Source: Lentisphaerota bacterium
GTDB lineage: Bacteria; Verrucomicrobiota; Lentisphaeria; Victivallales; Victivallaceae
DNA length: 40,589 nt
Assembly (NCBI GenBank): GCA_015061605.1
Contig: SUWH01000022.1
Span: 1-40,589 of the forward strand
Direction: 5' to 3'
Shown here: positions 1 to 40,589 of the stretch, piece after piece
Position numbering within the stretch: the first letter of the stretch is position 1
Layout: the number at the start of each line of letters is the position of its first letter
Translations under genes and position numbers: made by a program
Notes under the pieces: model-generated
Databases searched by the model: none
What the model was told of the DNA's origin: nothing
The model's input: only the letters and a program-made list of their open reading frames with translations

Positions 1-186
1 AATGGTGGTGCGGCCTGACGGCACGCACGTTTTGCCCGTGCAAAACAAAATCTGCCAAAATCACTTTTTCAAAATTCAATTTTCTTTCGCTGAAAAACTT
101 GAGAGAGCAGATGTTTTTCTTATTTTACGGGACAGCTGTGTTCAAAAGTGATAAAATTTATTTTTTTTTGATAAATAAGCTTGCTT

Positions 187-214
187 TTGCCTATTATTAC
201 ATGTATCTTATAGT
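187..214 (+). promoter_or_regulatory. Putative sigma-70-type promoter of the pseudopilin operon
   Basis: TTGCCT (187-192), 16-base spacer, TATAGT (209-214), followed by GGAGG at 241-245 and ATG at 251. A second candidate, TTGATA (168-173) with TATTAT (192-197), overlaps it. The rest of 1-250 is AT-rich, and I see no gene there. Confidence 0.35.
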
Positions 215-308
215 CAGGAGTTAATACATAATAAAATCTTGGAGGTGTATATGAAAAAATCTATTTCCTGTACAGAGCATAATGACTTTGCAGAGTGTTA
301 CAATATTT

Positions 309-375
309 CACCCGCCCATGGGCGGGTGAAGCACAGCTTCACCCGCCCATGGGCGGGTGAAGCACAGCTTCACCC
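309..375. repeat. 31-bp palindromic unit, two tandem copies plus a partial third, inside the pseudopilin leader
   Basis: Copies start at 309 and 340, and a five-base third start follows at 371. Each unit joins a perfect 20-base palindrome (309-328 and 340-359, centre CCATGG) to a 7-3-7 hairpin (GTGAAGC, ACA, GCTTCAC). Thirty-one is not a multiple of three, so the second copy shifts the frame between the well-placed start at 251 (GGAGG five bases upstream) and the FTLIELL pilin motif. Removing one unit restores a continuous 259-codon gene. It resembles in-ORF palindromic elements such as those of Rickettsia by analogy only. Confidence 0.9.
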
Positions 376-1061
376 TAATAGAGCTTCTCGTTGTCATTGC
401 AATTATAGCAATTCTGGCGGCACTTTTGTTGCCGGCACTCAACGGAGCCCGGGAACGCGGTTTTGCAGCTAATTGTTCCAGTAATATCAAGCAATTTGTC
501 ATGTTTCAATTGCAGTATACCGAAGATTACGAAGGATGGCTGCCGTATGATGTAGCGTACAGCGCTTATCCTTGGATGGCATTGAGAAATTACAATAGCA
601 CTTTCAAAAGTTATGGTATTACCAAAGGGACTCCCGGAGTGGAATGGAATGTGAGGTCAGTTTTTACTTGCGAGAAACCTTTCAAACATCCGCGGGTAAA
701 AAAATCAACCGGACACACGTTTTATGTTTGGCCGGAATGGACCGGTAATGATTATTACCGCCGGAAGAGGGGTAATACCAAAGATTTACGTATGCCGGGG
801 CAGAAAATTATGATGGTGGAAGTAGCCAGAAATTCCAGCGGCGGTATTTCTTCGACCCGTTATTATTGGAGTTTGAAGAATGTGTTTCCACACAATAAAC
901 GGCAGAATGTTGCATTCTGGGACGGTCATGTAGAGTCTTCAAAAGAGGAAGAACCATATTTTGTTATTTCTGCAGATGCTGAAGGCAAATGGGGACGTTC
1001 TTCGATTTGCGGAAGACATTGGGATTACGCCTGGCCGACTCCGCAGCCGCCAAAAAAATAA
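357..1061 (+). CDS. Type II secretion / DUF1559-like pseudopilin, prepilin-type N-terminal domain, 5' end frameshifted
   Basis: The product carries a class III prepilin signal: a short basic leader, F-T-L-I-E with the conserved Glu at +5, and a long hydrophobic helix (about residues 5-25). The soluble domain that follows ends with an H-x9-DG motif ([16 protein letters not shown]), typical of the pseudopilins expanded in Lentisphaerota and Planctomycetota. Such proteins should be processed by a prepilin peptidase and sit in the inner membrane or a pseudopilus. The only open start in the pilin frame before the motif is GTG at 357, which lies at the edge of a palindrome and has no good ribosome site. 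The natural start appears to be ATG 251, which has GGAGG and is in frame if one 31-bp repeat is removed. The residue before the cleavage site is Ser, not Gly. The DUF4838 gene follows 33 bases later. It may be inactive or phase-variable as sequenced. Confidence 0.8.
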
Positions 1062-1094
1062 TCCGGTAAAATTAAGTTGCCGGGAATATAAACA

Positions 1095-3818
1095 ATGAAA
1101 AAAATTTTATTTGCAATGATGTTGGCGGCGTTGAGCCTTTCTGCTGCCAAGCCGGTCGGTTTGTGGTACAGCAACTCATGGCAGCGGGTGGGGGAACTGT
1201 TGAAAGCAACGCTTTTCAATCCCCAGTGGACGCATGACAAACCGGTATACAAGATAATCGGTAAAGAGCGGAATTTCGGCAGTTATTCCGCAGTTGTGAG
1301 TATGTATGGCTTCAACAATCCGATCGCATTCCGTGAATGGTCAAAAGCAGATATAGCTGCTGCCGAAAATTATGTAAAAAACGGCGGAGTGATGCTGTTT
1401 ATCTTTGACGGTACTGTCGGAGCAAAATCTTCTGCGGTCGGAGCAATGGAAAAACTTTTCGGGGCCAAAAGTTACGGTACTTTTGAAGGTAAGGCGGAGA
1501 TAAAAGCTTCCGATTGGAAATCCTGCGGAAAAATCCCGCTGGTTTACAAAAAAATGCTCGGGGGAGATAAATATGCCACCCTTACCGATTTGACCACTGC
1601 CAGAATGATCGCCGGAAACAAATCCGGTGCGCTGATTGCAGAAAATTCCATCGGCAAAGGCAAAGTCTATTTTATCAACGTCCGTCTGACCCATTCCGCA
1701 GTCGATTACCGTCGTCCCGGCAGCGGAGCGATCAATGCCGATCTGGATCAGCTTTATCCGTTTATCAAAAAGTTTCACGCGATTTTGATGGATGCCAAAT
1801 GTGAAACGGTCAACGATAACCGCGAATTATGGAGTTACACTCCGACCGGTCCGGGACCTGTCAATGACGAAATGGTGTTTCCGGAACGCAAAGAGATCAA
1901 ATCCAAGCGCAAATATGAGAAACTTTCCGGAGCACCGCTGAATATTGCGTCCGGCGGTCAGCCCAAAGCACTCTTCATGGTCGGCAAGGGCTTGGCAAGC
2001 GGTGTCAGCCGTTTCAACCGGGTGATCAAACTTATTTCCGGAGCAGAGCTGCCTTATGTTGCCGCCCGGGCAGTCAAAGAGGTCAACGGCAAATGGCAAT
2101 ATCGCGGCAAACTCTACGATACCAAAATCACTTATGTCGTGTCCAAAGAGGTGGAGATCGTCGCTTCCGGCAACACCATTGTCATTAAAGCTCCGTCGAT
2201 TTCCAACGGTGTGCATACCTTTTTGCGTGAAGCCTTCAATTACCGGGTTTTGTGGCCGGGAGACTGCGGCGAAGTTTATACCAAAAACTCTGAATTGAGT
2301 GTTGAACCGTTTAAACTTACCGATGCTCCGTTTTTCAAGCAGCGCAAGATACGCAATTCCCTTGCCAAAAAAACTTTCCCCTGGAAAGCCCCGGATGGCA
2401 AAGTAGTGAAACTTCCCTATGAAAATATCGGTAAGACCGGTATTTACGGATTTGATCCCCGGGAGGTTTACAATCTGCGCAAGGAACACGGCAGCAACTG
2501 GTACGGTTCCAAACGTTTTGGTACTCAGGAACGCAAGACCGCCGGAAGCGGAACTTTCTATCCGTGGAAGAAACGTTTTATGGAGAGCCATCCGGAATAT
2601 TTTGCTCTGCAGTTCGATGGTACCCGCAGACAGCGTACCCACCATGTCCGGATTTGCAAATCCAATCCGGCGGTCATCAAGCAGACTGTTGATGATGCCC
2701 GTAAAGTATTGAATAAACGCAAAGATGTGACCGTTTACAATGTTTCTCCATGTGACGGCAGCTATGATACATTCTGTAAATGTCCCGATTGCCGCGCATG
2801 GGACCCCACCGGAGTTCCGATGGGGGCGACCCGGGTTTATCTCGGCCGCAACCGTCCGATGTTCCGTTATACCGGTTCAACCGACCGGGTGTTCCGTTTT
2901 ACCTGTGAGATCGCAAAGGAGCTGAAAAAAAGCCATCCCAATGTGAAAGTCGGTTATCTTGCTTATGCCGGTTACCTGTCTCCTCCCAAGTATTACCGCG
3001 ATTTCCCCGACAATCTTACCATCACCTTTGTCGGTTTGCAGTACCTCAACAAAGCGGCGATGGAACGCGACCGCAAATACTGGAATTTCTGGGCGCGGGT
3101 CAGCGATGAACTTATCCTGCGTCCCAACCATCTGCTCAGCGGCGGCGGTTTCCCGTTGCTCTATATGCACGAAATGGCAAAGGATTTGCGTTACTGCGCC
3201 GAAACCGGTATGGTCGGCAGCGATTATGACAGTCTGGTGCATCACTGGGCGACCAATGGTCTTAATTACTATGTGCTGGCGGAGATGCTCTGGGATCCTT
3301 CGCAGGATGTGGATGAACTCATCGACGAATACTGCCGTCTCGGCTTCGGCAAAGGTGCTGAAGCGATGAAAAAATATTTCCTCCATTGTGAAAAACTGAC
3401 CGGAGTATTTGCCCAGGGCAGTTCGGTCACGATGGAGGTCGTTGAAGATATCACGGTCGAAAAACGGGAATCTATGATTTCCCGAATTTCCAAAATTTTC
3501 AACGACAAAGAGATGGCAACTCTCGGCGGATATATTGATGAAGCCCGCAAACTTACTGCGGCAGGTTCCATCGAACGCCGCCGGGTCGAATTCATTGCCG
3601 CCGGTTATGATTTCACTAAAAACCGGATCGACTTTGCCAAAAAATTTGCTGCGGCAAAGAGTCGTGAAGAGAAGCGCAAACTTTCTGAAGAACAGCGGCT
3701 GTACTGGTGGAAGATTTACAATGACCACCCCTTTGCAGTCAGCATTCCCGGCTTGTTCCGCAGTCAGTATTTGAGCTTCTGGCGTCATGCCGGTTGGAAA
3801 GCTCCGGAATTAAAGTAA
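1095..3818 (+). CDS. Secreted DUF4838 domain-containing protein
   Basis: A 907-residue protein with an N-terminal signal peptide (MKKILFAMMLAALSLSAA), so it is exported. The middle has the DUF4838 hallmark around residues 545-575, where N-V-S-P-C-D-G-S-Y is followed by a C-K-C-P-D-C cluster and R-A-W-D-P. A conserved segment, YLAYAGYLSPPKYYRDFP, follows. DUF4838 proteins look like TIM-barrel glycoside hydrolases with an alpha-glucuronidase-like N-terminal domain, and are common in polysaccharide-degrading PVC and Bacteroidota genomes. No catalytic activity is firmly established for the family. The Cys cluster may bind metal (inference). It is probably co-transcribed with the pseudopilin gene upstream. 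The ribosome site (CCGGGA) is weak. A role in glycan breakdown is plausible but unproven. Confidence 0.85.
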   Translation: MKKILFAMMLAALSLSAAKPVGLWYSNSWQRVGELLKATLFNPQWTHDKPVYKIIGKERNFGSYSAVVSMYGFNNPIAFREWSKADIAAAENYVKNGGVMLFIFDGTVGAKSSAVGAMEKLFGAKSYGTFEGKAEIKASDWKSCGKIPLVYKKMLGGDKYATLTDLTTARMIAGNKSGALIAENSIGKGKVYFINVRLTHSAVDYRRPGSGAINADLDQLYPFIKKFHAILMDAKCETVNDNRELWSYTPTGPGPVNDEMVFPERKEIKSKRKYEKLSGAPLNIASGGQPKALFMVGKGLASGVSRFNRVIKLISGAELPYVAARAVKEVNGKWQYRGKLYDTKITYVVSKEVEIVASGNTIVIKAPSISNGVHTFLREAFNYRVLWPGDCGEVYTKNSELSVEPFKLTDAPFFKQRKIRNSLAKKTFPWKAPDGKVVKLPYENIGKTGIYGFDPREVYNLRKEHGSNWYGSKRFGTQERKTAGSGTFYPWKKRFMESHPEYFALQFDGTRRQRTHHVRICKSNPAVIKQTVDDARKVLNKRKDVTVYNVSPCDGSYDTFCKCPDCRAWDPTGVPMGATRVYLGRNRPMFRYTGSTDRVFRFTCEIAKELKKSHPNVKVGYLAYAGYLSPPKYYRDFPDNLTITFVGLQYLNKAAMERDRKYWNFWARVSDELILRPNHLLSGGGFPLLYMHEMAKDLRYCAETGMVGSDYDSLVHHWATNGLNYYVLAEMLWDPSQDVDELIDEYCRLGFGKGAEAMKKYFLHCEKLTGVFAQGSSVTMEVVEDITVEKRESMISRISKIFNDKEMATLGGYIDEARKLTAAGSIERRRVEFIAAGYDFTKNRIDFAKKFAAAKSREEKRKLSEEQRLYWWKIYNDHPFAVSIPGLFRSQYLSFWRHAGWKAPELK

Positions 3819-3834
3819 TACAGTCCTTGAAATT

Positions 3835-4371
3835 ATGCGTTCCCGGCGGAGCTGCCGGGCATTCGATCCGTCAAAAGCGGTTTCCCGGGATGATTTGCTG
3901 AAAATCGTTGAAGCCGGCAGATTGTCTCCGAGCGGATGTAATTCCCAGCCGTGGAAGTTCATCGTAGTCGATTCACCGGAGGCCAAGGCAAAATTGTGCG
4001 ATGCCATCGTGGTCGGAAACGGTATGACCGGTGCACCGTGGCGGGATCAGGTTTCTGCATTTATCATTTTTGTTGAGCAGGAAGCCAAAGTTATGCCGTC
4101 TGTGGTCGCTCACTACAAAAACCCCCAGCGTTTTGCTCCGGGTGACATCGGTATGGCGTGTATGAATATGTGCCATGAAGCATATTCTCTGGGATTGGAT
4201 ACCTGCATGATCGGAATGAACGATCAGAGCAAAATGGAAGAATACTTCGGCATTCCGCAGGGACACGATGTCCGGCTGGTGCTGGCAGTAGGTTATGCTG
4301 CTGAGCCGGATGCCCCGGTTAATAAGGTACGCAAACCATTTGACGAAGTTTGTTCATTCAATAAATGGTGA
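3835..4371 (+). CDS. Nitroreductase family protein
   Basis: A flavin-dependent oxidoreductase of the nitroreductase fold, which usually binds FMN as a homodimer and reduces with NAD(P)H. The N-terminal R-S-R-R-S-x-R-A-F-D segment and the P-S-G-x-N-S-Q-P-W-K-F motif (about residues 30-42) are the FMN-binding signature. The C-terminal half has the expected L-G-L-D-T-C-M-I-G and L-V-L-A-V-G-Y segments. Length (178 residues) is typical. It starts 16 bases after the DUF4838 stop and has no clear ribosome site. The codons just before ATG 3835 read V-L-E-I in frame, matching the usual family N-terminus, so the annotated start may be slightly short. The natural substrate cannot be told from sequence. 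A terminator follows. Confidence 0.9.
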   Translation: MRSRRSCRAFDPSKAVSRDDLLKIVEAGRLSPSGCNSQPWKFIVVDSPEAKAKLCDAIVVGNGMTGAPWRDQVSAFIIFVEQEAKVMPSVVAHYKNPQRFAPGDIGMACMNMCHEAYSLGLDTCMIGMNDQSKMEEYFGIPQGHDVRLVLAVGYAAEPDAPVNKVRKPFDEVCSFNKW

Positions 4372-4400
4372 TACCCGGAACGGCGGGTAATCAGTTTCAC

Positions 4401-4440
4401 CGGGCGGCTTTGGATAACACAAGCCGCCCGTTTTGCTGTT
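4401..4440 (+). terminator. Rho-independent terminator after the nitroreductase gene
   Basis: A perfect 10-bp stem (4401-4410 with 4421-4430, cgggcggctt / aagccgcccg) with a 10-base loop, followed by TTTTGCTGTTT. It serves the + strand. The opposing gene ends right beside it at 4441. Confidence 0.9.
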
Positions 4441-5169
4441 TCAAATTTGAAACGGTTCTTTGCCGAGCCGGTGGACGCATATCTCGTCAATGACCGCGTT
4501 GGTGCGGCGGGCGAGGAAGAAGAGGACGATTTCAGCAATATCTTCCGGCATGATCATCCCATCCGGCGAAAGGTCGGGACGGGAAATTTTTACCATATCG
4601 GTATATACTCCGCCCGGTGAAATGGCGTGAACGCGGATATTTTCCTTATGCAGTTCATTGGCAATGCTTTTAGTCATACCGAGCAGGGCGTGTTTTGATG
4701 CGGTGTAGACGCTTTGCTGCGGATATCCGGCATGGGCGACTACAGAAGCTATATTGATGACAGCGGCAGCATCAGATTTGCGTAAAAACGGCAATGTAAA
4801 TTGAGTGAGGAAATATGGTACTTTGGTATTGATCGCCATTATGCGGTCAAATTCAGCAACTGAAACCGCTTCAAACGGAGTGTTCTGGGCGACTCCGGCA
4901 TTGTTTATCAGCGTATCTATTTTTCCGAAATATTCTGCCGCCTGCGAAACCGCTCCGGAAAGGAATTCCATATCGGTCAAATCTCCGGGAATGACAAGAC
5001 AGTCAGAATATTTTCTTACTGCATCAGCCGTTGCGGAGAGTTTTTCAAGATTATTTCCGCCGAGCAGAGCGATTTTCATACCGTTGGCGGCAAGGGTTTG
5101 AGCGACGGCGGAACCGATGCCGCCGCCGCCACCGGTGATAATGGCAACTTTATTTTTGAGTTCAGTCAT
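4441..5169 (-). CDS. SDR family NAD(P)-dependent oxidoreductase (FabG-like)
   Basis: A classical short-chain dehydrogenase/reductase of 242 residues. The Rossmann glycine motif T-G-G-G-G-G-I-G is at residues 12-19, N-N-A-G at 89-92, and the catalytic Ser142, Tyr155 and Lys159 (Y-T-A-S-K) are all present. Such enzymes interconvert a carbonyl and an alcohol with NAD(P)(H) in the cytoplasm. It is the last gene of a tight minus-strand set, four bases after the Ntn hydrolase. The end after PGG is shorter than in the usual FabG and lacks its typical G-G-x-x-x-x C-terminus. Substrate unknown; a sugar or acyl substrate would be a guess. Confidence 0.92.
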   Translation of the reverse strand: MTELKNKVAIITGGGGGIGSAVAQTLAANGMKIALLGGNNLEKLSATADAVRKYSDCLVIPGDLTDMEFLSGAVSQAAEYFGKIDTLINNAGVAQNTPFEAVSVAEFDRIMAINTKVPYFLTQFTLPFLRKSDAAAVINIASVVAHAGYPQQSVYTASKHALLGMTKSIANELHKENIRVHAISPGGVYTDMVKISRPDLSPDGMIMPEDIAEIVLFFLARRTNAVIDEICVHRLGKEPFQI

Positions 5170-5173
5170 ATAG

Positions 5174-6316
5174 TTATTTATTGATGTTTAATTTAAGCAA
5201 TCCGGCTGTTTTATCCCAGATTTCCGCCGCGGCATCATTGATGAGTTTGACAGCTTCTGTGCGTTTTCCCTGATCCAGCAATTTGCGGGCTTCATTTTTT
5301 GCTGCAACATATTTTGCCAGCTGATCTTTTTCAAACTTGATCCATTCCGCAGGGATATCTTTCAACCCGACCTTATCAAAGCGCGCCCATGCAGCCTTTG
5401 ACCAGTCGCCGTTGACCATTGCCGGGTGGACTTTTTCAACGCAGACGGGAATCGGGACATAGAGCGTGTGCAGCGGGTGACCGATCGTGCAATGAGCAGT
5501 TGAAAGTACATCCGGGTATTGGCGGTCGATTTCAAAACTGCTGGTGGAGTTGGTGTATTTGAAGCAAACGGAACGTTTGTCTGCAGCCTCGGCAGGCATC
5601 TGGTGATGGCGGGAGGCCGTAAAAATATCCGGCAGAGTGATCTGTTTATTTTCATCCAGAGCCTTATTTAAAAGCGTTGCCGCCATATACATACGGTTTG
5701 CGCTGTTCAAATACTTCTTAAGCTCACTTCTGGCAAGCTGCTGCATATTTGGATTCAACCAGATATTTGCCCGGACGGTGTACCCTTTGTCATAACGGAC
5801 AGTGGAGATATCTTTGGCGGTCATTTCGCAAACATATCCTTCGCGCGTATCGCAGAAAAGAAAGATTGACCCTGATTGATTGCCGTGGGAATATTCGCCG
5901 TTCCGGATGATTTTCTGCAATTCAGCGACGGCTTGAGCCGCTGTATCGCAGGATTCCATGATCTGCTGTACGATGATCGAGGTATTCTTTTTGGTACGGT
6001 CATAGCAGAAATTGATACACTTTTCACCGCTGTTCATAATGGCGGCAAGCCCGGAAGCATTCATCGCCATTGCAAAGCGGTGTGTGGAGTTGCCCATACT
6101 TATCCATTTGCGTCGGGAAGTTTTCGGGCTCAAATTGACCATGATATCTCTGGCCAATGCATCGCGGTTTTTATGCAGGATGTTGGTATTGTTCTTCGTT
6201 AAGTCCGAAAAAATGATCCAACTGGTGCATTCGTGTTCCGGGCCGTTGTCAGCCATGGTCTGCTGCATCGTGATTACGAATAAGAGAATAATTGCAGAAG
6301 ATAAGATTTTTTTCAT
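5174..6316 (-). CDS. Secreted Ntn-hydrolase, C45/C69-like (acyl-CoA:6-APA acyltransferase / carcinine hydrolase type)
   Basis: A 380-residue protein with a signal peptide (MKKILSSAIILLFVI) followed by H-E-C-T-S-W-I-I, where Cys30 would be the N-terminal nucleophile after processing. A little further on, I-L-H-K-N-R-D matches the conserved Arg-Asp segment of the family. The central S-G-S-I-F-L-F-C-D-T-R-E-G-Y-V and Y-T-V-R-A-N stretches also fit. Ntn hydrolases of this group cut or transfer amide-linked acyl groups and mature by self-cleavage. The C-terminal 60 residues look helical and Ala/Lys-rich. It sits between a CE7-type esterase (7 bases upstream) and an SDR (4 bases downstream), so the three are probably one transcript. 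C45 versus C69 assignment is uncertain. Confidence 0.6.
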   Translation of the reverse strand: MKKILSSAIILLFVITMQQTMADNGPEHECTSWIIFSDLTKNNTNILHKNRDALARDIMVNLSPKTSRRKWISMGNSTHRFAMAMNASGLAAIMNSGEKCINFCYDRTKKNTSIIVQQIMESCDTAAQAVAELQKIIRNGEYSHGNQSGSIFLFCDTREGYVCEMTAKDISTVRYDKGYTVRANIWLNPNMQQLARSELKKYLNSANRMYMAATLLNKALDENKQITLPDIFTASRHHQMPAEAADKRSVCFKYTNSTSSFEIDRQYPDVLSTAHCTIGHPLHTLYVPIPVCVEKVHPAMVNGDWSKAAWARFDKVGLKDIPAEWIKFEKDQLAKYVAAKNEARKLLDQGKRTEAVKLINDAAAEIWDKTAGLLKLNINK

Positions 6317-6323
6317 TTGACAA

Positions 6324-7709
6324 TTATCTCCTTACAGCTTCTTCAATGACTTCGAGAAGGCGTTTATTGAATTCTGCCGAGGTGGTGCGGCTGTGGCCGT
6401 GGTAGGGGAGGATCGTCAGATGTTTTTTCCCGGGGATATTATTGAAAGCACAGAAAACTGATGCCGGAGCACAGACTTCATCCACCAGACCGACAGTGAG
6501 ATAGGCTTCTGCTTTGACATATTTTGCAAAAATCGCCGCATCGAAGTAAGGACAGCTTTTGGCTACTTCCGGACGGGTCGGTTTGCCGTTTTTGGTTTCG
6601 AGCAGCCGGGGCCATCCGGGACGGCGGTTGACCAGACCGCCACCGTGGTCGCACATCGCTGCAACTGAAGCGTAGATAAGTTTTACATCGCTGTCCAATC
6701 CGGCAGCGGCAAGGGTTTGACCGCCGCCCTGGCTGTTGCCGACGACGATGAGGGTTTTGCCGTCATATTCGGGCAGGGACTTTACATAATCCAGTGCGCG
6801 CTGGGCGCGGAGGTACATTCCGCGGAAGTAACATTTATTCCGGTCGTCTCTGTTGCGGAATTGATAAGCGCGGAGTTTGGTGGCGTGGATATTTTTGTAA
6901 AATTCGGCGGGCTTGCCGTTTTCAAAACCGTGCGGATTGACATCGAAGCGGATCACATTGTCGGCGAAAGCGGCCTTGGCTGATTTGCCGGGGGCACCGT
7001 TGAAAGAGACGATTGCGGGCAGACTTTTGGGCTTGGCATTGGCAGGGATGGTGAGGACGCCGGAAACCGGTACGCCTTCACAGGCGACTTTGACATCCCA
7101 CGCCTTGAATTTGCCTTCAAGAACTTTCGGGAAGGGCATTTTTGCCGCGATGATAAAAGCAAAATAGTTGGGAACCTTACCGGCATTGGCATTGCTGACG
7201 GGGAGTTCTTTACGTTCAAGTTCTTTTACCGGAATTTTGGCAAGTCCGGCTTTGGCATCATTCCAGAATTTTCTGAAATCTTCCGGTTCGGCGGAGCCGG
7301 TTTTGAACTCCTGCGGTTCGACGGCGATACCGATGCGGAAAGCAAGTGGTTTGGCTCTCCTGCCTTTGCCGGTGATGAAAGGTTTTTTCTCCGCGTTGAG
7401 CGGCTGAACGATGAATTGAACCGCTTCCGGGGCGGTGTCGGCATTGAAAACAAACTGTCCGGGATTGGTATCAAAGATCCTGACCTCCTCTTTCCAGCTT
7501 GAATAGCGGACGGTCAGCTTGATCGGGCCGCTGCAGGGTTTGCCTTTGACGGAACATTTGATGTTAAGAGTGACTTTATCACCTTTTTTGTAGACAGCAT
7601 CTTTTTTGTCCAGTGAAAGTTTGATGTTGTGCTTCTCTGCGACGGCAGCGGAAACGATAAAAGTTCCGGCAAGCAATATCACCAGCAACGTTTTTTTGAA
7701 AAATTTCAT
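6324..7709 (-). CDS. Secreted acetylxylan esterase-like alpha/beta hydrolase (CE7 / AXE1 family)
   Basis: A 461-residue exported protein (signal peptide about residues 1-23). An N-terminal beta-rich domain of about 120 residues precedes the esterase domain. The nucleophile elbow G-N-S-Q-G-G is near residues 323-328, the acid is probably the Asp in G-L-V-D-E-V near 408, and the histidine lies in Y-H-G-H near 436. CE7 enzymes remove acetyl groups from xylan oligomers and cephalosporin C. The G-x-S-Q-G-G elbow and L-V-D-x-V-C-x-P segment are typical of them. The N-terminal domain resembles the Ig-like extension of many Victivallis and Bacteroidota esterases. It is the first gene of a three-gene unit and has its own promoter at 7754-7782. 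AGAGGT precedes the ATG. Confidence 0.88.
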   Translation of the reverse strand: MKFFKKTLLVILLAGTFIVSAAVAEKHNIKLSLDKKDAVYKKGDKVTLNIKCSVKGKPCSGPIKLTVRYSSWKEEVRIFDTNPGQFVFNADTAPEAVQFIVQPLNAEKKPFITGKGRRAKPLAFRIGIAVEPQEFKTGSAEPEDFRKFWNDAKAGLAKIPVKELERKELPVSNANAGKVPNYFAFIIAAKMPFPKVLEGKFKAWDVKVACEGVPVSGVLTIPANAKPKSLPAIVSFNGAPGKSAKAAFADNVIRFDVNPHGFENGKPAEFYKNIHATKLRAYQFRNRDDRNKCYFRGMYLRAQRALDYVKSLPEYDGKTLIVVGNSQGGGQTLAAAGLDSDVKLIYASVAAMCDHGGGLVNRRPGWPRLLETKNGKPTRPEVAKSCPYFDAAIFAKYVKAEAYLTVGLVDEVCAPASVFCAFNNIPGKKHLTILPYHGHSRTTSAEFNKRLLEVIEEAVRR

Positions 7710-7753
7710 AATTTACCTCTGTATTTTGATGAATAATATTTCAGCGTTTCCAT

Positions 7754-7782
7754 AATATACTACCGTTGCGGGAGACGTTCAA
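7754..7782 (-). promoter_or_regulatory. Promoter for the esterase / Ntn hydrolase / SDR operon
   Basis: On the minus strand, TTGAAC (7777-7782), 17-base spacer, TATATT (7754-7759). It matches the house style of this window and lies 45 bases before the esterase ATG. Confidence 0.6.
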
Positions 7783-7800
7783 GTTGATACTTGTAATATA

Positions 7801-7816
7801 TTGTGCTTTAGCACAA
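7801..7816 (-). other. Short hairpin after the Gfo/Idh gene
   Basis: TTGTGC / GCACAA with a TTTA loop, 24 bases past the oxidoreductase stop. There is no T-run on either side, so it is a weak terminator at best, or a protein site near the downstream promoter. Confidence 0.3.
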
Positions 7817-7839
7817 CCCCGGGCAAAGAAAGGAGTTTT

Positions 7840-9027
7840 TTATGGGGTGTCTGTGATATTTATTGCGGGAAATCCGGCAGCGTTGTGCGTCAGCGGATGC
7901 TGCCTCAAAGTCAGCGGAAAGGCGATTTTTCTGCCCGTCAGATGAGATAAATATATTCCCTGGATCATCTCTTGAGTGAGTATCGCATTGTATGCTGATG
8001 AAACCGGTTCACGATCCTCTTTGATCGCCTGCATCAGATCGTAAATGGCGAAGCGGTTTGACTGCGGGAAATATTTCAATTTCGGACAATCCTTGATCAT
8101 GCAGCGTTCATAATCCAGCGGTTCAGCTCCGGGGATCTCCCGGGATTCATTCGTTGGAACGACTTCAAATTCTGCTCCTGATTCCGGCGGGACGGGGGCG
8201 CGGCAGAGCAGCAATTCCCGTTCATAGCCGTCTTCGAAGCGGACGCTCAAGCTGCCTTTGCTGCCCATGACGGTCAAGCCCATGAAGCTGTTTCCCCCGG
8301 CGCGGGTGTAAAGGTTGGAAGCACTTTCAAAATTTCCGACGATACCGTTGGCAAAACGGAATACCGCATAGATGTGGTCTCCGGCGACGGGATCGACCGC
8401 TTCTTTAGCTTGATGGACCATGCCGTATTCCAGAGGTTTGCCCTCTTTGGTGATATCTGCCATCACCGTTTGCGGTGCGCCGAAAAGCTGGATGAGCCAA
8501 TCGAGGATATGGGTTCCGAGGACGATGAGATCTTCGCCGCCGCCGCGGTGGTCACACTTGCCGCGGGCGGTGAAGCTGATGACTTGACCGATTTCACCGT
8601 TGGCGATCATTCGGGTCATGGTGAGATATGGTTCGGCATAGCGGCAGGGGTGAGCCATGCAGAATTTTATTCCGGAATCTTTTACCAGACGCAGGATCTC
8701 ATCACCCTGTTCCAGATCGGCGACCAGAGGTTTTTCGCAGTAGATGTGGGCATGGTAAGCTGCGCAGAGGCGGATTTGCTCCAAATGGTCGCCCGGGTGG
8801 CGTGAGGTGAGGATCACAATGTCCGGGTGTTCTGATTCAAGCATGGTTTTCAAATCGGTGTAGTGGCGTTTTGCTCCAGTGATTTTCATGCGGTCGGCGA
8901 TGCCGTCAAAGTTGGGATCGACCTGGGCGACAACTTCCGTGTCGGGCAGTCCGAGGGGGGCAGTCTGCAGTCCGTGCAGACCGAACATTTTTTTAGAAGT
9001 ATCTTTGACAATAGCGATTTTCCACAT
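7840..9027 (-). CDS. Gfo/Idh/MocA family oxidoreductase
   Basis: An NAD(P)-dependent sugar or cyclitol dehydrogenase of the Gfo/Idh/MocA superfamily, 395 residues. The N-terminal Rossmann half carries P-D-I-V-I-L-T-S-R-H-P-G-D-H and the signature E98-K99-P100, whose Lys is catalytic in the family. The C-terminal half has the alpha/beta domain with G-G-G-E-D-L-I-V-L-G-T-H-I-L-D. The usual N-terminal G-x-G-x-x-G is replaced by K-D-T-S-K-K-M-F-G-L-H-G, so cofactor binding may differ. It starts 12 bases after a second SDR, and the two are probably co-transcribed from the promoter at 9796-9824 facing lacI. Substrate unknown; the setting suggests carbohydrate catabolism. Confidence 0.9.
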   Translation of the reverse strand: MWKIAIVKDTSKKMFGLHGLQTAPLGLPDTEVVAQVDPNFDGIADRMKITGAKRHYTDLKTMLESEHPDIVILTSRHPGDHLEQIRLCAAYHAHIYCEKPLVADLEQGDEILRLVKDSGIKFCMAHPCRYAEPYLTMTRMIANGEIGQVISFTARGKCDHRGGGEDLIVLGTHILDWLIQLFGAPQTVMADITKEGKPLEYGMVHQAKEAVDPVAGDHIYAVFRFANGIVGNFESASNLYTRAGGNSFMGLTVMGSKGSLSVRFEDGYERELLLCRAPVPPESGAEFEVVPTNESREIPGAEPLDYERCMIKDCPKLKYFPQSNRFAIYDLMQAIKEDREPVSSAYNAILTQEMIQGIYLSHLTGRKIAFPLTLRQHPLTHNAAGFPAINITDTP

Positions 9028-9039
9028 TTTATCATCCTT

Positions 9040-9774
9040 TTATCTGCAAGTGAATCCGCCATCAATAAGATGAGTCGAACCGGTGATGAAGGCAGCTTTG
9101 TCCGAAACCAGATAAGCAATAAGATCGAAGACTTCATCAACTTCGGCGGGGCGTCCCAGCGGAGTCTGCATTTTTCTCATCGCTTCGCGGGTCAGCACCG
9201 GGCCGGGGGCAACCGCCACACAACGCACATTGTACGGCGCGCCGCAGAGTGCAATAGATTTGGTAAGCCCGATGATTCCGTGTTTGGCGGCGCTGTAATC
9301 GCAGCCGGATGTGGTGCCGACATAGCCGTTGACTGAAGAAAGATTGACTATCACGCCGCTTTTTTGTTCGATCATGCGGGGCAGCACGGCACGGCAGAAG
9401 AATGTGGGACCTTTGAGATTGACATCCAGTCCCCATTCGATATCTTCGTAAGGGGCTTTGTGCCATTCGCGGCCGTAGCCGCGCACCCGGGAAGAATTGC
9501 CCCCGGCGCAGTTGATCATGATATCGACTTTGCCGAATTTTTCCATGGTCATTTGCACGCAGTTTTCGACCTCCTGATATCGGGCGACATCCACCTTGCA
9601 GGCGACGGCTTCCAAACCTTCCGCGCGCAATGCGGCGGCTTCGGTTTCCGCTTTTTCAATATTGTAGTCAGCGAGGATGACCTGTGCACCTTCAGCGGCG
9701 AAGCGCTGGGCGCAACGCAAAGCGATACCGGAAGCAGCACCGGTCAGAATGATTGATTTACCTTTAACATCCAT
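9040..9774 (-). CDS. SDR family oxidoreductase
   Basis: A classical 244-residue short-chain dehydrogenase. The glycine motif is T-G-A-A-S-G-I-A (11-18), where the last Gly is Ala. N-C-A-G is at 88-91 and the catalytic Ser147, Tyr160 and Lys164 (Y-S-A-A-K) are present. The C-terminus, I-T-G-S-T-H-L-I-D-G-G, is standard for sugar- and steroid-type SDRs. AAGGAG lies 8 bases before ATG, so the start is well supported. It heads the unit with the Gfo/Idh oxidoreductase and diverges from a LacI-family regulator, which is the obvious candidate controller. A role as a polyol or sugar dehydrogenase is inference. Confidence 0.93.
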   Translation of the reverse strand: MDVKGKSIILTGAASGIALRCAQRFAAEGAQVILADYNIEKAETEAAALRAEGLEAVACKVDVARYQEVENCVQMTMEKFGKVDIMINCAGGNSSRVRGYGREWHKAPYEDIEWGLDVNLKGPTFFCRAVLPRMIEQKSGVIVNLSSVNGYVGTTSGCDYSAAKHGIIGLTKSIALCGAPYNVRCVAVAPGPVLTREAMRKMQTPLGRPAEVDEVFDLIAYLVSDKAAFITGSTHLIDGGFTCR

Positions 9775-9795
9775 AGATATAACTCCTTAAATTGT

Positions 9796-9824
9796 AATTT
9801 AGCACTTGCAAAATAAATTTTCAA
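9796..9824 (-). promoter_or_regulatory. Promoter of the SDR-Gfo/Idh unit
   Basis: Minus strand TTGAAA (9819-9824), 17-base spacer, TAAATT (9796-9801), and AAGGAG just downstream. The -35 lies in the left arm of an inverted repeat. Confidence 0.5.
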
Positions 9825-9869
9825 GTCGATTTTTTCAATGCACAGGAAGAATATGAAGCGACTTGAAAA
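9818..9869. promoter_or_regulatory. 11-bp perfect inverted repeat in the lacI/SDR intergenic region
   Basis: Arms 9818-9828 (ttttcaagtcg) and 9859-9869 (cgacttgaaaa), 30 bases apart. The left arm covers the -35 of the SDR promoter. It could be an operator pair for the divergent LacI regulator, or an RNA hairpin. The 307-base gap 9775-10081 otherwise holds only promoter-like sequence. Confidence 0.4.
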
Positions 9870-10001
9870 AATCACCGTGTCTCCGGTAGAAACAGCTATT
9901 CTGCCGCATCGCAAACGCCTGTTTTTATTTCACCGTAAAAGTATACTTCCGGTTTTCCCTGAAAGCAACCTTTTTTGGCTCAAAATTGTGCAAAAATGTG
10001 T

Positions 10002-10038
10002 GCAAATGCTTTGCTTTATCGGCAAAGTAAGTTATATT
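10002..10038 (+). promoter_or_regulatory. lacI-family gene promoter with overlapping palindrome
   Basis: TTGCTT (10011-10016), 16-base spacer, TATATT (10033-10038). A short palindrome GCAAA-TGC-TTTGC (10002-10014) overlaps the -35, and TGTGCAAA-like half-sites sit just upstream. It is a candidate self-regulatory operator. Confidence 0.45.
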
Positions 10039-10081
10039 AGAATCAAGTGAGAAGTGTAATTGAAATCAGGGGATTGCCAGA

Positions 10082-11038
10082 GTGACGATTAAAGATATAG
10101 CCAGAGAGGCCGGGGTTTCGGCATCAACTGTCTCCCGGGTATTCAACAACAATCCGCGCATCAGCAGTGAAGTAAGTTCCAGAGTCCGTGAGATTGCCCG
10201 CAAATACAATTACCATCCGCGTTTGCCGGTCAGACAGCGTAATGTCATCCTGCTTATCCCGCAGGAGTCCGGTTATCCGGCGCATTACTGCGTGGAACGG
10301 CTGGTGATGGCACTTTCCGGAGAGCTTTTCAAGCGCAAGTTCCAGGTTGAAATCGTTCCCTGGAGCAACCGGGATAATTTGAAAAACAAACAGTTTTATG
10401 CCGCTGCGGCAATCGGTATCGACGGTGAAACATTCCGGAACTGGCAGGATGATTTCGTCCAGACCCTTGTTCTGGTAGACCGTTCTCTTGAACCGGCAGA
10501 ACCGGGAGTATATCAGGTTTGTGCCGATGAGTACGGGGCAATGAAACTTGCCGCTGAACACTTCAAAGCCCACGGGATCCACCGGCCGGGAGTTTTGATT
10601 TACGGTTCTCCGGGAAGCGGCAATAGCGATTTGCGTATGAATGGGGCCCGGGCAGCGATGAAAGCGGCAGGATTTCCGGCAGATGCGGAATTGTTTCACT
10701 TTGCTTCACCGGAAAATTTTATGGAAAAATGCCGCATTCTGCTTCAGGAAAAAATTGATGCGATCCTCTGTCCCGGCAGTTCCGGCGGTTCGCTGACCGC
10801 CTACGCACTGCATCAGAACCGGATGCGTATTCCGGATGATATTTCGCTTATTGCTTCGGAAGTGGCATTTTTTTCGCCATTTGCCACTCCGCCGCAAACT
10901 TCAGTTTGTCCCGACTATACGGCGATGGCAGACGCAGTAGTGGATATATTCATCGCGGTTCTGGAAGGCAAAAAAGTTTCTGCCCGGACGGTGCTGCCTT
11001 ATACACTCAAAGTCCGGGAGAGTGTGAAAAAGGTTTGA
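10082..11038 (+). CDS. LacI family transcriptional regulator
   Basis: A 318-residue DNA-binding regulator. The N-terminal helix-turn-helix and hinge (residues 2-47: T-I-K-D-I-A-R-E-A-G-V-S-A-S-T-V-S-R-V-F) are canonical. The rest is a periplasmic-binding-protein-like sensor domain (about 55-315) that should bind a small sugar-type effector. The start is GTG, with GGGG about ten bases upstream. It is transcribed divergently from the SDR-Gfo/Idh unit, and a perfect inverted repeat and a palindrome at its own -35 lie between them, so it probably controls that unit and itself. Its stop is only three bases from the opposing oxidoreductase stop at 11042, leaving no room for a conventional terminator. 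The effector is unknown. Confidence 0.95.
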   Translation: MTIKDIAREAGVSASTVSRVFNNNPRISSEVSSRVREIARKYNYHPRLPVRQRNVILLIPQESGYPAHYCVERLVMALSGELFKRKFQVEIVPWSNRDNLKNKQFYAAAAIGIDGETFRNWQDDFVQTLVLVDRSLEPAEPGVYQVCADEYGAMKLAAEHFKAHGIHRPGVLIYGSPGSGNSDLRMNGARAAMKAAGFPADAELFHFASPENFMEKCRILLQEKIDAILCPGSSGGSLTAYALHQNRMRIPDDISLIASEVAFFSPFATPPQTSVCPDYTAMADAVVDIFIAVLEGKKVSARTVLPYTLKVRESVKKV

Positions 11039-11041
11039 CTG

Positions 11042-12001
11042 TCAATCCAGTGTCAGTACGACTTTGCCGATGTTTTCCGCACGGCGCAGGACAGCCTGTG
11101 CCGCTTCGACTTCAGAAATGGGAAATACGGCGTGGATATGATTGATCAATTTGCCGCTGCTGAAAAATGGTGACAATTCCCGGTGCAATGATTGCATGAC
11201 GGCACTTTTTTCTTCATTGGTTCGGCTGCGCAAAGTACTGCCGATGAGTTTGAGCCGTTTGCGCCAGACTTGTTCCAGATCGATGGAGGTTTGACCTCCG
11301 GCAAGTGAAGCGATCATGATCCAGCGGCCTTTGAATGCCATTTTGGCAAGTTTTTCCCCCATGTTTTTCCCGCCGACGCAATCCAGGGTCACGGTTGGAG
11401 TATTTTCAGAGAGGATGGTGTTTTCATCATCCTGCTTGTAGTTGAATGCGATGTCGGCACCAAGTTTGCGGATGAACTCGACCTTTTCCGGGGTTCCGGC
11501 AGAAGCGATGACTTTCGCCCCTTTCAGCTTGGCATACTGGATCGCTGCCAGACCGATGCCGCTGGCTCCGGCCTGGATGTAAAGCGTGTCATTTGCAGTA
11601 AGTCCGCCTGCTTCGTACTCCATATTGAGGTAGACCGTAGCCCAGACTTCCGGAATGGCGGCAGCTTCGATCATGGAAAGATTTTCCGGAACCGGTATCA
11701 CCATACCGCAGGGGACACTCGTCATTTGGGAATAACCGCCGCCGCCCAGAAGCGCGCAAACTCTGTCGCCGGGTTTGAAATTGGAATCTTCCGGAGCTTC
11801 AATAACTTCGCCTGCCGCTTCCAGACCGCACCACTGCGGCCACTCCGGAGGGGAGGCGTAACATCCGTCTTTCTGCATGATGTCTGCCCGGTTGATGGCG
11901 GCGGCATGGATCTTGATCAAAACTTCACCGGCTTTGCGGATCGGGTCAGCGACCTCCTGCCAGAGGAAATTCAAATTTTTATCTAAAGTCATCGCTTTCA
12001 T
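11042..12001 (-). CDS. Zinc-free MDR family quinone oxidoreductase-like protein (PIG3 / Qor type)
   Basis: A 319-residue NAD(P)H-dependent medium-chain reductase. The start at 12001 gives M-K-A-M-T-L, the usual Qor/PIG3 N-terminus, with AAGGA about nine bases upstream. An upstream in-frame ATG at 12124 would add 41 residues with no family match. The N-terminal GroES-like domain has A-I-N-R-A-D-I-M-Q-K-x-G and G-L-E-A-A-G-E-V. The Rossmann motif is A-G-A-S-G-I-G near residues 147-153. No zinc-binding Cys/His set is seen, which fits the quinone reductase branch. The C-terminus, A-E-N-I-G-K-V-V-L, is typical. It probably reduces quinones or enones. Promoter at 12039-12067. Confidence 0.92.
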   Translation of the reverse strand: MKAMTLDKNLNFLWQEVADPIRKAGEVLIKIHAAAINRADIMQKDGCYASPPEWPQWCGLEAAGEVIEAPEDSNFKPGDRVCALLGGGGYSQMTSVPCGMVIPVPENLSMIEAAAIPEVWATVYLNMEYEAGGLTANDTLYIQAGASGIGLAAIQYAKLKGAKVIASAGTPEKVEFIRKLGADIAFNYKQDDENTILSENTPTVTLDCVGGKNMGEKLAKMAFKGRWIMIASLAGGQTSIDLEQVWRKRLKLIGSTLRSRTNEEKSAVMQSLHRELSPFFSSGKLINHIHAVFPISEVEAAQAVLRRAENIGKVVLTLD

Positions 12002-12038
12002 ATTTGCTATCCTTATTTTGAGATAAATCAGTAATTTT

Positions 12039-12067
12039 AATGTATCATGTTTTACAATTTGATTCAA
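12039..12067 (-). promoter_or_regulatory. Promoter of the quinone oxidoreductase-like gene
   Basis: Minus strand TTGAAT (12062-12067), 17-base spacer, TACATT (12039-12044), 37 bases before the chosen ATG. This also supports the start at 12001 over the longer reading. Confidence 0.5.
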
Positions 12068-12107
12068 ATCCGGAAAGTTACATTTTTGTGAAATATTTTG
12101 TGCAATA

Positions 12108-12435
12108 TCATTTATCCGTATCACCGTTGAATTTTTTCAATGCCCGCAAGGTGTTTTCCACTCCGGGAAAATCCCGGAAAAGCCGGCAGCGTTGGGCGAG
12201 CTGCGGAGAATCAGCGGTCATTCGGGCGAGAGAGCCTTCGTCGGCAAGGGAGCGGTCGATGCCGAGGATGAGCGGGAGATCGGGAAATTTTTTCAAAAGT
12301 TCGAGGCAGGCGTGGCGGTAAACGGCAAGCAGTCCGGAAGCATTTTCCAATGCGGACGAATCGTCAGGGGCAATATAGCATGGTTTCACCCGACCGGAAG
12401 AAATTTTGCAAATAATTATGTTCTTTTTTAAGCAT
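12108..12435 (-). pseudogene. DUF790 / Bax1-like nuclease remnant, frameshifted and truncated
   Basis: Seven bases after the helicase stop, ATG 12435 reads M-L-K-K and then meets a run of six A (complement of T6 at 12424-12429). As written, the frame soon hits a stop. With one A fewer it continues as M-L-K-K-N-I-I-I-C-K-I-S-S-G-R-V-K-P-C-Y-I-A-P-D-D for about 108 residues, matching the usual DUF790/Bax1 N-terminus (M-L-x-x-D-L-L ... G-x-I-x-P-x-Y). Full proteins have over 400 residues and a C-terminal nuclease domain, which is absent. Bax1 is the nuclease partner of XPB-type helicases, and an XPB-like helicase lies directly upstream. It is most simply a decayed partner gene; slippage on the A-run is an alternative. 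Homology is recognised by eye only. Confidence 0.5.
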
Positions 12436-12441
12436 GGCAGA

Positions 12442-13830
12442 CTATCTCCGGCGGTAGGCACGGTGTTCACGGCGGCGGCCGGAGGTGTATTCTTCGGAAG
12501 TTCCGGCACTGACGAGTTCGTAGAGTACCGCCTGGAGTTTGCCGGGGGCGGGGCGGAGGACGCGGCCGAGTCGCTGGACGTGTTCGCGGACACTGCCGGA
12601 ACCGGAAAAGACCACACCTACTGCGGCAGAGGGAACATCGACACCTTCATTGAGGACTTTACTGGTAACGAGAATGGGATATTCGCCGTTGCGGAAGCTG
12701 TCCAGAAATGCTTTGCGTTCAGCGCTTTTGGTGTGGTGGGTTATCACCGGGAGCGTGAAGTGTCTGCCGATGGCGTAGGCGCTGTCGTTGTCGGCGGTGA
12801 AAATCAGAATGCGTTCGCCGGGATGCCGTTGAAAAATAGTGTGTAAAAGTTGTAATTTCGCAGTTCCGGCGCGGGCGATCTTGCGTTGTTCCAGAAAGGC
12901 GGCAAACGCCTCTTTCCCTCCCGGAAAGCGGGCGCATCCGATAAGAAAGTTTCTCCAACCGTCAACTGAAGCCATGGAAATACCGTAACGGCGCAGAAAT
13001 CCGGTGTAAATATTGCGGCATTCGCGGTAGCGGGCGGTTTCGGCGGGGGTGAGTTCGACAAAGAGCCGTTTGACCAGATAAGGGGAGAGGATTTTTCCTT
13101 CGAGTTCATCAATGGCGACTGAAAAGATATTTTCTCCCATGAGATCTTTGAGAGTTGCGGTGCGTTCAGCATCCATTTCCATGGTGGCAGACAACCCCAG
13201 CCGGAAAGGGGCGATCGACATCGCCGCCGCCAATTTATAGCCGGGACCGGGCAGATGGTGGCACTCATCGGCGATGAGCAAAGCGAAACGGTTGCCGATG
13301 AATTCCATTTGCAATACCGCTGAATCATAGGTGCTGACTGTTATGGGCAGAATATTGTGACTTCCGCCGCCCAGCATACCGATGGGCATTTGAAAGAAGC
13401 GTTCAAGTACCGAACACCATTGAGTCAAGAGGTCGATGGTCGGCACAAGAACCAGTGCCGGACGGCGCAACCGGGCGATCGCCATCACTGCAAGGATGGT
13501 TTTCCCCGCGCCGGTCGGAAGTGAAACTGTTCCTCTGAATGCGGCGCGTTCCCATGCTTCAAGGGCGCGCTGCTGGTGCAAATGCGGAGTGAGAGGAGAT
13601 TTTATCGCCAATTCAGGCAATGGAACATAATTCCGCACCTGATCGCAGAAATCAAAGCCGGACTTTTGGAGCGTCCGTACCGTTCTGGCGTAATCGCACG
13701 CCCGGGCGCGGAAATTTCCGGAACGCGGGTCGTGTTTGAATGTGCCGATGAGTTCCAGCGGGAAATCTTCGGCATTTCCCAGATCAAGTACCAGAGTACC
13801 GGCATCAAATCGCAGAAAATTATTTGCCAT
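12442..13830 (-). CDS. XPB-like superfamily 2 DNA helicase (DEAD/DEAH box)
   Basis: A 462-residue SF2 helicase. Walker A is L-P-T-G-A-G-K-T (104-111), the DEAH-type box is D-E-C-H-H (188-192), and motif III S-A-T is at 214-216. Motif VI is Q-R-L-G-R-V-L-R-P near the C-terminus. An N-terminal segment (1-80) precedes the Q-motif-like L-H-Q-Q-R-A-L-E-A-W. Bacterial and archaeal XPB homologues of this size unwind or translocate on DNA in repair, often with the nuclease Bax1. The Bax1-like gene here is a remnant, so the helicase may have lost its partner. It overlaps the preceding small membrane protein gene by 11 bases, which suggests translational coupling. It is part of the rdgB-rluA set. Confidence 0.92.
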   Translation of the reverse strand: MANNFLRFDAGTLVLDLGNAEDFPLELIGTFKHDPRSGNFRARACDYARTVRTLQKSGFDFCDQVRNYVPLPELAIKSPLTPHLHQQRALEAWERAAFRGTVSLPTGAGKTILAVMAIARLRRPALVLVPTIDLLTQWCSVLERFFQMPIGMLGGGSHNILPITVSTYDSAVLQMEFIGNRFALLIADECHHLPGPGYKLAAAMSIAPFRLGLSATMEMDAERTATLKDLMGENIFSVAIDELEGKILSPYLVKRLFVELTPAETARYRECRNIYTGFLRRYGISMASVDGWRNFLIGCARFPGGKEAFAAFLEQRKIARAGTAKLQLLHTIFQRHPGERILIFTADNDSAYAIGRHFTLPVITHHTKSAERKAFLDSFRNGEYPILVTSKVLNEGVDVPSAAVGVVFSGSGSVREHVQRLGRVLRPAPGKLQAVLYELVSAGTSEEYTSGRRREHRAYRRR

Positions 13831-14074
13831 ATTTACCCGGTTTCCGGTAGGCTCCGACCAGAAGGCCGGTCACTGCGCCGACGAGTGCGAAACCGAGCGA
13901 ACTTGCGATCGGCGCGCGGGCGAGCAGTCCGAATGCAAAAAAGGCGACCCCGGCGATGGCTGCGGTGAGAAAACCGCGCTGCCAGTCGGGGATTTTCGGC
14001 ATGGTTTCGCTGATCTCTTTTTCCGCTTTTAAAAGTTCAAGTTTTAATTGTGCGGGAATTTTTTCTTCGTCCAT
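13820..14074 (-). CDS. Small membrane protein of unknown function
   Basis: Eighty-four residues: a charged helical N-terminus (about 1-30), then two hydrophobic segments (about 36-52 and 56-72) separated by a short Arg-containing turn, and a basic tail. This predicts a two-pass inner-membrane protein with both ends in the cytoplasm. AAGGA about eight bases before the ATG supports the start. Its end overlaps the helicase start by 11 bases and it follows the pseudouridine synthase by 11 bases, so it is translated as part of the operon. I do not recognise a named family. Confidence 0.75.
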   Translation of the reverse strand: MDEEKIPAQLKLELLKAEKEISETMPKIPDWQRGFLTAAIAGVAFFAFGLLARAPIASSLGFALVGAVTGLLVGAYRKPGKYGK

Positions 14075-14085
14075 GATGATTTTCC

Positions 14086-15030
14086 TTATATATTTTTATT
14101 GACAAAACTTTGCAATTCTCCCGGGAGCAGCGCAGAAAAGTGCATCTCTTTTCCGTTGTACGGGTGGTGGAATGTGAATGATTCCGCGTGGAGTGCCTGC
14201 CGCTTCAATATGAGCTGATCAAGTTCCTCCGGGGTGAAGTCTTCACTTTTCTGCTTGAGGAAAAAGTTTTCGTCCACGCCGTAAAGTTTGTCTCCGACCA
14301 GCGGAAATCCGAGCGAGTGGAGCGTGGCGCGGATCTGATGGGTGCGTCCGGTGCCGAGAACGGCTCTGACCAGAGAAAAGTTTTCGCCCGATTTTTCAGG
14401 CGAAAGATAAGTGACAGAAGTTTCTCTGGGGAGTCCTTCCGGATTTTCTTTTATAAACTGCCGTTTTTTGCGGATGACGCTGTTGGCACTGACCAGAAAT
14501 CCGGAGGCATCAATTTCACCGGTAAAGTTTCCATGCACTATGGCGAGATAACTTTTGTTGGAAACGGCATCCGTTTCGGCGATTTTCCGCGCCGCTTCCG
14601 GAGATTTAGCCGCTAAAAGCAAACCGCTGGTCTCCCGGTCGAGCCGGTTGACAAAGTGAATGTGCGGATACTTTTGCCGCAGTAAATACCAGAGGGTGTT
14701 CTGATAAAAAGGTCCCGACGGGTGGACGCAGAGATTGCCCGGTTTGTCGATGACCAGAATGCTTTCATCCTCAAAAATGATACGGTAATCTTTCCGTGCC
14801 GGAGGTTCCGGGATGTCCTGCGGATGGTATTCGATACAATCGTGCATCTGCAGGATATATTCCGGAGATACCGGCTTGCCGTTGAGGGTGATTTCGCCTG
14901 AATTTATGCGTTCAAACCACTCTTCAACGGTGCGGTAGGTGAAGCGTCCGGCAAGGAATTGCACTAAAACCATGCCGGTGTTGCTCCAATCGACCGAAGT
15001 GCGGATGATACGCTGTCCGGGTTTTGCCAT
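14086..15030 (-). CDS. RluA family pseudouridine synthase
   Basis: Converts specific uridines of rRNA or tRNA to pseudouridine. The 314-residue protein has an N-terminal S4-like RNA-binding region (about 20-70, with I-N-S-G-E-I-T-L-N-G) and a synthase domain with the catalytic motif R-L-D-R-E-T-S-G (129-136), Asp131 being the nucleophile. Further on, G-R-T-H-Q-I-R and P-L-V-G-D-K-L-Y-G are typical motifs. The target cannot be assigned from sequence. It starts two bases after the rdgB stop, so the two are certainly one transcript. Confidence 0.95.
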   Translation of the reverse strand: MAKPGQRIIRTSVDWSNTGMVLVQFLAGRFTYRTVEEWFERINSGEITLNGKPVSPEYILQMHDCIEYHPQDIPEPPARKDYRIIFEDESILVIDKPGNLCVHPSGPFYQNTLWYLLRQKYPHIHFVNRLDRETSGLLLAAKSPEAARKIAETDAVSNKSYLAIVHGNFTGEIDASGFLVSANSVIRKKRQFIKENPEGLPRETSVTYLSPEKSGENFSLVRAVLGTGRTHQIRATLHSLGFPLVGDKLYGVDENFFLKQKSEDFTPEELDQLILKRQALHAESFTFHHPYNGKEMHFSALLPGELQSFVNKNI

Positions 15031-15032
15031 TT

Positions 15033-15632
15033 TCAGAAAGTGTCGCCCAGCAGTGAAAGTTCATCTTCGACAAACTCCACTGCACTGGCAAAGGCGCGGG
15101 CGCGGTGGCTGATGGAATTTTTGACCTCCGCCGGAAGCTCACCGAAGGTCTGATCATAACCGTCCGGCTGGAAGACCGGATCGTAACCGAATCCGCCATC
15201 TCCGCGCGGGGCGAGGGTGATGGTGCCTTCGACGGTGCCTTCAAAAGTTTCCAATACTTCGCCGTTGAATGCGATCGCTATCGCGCAGACGAAACGGGCG
15301 CGGCGGTTCTCTTTGCCTTCAAGTTCGCTTAAAAGTTTGGCGATGCGTTCGCCGTCAGTGGCGGCGTAGCGGGAGGAATAAATTCCCGGTCTGCCGTCCA
15401 GAGCTTCGACCTCCAGACCGGAATCATCGGCAAAGGCGGGCGCCTGACAGTATTTGCTGGCGGCAACGGCTTTGATGGAGGCATTCTCCTTGAAACTTTT
15501 GCCGTTTTCCTCGACTTCCGGGAAGTTGGGAAAATCGGCGAGCGATTTGAGATCGACTTCGATATCGCCCAGCAGTTTTTTGTATTCATCAACTTTGTGC
15601 TTATTGGCAGTTGCAACGACAATAAATGACAT
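15033..15632 (-). CDS. rdgB: XTP/dITP diphosphatase (RdgB/HAM1)
   Basis: House-cleaning nucleotide pyrophosphatase that hydrolyses dITP, XTP and dXTP to the monophosphate and pyrophosphate, keeping deaminated purines out of DNA and RNA. The 199 residues include T-A-N-K-H-K-V (8-14), F-A-D-D-S-G-L (67-73, with Asp69/Asp70 for metal and catalysis), S-R-Y-A, G-F-G-Y-D-P-V-F and I-S-H-R-A-R-A, the full family set. It is the first gene of a minus-strand operon with an RluA synthase, a membrane protein and a helicase. A promoter overlapping that of tilS lies upstream. Confidence 0.97.
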   Translation of the reverse strand: MSFIVVATANKHKVDEYKKLLGDIEVDLKSLADFPNFPEVEENGKSFKENASIKAVAASKYCQAPAFADDSGLEVEALDGRPGIYSSRYAATDGERIAKLLSELEGKENRRARFVCAIAIAFNGEVLETFEGTVEGTITLAPRGDGGFGYDPVFQPDGYDQTFGELPAEVKNSISHRARAFASAVEFVEDELSLLGDTF

Positions 15633-15679
15633 GATGATATCCTTCCGTAAAAAATTTTCTTATTAATCACCGGAAAATT

Positions 15680-15707
15680 TTGCATATTTTTCCGGCGGGT
15701 ATATATT
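15680..15707 (+). promoter_or_regulatory. tilS promoter
   Basis: TTGCAT (15680-15685), 16-base spacer, TATATT (15702-15707). AAAGG and ATG 15728 follow, so the leader is very short. Its -10 overlaps the -10 of the opposing rdgB promoter. Confidence 0.5.
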
Positions 15708-15733
15708 ATAGAGCATGAAAGGTGAAAATGCAA
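15705..15733 (-). promoter_or_regulatory. rdgB operon promoter
   Basis: Minus strand TTGCAT (15728-15733), 17-base spacer, TATAAT (15705-15710), a perfect -10. The -35 lies within the first codons of tilS. Confidence 0.5.
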
Positions 15734-17035
15734 ATGGATGATGATAAAAAAACATTTCTGATCGGGTTTTCCGGCGGCGCTGACAGTACGGCGGCTTTGC
15801 TGTTCATGTTGGAGAATACGGGGGAGGGCAACCGCCTCATTGCCGTCCATTTCAATCACCATCTGCGGGGAGCTGAATCCGATTCTGAAGCAGAAAATGC
15901 CGCCCGCTTTGCCGCAGAACGCAATATTGAATTCCGTTTGATCGACCTGGATATTGCCCCCGGAAACAATCTTGAAGCCCGGGCGCGGCAGGCAAGATTG
16001 GAGGCGTGGAAAAAACTTATTTCCGAATATGAAAATCCGGTCGTGGTCACCGGACACCATAGAGATGACTGTATCGAAAATATGTTTCTCCGCATGGGGC
16101 GGGGGAGCAATGTTTCCGGATTGACCGGTTTGCAGCTGACTTCTGAAGTCGAAGGGGTGAAATTTTTCCGTCCGCTGTTGAGTTTTTCCAGAGAGGAGAT
16201 CGAAGCGTTTCTCTTTGAGCGCGGTGTGACAACGTGGGCGGTCGATTCCAGCAATTTTGAGTGCGATTATGCCCGCAATGTGCTGCGTAACCGTATTTTG
16301 CCGGAATTGTACAAGCTCTTTCCCGGCGGCAGAAAGGCGTTTTGCCGTACCCTTGACAATTTGCGCGACGATGCCGCCTTTATCGAAGATGAAGCATCCC
16401 GGAGATACGGCGATGGTGAAGATGCCCGGAAAATCGTTTTCTGGTGCGATCAGCCGCGCGCACTGGCGGTGCGGATGCTCAAATATTTATGCAAAGAATT
16501 TTTTAACGATGAACGTCCATTGAGTTCCGGGGCTTTTGAACGCTTTTCGGCGATGGTCGATGAAAACTCCTCCGGTATTTGCGAACTGGACGGGGAACGC
16601 AAACTTTACTTTGCTGACGGGAAGATTTTTCCGCTTGAAGAGGTGGAAAATTTTTCCTTGACCTGGGATTTCCGCAATCAGCCGGAATTGATGCTCCCCG
16701 GCGGATGGATATTCCATTGCCGGATGGTGGAGCATCTGCCGGAAGTTTGCGGGAACGGTAAAGTATATTTTGACTTGGCTCTGCTGCCGGAAAAATTGAC
16801 CGTTGCGACTGTTTCTCCGGGGGATAAAATGGTTCCTTTCGGCAGGGAGAATCCGGTACTCTTAAAGAAACTGCGGGTCGATGCCAAAGTTCCATCGCGC
16901 TTTACTCCGCCGGTTTTGAAAGCCGGAGATTCGATCATCTGGTTTCCCGGCATAAGGCGTTCCAGTTACGCTATTGTGACGGGAAAAAGCGCGATTATTG
17001 AATTTTTTATGGAAAAAAACGAAATTTTGCCCTGA
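15728..17035 (+). CDS. tilS: tRNA(Ile) lysidine synthase
   Basis: Attaches lysine to C34 of the CAU-anticodon tRNA-Ile, which switches its reading to AUA. It is essential in most bacteria. The N-terminal PP-loop ATPase has S-G-G-A-D-S (15-20) and H-F-N-H-H-L-R-G. V-T-G-H-H-R-D-D, a downstream R-P-L-L and a C-terminal TilS substrate-binding domain complete the 435 residues. ATG 15728 is chosen because AAGG sits five bases upstream; GTG 15722 overlaps that ribosome site. The C-terminus ends with R-S-S-Y-A-I-V-T. Terminal bases form part of an A/T hairpin that includes the next promoter. Confidence 0.95.
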   Translation: MQMDDDKKTFLIGFSGGADSTAALLFMLENTGEGNRLIAVHFNHHLRGAESDSEAENAARFAAERNIEFRLIDLDIAPGNNLEARARQARLEAWKKLISEYENPVVVTGHHRDDCIENMFLRMGRGSNVSGLTGLQLTSEVEGVKFFRPLLSFSREEIEAFLFERGVTTWAVDSSNFECDYARNVLRNRILPELYKLFPGGRKAFCRTLDNLRDDAAFIEDEASRRYGDGEDARKIVFWCDQPRALAVRMLKYLCKEFFNDERPLSSGAFERFSAMVDENSSGICELDGERKLYFADGKIFPLEEVENFSLTWDFRNQPELMLPGGWIFHCRMVEHLPEVCGNGKVYFDLALLPEKLTVATVSPGDKMVPFGRENPVLLKKLRVDAKVPSRFTPPVLKAGDSIIWFPGIRRSSYAIVTGKSAIIEFFMEKNEILP

Positions 17036-17041
17036 AAAAAC

Positions 17042-17069
17042 TTGTAAATTTTTTCATCGGGTGTATAGT
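17042..17069 (+). promoter_or_regulatory. Promoter of the nagB-like / PIG-L operon
   Basis: TTGTAA (17042-17047), 16-base spacer, TATAGT (17064-17069), then a 55-base leader with a small palindrome (TAACGTTA) and a strong AGGAGG at 17113-17118. The -35 lies inside an imperfect hairpin (17030-17061) that spans the tilS stop. Confidence 0.6.
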
Positions 17070-17124
17070 TTTATGGAGTCATTATAACGTTAACGCCACA
17101 ATAACTGTTACAGGAGGATAAAAA

Positions 17125-18054
17125 ATGCGTGCGTTTTCCAAAATTTCTGCTGATTGGTGGGATTACACAACTCTGGATCGTGAGATCCTCGATGCTGCCG
17201 CCAGAATCACTGTCGACAACCTCAAGAGCTTTGAACGCCCCGGTTTCAAGATCAATCTCTATGATACCTTCCAGGAGTTCTACTGCGCCGAAGCTCTCGA
17301 ATACATCCGCTGCTGGCAGAAGGCTACCGCCGACAACCCCTGCGGTATCTGCGGCCCCATCGGTCCCACGGAACAGCTTCCGCTGGTCGCCCAGATGGTC
17401 AATGAAATGAATTTGAGCTTGAAAAATGCCCACTTCTGGGGCATGGACGAATGGGCTCTGGACGGCGACGTTCCCGCCGGTATGGATTTCCCGCTCGGTT
17501 TCGCCAAGGCGGACTGGGATCTTTGTTTCTCCCGCATCCGTCCGGAACTGCGCATGCCCGCTGAAAACATGCACTTCCCCAACGGCGACATCGCCGCTTA
17601 TGAAAAATCCTACGATGAAGCCAACTGCCTCATCATGCAGGGCGGTCAGGGAGAAACCAAGCACTGGGCATTCAACGACCCCGTCCGCCGCGACGGCAAA
17701 TACAAAGAAAACCCGCCGACCCCCGCTGAATACCGTCAGCTCGGTACCCGTCTGGTCAATCTGCACCCGATCACCCTTATCCAGAATGCCCGTACCTCCG
17801 GCGGCGGTACCGTCCAGAACGTGCCTTCCCGCGCTTTCACCGTCGGCCCCGTCCAGACCTGGAAGTCCAAACAGGTCTCCATCTGGCATCCCGGCCACCA
17901 CGACAACCCCTTCGGTATGCGTCTGACCACCTTTATGATCTCCCGGAAGATCGCCGACAGCTGCGTTCCGATGTCTTTGTTGAGCGAACACGATGATGTC
18001 GTTTTCAACTTCTACCGTCCCGGCTTCGGTATCTGTGACGTGGAGATGCATTGA
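17125..18054 (+). CDS. NagB/RpiA-type sugar-phosphate isomerase, glucosamine-6-phosphate deaminase-like, atypical active site
   Basis: A 309-residue member of the glucosamine-6-phosphate deaminase fold. Landmarks of E. coli NagB are partly kept: M-D-E-W (Asp108-Glu109, equivalent to Asp72-Glu73), G-P-I-G-P-T at the phosphate loop and K-H-W-A-F-N-D-P (His180, equivalent to His143). The position of catalytic Asp141 is Thr178, and Glu148 is Asp185. The enzyme may therefore act on a related amino sugar or do a different isomerisation (inference). AGGAGG gives a strong start. A PIG-L deacetylase begins two bases after its stop; deacetylation followed by deamination of an N-acetyl amino sugar is the natural reading. 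Codons end mostly in C, unlike most neighbours, which suggests high expression. Confidence 0.75.
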
Positions 18055-18056
18055 TC

Positions 18057-18818
18057 ATGGCTAAACGTGCGTTTGCGATCGCATCCCATCCGGATGATAT
18101 CGAATTCATGATGGCGGGTACTCTTATCCGCCTCAAAGAACTCGGTTATGAGATCCACTATATGAATATTGCCGACGGCGCGCTCGGCGGCAATATGCTC
18201 AACCACCGTGAACTGGCTGCCCGCCGCCGTGAAGAGGCGATGGAAGCCGCCAAAATCATCGGTGCCGTTTTCCACGAATCCATCACCCACGACCTTGAAG
18301 TGTTCTACAACACCGAACAGCTCACCAAGGTCGTCCGTGAAGTGCGTGAAGTCGATCCGGAAATCGTGCTTACCCACGGACCTTTTGACTATATGGAAGA
18401 CCATATAAACGCCGGACGTCTGGCGGTTTCCGCCGCGTTCTGCCGCGGTATGGGCAACTTCCGCGGTGCGGAGGATATTGCTCCGGTGATGACCGACGTC
18501 GCAGTTTATCACAGCCTGCCGCTGTCACTCAAAGATCAGCTCAACCGCCCGGTCACTCCGGATATCTTTGTCGATGTCACTTCGACCATCCCGACCAAGC
18601 GCGCCATGCTGAACTGCCACCAGACCCAGAAACAGTGGCTCGACGAAAGCCAGGGCATGGATGCCTATCTCGAAGATATGGTTTCCCGCGCCAAGGCGAT
18701 GGGCGACCTCTGCGGCTTCTGTGACTACGCTGAAGGCTGGATCCGGCACAACCCCAACGGTTTCTGCCCGGATAACTTCGATCCGCTCGGCGTGATCGCC
18801 CGCCCTGCGGTAAAGTAA
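18057..18818 (+). CDS. PIG-L family deacetylase (LmbE-like)
   Basis: A zinc-dependent N-acetyl-sugar deacetylase of 253 residues. S-H-P-D-D (residues 10-14) carries the His-Asp-Asp set that binds zinc and acts as base. H-G-P-F-D-Y-M-E-D-H-I-N-A-G-R-L supplies the second part of the metal site. Relatives deacetylate GlcNAc-phosphatidylinositol, GlcNAc-malate (BshB) or chitobiose. ATG 18057 is chosen because M-A-K-R-A-F-A-I-A-S-H-P-D-D is the normal spacing; an in-frame TTG at 18051 overlaps the previous stop. It shares the C-ending codon style and transcript of the NagB-like gene, and together they fit amino-sugar use. A terminator follows. Confidence 0.92.
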   Translation: MAKRAFAIASHPDDIEFMMAGTLIRLKELGYEIHYMNIADGALGGNMLNHRELAARRREEAMEAAKIIGAVFHESITHDLEVFYNTEQLTKVVREVREVDPEIVLTHGPFDYMEDHINAGRLAVSAAFCRGMGNFRGAEDIAPVMTDVAVYHSLPLSLKDQLNRPVTPDIFVDVTSTIPTKRAMLNCHQTQKQWLDESQGMDAYLEDMVSRAKAMGDLCGFCDYAEGWIRHNPNGFCPDNFDPLGVIARPAVK

Positions 18819-18831
18819 GCTGATGGGATCC

Positions 18832-18877
18832 GGGGGAACAGGGAGCCTTTCCCATTCCCCCGTTCCTGTGTTTTTTT
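18832..18877 (+). terminator. Rho-independent terminator after the PIG-L gene
   Basis: GGGGGAA (18832-18838) pairs with TTCCCCC (18855-18861), with an inner GGGA/TCCC step, and seven T at 18871-18877. Confidence 0.75.
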
Positions 18878-18917
18878 GAAAAGATGCGGACGTGATACTG
18901 CTTCCGCCGGTTGTAAA

Positions 18918-19604
18918 ATGATAATAAATGATCTCTGGGTAATAATCGCCGCCGGAGGCAGTTCGCGCCGTTACGGTGAGCAGGATAAACTGTTGGAAAT
19001 GCTGGGTGATCTGCCGGTGTTTCTGCACAGTGTACGGAACTTTTCTGCCGTCTGCAAGGTGAAAAATATGGTCATTGCCGTCCGCCCGGAGGCTCTTGAA
19101 CAATACAGGGAACTTGCGGAAAAGTTCCTGCCCGGAGTTAAACTTGGATTTGTTGCCGGAGGCGTTGACAGAAGTGGTTCCGTCCGTAACGCCCTTGCCG
19201 CATTGAAGTGTCAGAGCGGTGTTGTCGCCATCCACGACGCGGCACGTCCGCTGGCTTCGGCAAAGTTGCTTGAGCGCGTGAGTTTACGTGCAAAAATCAC
19301 CGGCGGCGCCATCGCCGCCACCAGAGTCGTGGACAGTTTGAAACTTACTGACGGTAAAGGAAAAATTCTTGAACCGGTCAGCCGGGATGACCTTTACCGC
19401 GCCGAAACACCGCAGGTGTTCGAGGTGAAAAAACTTGTTGATGCTTATGAAAAAAGCGCTCAATTCAGTGCCACTGATGATGCTGAAATAATGCGTCGTG
19501 CGGGGTTCCCGGTCGAGGTGGTCGATTCAGGGGAATTCAATTTGAAGCTCACTTGCAGCAGTGATCTTGAGTTGTTGAAAATGTTCTATACAGCGGGGAA
19601 ATGA
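18918..19604 (+). CDS. ispD: 2-C-methyl-D-erythritol 4-phosphate cytidylyltransferase
   Basis: Third step of the MEP isoprenoid pathway: MEP plus CTP gives CDP-ME and pyrophosphate. The 228 residues begin M-I-I-N-D-L-W-V-I-I-A-A-G-G-S-S-R-R-Y-G, the CTP-binding loop at the expected place. This supports ATG 18918 over a TTG 42 bases upstream with a non-family extension. H-D-A-A-R-P, R-A-E-T-P-Q-V-F and A-T-D-D-A-E are the remaining IspD signatures. No clear ribosome site or promoter is seen in the 40 bases after the terminator. Its stop overlaps the sigma factor start (ATGA), so the two are translationally coupled. Confidence 0.95.
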   Translation: MIINDLWVIIAAGGSSRRYGEQDKLLEMLGDLPVFLHSVRNFSAVCKVKNMVIAVRPEALEQYRELAEKFLPGVKLGFVAGGVDRSGSVRNALAALKCQSGVVAIHDAARPLASAKLLERVSLRAKITGGAIAATRVVDSLKLTDGKGKILEPVSRDDLYRAETPQVFEVKKLVDAYEKSAQFSATDDAEIMRRAGFPVEVVDSGEFNLKLTCSSDLELLKMFYTAGK

Positions 19605-20953
19605 TGGGCAGAATGCCGGACACACAGCGCGATGAAGCCAACAGTGATGCTCTGGATATTTATATGCGCGGCTTGAGCGGACTCGGAGACTATTCTTCCG
19701 AACAGCAGGCTTTTTTGTGCCGGAATTTTGAAACCGCTTCCGATAAACTGCGTACTTCGGTCTGCCGTCTGGGGTTTACCGCTCCCGAATATCTGCGCAG
19801 TATCAGCAATATTCTGGAAAACGGCGTGGAAGCCGCCGATGTTTTTCTGGTTTCAGCATTGCGCAGTATGGGGGAGTCAAAAGCTGAACAATTTAAAACT
19901 ATGCGGTTGTACCAGCAGGAACTTCGTGAAAAATATTCCGCATTTGAGAATGCTTTTTATTCCGGCAGTCCGGATTTGGATAAGCTCCGCGAAGAACTCG
20001 CAGCTTTGCTCGGACGTTACCGGCTTACGTTGCAGAAAGTTTACGAACTGATCGATATCGGTCAGAATTATCTGCGGATGATCGACCGTCATTTTGAGTG
20101 GGAACATCCGCTGAAATCCGGAGATCTCCCGGATTCGCTTGATTTTGTCGAACAGAAAATGCTGCTCCGGCTGCCGCAATTGATTCAGGAAGCGGCAGTT
20201 TTGGGACAGAATATCAAAGAGTTGTACATCGTACGCAACAAACTTGTGGAAGCCAACTTGAAACTGGTGGTGAGCATCGCCCGCCGTTACTGCAATCACA
20301 AAATGGTGCTGGGCGATCTTATTCAGGAGGGCAATCTCGGTTTGCTCCGGGCTCTGGAACGCATCGATTTTTCGCTCGGATACCGTTTCAGTACCTATGC
20401 CGGTTGGTGGATCCGACACCGCATTGTCCGGGCGGTCAACAATTCATCCCGGGGGATCCGGCTTCCGATGCATATGGTAAGTTTGATCAATGACATCAAT
20501 CAGGCGGAACAGCGTTTTATCCAGTTTCACGACCGGATGCCGGAAATCGAAGAGTTGGCAAAAATACTGGAACTGCCGGTCGCCAGAGTCAGTGCGGTCA
20601 AAAAAATGGCGGTCCAAACCATATCGCTTCAGTCTCACGTCAACGGTGATGATGAATCCGCAGAACTGGGCGATTTTATTGCCGACAACGCCGTTGAAAG
20701 CCCCGAAGCCGAACTCAACCGTCGTATAACCCGCGAACGGCTCTACGAAATGCTCAAAACCCTTACCGAACGGGAACAGCAATTGCTTATTATGCGTTTC
20801 GGCTTGTTTGGTCAGCCGGTATATTCTTTTGCTGAAATAAGCAGTCACTTCAAGTTGACAAGTGAGCGGTGCCGCCAGATCGAGCGCAATCTTCTGAATA
20901 AGCTCCGTTCTCCGGAAATGCTGAAATTTTTCGACGGTTCAGTCGATTTTTAA
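19601..20953 (+). CDS. Alternative RNA polymerase sigma-70 factor (group 2/3) with divergent promoter-reading residues
   Basis: A 450-residue sigma factor. Regions 2.1-2.4 (about 213-292) include K-L-V-E-A-N-L-K-L-V-V-S-I-A and F-S-T-Y-A-G-W-W-I-R-H-R-I. Region 3 follows (about 295-340), and region 4 (about 375-445) ends with L-T-S-E-R-C-R-Q-I-E. Compared with E. coli sigma-70, Gln437 is His273 and Thr440 is Val276 in region 2.4, and Arg584 is Ser421 in the -35 helix, so promoter preference may differ. The first 180 residues are helical with no recognised domain, and no region 1.1 is visible. It overlaps ispD by four bases and lies 32 bases before the ABC importer. Its role is unknown. Confidence 0.92.
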   Translation: MMGRMPDTQRDEANSDALDIYMRGLSGLGDYSSEQQAFLCRNFETASDKLRTSVCRLGFTAPEYLRSISNILENGVEAADVFLVSALRSMGESKAEQFKTMRLYQQELREKYSAFENAFYSGSPDLDKLREELAALLGRYRLTLQKVYELIDIGQNYLRMIDRHFEWEHPLKSGDLPDSLDFVEQKMLLRLPQLIQEAAVLGQNIKELYIVRNKLVEANLKLVVSIARRYCNHKMVLGDLIQEGNLGLLRALERIDFSLGYRFSTYAGWWIRHRIVRAVNNSSRGIRLPMHMVSLINDINQAEQRFIQFHDRMPEIEELAKILELPVARVSAVKKMAVQTISLQSHVNGDDESAELGDFIADNAVESPEAELNRRITRERLYEMLKTLTEREQQLLIMRFGLFGQPVYSFAEISSHFKLTSERCRQIERNLLNKLRSPEMLKFFDGSVDF

Positions 20954-20985
20954 TAATTTTCAACCTAAAAAATCAGGTGCATGAT

Positions 20986-22017
20986 ATGGGAACTGTTAAA
21001 CTCAGCAATATTTGCAAAAGCTTCACACCGGGGGTGCCGGTGCTGGATCATCTCGATCTGGAAATAAATTCCGGTGAATTGTTTTTTCTGCTCGGTCCCT
21101 CCGGTTGCGGGAAGTCGACTTTGCTGCGCATCCTTTCCGGGTTGACCGCTGCTGATTCCGGAAGCATCAGTTTTGACGGAGTGGAAATACAGGATCTTCC
21201 ACCGGAGAAACGGCAGGCGGCGATGGTCTTCCAGAATTACGCCCTCTGGCCGCACATGACCGTTTTTGAAAATGTCGCATTCGGTCTCAAAATCCGCAAT
21301 CTGCCTGGCAAAGAGATCGAAGCCCGGGCGATGGAGGCGTTGGAAATGGTGCATCTGGCAGATTTTGCCAAGCGCAAAGCCACCCAGCTTTCCGGCGGAC
21401 AGCAGCAGCGGGTCGCTCTGGCGCGCGCTCTGGCGGTTGATCCGCCTTTACTGCTGCTGGATGAGCCGCTTTCCAATCTGGACGCCCGTCTGCGCGATGC
21501 CATGCGCGAAGAAATTTCCGCCATTTGTTCCAAGCGCGGTTTCACCGCACTTTATGTGACCCATGACCGGCAGGAAGCGTTGAGTATGGCTGACCGGATG
21601 GCGGTGATGAAAGACGGAAAGATCCGGCAGCTTGGTACTCCCCGTGAACTTTATGAACACCCCTGTGACCGTTTCTGCGCCGAATTTCTGGGTGACATCA
21701 ACTTTATTTCAGGAGAAGTAAAGAATGGGATTTTTGATGCCGGTTTCGGCAGATTTCCGGTCTCCGGAGATTTTACCGGCACTCATCAGGCGGCGATCCG
21801 TCCGGAACGGATAAGTTTCGTTTCCGCAGATGCCGCAGGAGAAGGGGTTTTTGAAGCGGAACTGGTTTCCGGCAGTTACATGGGCGACTGCGCCAGCTGG
21901 TTCTGTAAAGTCGGTGACTGCACGCTCAATATCCGGGAGTTCGCCCCTGAAGAACGCCGTATCGGTGAGAAGGTCAAACTCGCTTTTGCCCCCGGACGGC
22001 TGCTGATTCTGGAGTGA
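20986..22017 (+). CDS. ABC importer ATP-binding protein (FbpC/PotA-like, probable Fe3+)
   Basis: The motor subunit of a binding-protein-dependent importer, 343 residues. Walker A G-P-S-G-C-G-K-S-T (37-45), signature L-S-G-G-Q-Q-Q-R, Walker B L-L-L-L-D-E-P-L-S-N-L-D and the switch histidine in V-T-H-D-R are all present. A C-terminal TOBE-like regulatory domain (about 235-343) follows. ATG 20986 is chosen over GTG 20977 because AGGTG lies six bases before it. The match to the Fe3+/polyamine branch (L-D-A-R-L-R-D-A-M-R) and the fused permease two genes on suggest ferric iron, but the substrate is inferred. Confidence 0.92.
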   Translation: MGTVKLSNICKSFTPGVPVLDHLDLEINSGELFFLLGPSGCGKSTLLRILSGLTAADSGSISFDGVEIQDLPPEKRQAAMVFQNYALWPHMTVFENVAFGLKIRNLPGKEIEARAMEALEMVHLADFAKRKATQLSGGQQQRVALARALAVDPPLLLLDEPLSNLDARLRDAMREEISAICSKRGFTALYVTHDRQEALSMADRMAVMKDGKIRQLGTPRELYEHPCDRFCAEFLGDINFISGEVKNGIFDAGFGRFPVSGDFTGTHQAAIRPERISFVSADAAGEGVFEAELVSGSYMGDCASWFCKVGDCTLNIREFAPEERRIGEKVKLAFAPGRLLILE

Positions 22018-22027
22018 GGAATAGATC

Positions 22028-23590
22028 ATGATCTGGCGTCGTTTGATAATCTGTGCATTGATCTTTGCCGCATTGCTGGCTCTGCCGTTTTACTTCCGTA
22101 AAGCCGATGGTGTGCCGCCGGTGGAGGATGATGCCGAAAGACTGGTCATCGTCACCGCGCACAATAAGAGTGTCCGCGATGAATATGAGATCGCTTTCCG
22201 TAAACACTATAAAGCCAAATATGGTAAAGATATTATTCTGGATTTCCGTTCTCCGGGCGGTACTTCAGATATAGTCCGCTACATTGAAGACCGTTTTACT
22301 GCGGAATTCCGCAATGCGTACAGCCGATCCGGGCGCAAGTGGGAAAGCGGATACGCTGATATTTTCCGCAATCCGGCAATGGATTCCCACCCGGTGCGCC
22401 GGGAGTTTCTCAACTCCGATGTCGGCATTGGCATCGACATCTTTGCCGGCGGCGGAACTTTCAACCACGACCGTCTTGCCAAACGCGGTTATGCTGTGGA
22501 CGGCAAAGTGAAAGAACGTCATCCGGAATATTTTCATCCGGATTCGATTCCGCAGAGTTTCGGCGGCGATGTCATCTATGATAAACAGGGGCGGTATTAC
22601 GGCGTGGTGCTGACCACATTCGGTATGCTCTACAACATCGACCGGATGAAAGAGATGAAAAAATCCAATCCTCCGGAACGGTGGAAAGATATCGGTGAAG
22701 CCCGGTTTTTCCGGCAGATCATCGTCGCTGATCCGAGCAAATCTGGTTCTGCCAACAAATGTTTTGAAATCATCCTCCAGCAGTGCATGGCGGATGCCGG
22801 AAATCCGGTTGACGGCTGGAACCACGGCATAAATCTTTTAAAACGCATCTTTGCCAACGCCCGGACGATCACCGATTCGGCAAGCAAAGTGGTGCGCGAC
22901 ATCGCCATCGGCGAAGGCGCGGTCGGTACTGCCATCGACACCTACGGTTTTGCCGAAGTCGAATGGAGCACCAAACTTTTCGGTACTCCGCGTGTGGTCT
23001 ATGTCACTCCGAAAGGTGGAACCGCTGTTTCCAGCGACCCGGTGCAGATCTTGCGCGGCGCACCGAACCGCAAAGCTGCTGAAGAGTTTGTAGATTTCCT
23101 GCTTTCACTTGAAGGACAGAAACTGCATGCATTCAAAGTCGGTACTCCGGGCGGTGCGGTCAAGGCTTCGATCAACCGTCCGGCAGTGCGCCGGGAACTT
23201 TATGCTCCAAAATACCGGGAATTTCTTTTTGAAAAAGATTACGACCCCTATAGATCCGGTGCAGATTTTGTCTATCGCCCGCAGTGGACAGGGCGTTATT
23301 ATTCACTGCTTCAGATGGTGATAAAGAGCATCATGCTGGATGTCCATCTGGAACTTCAGAGAGCGTGGCAGGCGATCATTGCCGCCGGCGGACCGGAAAA
23401 GGTTCCGGAGGCGATGAAGTACTTCAATGCTCTGCCGTTTTCCTACAGGGAGGCTTCAAATGCGGCGGCAAGTTTGCGCCGGAGCAAGGATCGCAGTGCG
23501 GCAGATGTGGCGGCGGTTCTGCGGGAGTGGAGCGAATTTGCCCGGGAAAATTATCTCAAAGCTGAAAAACTTGCAGGAGAAGGAAAATGA
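22028..23590 (+). CDS. ABC importer substrate-binding protein, membrane-anchored, long form
   Basis: A 520-residue extracellular solute-binding protein. An N-terminal hydrophobic segment (about 5-24) with no lipobox Cys suggests a membrane anchor or uncleaved signal. The binding domain contains D-I-F-A-G-G-G, Y-G-V-V-L-T-T-F-G and K-V-G-T-P-G-G-A-V, in the style of FbpA/FutA-type Fe3+ receptors. These are usually about 330-350 residues, so the last 120 or so residues (from about 400) are extra, helical and unrecognised. Ten bases separate it from the ATPase gene, and its stop overlaps the permease start (ATGA), so the three make one importer. The ligand is not determined. Confidence 0.85.
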   Translation: MIWRRLIICALIFAALLALPFYFRKADGVPPVEDDAERLVIVTAHNKSVRDEYEIAFRKHYKAKYGKDIILDFRSPGGTSDIVRYIEDRFTAEFRNAYSRSGRKWESGYADIFRNPAMDSHPVRREFLNSDVGIGIDIFAGGGTFNHDRLAKRGYAVDGKVKERHPEYFHPDSIPQSFGGDVIYDKQGRYYGVVLTTFGMLYNIDRMKEMKKSNPPERWKDIGEARFFRQIIVADPSKSGSANKCFEIILQQCMADAGNPVDGWNHGINLLKRIFANARTITDSASKVVRDIAIGEGAVGTAIDTYGFAEVEWSTKLFGTPRVVYVTPKGGTAVSSDPVQILRGAPNRKAAEEFVDFLLSLEGQKLHAFKVGTPGGAVKASINRPAVRRELYAPKYREFLFEKDYDPYRSGADFVYRPQWTGRYYSLLQMVIKSIMLDVHLELQRAWQAIIAAGGPEKVPEAMKYFNALPFSYREASNAAASLRRSKDRSAADVAAVLREWSEFARENYLKAEKLAGEGK

Positions 23591-25260
23591 GAGCCAACAA
23601 GATTTTTCAATATGTGATCGTCGCGGCACTCGCGCTGTTTCTCGGTATGTTTTTACTGCTGCCGGTTTTTACCGTTATTCAGGTCGGTTGCGATGCCGGA
23701 CTCATCATGGAAGCTCTGCGCAGTCCGGTCTACCGCGAAGGATTGTTCAACAGTCTGCTTATTGCGGTCGTCACCACATTTCTGGTCGCATTGATCTCAC
23801 TTCCTCTGGCACTTATTTACGACCGGTTTGATTTCCCCTGCAAAGAGTGGTGTTCACTGGCGATGCTGCTGCCGATGATATTGCCGCCCTTTGTCGGTGC
23901 GCTGGGATTTCAGCAATTGCTCGGGCATTACGGGGTATTCAATGCGATACTGACTTCGCTCGGTTTTGAACGGGTGGACTTTCTGGGCGGCAACGGCACT
24001 TTCTGGTCGGTGTGCTTTATTGAAGCACTGCACTTGTACCCGATTTTTTACCTCAACTCTGTGACCGCGTTGGGCAATATCGATCCGGCACTCAATGAAA
24101 GTGCCGCCAATATGGGTGCTTCGCGCTGGAAGCGTTTTACTTCCATAACTTTGCCGTTGATGCGCCCCGGATTGTTTGCCGGAGGCAGCATCGTACTGGT
24201 CTGGAGCTTCACTGAACTGGGTACTCCGCTGATGTTCGGATACACCCGGGTCGCTCCGGTACAGATCCTCAACGGCCTCAATGAGTTGGAAACCAATCCG
24301 CTGCCCTATTCGCTGGTGTTGATCATGCTGGTGGTGTCGGCGGGGCTGTATCTGGTTTCGCGTCTGGCACTGGGCAGTAAAAACGGTGCGGCATCCGGCA
24401 AGGGGAGCATGGGAACTTCAGCGGTGAAGCTGCGTTCATGGAAACGTTTTCTGCCGCTGGCGGCATTCGGAGTGGTCTCGTTTTGTGCAGTACTGCCCCA
24501 TCTGGCGCTGATCGGGATCGCTTTCGGTAAAAATTATTATAATTCAGTTTTGCCGCACGGAATAACTTTACAGCACTTTGACAATGCACTTTCCAACGTG
24601 CTGGTGCTGCCCTCGATCGGCAACAGTTTGCGTTATTCGCTTCTGGCGATGCTGATCGCGGTCATCATCGGCGTGATAGTTGCGCTGGCTTCAGTGAGGT
24701 GGAAACTGCGCGGCAGCTGGATAGTTGATCTGCTGTCGATGCTGCCTCTGGCGGTGCCGGGGGTGGTGATCGCTTTCGGATTTCTGGGTATGACGGTCAA
24801 ATTCAGCTGGGCGGAAGCGTTGTTCGATCCGGTCAACAATCCTTTGTGGCTGCTGTCGATCGCCTATGCGGTGCGGCGCATACCTTATGTGGTGCGTTCG
24901 GTCGGTTCCGGTTTGGAGCAGACTCCGGAAGAGTTGGAAAATGCCGCCCGCAACTTCGGAGCTTCGCCGTGGCAGGTATTGTGCAAGATCACGGTGCCGC
25001 TGGTGGCGGCGAACTTACTGGTCGGCGGCTTGTTTGCTTTCAGTTTTTCGATGCTTGAGGTGTCGGATTCACTGATTCTGGCGCAGAAAAGTGAGTTTTT
25101 TCCTATTACCAAAGCGCTGTTTGAATTGTCGCAGATATTGGGTTCCGGCCCCAGTTCCGCCAGTGCTTTCGGCGTGTGGGCGATGTGTTTTCTGGCGGTT
25201 ACGCTCATCGCTGCCGGAATACTAATGGGTAAAAGGATCGGTTCAATTTTCAAGTTCTGA
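23587..25260 (+). CDS. ABC importer permease, two fused transmembrane halves (FbpB-like)
   Basis: A 557-residue membrane protein with roughly twelve hydrophobic segments in two halves. Each half carries the cytoplasmic EAA-type loop that docks to the ATPase: near 175-200 (E-S-A-A-N-M-G-A-S-R-W-K-R-F) and near 455-475 (E-N-A-A-R-N-F-G-A-S-P-W-Q-V). Fused double permeases of this layout are typical of Fe3+ (FbpB/HitB) and some thiamine importers. It overlaps the binding-protein gene by four bases. No terminator is visible after it; the next promoter begins two bases past the stop. Confidence 0.93.
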   Translation: MRANKIFQYVIVAALALFLGMFLLLPVFTVIQVGCDAGLIMEALRSPVYREGLFNSLLIAVVTTFLVALISLPLALIYDRFDFPCKEWCSLAMLLPMILPPFVGALGFQQLLGHYGVFNAILTSLGFERVDFLGGNGTFWSVCFIEALHLYPIFYLNSVTALGNIDPALNESAANMGASRWKRFTSITLPLMRPGLFAGGSIVLVWSFTELGTPLMFGYTRVAPVQILNGLNELETNPLPYSLVLIMLVVSAGLYLVSRLALGSKNGAASGKGSMGTSAVKLRSWKRFLPLAAFGVVSFCAVLPHLALIGIAFGKNYYNSVLPHGITLQHFDNALSNVLVLPSIGNSLRYSLLAMLIAVIIGVIVALASVRWKLRGSWIVDLLSMLPLAVPGVVIAFGFLGMTVKFSWAEALFDPVNNPLWLLSIAYAVRRIPYVVRSVGSGLEQTPEELENAARNFGASPWQVLCKITVPLVAANLLVGGLFAFSFSMLEVSDSLILAQKSEFFPITKALFELSQILGSGPSSASAFGVWAMCFLAVTLIAAGILMGKRIGSIFKF

Positions 25261-25261
25261 C

Positions 25262-25290
25262 TTGAAAACGGTTTGAAAGTCATGTATATT
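25262..25290 (+). promoter_or_regulatory. Promoter of the rsmE-lipoprotein operon
   Basis: TTGAAA (25262-25267), 17-base spacer, TATATT (25285-25290), 33 bases before the ATG. Confidence 0.65.
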
Positions 25291-25323
25291 TGATAGAATG
25301 TAAACATTGGTATCAGGTAATTT

Positions 25324-26502
25324 ATGCACAGGATCTTCTGTTCAAACATTCCCGGAGAGGGCGTTGAATTCAAGCCCGAACCCAGAGAGGCTGAACATCT
25401 TTTCAAGGTGTTCCGGGCGCGTCCCGGCGAGGCGGTCGAATTGCTCGACGGCCGCGGCAGCCGTGCCCGCGCCACGGTCATCGAACAGAAAATGATCCGT
25501 ATCGAACAAGTCGAAACCGCCGCTGTTCCCGCCGAAAAACTCCACCTCTGCTGCGCGCTGCCCCGCCGTCAGAAATTGGATTCTCTTTTGAAACAGGCTG
25601 CTGAACTTGGAGCATGGACGATCCGCCCGGTGCGTTGTGAGCGTTCCGTCGCCGAGGGAAATCCGAGAGAGCGCTGGGAAGTGCTGCTTCAGGAGGCGTG
25701 CAAGCAATCCGGAAATCCGTTCCTGCCGGAAATTTACCGGGAAAACTCACTCAAAGATACGCTTGAAGCATTGAAAGCGGAAAATATCGATATTTATTAC
25801 GGCAGCGTGAAAAAGATCGATCATGCCAAACGTGATTTGCCTGTCGAACGGGAAAAAGCCATTCTCATCGGCCCCGAGGGCGGTTTCAGCGATGCGGAAA
25901 CCGATATGATCGCAGCTTACTGCGGTATCCCGCTCAATCTGGGACCGCATATCCTGCGTCTGGAAACCGCCGCTGTCGCTGCGCTGGCGGTACTGCGGAT
26001 GCTGGTTCTGCCGTTCATGGCGGCTGTTTTGCTGGTTTCTTCCGGTTGCGGACCGGGGGATGTTTCGCGCAATCCGTTGATGATAAAAGCTGAACAACTC
26101 AAGCGCGATGGAGCATTTGCCGATGCCAGAAGATTTCTGCGTCAGGTCGTCGCCCGCTATCCGGAATCTCCGGAGGGATACCTCGCTCTGGGAAAACTCT
26201 GCGAAGAGGAGCTGGACGATAAACTTGAAGCCATCTACTGTTACCGCAATTTTATGCAGCTTGCTTCTGAAAATGATTACCGCCGGGATAGTGTGGAAAA
26301 ATATATCCGGGCGATGGAAGAAAAAATTTCCGCAGATTATGTCGCCGCTTCTCCGGAAGTTGAGAAGCTCCGGAAACTGAATAAAGGTATGCAGGAGGAA
26401 CTCATCCTCGCCAAGCGTGTCGCTTTACGCAGTCAGCAGAAAGCTGAACAGCTTGAAAAAAAGTTGAAAGATGTCACCGGAAAACGTCGTAAGAGGAGAT
26501 GA
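25324..26502 (+). CDS. rsmE: RsmE 16S rRNA m3U1498 methyltransferase fused in frame to a TPR lipoprotein
   Basis: Residues 1 to about 226 are a complete RsmE: a PUA-like N-terminus (M-H-R-I-F-C), then the SPOUT domain with G-P-E-G-G-F-S-D-A-E and L-G-P-H-I-L-R-L-E-T-A. RsmE methylates U1498 of 16S rRNA in the cytoplasm. No stop follows. The frame runs into a hydrophobic segment, M-L-V-L-P-F-M-A-A-V-L-L-V-S-S-G-C (226-242), a convincing lipoprotein signal with Cys242. A TPR-like domain (about 255-330) and a basic coiled-coil tail come next. Either one membrane-spanning fusion is made, or internal ATGs (25999, 26017) start a separate lipoprotein. Neither internal ATG has a clear ribosome site. 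Normal RsmE is about 240 residues. Two lipoprotein genes follow directly. Confidence 0.9.
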   Translation: MHRIFCSNIPGEGVEFKPEPREAEHLFKVFRARPGEAVELLDGRGSRARATVIEQKMIRIEQVETAAVPAEKLHLCCALPRRQKLDSLLKQAAELGAWTIRPVRCERSVAEGNPRERWEVLLQEACKQSGNPFLPEIYRENSLKDTLEALKAENIDIYYGSVKKIDHAKRDLPVEREKAILIGPEGGFSDAETDMIAAYCGIPLNLGPHILRLETAAVAALAVLRMLVLPFMAAVLLVSSGCGPGDVSRNPLMIKAEQLKRDGAFADARRFLRQVVARYPESPEGYLALGKLCEEELDDKLEAIYCYRNFMQLASENDYRRDSVEKYIRAMEEKISADYVAASPEVEKLRKLNKGMQEELILAKRVALRSQQKAEQLEKKLKDVTGKRRKRR

Positions 26503-26506
26503 AGTG

Positions 26507-26998
26507 ATGAAAAATATGCTGATGTTTTTTACTGTTGTTTTTGCTGTGATGTTTTCCGGATGTATCTTTTCCGGAACTCCGGTCAAATTTGAGTTGTATA
26601 CTGCTGATTTGCCGGGTGGAACTTTGCCGTACCGGGTCGGAGCTGTGAGCAATCTTTCCGGAGCCGGACGGGAGTTTCTGGTTCAGGATTCGGGCAGTCA
26701 GGTGAGTGTTGACCGTTCCCGCCGTTTTCTCAATGAGCCGGATCAGATGCTGCGTTCCGCGTTGAGTGTGGTTTGTACCGGAGAAAAAGGGATGGTTTCG
26801 GCGCAGGTGATCAAGTTTGAATTTTCACCGGGATTGAAGAGTTTGAATGGGGTTGCTGTCTTTTCAATAAAGGTGAACAGTGTGACAAAAACAATTGTTT
26901 GCCGCGAAACTGTCAAAGTAGAGGATAATGACTGCGGCAGAGCTGCCGCAGAGTTTTTTGAACGTTGTATAAAACAAATTTCAGGAGTGAAATTATGA
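26507..26998 (+). CDS. Lipoprotein, possibly ABC-type transport auxiliary (PqiC/DUF330-like)
   Basis: A 163-residue lipoprotein: signal M-K-N-M-L-M-F-F-T-V-V-F-A-V-M-F-S-G-C with the lipid-bearing Cys at 19. ATG 26507 has AGAGGAG eight bases upstream and gives the signal directly. A later stretch, V-S-V-D-R-S-R-R-F-L-N-E-P-D-Q-M-L, resembles the R-W-x-x-P-x-x-L-L region of PqiC-type auxiliary lipoproteins, which work with lipid-handling ABC/Mce systems at the cell envelope. The resemblance is by eye and no Mce partner is in the window. It starts four bases after the RsmE fusion and overlaps the next lipoprotein gene by four. Confidence 0.7.
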   Translation: MKNMLMFFTVVFAVMFSGCIFSGTPVKFELYTADLPGGTLPYRVGAVSNLSGAGREFLVQDSGSQVSVDRSRRFLNEPDQMLRSALSVVCTGEKGMVSAQVIKFEFSPGLKSLNGVAVFSIKVNSVTKTIVCRETVKVEDNDCGRAAAEFFERCIKQISGVKL

Positions 26999-27432
26999 AA
27001 AAATATTTTTTGTTGACGGCTTTTGCCGCGGCGGTTTTGCTGATCGGAGGCTGTGTGCGTACTTCCACTCTGGACTGGACTCCGGCACAACATGGCGATG
27101 TGAGCAGTTCCGGAAAAGAGGTCGCTTATCACCTCAAAGCACGGAATTGCGGACTGTATCTTTTCAATTTCATCCCCATCTGGTCGGGAAAAGTTAGCCG
27201 CCCAAACCGTAAAGATTATGAATTGTGGCAGGATATGGTCAATGAATGGGATATGCGGCGTTTGCTTGAACGGGAGCTTGAACGGCTCGGTGCCAGCCAT
27301 GTCGAAGATGTGAAAATGAGCAGCTATTCCAGCGGAGCATGGACATTGTGGATATTCTGGAAAAAGTCCATGACCGCCAGTGCCGTTGCAATAAAAAAAG
27401 CTCCGAAAGCAAAAAAAACGGAAACAAAATAA
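26995..27432 (+). CDS. Lipoprotein of unknown function
   Basis: A 145-residue protein with signal M-K-K-Y-F-L-L-T-A-F-A-A-A-V-L-L-I-G-G-C (lipid Cys at 20). ATG 26995 overlaps the previous stop (ATGA) and has AGGAG seven bases upstream. The mature part has an aromatic stretch, L-Y-L-F-N-F-I-P-I-W-S-G, a helical M-R-R-L-L-E-R-E-L-E-R-L-G-A segment and a hydrophobic W-T-L-W-I-F-W near the end, then a Lys-rich tail. I do not recognise a named family. It is the third consecutive envelope lipoprotein in this transcript; a joint role with its neighbours is inference. Confidence 0.7.
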   Translation: MKKYFLLTAFAAAVLLIGGCVRTSTLDWTPAQHGDVSSSGKEVAYHLKARNCGLYLFNFIPIWSGKVSRPNRKDYELWQDMVNEWDMRRLLERELERLGASHVEDVKMSSYSSGAWTLWIFWKKSMTASAVAIKKAPKAKKTETK

Positions 27433-27441
27433 ACTATTTAC

Positions 27442-27490
27442 TTGAAAAAAGTACAGTGCAGTGCTATATTCCGTATGCGCTGTATTGTAC
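27442..27490 (+). promoter_or_regulatory. tpiA promoter with imperfect inverted repeat around the -10
   Basis: TTGAAA (27442-27447), 17-base spacer, TATATT (27465-27470). Imperfect 14-base inverted arms (27451-27464 and 27477-27490, 11 of 14 matching) flank the -10. A 6-3-6 hairpin (27479-27493) falls at the likely transcript start. An 80-base leader follows. Confidence 0.65.
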
Positions 27491-27559
27491 AGCCATTGAT
27501 TGGTGAACTGGATAATGTTCTGATTATTTTTAATTAATATATGAAAAAGGAATTGAAAA

Positions 27560-28330
27560 ATGAGCCGTAAAGTAATCATCGCCGGTAACTGGAAAATGAA
27601 CAAAACCGCTGCCGAAGGCCGCGAACTGGTCGAAGCCCTCAAGGCTGAACTTACCTGCAGCTGCTATGACCAGCTTGATATCGTGGTCTGCCCGCCTTTC
27701 ACCACCATCGGTGCCGTGGTCGAAGCTGCCAGAGGCAGCCGGATCAAAGTCGGTGCGCAGAATATCCACTGGGCCGCCAACGGCGCATTCACCGGTGAAA
27801 TTTCTGCTGATATGCTCAAAACTGCCGGTGTCGAATATGTCATCATCGGTCACAGCGAACGCCGCCAGTATTTCGGCGAAACCGATGCCACCGTCAACAG
27901 CCGCCTCAAAGCCGCTATCGCCGCCGGTTTGAAACCGATCGTCTGCATCGGCGAACTTCTCGAAGAACGCGAAGGCGGTCTTACTGAAAAAGTCCTGACC
28001 ACCCAGATCCGCGGCGGTTTCGATGGTATTTCCGGCGAGAAAATGGCTGAAGTCGTCGTCGCCTATGAACCGGTCTGGGCCATCGGTACCGGCAAAACCG
28101 CCACTCCCGATATCGCACAGGAAACCCACGCTCACATCCGTAAAGAACTCGCCGCTATGTTCGGCGAAGAAGTCGCCGCTAAAGTCCGTATCCAGTACGG
28201 CGGCAGCATGAAAGCTGATAATGCCCGCGAACTGGTCGCCCAGCCTGACATCGACGGCGGTCTGATCGGCGGCGCCGCTCTCAAAGCGGACAGCTTTGTC
28301 GCTCTTATCAATGAGGCTATGGGCAAGTAA
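27560..28330 (+). CDS. tpiA: Triosephosphate isomerase
   Basis: Glycolytic enzyme interconverting dihydroxyacetone phosphate and glyceraldehyde 3-phosphate. The 256 residues show A-G-N-W-K-M-N-K (Asn10, Lys12), I-I-G-H-S-E-R-R (electrophile His98), A-Y-E-P-V-W-A-I-G-T-G (catalytic Glu170) and Y-G-G-S-M for phosphate binding. AAAGGAA precedes ATG. Codons end heavily in C, as expected for a highly expressed glycolytic gene. The order tpiA-secG, 32 bases apart, is widely conserved in bacteria. Confidence 0.98.
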   Translation: MSRKVIIAGNWKMNKTAAEGRELVEALKAELTCSCYDQLDIVVCPPFTTIGAVVEAARGSRIKVGAQNIHWAANGAFTGEISADMLKTAGVEYVIIGHSERRQYFGETDATVNSRLKAAIAAGLKPIVCIGELLEEREGGLTEKVLTTQIRGGFDGISGEKMAEVVVAYEPVWAIGTGKTATPDIAQETHAHIRKELAAMFGEEVAAKVRIQYGGSMKADNARELVAQPDIDGGLIGGAALKADSFVALINEAMGK

Positions 28331-28362
28331 TTGCTGCGCATTTACGGCAGAGGAAAAAGAAA

Positions 28363-28707
28363 ATGAATATTCTGACTATTTTGTGCTACACGCTGATCGT
28401 CGTGGTCGCACTGCTGCTTATCGGGCTGATCATGATCCAGCCCTCCAAATCCGGCGGTATGGGTGCTGCGTTCGGCGGTATCGGTGAAGCTTTCGGCGGC
28501 AAAGCCGGAAGTCACCTTACCAAGACCACGGTCATCATGACCGCGATCTTCTTTATCGTTGCGCTTGCTCTGGCGGCATTTATCGGTCACGGCGGCGGCA
28601 AAAAAGAGGCTTCTGACGAATTCAGCAAAGCTCTGACCGCACAGGAAGAGGTCACAGTCAAGGCACCGGAGGCAAAAGCCGGTGCGGTTGAAAACAAAGC
28701 AAAGTAA
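28363..28707 (+). CDS. secG: Preprotein translocase subunit SecG
   Basis: Small accessory subunit of the SecYEG channel. Two transmembrane helices (about 3-25 and 56-74) flank the conserved Gly-rich loop I-Q-P-S-K-S-G-G-M-G-A-A-F-G-G. A charged Ala/Lys/Glu-rich tail extends it to 114 residues, longer than E. coli SecG's tail region would predict but normal for this phylum. It is co-transcribed with tpiA and is followed 23 bases later by the first pilus gene, so the pilus set may be read from the same promoter. Confidence 0.95.
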   Translation: MNILTILCYTLIVVVALLLIGLIMIQPSKSGGMGAAFGGIGEAFGGKAGSHLTKTTVIMTAIFFIVALALAAFIGHGGGKKEASDEFSKALTAQEEVTVKAPEAKAGAVENKAK

Positions 28708-28730
28708 TTTTTTACACAGGGACGCAGGAA

Positions 28731-29570
28731 ATGAAAAGTGTTGCATTGAAATTGTCTATGGTTGCTGTATTGTCCGTTTTTGCATTCAGTTTATTTGCTG
28801 CGCCCAAAGATAAACCCCAGCTTATTGTTCTCCGGCCTGTGGTCAAGGTGTCGGATGTCAGCGAGCCCAAAGCATCCTTTTCCAGTTCTCTGCCCATTCC
28901 GCAGACCGGCAAGACCAATTACAACAAGTGGATGATGGTTCTTGTCGATTTCACTGTCGGCTTGAGAGAGCTGAATAAGCAGAATAAAAAATTATTCCCC
29001 AATGCTCCGGTTCTCAAAGCCGGAAGCAGCCGGGATTGGCTGGATAATGTCGATGTCAGCGTCAAAGGCATGTTTGAGACGATGAACGGAGATTCAGAGC
29101 AGCATGTTTTGTTCTCCGGTGTGACCAAGTTGTATTCTTTGCGTTTGAATCATTCCAGACATCTGGTATTGTTCTTTCTGCCGCCGCATATCATTGACCG
29201 CTACTATATCCCTCACCCCGTTAAGAGCAGCAATGCAAAACCGAAGAGTGATGGCAAAGAGAAAGAAAAGGTTTTCAGGTATCACAAGTTGAATCAGCGG
29301 GACATGATGATCGAAGTCGTCATCAGCGCTGACGGCGTTGAGCTCGCCCGGAAATATCTCAATGTGAAACTTGAAAAAGAAGAAGAGAAAATGGCATCGG
29401 GTAAAAATCGCGAAGAGCAGTTGGCAGTTTTGTATCAGAAAAAGTTTTCCATGCTGGGAAGCAAAGTTCCCGGCAATTACAATTTAGATGGGGCACTTCT
29501 CTCCAAGGGGCAGTCGCCGTGGGCATATTACAAATATGATCAGTTTGACCTGGAAAAGAAAAATCATTGA
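28731..29570 (+). CDS. Amuc_1102-like pilus-associated protein
   Basis: A 279-residue exported protein (signal peptide about 1-24) with a beta-rich middle and a basic, helical C-terminal third. The call rests mainly on position: it is directly upstream of the PilM-type gene, as Amuc_1102 is next to Amuc_1101 in Akkermansia muciniphila, and its size is similar. Amuc_1102 family proteins are periplasmic parts of a type IV pilus-like system with no known enzyme activity. The residue-level match was not checked. There is a 50-base gap before the next start and no terminator. Confidence 0.6.
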   Translation: MKSVALKLSMVAVLSVFAFSLFAAPKDKPQLIVLRPVVKVSDVSEPKASFSSSLPIPQTGKTNYNKWMMVLVDFTVGLRELNKQNKKLFPNAPVLKAGSSRDWLDNVDVSVKGMFETMNGDSEQHVLFSGVTKLYSLRLNHSRHLVLFFLPPHIIDRYYIPHPVKSSNAKPKSDGKEKEKVFRYHKLNQRDMMIEVVISADGVELARKYLNVKLEKEEEKMASGKNREEQLAVLYQKKFSMLGSKVPGNYNLDGALLSKGQSPWAYYKYDQFDLEKKNH

Positions 29571-29620
29571 TAACAGCTGATTGACAGCAGTTGCAGCTTA
29601 AACAGTGTGTGGTGTTGAAT

Positions 29621-31438
29621 ATGGCAGACGCAAATAAGATTTTGGCAATAGACATCGGCGGTGAAAACCTCAAAATGGCCGAATTTCATTATCAGGAAAA
29701 CGGCCGGTTGACAATGGAGCTTTTTGCCTTCCGTAAAATGGTGCGGATAGAGGATGAAAGCAACAAAGAGATGTTTCGCCGTTACTACAGCGAATTGTTG
29801 GAAGAGTACGGTTTTACAGCAGATTCGGTCCGTCTTTCTCTGTCCGCACAAAATTCTTTTCAGCGTTTGAGCAAACTGCCGCCGGTACTGGGCAATAAAG
29901 AGTCCATTGACCGGATGGTGGAGTATGAGGCATCGCAGACCGTCCCATATTCGATCGATGAAATCGAATGGGGATACCAGCTGCTTTATCACGAGTGGGA
30001 AGAGTTGGTCCCTGAGGAACAGGAAGACGGTACTATTCAGGAAGTGAGCGTTAAACGCGAGGAAAATGAAGCTCTTTTCATCGCCATGCGCAGCGATGAT
30101 GTTGTCATTTATACCGATGTTATTGAAGATTCCGGAAAAAAGGTGCTGTCGGTGGATGTCGCTCCCGTGGCACTTTTTAACGCGGCTCTGGCGGCGCAGA
30201 TCAAAGAGGATGAATGCGTGCTTCTGATCAATATCGGCGGCAGTTCGACCACTCTGATGATCGCCGACCACCGGCGTATATTCATGCGTAATATCCCGAC
30301 TGCCGGAGAAGCGGTCACGGCCCAGATCGTCCGCGAATTTGCGATCGGTCACGATCAGGCCGAAGAGTTCAAGCGCCGTTACGGTTTTGTCGCTCTCGGC
30401 GGAGCTTATGAAGAACCGGAATCCGAATTGGCAGCCAAGATATCCAAGCTCACCCGTAACGTTATGACCCGTTTGCATGGCGAAATAAGCCGTTCGATAA
30501 ATGTCTGGCGGGCGCAGCACGGCGGTTCTGCTCCCGGGCGGGTTCTGCTCGCCGGAGGTGGATCCACTATGAGATATACCACCGACTTTTTCAAAGAAAA
30601 GCTCCGTATTCCGACCGAATATCTGAATACCTATACTCTGATCGATTTCGGACCGTATGTCGATAAGGAATTGCTTCAGTCGACCGCGTCCATGTCCCAG
30701 GCGCTTATCGGTCTTGCGCTGCGCGGTTTGAATCACTCTCCGCTGGATATTTCACTTTTGCCGCGCAAGATCAAAAAGCAGGTCGAATTCAACGGCCGCA
30801 AACCTTTTCTCTATGCCAGTGCGGCAACATTGCTGGTCTGTTTGTTGATCGTGCTTTTCGGTGTGAATAAGCTGCTTGACTTTGAAACTCTCCGGGTCGC
30901 CGAAGTGCATAAACGTCTTGAAAGAGCCGAAAGAGAATCAAAGGCGATCAAGGCAATCGATCAGGAACGGAATGATAAACTTTCTCAATACAATATGATG
31001 AAAAAGTTTCTGGATGACCGTACGCAGTGGAGCAAGCTGATCGAGGTGATCCAGTCAAAAATACCGGAAAATATGTGGTTGGTGACTCTTGAGTATGAAT
31101 CTGACAATATGCTCAACAATGATGGGCAGAGTGAAGATCTTCATGGTGATGAGCACCGCGAAGGAAGCGCTGCTTTAAGTGCAAATCCGGATAAACGGCA
31201 GGGCATCAATCATATTTCCCGCAGTACAACTATAAATCGTGTGCGTTTGGTCGGTTATACGCTTGGTTCAGAGATCGAAACAACCAGCAAATTCCTGAAT
31301 AATATGAGAGAATATGCCAGGCAGGAAGGTTCGCTGATCACTGAAGTCCATCCGGCAGGAAACAATCAAAGTTCTGCGGATTGGAATTTGTATTATTTTG
31401 AATGTAAACTGACGCTCAGAAATCCGATAAAGAAGTAA
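29621..31438 (+). CDS. pilM: PilM-PilN fusion, Amuc_1101 family PilM-like pilus complex protein
   Basis: Residues 1 to about 380 form an actin-like PilM ATPase fold: I-L-A-I-D-I-G-G-E-N-L-K-M-A near the start, L-L-I-N-I-G-G-S-S-T-T-L (phosphate 2) and L-L-A-G-G-G-S-T-M (adenosine loop). A transmembrane helix (about 394-416), a coiled coil and a ferredoxin-like PilN-type domain follow. In other bacteria PilM (cytoplasmic) and PilN (inner membrane) are separate and interact, so here one 605-residue chain joins them. ATG 29621 is chosen because M-A-D-A-N-K-I-L-A-I-D-I-G-G is the natural start; there is no good ribosome site. It should form the inner-membrane alignment platform with the next two products. 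Confidence 0.88.
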   Translation: MADANKILAIDIGGENLKMAEFHYQENGRLTMELFAFRKMVRIEDESNKEMFRRYYSELLEEYGFTADSVRLSLSAQNSFQRLSKLPPVLGNKESIDRMVEYEASQTVPYSIDEIEWGYQLLYHEWEELVPEEQEDGTIQEVSVKREENEALFIAMRSDDVVIYTDVIEDSGKKVLSVDVAPVALFNAALAAQIKEDECVLLINIGGSSTTLMIADHRRIFMRNIPTAGEAVTAQIVREFAIGHDQAEEFKRRYGFVALGGAYEEPESELAAKISKLTRNVMTRLHGEISRSINVWRAQHGGSAPGRVLLAGGGSTMRYTTDFFKEKLRIPTEYLNTYTLIDFGPYVDKELLQSTASMSQALIGLALRGLNHSPLDISLLPRKIKKQVEFNGRKPFLYASAATLLVCLLIVLFGVNKLLDFETLRVAEVHKRLERAERESKAIKAIDQERNDKLSQYNMMKKFLDDRTQWSKLIEVIQSKIPENMWLVTLEYESDNMLNNDGQSEDLHGDEHREGSAALSANPDKRQGINHISRSTTINRVRLVGYTLGSEIETTSKFLNNMREYARQEGSLITEVHPAGNNQSSADWNLYYFECKLTLRNPIKK

Positions 31439-31456
31439 GTCCGGGAGGGTTTTATA

Positions 31457-33160
31457 GTGAATTCGTTTGTTAAAAAGAATGGTGTATTGGTCGGGGTCCT
31501 GGCTTTGTCTGGAATCGCGGCATTGACATTGCTGATTTTTATTTTTATCAATCTGTTCGGATTGTTTGATAAAATTGATGAAACCCGTCAGGCCAGCGAC
31601 CGTGTACGTTCGCTTAATAAATCAAGACCTGCTCCGTGTGAAGAGAATGAAAAACTTATCAAATCCGATATTGCTGTACTGGATAACGCCATCAAAGGTT
31701 TGCGCGGCGGATTTGATTTCCCGCTTCAGGTCGCTGTGGATGAGTTTATCAAAGTCCTTGAGCCGCCGCTCGTTGCCGGAAAAGCCGGTGATGTCGGATT
31801 GAATGAGGAGGAATACGAGAATTTCCGTTATGTCTATCCCGGTGAAGATGATATGGACAGTGAAAAACGGGCGGCATTGCCCAAAAAGGCCCGAAAACTT
31901 TCACTCGATGATTTCAAAAAGCTGTACAGCGGCCGTTTTGAGAGAGAGTATGGAGAAAACTCTGCCCGGAATATGTTGTCGACGCAGGAACTTTTTATCG
32001 ACAGTTTCAGCCGTATTTTTTCCAACTGGGATGTCGCTTTGCAGGCATTTGTTAAAAAGGCCAGACCGTTGACCGTTGAACCGATCATGAATGTCAACGA
32101 TGAATCGATTCTGCTTTCAGCAATGGGATTCCCCCGGGCACTTCCATTGCAGCGGGTTTTTAACAGTCATATGGAGGAATATTCTGCCGCATTGCGCAAA
32201 ATCGTCGATGCTGAAGTGGAAAGAAGAACGAAACTGGCAAAAGATGCCGTGGAAAAAGCTGCCGCTGCCCGGGATGCCGAAAATCAGCTTAAATCCGCGA
32301 TCGAAGCGGAAAAGGATGCGGCAGCCGCAAAAGCTGTCGCCGAAAAAGATACTTCAGAGAACGCCGCTGAAAAACTGGCTGCGGCAAATGATGATTGGAA
32401 ACATGCAGTAGACGAAAAAGAAAACGCCCGGAAAGAGAGTGAAGCTAAAACTGCCGCGGCAAAGGAAGCTGCCGAAAAAGCCAGGGAAGGCGGAGCGGAA
32501 ATAAAAATATTTGAAAATCCGGAAGAGATCTTTTACGTTTCCCCGGCGGTTTTAAGCTTTATGAGTGGTGTCGGAGCCGGTTATGCCGACGGTGATGTCC
32601 GGGAGGTTTATTTCCAGCGGGATGTCGTTGGAAATCTGCTTAAACATGTAGTGAAAAGCGGAGTGAAAGCAATGCATAACATTGCAGTGCGCCGTTTCGG
32701 AGCTGCCGAAGAAGGACGTTCTTACGGCACTCTTTATGAGTCGATCGGCGATTTCAATGTTCATCACTACACCATTGAAGTCAGTGGTACACTGCAGAAA
32801 ATCCGTGCATTGTGTGAATCACTTGATCAGTCCTATAAAGTTAAACGTTTCTACATTGTACGCGCAGTTACGCTGTATGCCGAAGAAAATAAAGCAGCAG
32901 TCCTGATGGGACAGAATACGATCGTTCATTCCAATAAAAATGAACGCCAACAGGAAGAGGGACGCGGACGCCGCCGGCGCAGGCAAATTGAAGAAGACAC
33001 TAATACCGAAGTCGAAGAAAACGCAGCCCGAAAAATGCAGGAACTTGAAGAAAAGCTGCCTTTCTATCAGAGAAAAGGTTATGGCGATGTGCTGATCGGT
33101 CAAAGCGATTGCCGTGCTTTTATCGATATTGACTACGTACTTCCGCAACATAAACAGTAA
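31457..33160 (+). CDS. Amuc_1100 family pilus-like protein, enlarged
   Basis: A 567-residue protein with a cytoplasmic basic start, a single transmembrane helix (about 9-34), coiled coils (one near the start, a long Ala/Glu/Lys-rich one about 248-342) and PilO/GspM-like alpha/beta domains, the last ending in A-F-I-D-I-D-Y-V-L-P. GTG 31457 has GGGAGGG seven bases upstream. It holds the place of Amuc_1100, the Akkermansia pilus-locus protein reported to signal through TLR2, but is far longer (317 residues there). An Arg-rich patch, G-R-G-R-R-R-R-R-Q, lies near 501-509. The family call rests on order and architecture. Confidence 0.75.
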   Translation: MNSFVKKNGVLVGVLALSGIAALTLLIFIFINLFGLFDKIDETRQASDRVRSLNKSRPAPCEENEKLIKSDIAVLDNAIKGLRGGFDFPLQVAVDEFIKVLEPPLVAGKAGDVGLNEEEYENFRYVYPGEDDMDSEKRAALPKKARKLSLDDFKKLYSGRFEREYGENSARNMLSTQELFIDSFSRIFSNWDVALQAFVKKARPLTVEPIMNVNDESILLSAMGFPRALPLQRVFNSHMEEYSAALRKIVDAEVERRTKLAKDAVEKAAAARDAENQLKSAIEAEKDAAAAKAVAEKDTSENAAEKLAAANDDWKHAVDEKENARKESEAKTAAAKEAAEKAREGGAEIKIFENPEEIFYVSPAVLSFMSGVGAGYADGDVREVYFQRDVVGNLLKHVVKSGVKAMHNIAVRRFGAAEEGRSYGTLYESIGDFNVHHYTIEVSGTLQKIRALCESLDQSYKVKRFYIVRAVTLYAEENKAAVLMGQNTIVHSNKNERQQEEGRGRRRRRQIEEDTNTEVEENAARKMQELEEKLPFYQRKGYGDVLIGQSDCRAFIDIDYVLPQHKQ

Positions 33161-33171
33161 GAGGTGGCGAG

Positions 33172-34404
33172 ATGAATTTTTTGAAACGTTATTATGATAA
33201 AGTCATCCTTTTGATACTTTTTATCGTTTTTGTCGTCCTGATGCTTTATGTCTGGAATGTCGTTGAACAGACCAATGAGGTCGATGATGCTAAATTGAAA
33301 TTGTCCCGTGCTGTACCGGATCCCGACAGTTACGGCAAATATAAAAATACCGATAAAGATTTTCAATATAATATGTTGTGGCAGAACAAAAAATTTTATT
33401 GGCAGAAAGGGAACCGCGCTGAAAGTGCATCGGATCTGATTGAGATGACGGCATTGGCTGAATGTCCGTATTGTTCCGAAAAAAGCGTTCAGAACGGCGG
33501 TGGAAAAATTCTCGTCAACAGAAGTACTTTCGGCAATAAATGTTCCGGTTATGCCGGCAGCGTGCATGATTTGCCGGTACCGGAACTGACGAGCATCAGC
33601 GTGGTCGGTGGATCCGGCGGGATCGACAGTGATGGCGACGGTATTTCAGATGCCGATGAAGAAAAGTTCAAGATGAATAAGGATGATAAGCGTGATGCGC
33701 TGTACGATAATGACGGTGACGGCTTCAGCAACCGGTTTGAGATCGCAAAATCCACGGATCCGAATGATCACACCAGTCATCCGCCGCTGTGGCATCGTTT
33801 GAGAGTGGTAAAAATTGCCGCTGCCAAATTGCCGATACAGTTGATCGGTGTCAATACATTCCCCAAGAACGGTAAGGATTCTCCGAAAGAGGATTGGGAA
33901 ATTTTCTGCAGAGTTCCCCGTTATAACCGGAGAAAAGGATGGCAGTCGCGCGATACCACTACAGCTCTCGGAAACCGGGTGATCGTGGATTATGATAATA
34001 ATTCCAGATATAAAATCGTTGATGTTGCCAAGAGTATTGATGCAGCCAGGAATATTGTGTTTACGGTGAAACTTCAAGAGATCGTTCCGGCAAAACTTAA
34101 AATGGAACCGCATTATATCACGATGACCAGCGGAAAGTCAGTTTATTCATGGGATGCCCGTCCGGTCATTCAGGATACCGGACGCCCCGGCAGTGATCTT
34201 GTCATTAAACCTAAAGGCGGTTCATTTACTATTCACAGACTTCAGAACAGCAATATCGATAAACACAGTGAAAGTTATGAGGTCGTGGATTTTCAGATTT
34301 CCAATGGCGTAGTCTCATTGCGCAATATCTCTTCCAATGAAGAGATCAAAATCACCCGCGAGGGAGAGATACCAAGGCGCGAAGTCGTTGTAAAAAGAGA
34401 CTGA
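33172..34404 (+). CDS. Amuc_1099 family pilus-like protein with calcium-binding thrombospondin-type repeats
   Basis: A 410-residue protein: N-terminal transmembrane helix (about 11-30), then a periplasmic part. A C-P-Y-C pair (98-101) with Cys124 might bind metal or form a disulfide. Two EF-hand-like or thrombospondin type 3 motifs follow: D-S-D-G-D-G-I-S-D (152-160) and D-N-D-G-D-G-F-S-N-R-F-E (179-190), then S-T-D-P-N-D, a classic calcium-site end. The C-terminal half is beta-rich. The position between Amuc_1100-like and secretin genes matches Amuc_1099. It could act as the pilotin or PilP-like link from the inner-membrane platform to the secretin, perhaps tuned by calcium (inference). It starts 11 bases after the previous stop. 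Confidence 0.75.
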   Translation: MNFLKRYYDKVILLILFIVFVVLMLYVWNVVEQTNEVDDAKLKLSRAVPDPDSYGKYKNTDKDFQYNMLWQNKKFYWQKGNRAESASDLIEMTALAECPYCSEKSVQNGGGKILVNRSTFGNKCSGYAGSVHDLPVPELTSISVVGGSGGIDSDGDGISDADEEKFKMNKDDKRDALYDNDGDGFSNRFEIAKSTDPNDHTSHPPLWHRLRVVKIAAAKLPIQLIGVNTFPKNGKDSPKEDWEIFCRVPRYNRRKGWQSRDTTTALGNRVIVDYDNNSRYKIVDVAKSIDAARNIVFTVKLQEIVPAKLKMEPHYITMTSGKSVYSWDARPVIQDTGRPGSDLVIKPKGGSFTIHRLQNSNIDKHSESYEVVDFQISNGVVSLRNISSNEEIKITREGEIPRREVVVKRD

Positions 34405-34472
34405 CTGAAGATGAAAATATGGTGTGTCGAATTTAATCAAAATAAAATATACATTTAGAAGGGATTGTGGAA

Positions 34473-37022
34473 ATGATGAAAACAACTGTCACTGTGGCAG
34501 GCATTTTTGCCGTGCTGTGCTGTTGCCAATCAGCCGCAGGTGCTGCAAAATCGCCTGAAAACAAGGCTCCGGGATCATCTGTTGACAGCAAACTCGTAAA
34601 TTCCTACGTTGATGAGGTAAATGCAAATTTTGCCGCACAGGATGAACGGCTGCGTCAAGCTGATGAATTGGCGAAAAAGGGTGAAGTTCTGGATGCGATC
34701 CGGATCTATCAGGATGTTTATTTCGGGTTGACTCTTGAAATGGACGGTCGTGACAGCTGGGTCGTCAAACGCCGGGTCAAAGAGATCGGCGGACGTTTGG
34801 ACGCTTTGAAGTTTGAGTATGGCAATAAGAAGCTCAAAGAAGCCGATACTGCCATCGGAGAAAAACGTTACAACTCTGCAATCACTCTGGCCAATGATGT
34901 CATAAGGATCTGTCCGGAGCTGGTCGAACAGGCAAACCGGATCAAGAGTCAGGCCAAGATCCGTCAGGATGCGGAAGAACGGATCAGAAAAGTTTCTCCG
35001 GATACGTTGAAACCGGAGCTGCGCAGTGACGAAAAGCGTATTGAAAATTACCTCGCTGAAGCAAAAGTGTTGATGAAGCACCGGCAGTTTGAAGATGCCC
35101 GCCGGAAAGTAGAAGAAGTTTTCAAACTCAATCCGTTCAATCAGGAGGCGGCGTATATCGTTTCCCAGATCTATTCCGAATACTATACCGCAGGTTACCA
35201 CCGCTCAATCGCGGATGTCCGGGCGATGCTGGCTGCAGAAGAGTGGACATGGGTCGAACCGACATTTTATCAGGGACCTGCCCGGAAAAAGAATCCGTCC
35301 GTACAGATCCACAGCGGCGGTGATCAGGCGATCCAGAAAAAACTTGATACGATTGTCCTGCCTGATGTCCGCTTCGACGGTCTTGCGGTGAGCGAAGTGT
35401 TGAAATCTCTGGAAAAACAGAGTAAGCAGTACGATATGACCAAGGAGGAAGAGAATAACCTCGGCGTCATCATCGACTTCAGCGTGCGTGGAAATAATGA
35501 AGCCGCATCCGCCGGCCCGGCTAAAGCCAAGACGGAAGAAGCTGAAGATGCCACAACGGAAGTTCAGCAGCAGACTGCTGTCCAGGCTCCCGCTGCAGAA
35601 GTCAATGAACTGGAAGTCCGTTTCAATGTGAAAGATGCCACATTGCGTGATGTGCTGGACTATCTGTCATTTCTTACCGATCTGCCCTATTATGTGACCT
35701 CTGAACGAGTTGTATTCGGTTCTAAAGATGACGATTTGCAGACTCATACATTCGACCTTTCTGCGGTGGCATTGGGACGTATCAGCGGAGATGACGGCAA
35801 CTCTGAGGCCACCGCTGCCGGCGGTGACGGAGGCGGTGAAAATCAGGATGCCGCAGTAACTCAGAACCGCAGCAAAATCAATATTGATTCAGAAATGCTC
35901 AAGAACTATTTTTCAGAACATTTCGGTATCAATTTCGATGCCCGGGGAAGCAATATCACCTACATCAACGGCAAGTTGATCATGACCAATACTCCGGAAA
36001 ACATCTCTTTGATGCGGGATGCGCTGGATCTGCTCAACCGCAGTAAGACGCTGGTGCAAATCGAACTCAAGAGTATTGAATTGTCCGAACAGGATCAGGA
36101 AGATCTCGGATTTGAATGGAGTCTGACGTCGGGTAGTACTACCTCGCCGAACTCTTTGCAGATGCGTGACAACAGAATAGAAGTCGGGAGAGGACAGTAT
36201 GCTGCGTTGAATAATCCGCTTTATTTCCTCGGTGAAGCCTTGGGCGAATCCGCAACTCTGATAAAAGATTTGAATATTTTTCCGGATATTTTTGGTTCGT
36301 GGAAGCCTTTCGGCATCGATCAGAGTTTGAATCTCTCTCTTACGATCAATGCCCTTGACCGCAATACGCGCAGTGAATCGATTTCCGCACCCTCGATTAC
36401 GGTGCTTGATTCCCAGACTGCTTCAATTGATTTGAATACCAGTTACTATTTCCCGGATTCATGGGAAGATCTTGAATTTGAATCTGATGATGACGGTGAC
36501 AATCCCAACGGTTATACCCTCCGTCCGCCAACTCCGGAATTCGGCGATGCCACCTCGATCGGGACCTCATTTAAAGTTACTCCGAGGGTTAAAAATAACA
36601 TTATCCAGTTGAACCTCAATCCTAAAATCACCTCCAGAGGAGACAATGATGCAGAGCAGATAGAAGTTGAAATCCAGACTTTGGATGATAATAATCAGCC
36701 GATACCGGGCGCCAGTGATATCCGTAACTATGAGGTTTGGAAACCGGTGATTGCCACCCGTAATGTTTCACTCAATGTCAATGTTTATGATGGAGAGACT
36801 CTGGTTATTGCCGGATTGGCAAACAGTGAACTTGAAACTCGATTGGATAAAATTCCCATTTTGGGTGATTTACCGCTTATCGGACGCTTGTTCCAGAGAC
36901 AATCGGAAACATCGAAGCGGTCAAATTTGCTGTTCTTTGTTACGGCACGTTTGATCAGTGATTCCGGTAACCAGGTTAATCGGATTAAAAACAGTGGCGG
37001 CATTCCGGATGTGAACCGTTAA
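34473..37022 (+). CDS. Amuc_1098 family type IV pilus outer-membrane secretin, copy 1
   Basis: An 849-residue secretin. Signal peptide (with an odd C-C-C at its end), TPR-like helical repeats (about 40-260), N-domains (about 290-540, including the D-V-L-D-Y-L-S-F-L-T-D-L STN-like part), and the C-terminal secretin barrel. The barrel has V-N-V-Y-D-G-E-T-L-V-I-A-G-L and the signature K-I-P-I-L-G-D-L-P-L-I-G-R-L-F near 792-806. A multimer should form the outer-membrane gate for the pilus. ATG 34473 follows AAGGG at nine bases; GTG 34467 is too close to it. An Asp/Asn-rich loop lies before the barrel. A paralogue begins 20 bases downstream. Confidence 0.92.
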   Translation: MMKTTVTVAGIFAVLCCCQSAAGAAKSPENKAPGSSVDSKLVNSYVDEVNANFAAQDERLRQADELAKKGEVLDAIRIYQDVYFGLTLEMDGRDSWVVKRRVKEIGGRLDALKFEYGNKKLKEADTAIGEKRYNSAITLANDVIRICPELVEQANRIKSQAKIRQDAEERIRKVSPDTLKPELRSDEKRIENYLAEAKVLMKHRQFEDARRKVEEVFKLNPFNQEAAYIVSQIYSEYYTAGYHRSIADVRAMLAAEEWTWVEPTFYQGPARKKNPSVQIHSGGDQAIQKKLDTIVLPDVRFDGLAVSEVLKSLEKQSKQYDMTKEEENNLGVIIDFSVRGNNEAASAGPAKAKTEEAEDATTEVQQQTAVQAPAAEVNELEVRFNVKDATLRDVLDYLSFLTDLPYYVTSERVVFGSKDDDLQTHTFDLSAVALGRISGDDGNSEATAAGGDGGGENQDAAVTQNRSKINIDSEMLKNYFSEHFGINFDARGSNITYINGKLIMTNTPENISLMRDALDLLNRSKTLVQIELKSIELSEQDQEDLGFEWSLTSGSTTSPNSLQMRDNRIEVGRGQYAALNNPLYFLGEALGESATLIKDLNIFPDIFGSWKPFGIDQSLNLSLTINALDRNTRSESISAPSITVLDSQTASIDLNTSYYFPDSWEDLEFESDDDGDNPNGYTLRPPTPEFGDATSIGTSFKVTPRVKNNIIQLNLNPKITSRGDNDAEQIEVEIQTLDDNNQPIPGASDIRNYEVWKPVIATRNVSLNVNVYDGETLVIAGLANSELETRLDKIPILGDLPLIGRLFQRQSETSKRSNLLFFVTARLISDSGNQVNRIKNSGGIPDVNR

Positions 37023-37042
37023 TTTGCCGGAGGAATCAGAAT

Positions 37043-39295
37043 ATGTTGAAAGAAAAAGTTACTTTTTGGATGCCCGCTTTGATGCTGGGTGTGTCAGTCT
37101 GTGCTGCTGTCGTTGAAACTGCTCCGGCAGCTGCCAAAGAGGTCAGTCCGGATTATACCGTGCGTCTGGTAAATGCCGGACGGCAGGCGATGCTGCGCGA
37201 TGTCAATGAAAAGATCTCCCGGGCAAATAAGCTGTTTGTTAACGGCGAATATCCTGAAGCAGTCAAGATCTACAGTACAATCGCAGAAGATTTGAAGCAG
37301 TTCTCCGGAGAGGTTTTTGTTAAAAAACGGGAGTATTGTCAGCAGCGTATTGAAGATTGCTATATCAAAGAAGCTGAAAAAGCAATGTTGATGGCAGATG
37401 ATTCTGTTTCTGTCGGTGATTTTGAGCGGGCGATCGCTCTCTGCAAAGAGGCAATACTTTTCTGCCCCGGAAAAAAAGCTGAATTGGAGAAAAAAATCGC
37501 ATTCTATGAGAAACGCCGCAACGCCGCCGTGATCCGGGAACAGCGGGATATCAGTGTGCTTCAGCCCACATACGCCGCAGATAATTATAAAGTTGACTTG
37601 CTTATTGAGCAGGGACGCGGTTTGGTCCGGCGCGAAGAATACATGAAAGCCAAACGGTGCTTTGAAGAGGTGCTGCTCATTGATCCGTATAATGATACTG
37701 CAATGCAGAATTTACTCGGTGTCAATACTTTGATCCAGAATGCCGCCAAACTGCGTGCCAATGCCACACAGAAGCGTTTCTCTGCAATGAGTATATGGTC
37801 CGGTGCGGTGCCGGTTGCTTCCAGTGAAAATCAGGAGAGTACTGATAACAATATTGATTCTCCGATCGATAAGATGCAGGAAGGCAGTACTGTTGCCGAC
37901 AAACTCAAAAAGATAAAGATTCCCAAAGTTCAATTTCAGGATCAGGGATTTGAGGAAATTACAGATTTTCTGCTGCGTGAAGCCAAACGTCATGATGAGA
38001 CGATAAACTTTATTTTCAAGGCAAATCCGAATCCGGATAAGGAGGTCCGTATTACCGAGTTGTCAAAGACAAATGTTTCGCTTCTGGATTTGCTCAATGA
38101 GTTGCAGAATACTCACAAAGCATTGACCTATCGTGTCGATAAAAATGTTGTCTTTATTGCTGCGGCCGGTGTTCCACTGGAAAAAAATGTGGTTAAAATG
38201 TGGCATCGGGATTTGCCGACTTCGGTAGAGGGCCAGGAGGCGCTTCAGGAGTATATTACCTCCAATAATATTAATTTTGATCCCAGTGTCGGTCAGTGGA
38301 TAAAGTACAACCGTAAAGACAGTCTGGTTATTGCCAATCATACTCCGGATAATTTGGTGAAAATCGAAAAAGCTCTTGATGAACTCAGTAATGATGAACC
38401 GGATATGGTTCAGATCATGTTCAAATTTCTGGAAGTTAAACAGAGCGATTTGGACGAATTGGCTTTCAGTTGGCAGTACAGCCGCACCGGAAATAACGTT
38501 AAGTTTGATAATGCCGGTAATTCATTGTTGCGCCATTATTCCTATGGTGCAATCGATGAGGAGTATTCCAAGCCGGAACGCTGGGCTGGTGCTCCCGGTA
38601 TTGAGTCAAAAGATGATGCCAATTTCTATTTCAATTGGCAAGACAAGCGGAATAAGGTGGATTTCCAGCTTTACGCCTTGGATTGGGCTGATAACAAGAG
38701 CATCCTTTACGCTCCGCGTTTCACCACTATCGGCGGTCAAATGGCGACGGTCGATATTTCGACCAAACGCCACTTTACCGATGAATGGGAATATATTGAC
38801 GAAGATGTTCAGGGCAACCGCCGCTTCACCGGTGCCTTTATGCCTGACCTGGCCCAGGAAGAGAGTATCGGTTTGCAGCCGTTCAATATCACGCCGCAGA
38901 TCAACGGCGAACATGTTACGCTGGATATCAACCTTGAGATCAAACAGCATGTGGGAGAAACTACATATATTATTGATTCAGGGGACGATCCGGAGAAAAT
39001 TACCAAACCGATTTTCAACGTCCGTAAAATCAATACGAATGTTACAGTCAAAGATTGTTCCACCGTTTTCATCGGCGGTGTCGTAAGTGACATGACCGAT
39101 ACGATCAATGACAAGGTGCCTATTCTTGGAGATATTCCGCTTATCGGCCGTTTGTTCCAGGCGAAGTACACCAAGTCGGAAAAGATCAATTTGATGGTTT
39201 TTGTTTCCTGCCGCATCATCAAGCCGGATGGTACATTGCGGTTCCCGGAAAATGCGGTCCAGAATGGTTTACCGACATTCTCACGCAACATGTAA
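37043..39295 (+). CDS. Amuc_1098-type secretin, copy 2 (tandem paralogue)
   Basis: A 750-residue paralogue of the gene before it with the same plan: signal peptide, TPR-like repeats (about 45-230), N-domains, and a C-terminal secretin barrel with K-V-P-I-L-G-D-I-P-L-I-G-R-L-F near 690-704. GGAGG stands well before ATG. The N-domain section is shorter and the last 50 residues differ (R-I-I-K-P-D-G-T-L-R-F-P). Both copies look intact, which argues for two working secretins: mixed rings, alternative rings, or separate machines sharing one platform. None of these is shown. A perfect terminator closes the operon. Confidence 0.92.
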   Translation: MLKEKVTFWMPALMLGVSVCAAVVETAPAAAKEVSPDYTVRLVNAGRQAMLRDVNEKISRANKLFVNGEYPEAVKIYSTIAEDLKQFSGEVFVKKREYCQQRIEDCYIKEAEKAMLMADDSVSVGDFERAIALCKEAILFCPGKKAELEKKIAFYEKRRNAAVIREQRDISVLQPTYAADNYKVDLLIEQGRGLVRREEYMKAKRCFEEVLLIDPYNDTAMQNLLGVNTLIQNAAKLRANATQKRFSAMSIWSGAVPVASSENQESTDNNIDSPIDKMQEGSTVADKLKKIKIPKVQFQDQGFEEITDFLLREAKRHDETINFIFKANPNPDKEVRITELSKTNVSLLDLLNELQNTHKALTYRVDKNVVFIAAAGVPLEKNVVKMWHRDLPTSVEGQEALQEYITSNNINFDPSVGQWIKYNRKDSLVIANHTPDNLVKIEKALDELSNDEPDMVQIMFKFLEVKQSDLDELAFSWQYSRTGNNVKFDNAGNSLLRHYSYGAIDEEYSKPERWAGAPGIESKDDANFYFNWQDKRNKVDFQLYALDWADNKSILYAPRFTTIGGQMATVDISTKRHFTDEWEYIDEDVQGNRRFTGAFMPDLAQEESIGLQPFNITPQINGEHVTLDINLEIKQHVGETTYIIDSGDDPEKITKPIFNVRKINTNVTVKDCSTVFIGGVVSDMTDTINDKVPILGDIPLIGRLFQAKYTKSEKINLMVFVSCRIIKPDGTLRFPENAVQNGLPTFSRNM

Positions 39296-39303
39296 GTACG
39301 CAT

Positions 39304-39330
39304 CACCCCGGAGTTCCGGGGTGTTTTTTT
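39304..39330 (+). terminator. Rho-independent terminator of the pilus operon
   Basis: Perfect 8-bp stem CACCCCGG / CCGGGGTG with AGTT loop (39304-39323) and seven T, eight bases past the second secretin stop. Confidence 0.95.
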
Positions 39331-39449
39331 GTTGTTATTGTCTCATTCCTTGTAAAAATCTTTACTGCGGCGGCGCATTGTCGTAATAAAAATTATCCCG
39401 ATCAGAGTTATCAACGTTTCACAAAATTCGGGACATTACCTTTTTGTTT

Positions 39450-40244
39450 ATGGAAGAGTATTTATTTAATCGCATCGGGACGGTTCATTGCGGCGGGCGT
39501 TACAAGTTTGAAGCTCCCCGGCAGGGGGTGTATTCATCTGCCAGGGCAGTTATTGAACTTGAGCCGCAGTATGCCGGAGATGCTGTGACTGACCTGGCGG
39601 CGTTTGAACGGATCTGGGTGTTGTTTGTTTTTCATTGCAATGTGGGAAAGAAGTGGAAGCCTAAAACTTCTCCGCCGTATGTGCCGGAAATGCGCAAATA
39701 CAGTTTATTCGCCACCCGCTCACCCTACCGGCCAAACCCGATAGGTTTGAGCTGTGTGAAATTGGAAAGCATTGAAAACAACCGGGAGCTTATCATATCC
39801 GGGCACGATCTTTTAGATGGTACTCCGGTGTTGGATATCAAGCCGTATATTCCGCAGGCAGATGCCTTTCCGGAGGCGGCTGCCGGGTGGCGGGATGAAT
39901 TGGTATTACCGCATTGGGAACTTGATTATGCCCCGTTGTTTTGCTGTCAGGCGGAGTTTTTGATTGCGCTCGGGGCACCGGATATGTTCAACTTCTGTCA
40001 GATCCAGTTGGAGCATACGCCATTGGATGCCAGCCGGCGCAGATTGACTGCGATTGCACAAGATGAATATGAACTCGGATGCCGCACCTGGCGGATCGGA
40101 TTCAGGATTTTCCCGGAAACGCATAAAATTGAACTCCGTTATATACGGTCAAATTACACGGTGTCTGAATTGCTGCCGGATTCAGCAGATAAGTATGGTG
40201 ATAAAGAGTGGCACCGGGCATTTTGGGCTGAATTTCCGGGTTGA
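39450..40244 (+). CDS. trmO: tRNA (N6-threonylcarbamoyladenosine(37)-N6)-methyltransferase TrmO
   Basis: Adds a methyl group to t6A37 of threonine tRNAs using S-adenosylmethionine. The TsaA-like domain (about 1-150) shows F-A-T-R-S-P-Y-R-P-N-P-I-G-L-S and H-D-L-L-D-G-T-P-V-L-D-I-K-P-Y-I-P, the family signatures. A C-terminal domain of about 100 residues has I-G-F-R-I-F in the place expected for TrmO. The 264-residue length fits the two-domain TrmO form. ATG 39450 has no good ribosome site; TTG 39444 lies upstream in frame. The 120 bases before it show no clear promoter. Confidence 0.92.
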   Translation: MEEYLFNRIGTVHCGGRYKFEAPRQGVYSSARAVIELEPQYAGDAVTDLAAFERIWVLFVFHCNVGKKWKPKTSPPYVPEMRKYSLFATRSPYRPNPIGLSCVKLESIENNRELIISGHDLLDGTPVLDIKPYIPQADAFPEAAAGWRDELVLPHWELDYAPLFCCQAEFLIALGAPDMFNFCQIQLEHTPLDASRRRLTAIAQDEYELGCRTWRIGFRIFPETHKIELRYIRSNYTVSELLPDSADKYGDKEWHRAFWAEFPG

Positions 40245-40290
40245 CCATGCCTTTACCATGAAAAAATGCGAGTTTTTTGAAAAAAACTGT

Positions 40291-40318
40291 TTGCAAAATT
40301 TCCAATCCGTGCTATATT
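40291..40318 (+). promoter_or_regulatory. tRNA-Val promoter
   Basis: TTGCAA (40291-40296), 16-base spacer, TATATT (40313-40318), ending 16 bases before the mature tRNA. Confidence 0.65.
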
Positions 40319-40334
40319 ATATAACATCGCAAGA

Positions 40335-40411
40335 GGGCGTATAGCTCAGTTGGTTAGAGCGCCACGTTGACATCGTGGAGGTCGTAGATTCGAGTTCTAC
40401 TACGCCCACCA
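40335..40411 (+). tRNA. tRNA-Val (anticodon GAC)
   Basis: A full cloverleaf can be drawn. Acceptor stem GGGCGTA pairs with TACGCCC; D arm GCTC-AGTTGGTTA-GAGC; anticodon stem CCACG/CGTGG with loop TTGACAT, giving anticodon GAC (codons GUC/GUU). Variable loop AGGTC; T arm GTAGA-TTCGAGT-TCTAC. Discriminator A and CCA are encoded (40408-40411). Confidence 0.97.
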
Positions 40412-40424
40412 TCCTTCGCTAAAG

Positions 40425-40469
40425 CTACGGATGGCAGGCCGTCAGGAATGCCATACGTAGATTTTTTTT
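40425..40469 (+). terminator. Terminator after tRNA-Val
   Basis: CTACG-g-ATGGCA (40425-40436) pairs with TGCCAT-a-CGTAG (40449-40460), eleven pairs with one internal mismatch and a 12-base loop, then eight T (40462-40469). Confidence 0.8.
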
Positions 40470-40589
40470 GCCTCTTCGACGGTTTGTGACAGAAGTCATA
40501 ATAATTTCTCGCTCGAAATTTCCGGCAGTTGATAGATTTTCAATTTGAAATACTCACGATCTCTGAAACCGTAAGCCTGTTTTATCAGC
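40470..40589 (-). mobile_element. End of an insertion sequence, ISL3 family-like (runs off the window)
   Basis: GCCTCTTCGACGG begins at 40470, right after the T-run, and resembles the G-G-C-T-C-T-T-C-G-type terminal repeats of ISL3 elements. The end of a transposase gene lies just inside. ISL3 members give 8-bp target duplications, and the eight T at 40462-40469 would fit one. The other end is outside the window. Confidence 0.6.
40496..40589 (-). CDS. Transposase C-terminus, ISL3 (IS204/IS1001/IS1096/IS1165) family, partial
   Basis: Thirty residues are readable before the TGA at 40496-40498; the start lies beyond the window. I-K-Q-A-Y-G-F-R-D-R-E-Y-F-K-L-K-I-Y is the usual end of ISL3-type transposases (K-x-A-Y-G-F-R-x-x-E-x-F-x-L). 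Family assignment is by motif memory only. It points back toward the tRNA. Confidence 0.65.
   Translation of the reverse strand, partial: LIKQAYGFRDREYFKLKIYQLPEISSEKLL

Follow-up and report, generated by a model that had tools for sequence, protein, structure and literature searches.

A stop-free RsmE-lipoprotein fusion in a genus of the Victivallis vadensis family, with a predicted lipoprotein signal at its junction

Introduction

The locus described here raises the question of which protein, or proteins, are made from one reading frame in which the rRNA methyltransferase RsmE runs without a stop codon into a lipoprotein with a TPR part. It lies in what we call the window, the whole stretch of 40,589 nucleotides that was analysed, and the genome of the window is that of a genus within the family of Victivallis vadensis (NCBI lineage Lentisphaeria, Victivallales, Victivallaceae). 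A first-pass annotation of this DNA had left three readings side by side: a chain that remains whole and tethers RsmE to the membrane, a lipoprotein whose translation starts inside rsmE, and a single chain cut by signal peptidase into two proteins. Comparing the locus with its relatives, we found that the last of these fits best. In the literature searched, nothing was found on an RsmE-lipoprotein fusion, on the RsmE of Victivallis, or on an internal lipobox.

Results and Discussion

Layout of the Fused Gene

Translation of positions 25324-26502 gave 392 amino acids with no internal stop, and the parts that had been proposed for this frame were recovered (Table 1). The first 224 residues hold a complete RsmE with both of its domains, as had been claimed. 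The TPR plus coiled-coil description of the other half also stood. TPR_14 of Pfam matched at residues 252-292, and a long C-terminal helix was present in the predicted fold; a LysM domain was matched as well in 10 of the 32 fused members. Between the two halves, R225 and 16 uncharged residues precede Cys242, encoded by 26047-26049, where the internal lipoprotein signal had been placed.

The predicted fold of the fused protein was mostly confident (mean pLDDT 85.6, pTM 0.64). Taken in blocks of 10 residues, the RsmE domain had pLDDT values above 90 with the exception of 111-120, 161-170, and 171-180. It was also possible to see the last RsmE helix, residues 213-228, continuing into the junction, where residues 232-242 were of low confidence.

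The strong Shine-Dalgarno site of the next lipoprotein gene (26507-26998) overlaps the 3′ end of the fused ORF, and no NCBIfam family was matched by this gene. A second short lipoprotein-like gene was noted after it, at about 26998-27432. Farther along the window there are a gene for a PilM-like protein (29591-31438) and two adjacent genes for secretin-domain proteins (34467-37022 and 37043-39295), a region (29591-39295) that resembles the gene clusters of type IV pili or type II secretion and has its two secretins next to each other.

Table 1: Features of the fused gene and of the gene that follows it, in positions of the window.
Feature	Position	Strand	Basis or remark
Single ORF for RsmE and lipoprotein, 392 aa, ending in TGA	25324..26502	+	Shared by 32 loci in this genus
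PUA_4 RNA-binding domain match, residues 21-54	25384..25485	+	Pfam PF20260
RsmE SPOUT methyltransferase domain (Methyltrans_RNA), residues 72-224	25537..25995	+	Pfam PF04452
Predicted type II signal peptide within the ORF: R225, residues 226-241 hydrophobic, Cys242 of the lipobox	25996..26049	+	Own pattern
In-frame ATG (M226), candidate internal start	25999..26001	+	6/32 loci
Predicted mature lipoprotein: TPR 252-292, long C-terminal helix 344-391	26047..26499	+	Pfam, predicted fold
Next gene, short lipoprotein, ATG 26507, 163 aa	26490..26998	+	Shine-Dalgarno control

Distribution of the Fusion

The fusion was present, stop-free and in the same frame, in 31 of the 34 genomes of the genus, which gives 32 loci whose products are 36-69% identical to the fused ORF of the window; no stop was found between the end of RsmE and the lipobox Cys in any of the 32. 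One genome (G044; 4.1 Mb, 8% contamination) contributed two different fused genes, L040 and L050, and is probably a mixed assembly. Considering that these genomes look like metagenome assemblies, with many contigs and a completeness of 54-98%, the join might be suspected to come from a frameshift, a missing stop, or a chimeric contig. Its recurrence at such distances in 31 separate genomes excludes a sequencing error, which the first-pass annotation had named as a threat to the junction, as well as a chimeric contig, and an artefact of any of these kinds is given practically no weight.

An RsmE of the fused type was not found in the remaining three of the 34 genomes, G005, G018, and G019, which are 71-83% complete. 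G018 and G019 gave one weaker RsmE-family match apiece, taken for the second paralogue, and a further RsmE match was found in each of the 31 fusion-bearing genomes. In the genome of the window this second RsmE-family gene lies on another contig (L002:1288-1998; G000:C39, about 100922-101566) and scored 234 bits to NF008700 (cut-off 252); the gene before it looks by eye like that of a glucose-6-phosphate isomerase. The profile search of G005 gave no PF04452 match at all, and its distant TPR-LysM lipoprotein is a separate gene (L186, G005:C277) with 26% identity and no RsmE match; this genome, labelled as the same genus, may be misplaced or incomplete.

The search was extended to the order (112 genomes at least 80% complete, 23 of the genus and 89 of other genera) and to the phylum (288 genomes at least 85% complete, 19 of the genus and 269 of other genera). 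Among the matches listed for the 89 and the 269 genomes of other genera, no join of RsmE to a lipoprotein without a stop was found. Some candidates were discarded on inspection: the apparent stop-free junctions of G091, G082, and G068 belong to independent lipoprotein genes, each of which has a start of its own and lacks RsmE sequence, the genes of the apparent fusion in G029 (open frame 490) are separated by two stops, and the RsmE of G072 and that of G108 terminate at a stop.

The RsmE Half

Both PF04452 and PF20260 were matched in all 32 fused members. The RsmE half scored 127.5 bits with TIGR00046 (cut-off 41), and the best NCBIfam equivalog gave 135 bits where its cut-off is 196; the separate RsmE of V. 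vadensis, with 124.9, was likewise below. When the family profile was compared with the structures of RsmE in the PDB, the 16S rRNA m3U1498 methyltransferase (4e8b, 5o95), the first 224 positions matched both domains and the best match ended at position 224.

In PMC5699498, a Glu and an Arg of RsmE are proposed for RNA binding or catalysis, and both are also kept in the fused protein, where E185 and R212 are invariant at the 32 loci. The third catalytic or RNA-binding position is mostly Lys instead of Arg (28 Lys, 2 Arg, 2 Gln), and the equivalent of Arg222, in the ligand loop, is His, Tyr, or Trp; the equivalence of the three positions to Glu198, Arg225, and Arg93 of Lpg2936 (5o95) was counted by hand with an assumed offset of one. 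Taking into account that two of these residues are kept while the third position and Arg222 are replaced, the RsmE half is probably, but not certainly, active.

The compared RsmEs end at most about 45 residues from the LRxETA motif, whereas the last helix of the fused protein runs into the lipoprotein signal. According to PMC5699498, the two subunits of a solved RsmE dimer meet in an interface whose core is this helix. With a signal peptide directly after it, the dimer would have to form at or near the membrane.

The Junction as a Predicted Lipoprotein Signal

The junction was scored with a pattern of our own, which comprises a positive n-region, a short hydrophobic stretch, and a lipobox Cys. 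The 32 fused loci all match this pattern, placed internally instead of at the N-terminus. Cys242 is present in 32/32 and Gly241 in 31/32, and the mean share of the top residue in the adjoining stretch is 0.38. Lys or Arg occupies position 225 or 226 in 32/32 fused loci versus 17/38 separate RsmEs, in counts that ignore relatedness. The hydrophobic stretch is uncharged and 13-19 residues long, and genes for LspA, Lgt, and an M50 protease were found in the genome of the window. The best reading of these features is that Cys242 is predicted to be lipidated and the chain cleaved there by LspA.

The continuous chain at all 32 loci and the hydrophobic stretch at the junction would also suit a permanent tether, an uncut chain that keeps RsmE on the cytoplasmic side and exposes the TPR part on the other. 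Nevertheless, 13-19 residues are few for a lasting anchor, and a stretch of this length that ends in an invariant lipobox Cys has the features of cleaved lipoproteins, which makes the tether less likely, and the LspA and Lgt genes that are present speak against it too. We regard this reading, the first that had been offered for the locus, as improbable.

Evidence on an Internal Start

A different origin for the lipoprotein would be an internal start, partly non-AUG (V223, L224, M226, M211), from which its precursor is made while the first start gives the RsmE fusion. The window carries ATG226, and an NTG codon lies within codons 223-227 at 27/32 fused loci versus 23/36 separate RsmEs (p=0.10; 36 of the 38 were compared because two end too early). 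Leu224 is TTG in 15/32 fused loci versus 8/36 separate RsmEs (p=0.04), an enrichment that is a mild hint of non-AUG starts. Over the whole junction 154 NTG codons were observed versus 138.8 expected (sd 8.4). An ATG at 211 occurs in seven fused loci, six of which are one clade; Met211 was discarded as a sign of an internal start, being equally common in separate RsmEs (11/38) and fused ones (7/32).

Against such a start, no codon column of the junction has ATG, GTG, or TTG in more than 15 of the 32 loci, and L016, L019, L022, L033, and L051 lack any NTG in 223-227. Nor was an ancestral conserved ATG seen at the junction: M226 occurs in 6/32 loci, and L033, a nearest relative by identity and the locus most similar to that of the window, has TTA in its place. 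ATG226 has no Shine-Dalgarno match in the window, and a signal peptide beginning at M226 would be left with no Lys or Arg.

Where several candidates for Shine-Dalgarno pairing existed, at internal starts or at the next gene alike, the strongest was used. The median was -3.0 at 98 internal NTGs and thus no stronger than the -3.3 at 411 NTGs of the RsmE body; for the best in-frame internal NTG of each fused locus it was -4.05 (n=32). The next lipoprotein-like gene on the same strand, found in 26/32 loci (the rule did not find it in the other 6), had a median of -8.1, so this genus does use Shine-Dalgarno sites. By eye, two or more kinds can be told apart among the lipoprotein-like ORFs that follow the fused loci. 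At the rsmE starts of this genus the pairing was only moderate (median -5.25; p=0.015 versus the best internal NTG), and therefore weak pairing does not exclude initiation. Taken together, an internal start is not supported by these comparisons as the common mechanism, although some species may use one. The proposal of a lipoprotein that starts inside rsmE found neither a conserved start nor a ribosome site at the junction, and we consider dual products unlikely, less so than the tether.

Separate Genes in Related Genera

From other genera of the family 36 loci were fetched, of which 30 were parsed by the C-terminal motif and six dropped as unparsed (L066, L079, L083, L085, L087, and L089). 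A stop follows RsmE in all 30. The relatives with a stop between two genes, which the first-pass annotation had set as grounds for refutation, are thus real in the other genera, but in its own genus there is none (0/32), and the fusion is accordingly taken as a probably derived and kept state.

The rsmE and lipoprotein genes are often neighbours in these other genera. At 20 of the 30 loci a lipoprotein-like ORF starts within the stop codon of rsmE (18 ATGA and 2 TTGA). These ORFs were scored by their Cys pattern only, so that some of the 20 may be other than the TPR lipoprotein; the loci were chosen partly for the closeness of both halves, and 20/30 is therefore not an unbiased frequency. Nearly every one of these overlapping starts has a good Shine-Dalgarno site upstream, with pairing of -2.6 to -13.4 kcal/mol and a median of -7.6. 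The pair of V. vadensis (L059/L090) has both proteins in the same order as the fused gene, and its next gene is also a small lipoprotein; it differs in being two unfused genes with an ATGA overlap, the second of which is preceded by a GGAGG site.

It is noted that the fused loci are without the last few residues of RsmE, where the Shine-Dalgarno site of the separate pairs lies, and without the stop. This difference fits coupled genes that were turned into one gene. The ancestral state would be an rsmE gene translationally coupled to a TPR/LysM lipoprotein gene by an ATGA overlap, and the direction of change suggested by the family is that this pair merged in the genus of the window. In the tree the fused loci stand on one side of a branch that is only weakly supported (54/90, found in 52% of the bootstrap trees), which is compatible with a single origin of the fusion.

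Proposed Processing of a Single Precursor

Judging from the sequence comparisons, the most probable account of the locus, and one that we hold with some confidence, is a single precursor exported from its internal lipoprotein signal and cleaved into a tailed RsmE and a free lipoprotein. The ribosome would make one chain, of which the RsmE part comes out first and would fold in the cytoplasm. The last RsmE helix would lead into the short signal peptide of type II, and the end of RsmE would now serve as the positive n-region of this signal; the downstream part would be exported by the Sec machinery. Lgt would then lipidate Cys242 and LspA would cleave before it. One product would be the free TPR lipoprotein, and the other an RsmE that ends in some 16 hydrophobic residues and is held by them, at least briefly, on the cytoplasmic side of the membrane. 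An intramembrane protease may later remove this tail and release the enzyme; a role of the M50 protease in it would be speculation.

A precedent is FbcH, the precursor of cytochromes b and c1 of Bradyrhizobium, in which a single ORF gives two proteins through an internal signal peptide cleaved by signal peptidase. In FbcH the halves are partners in the same membrane complex and are linked by a type I signal, while the fused ORF, known so far from sequence, has a predicted type II signal between a cytosolic rRNA enzyme and a lipoprotein.

Conclusions

On the same evidence we suggest, tentatively and at slightly less than even chances, that signal peptidase II acts in this genus as the processor of a polyprotein; it would yield lipoprotein and membrane-tailed RsmE in equal measure, and 16S rRNA would be methylated by an enzyme born at the membrane and kept there for a short time or longer. 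If the single precursor is true, the genus would offer a fixed natural case of an rRNA enzyme of the cytosol that is made as one chain with an exported lipoprotein, with the other states, separate genes and ATGA overlap beside the fusion, still visible in related genera. Several questions would become open to test: can a lipoprotein signal function when a large cytosolic domain has already folded ahead of it, can LspA process a chain of this kind, and by what route do coupled genes become a polyprotein?
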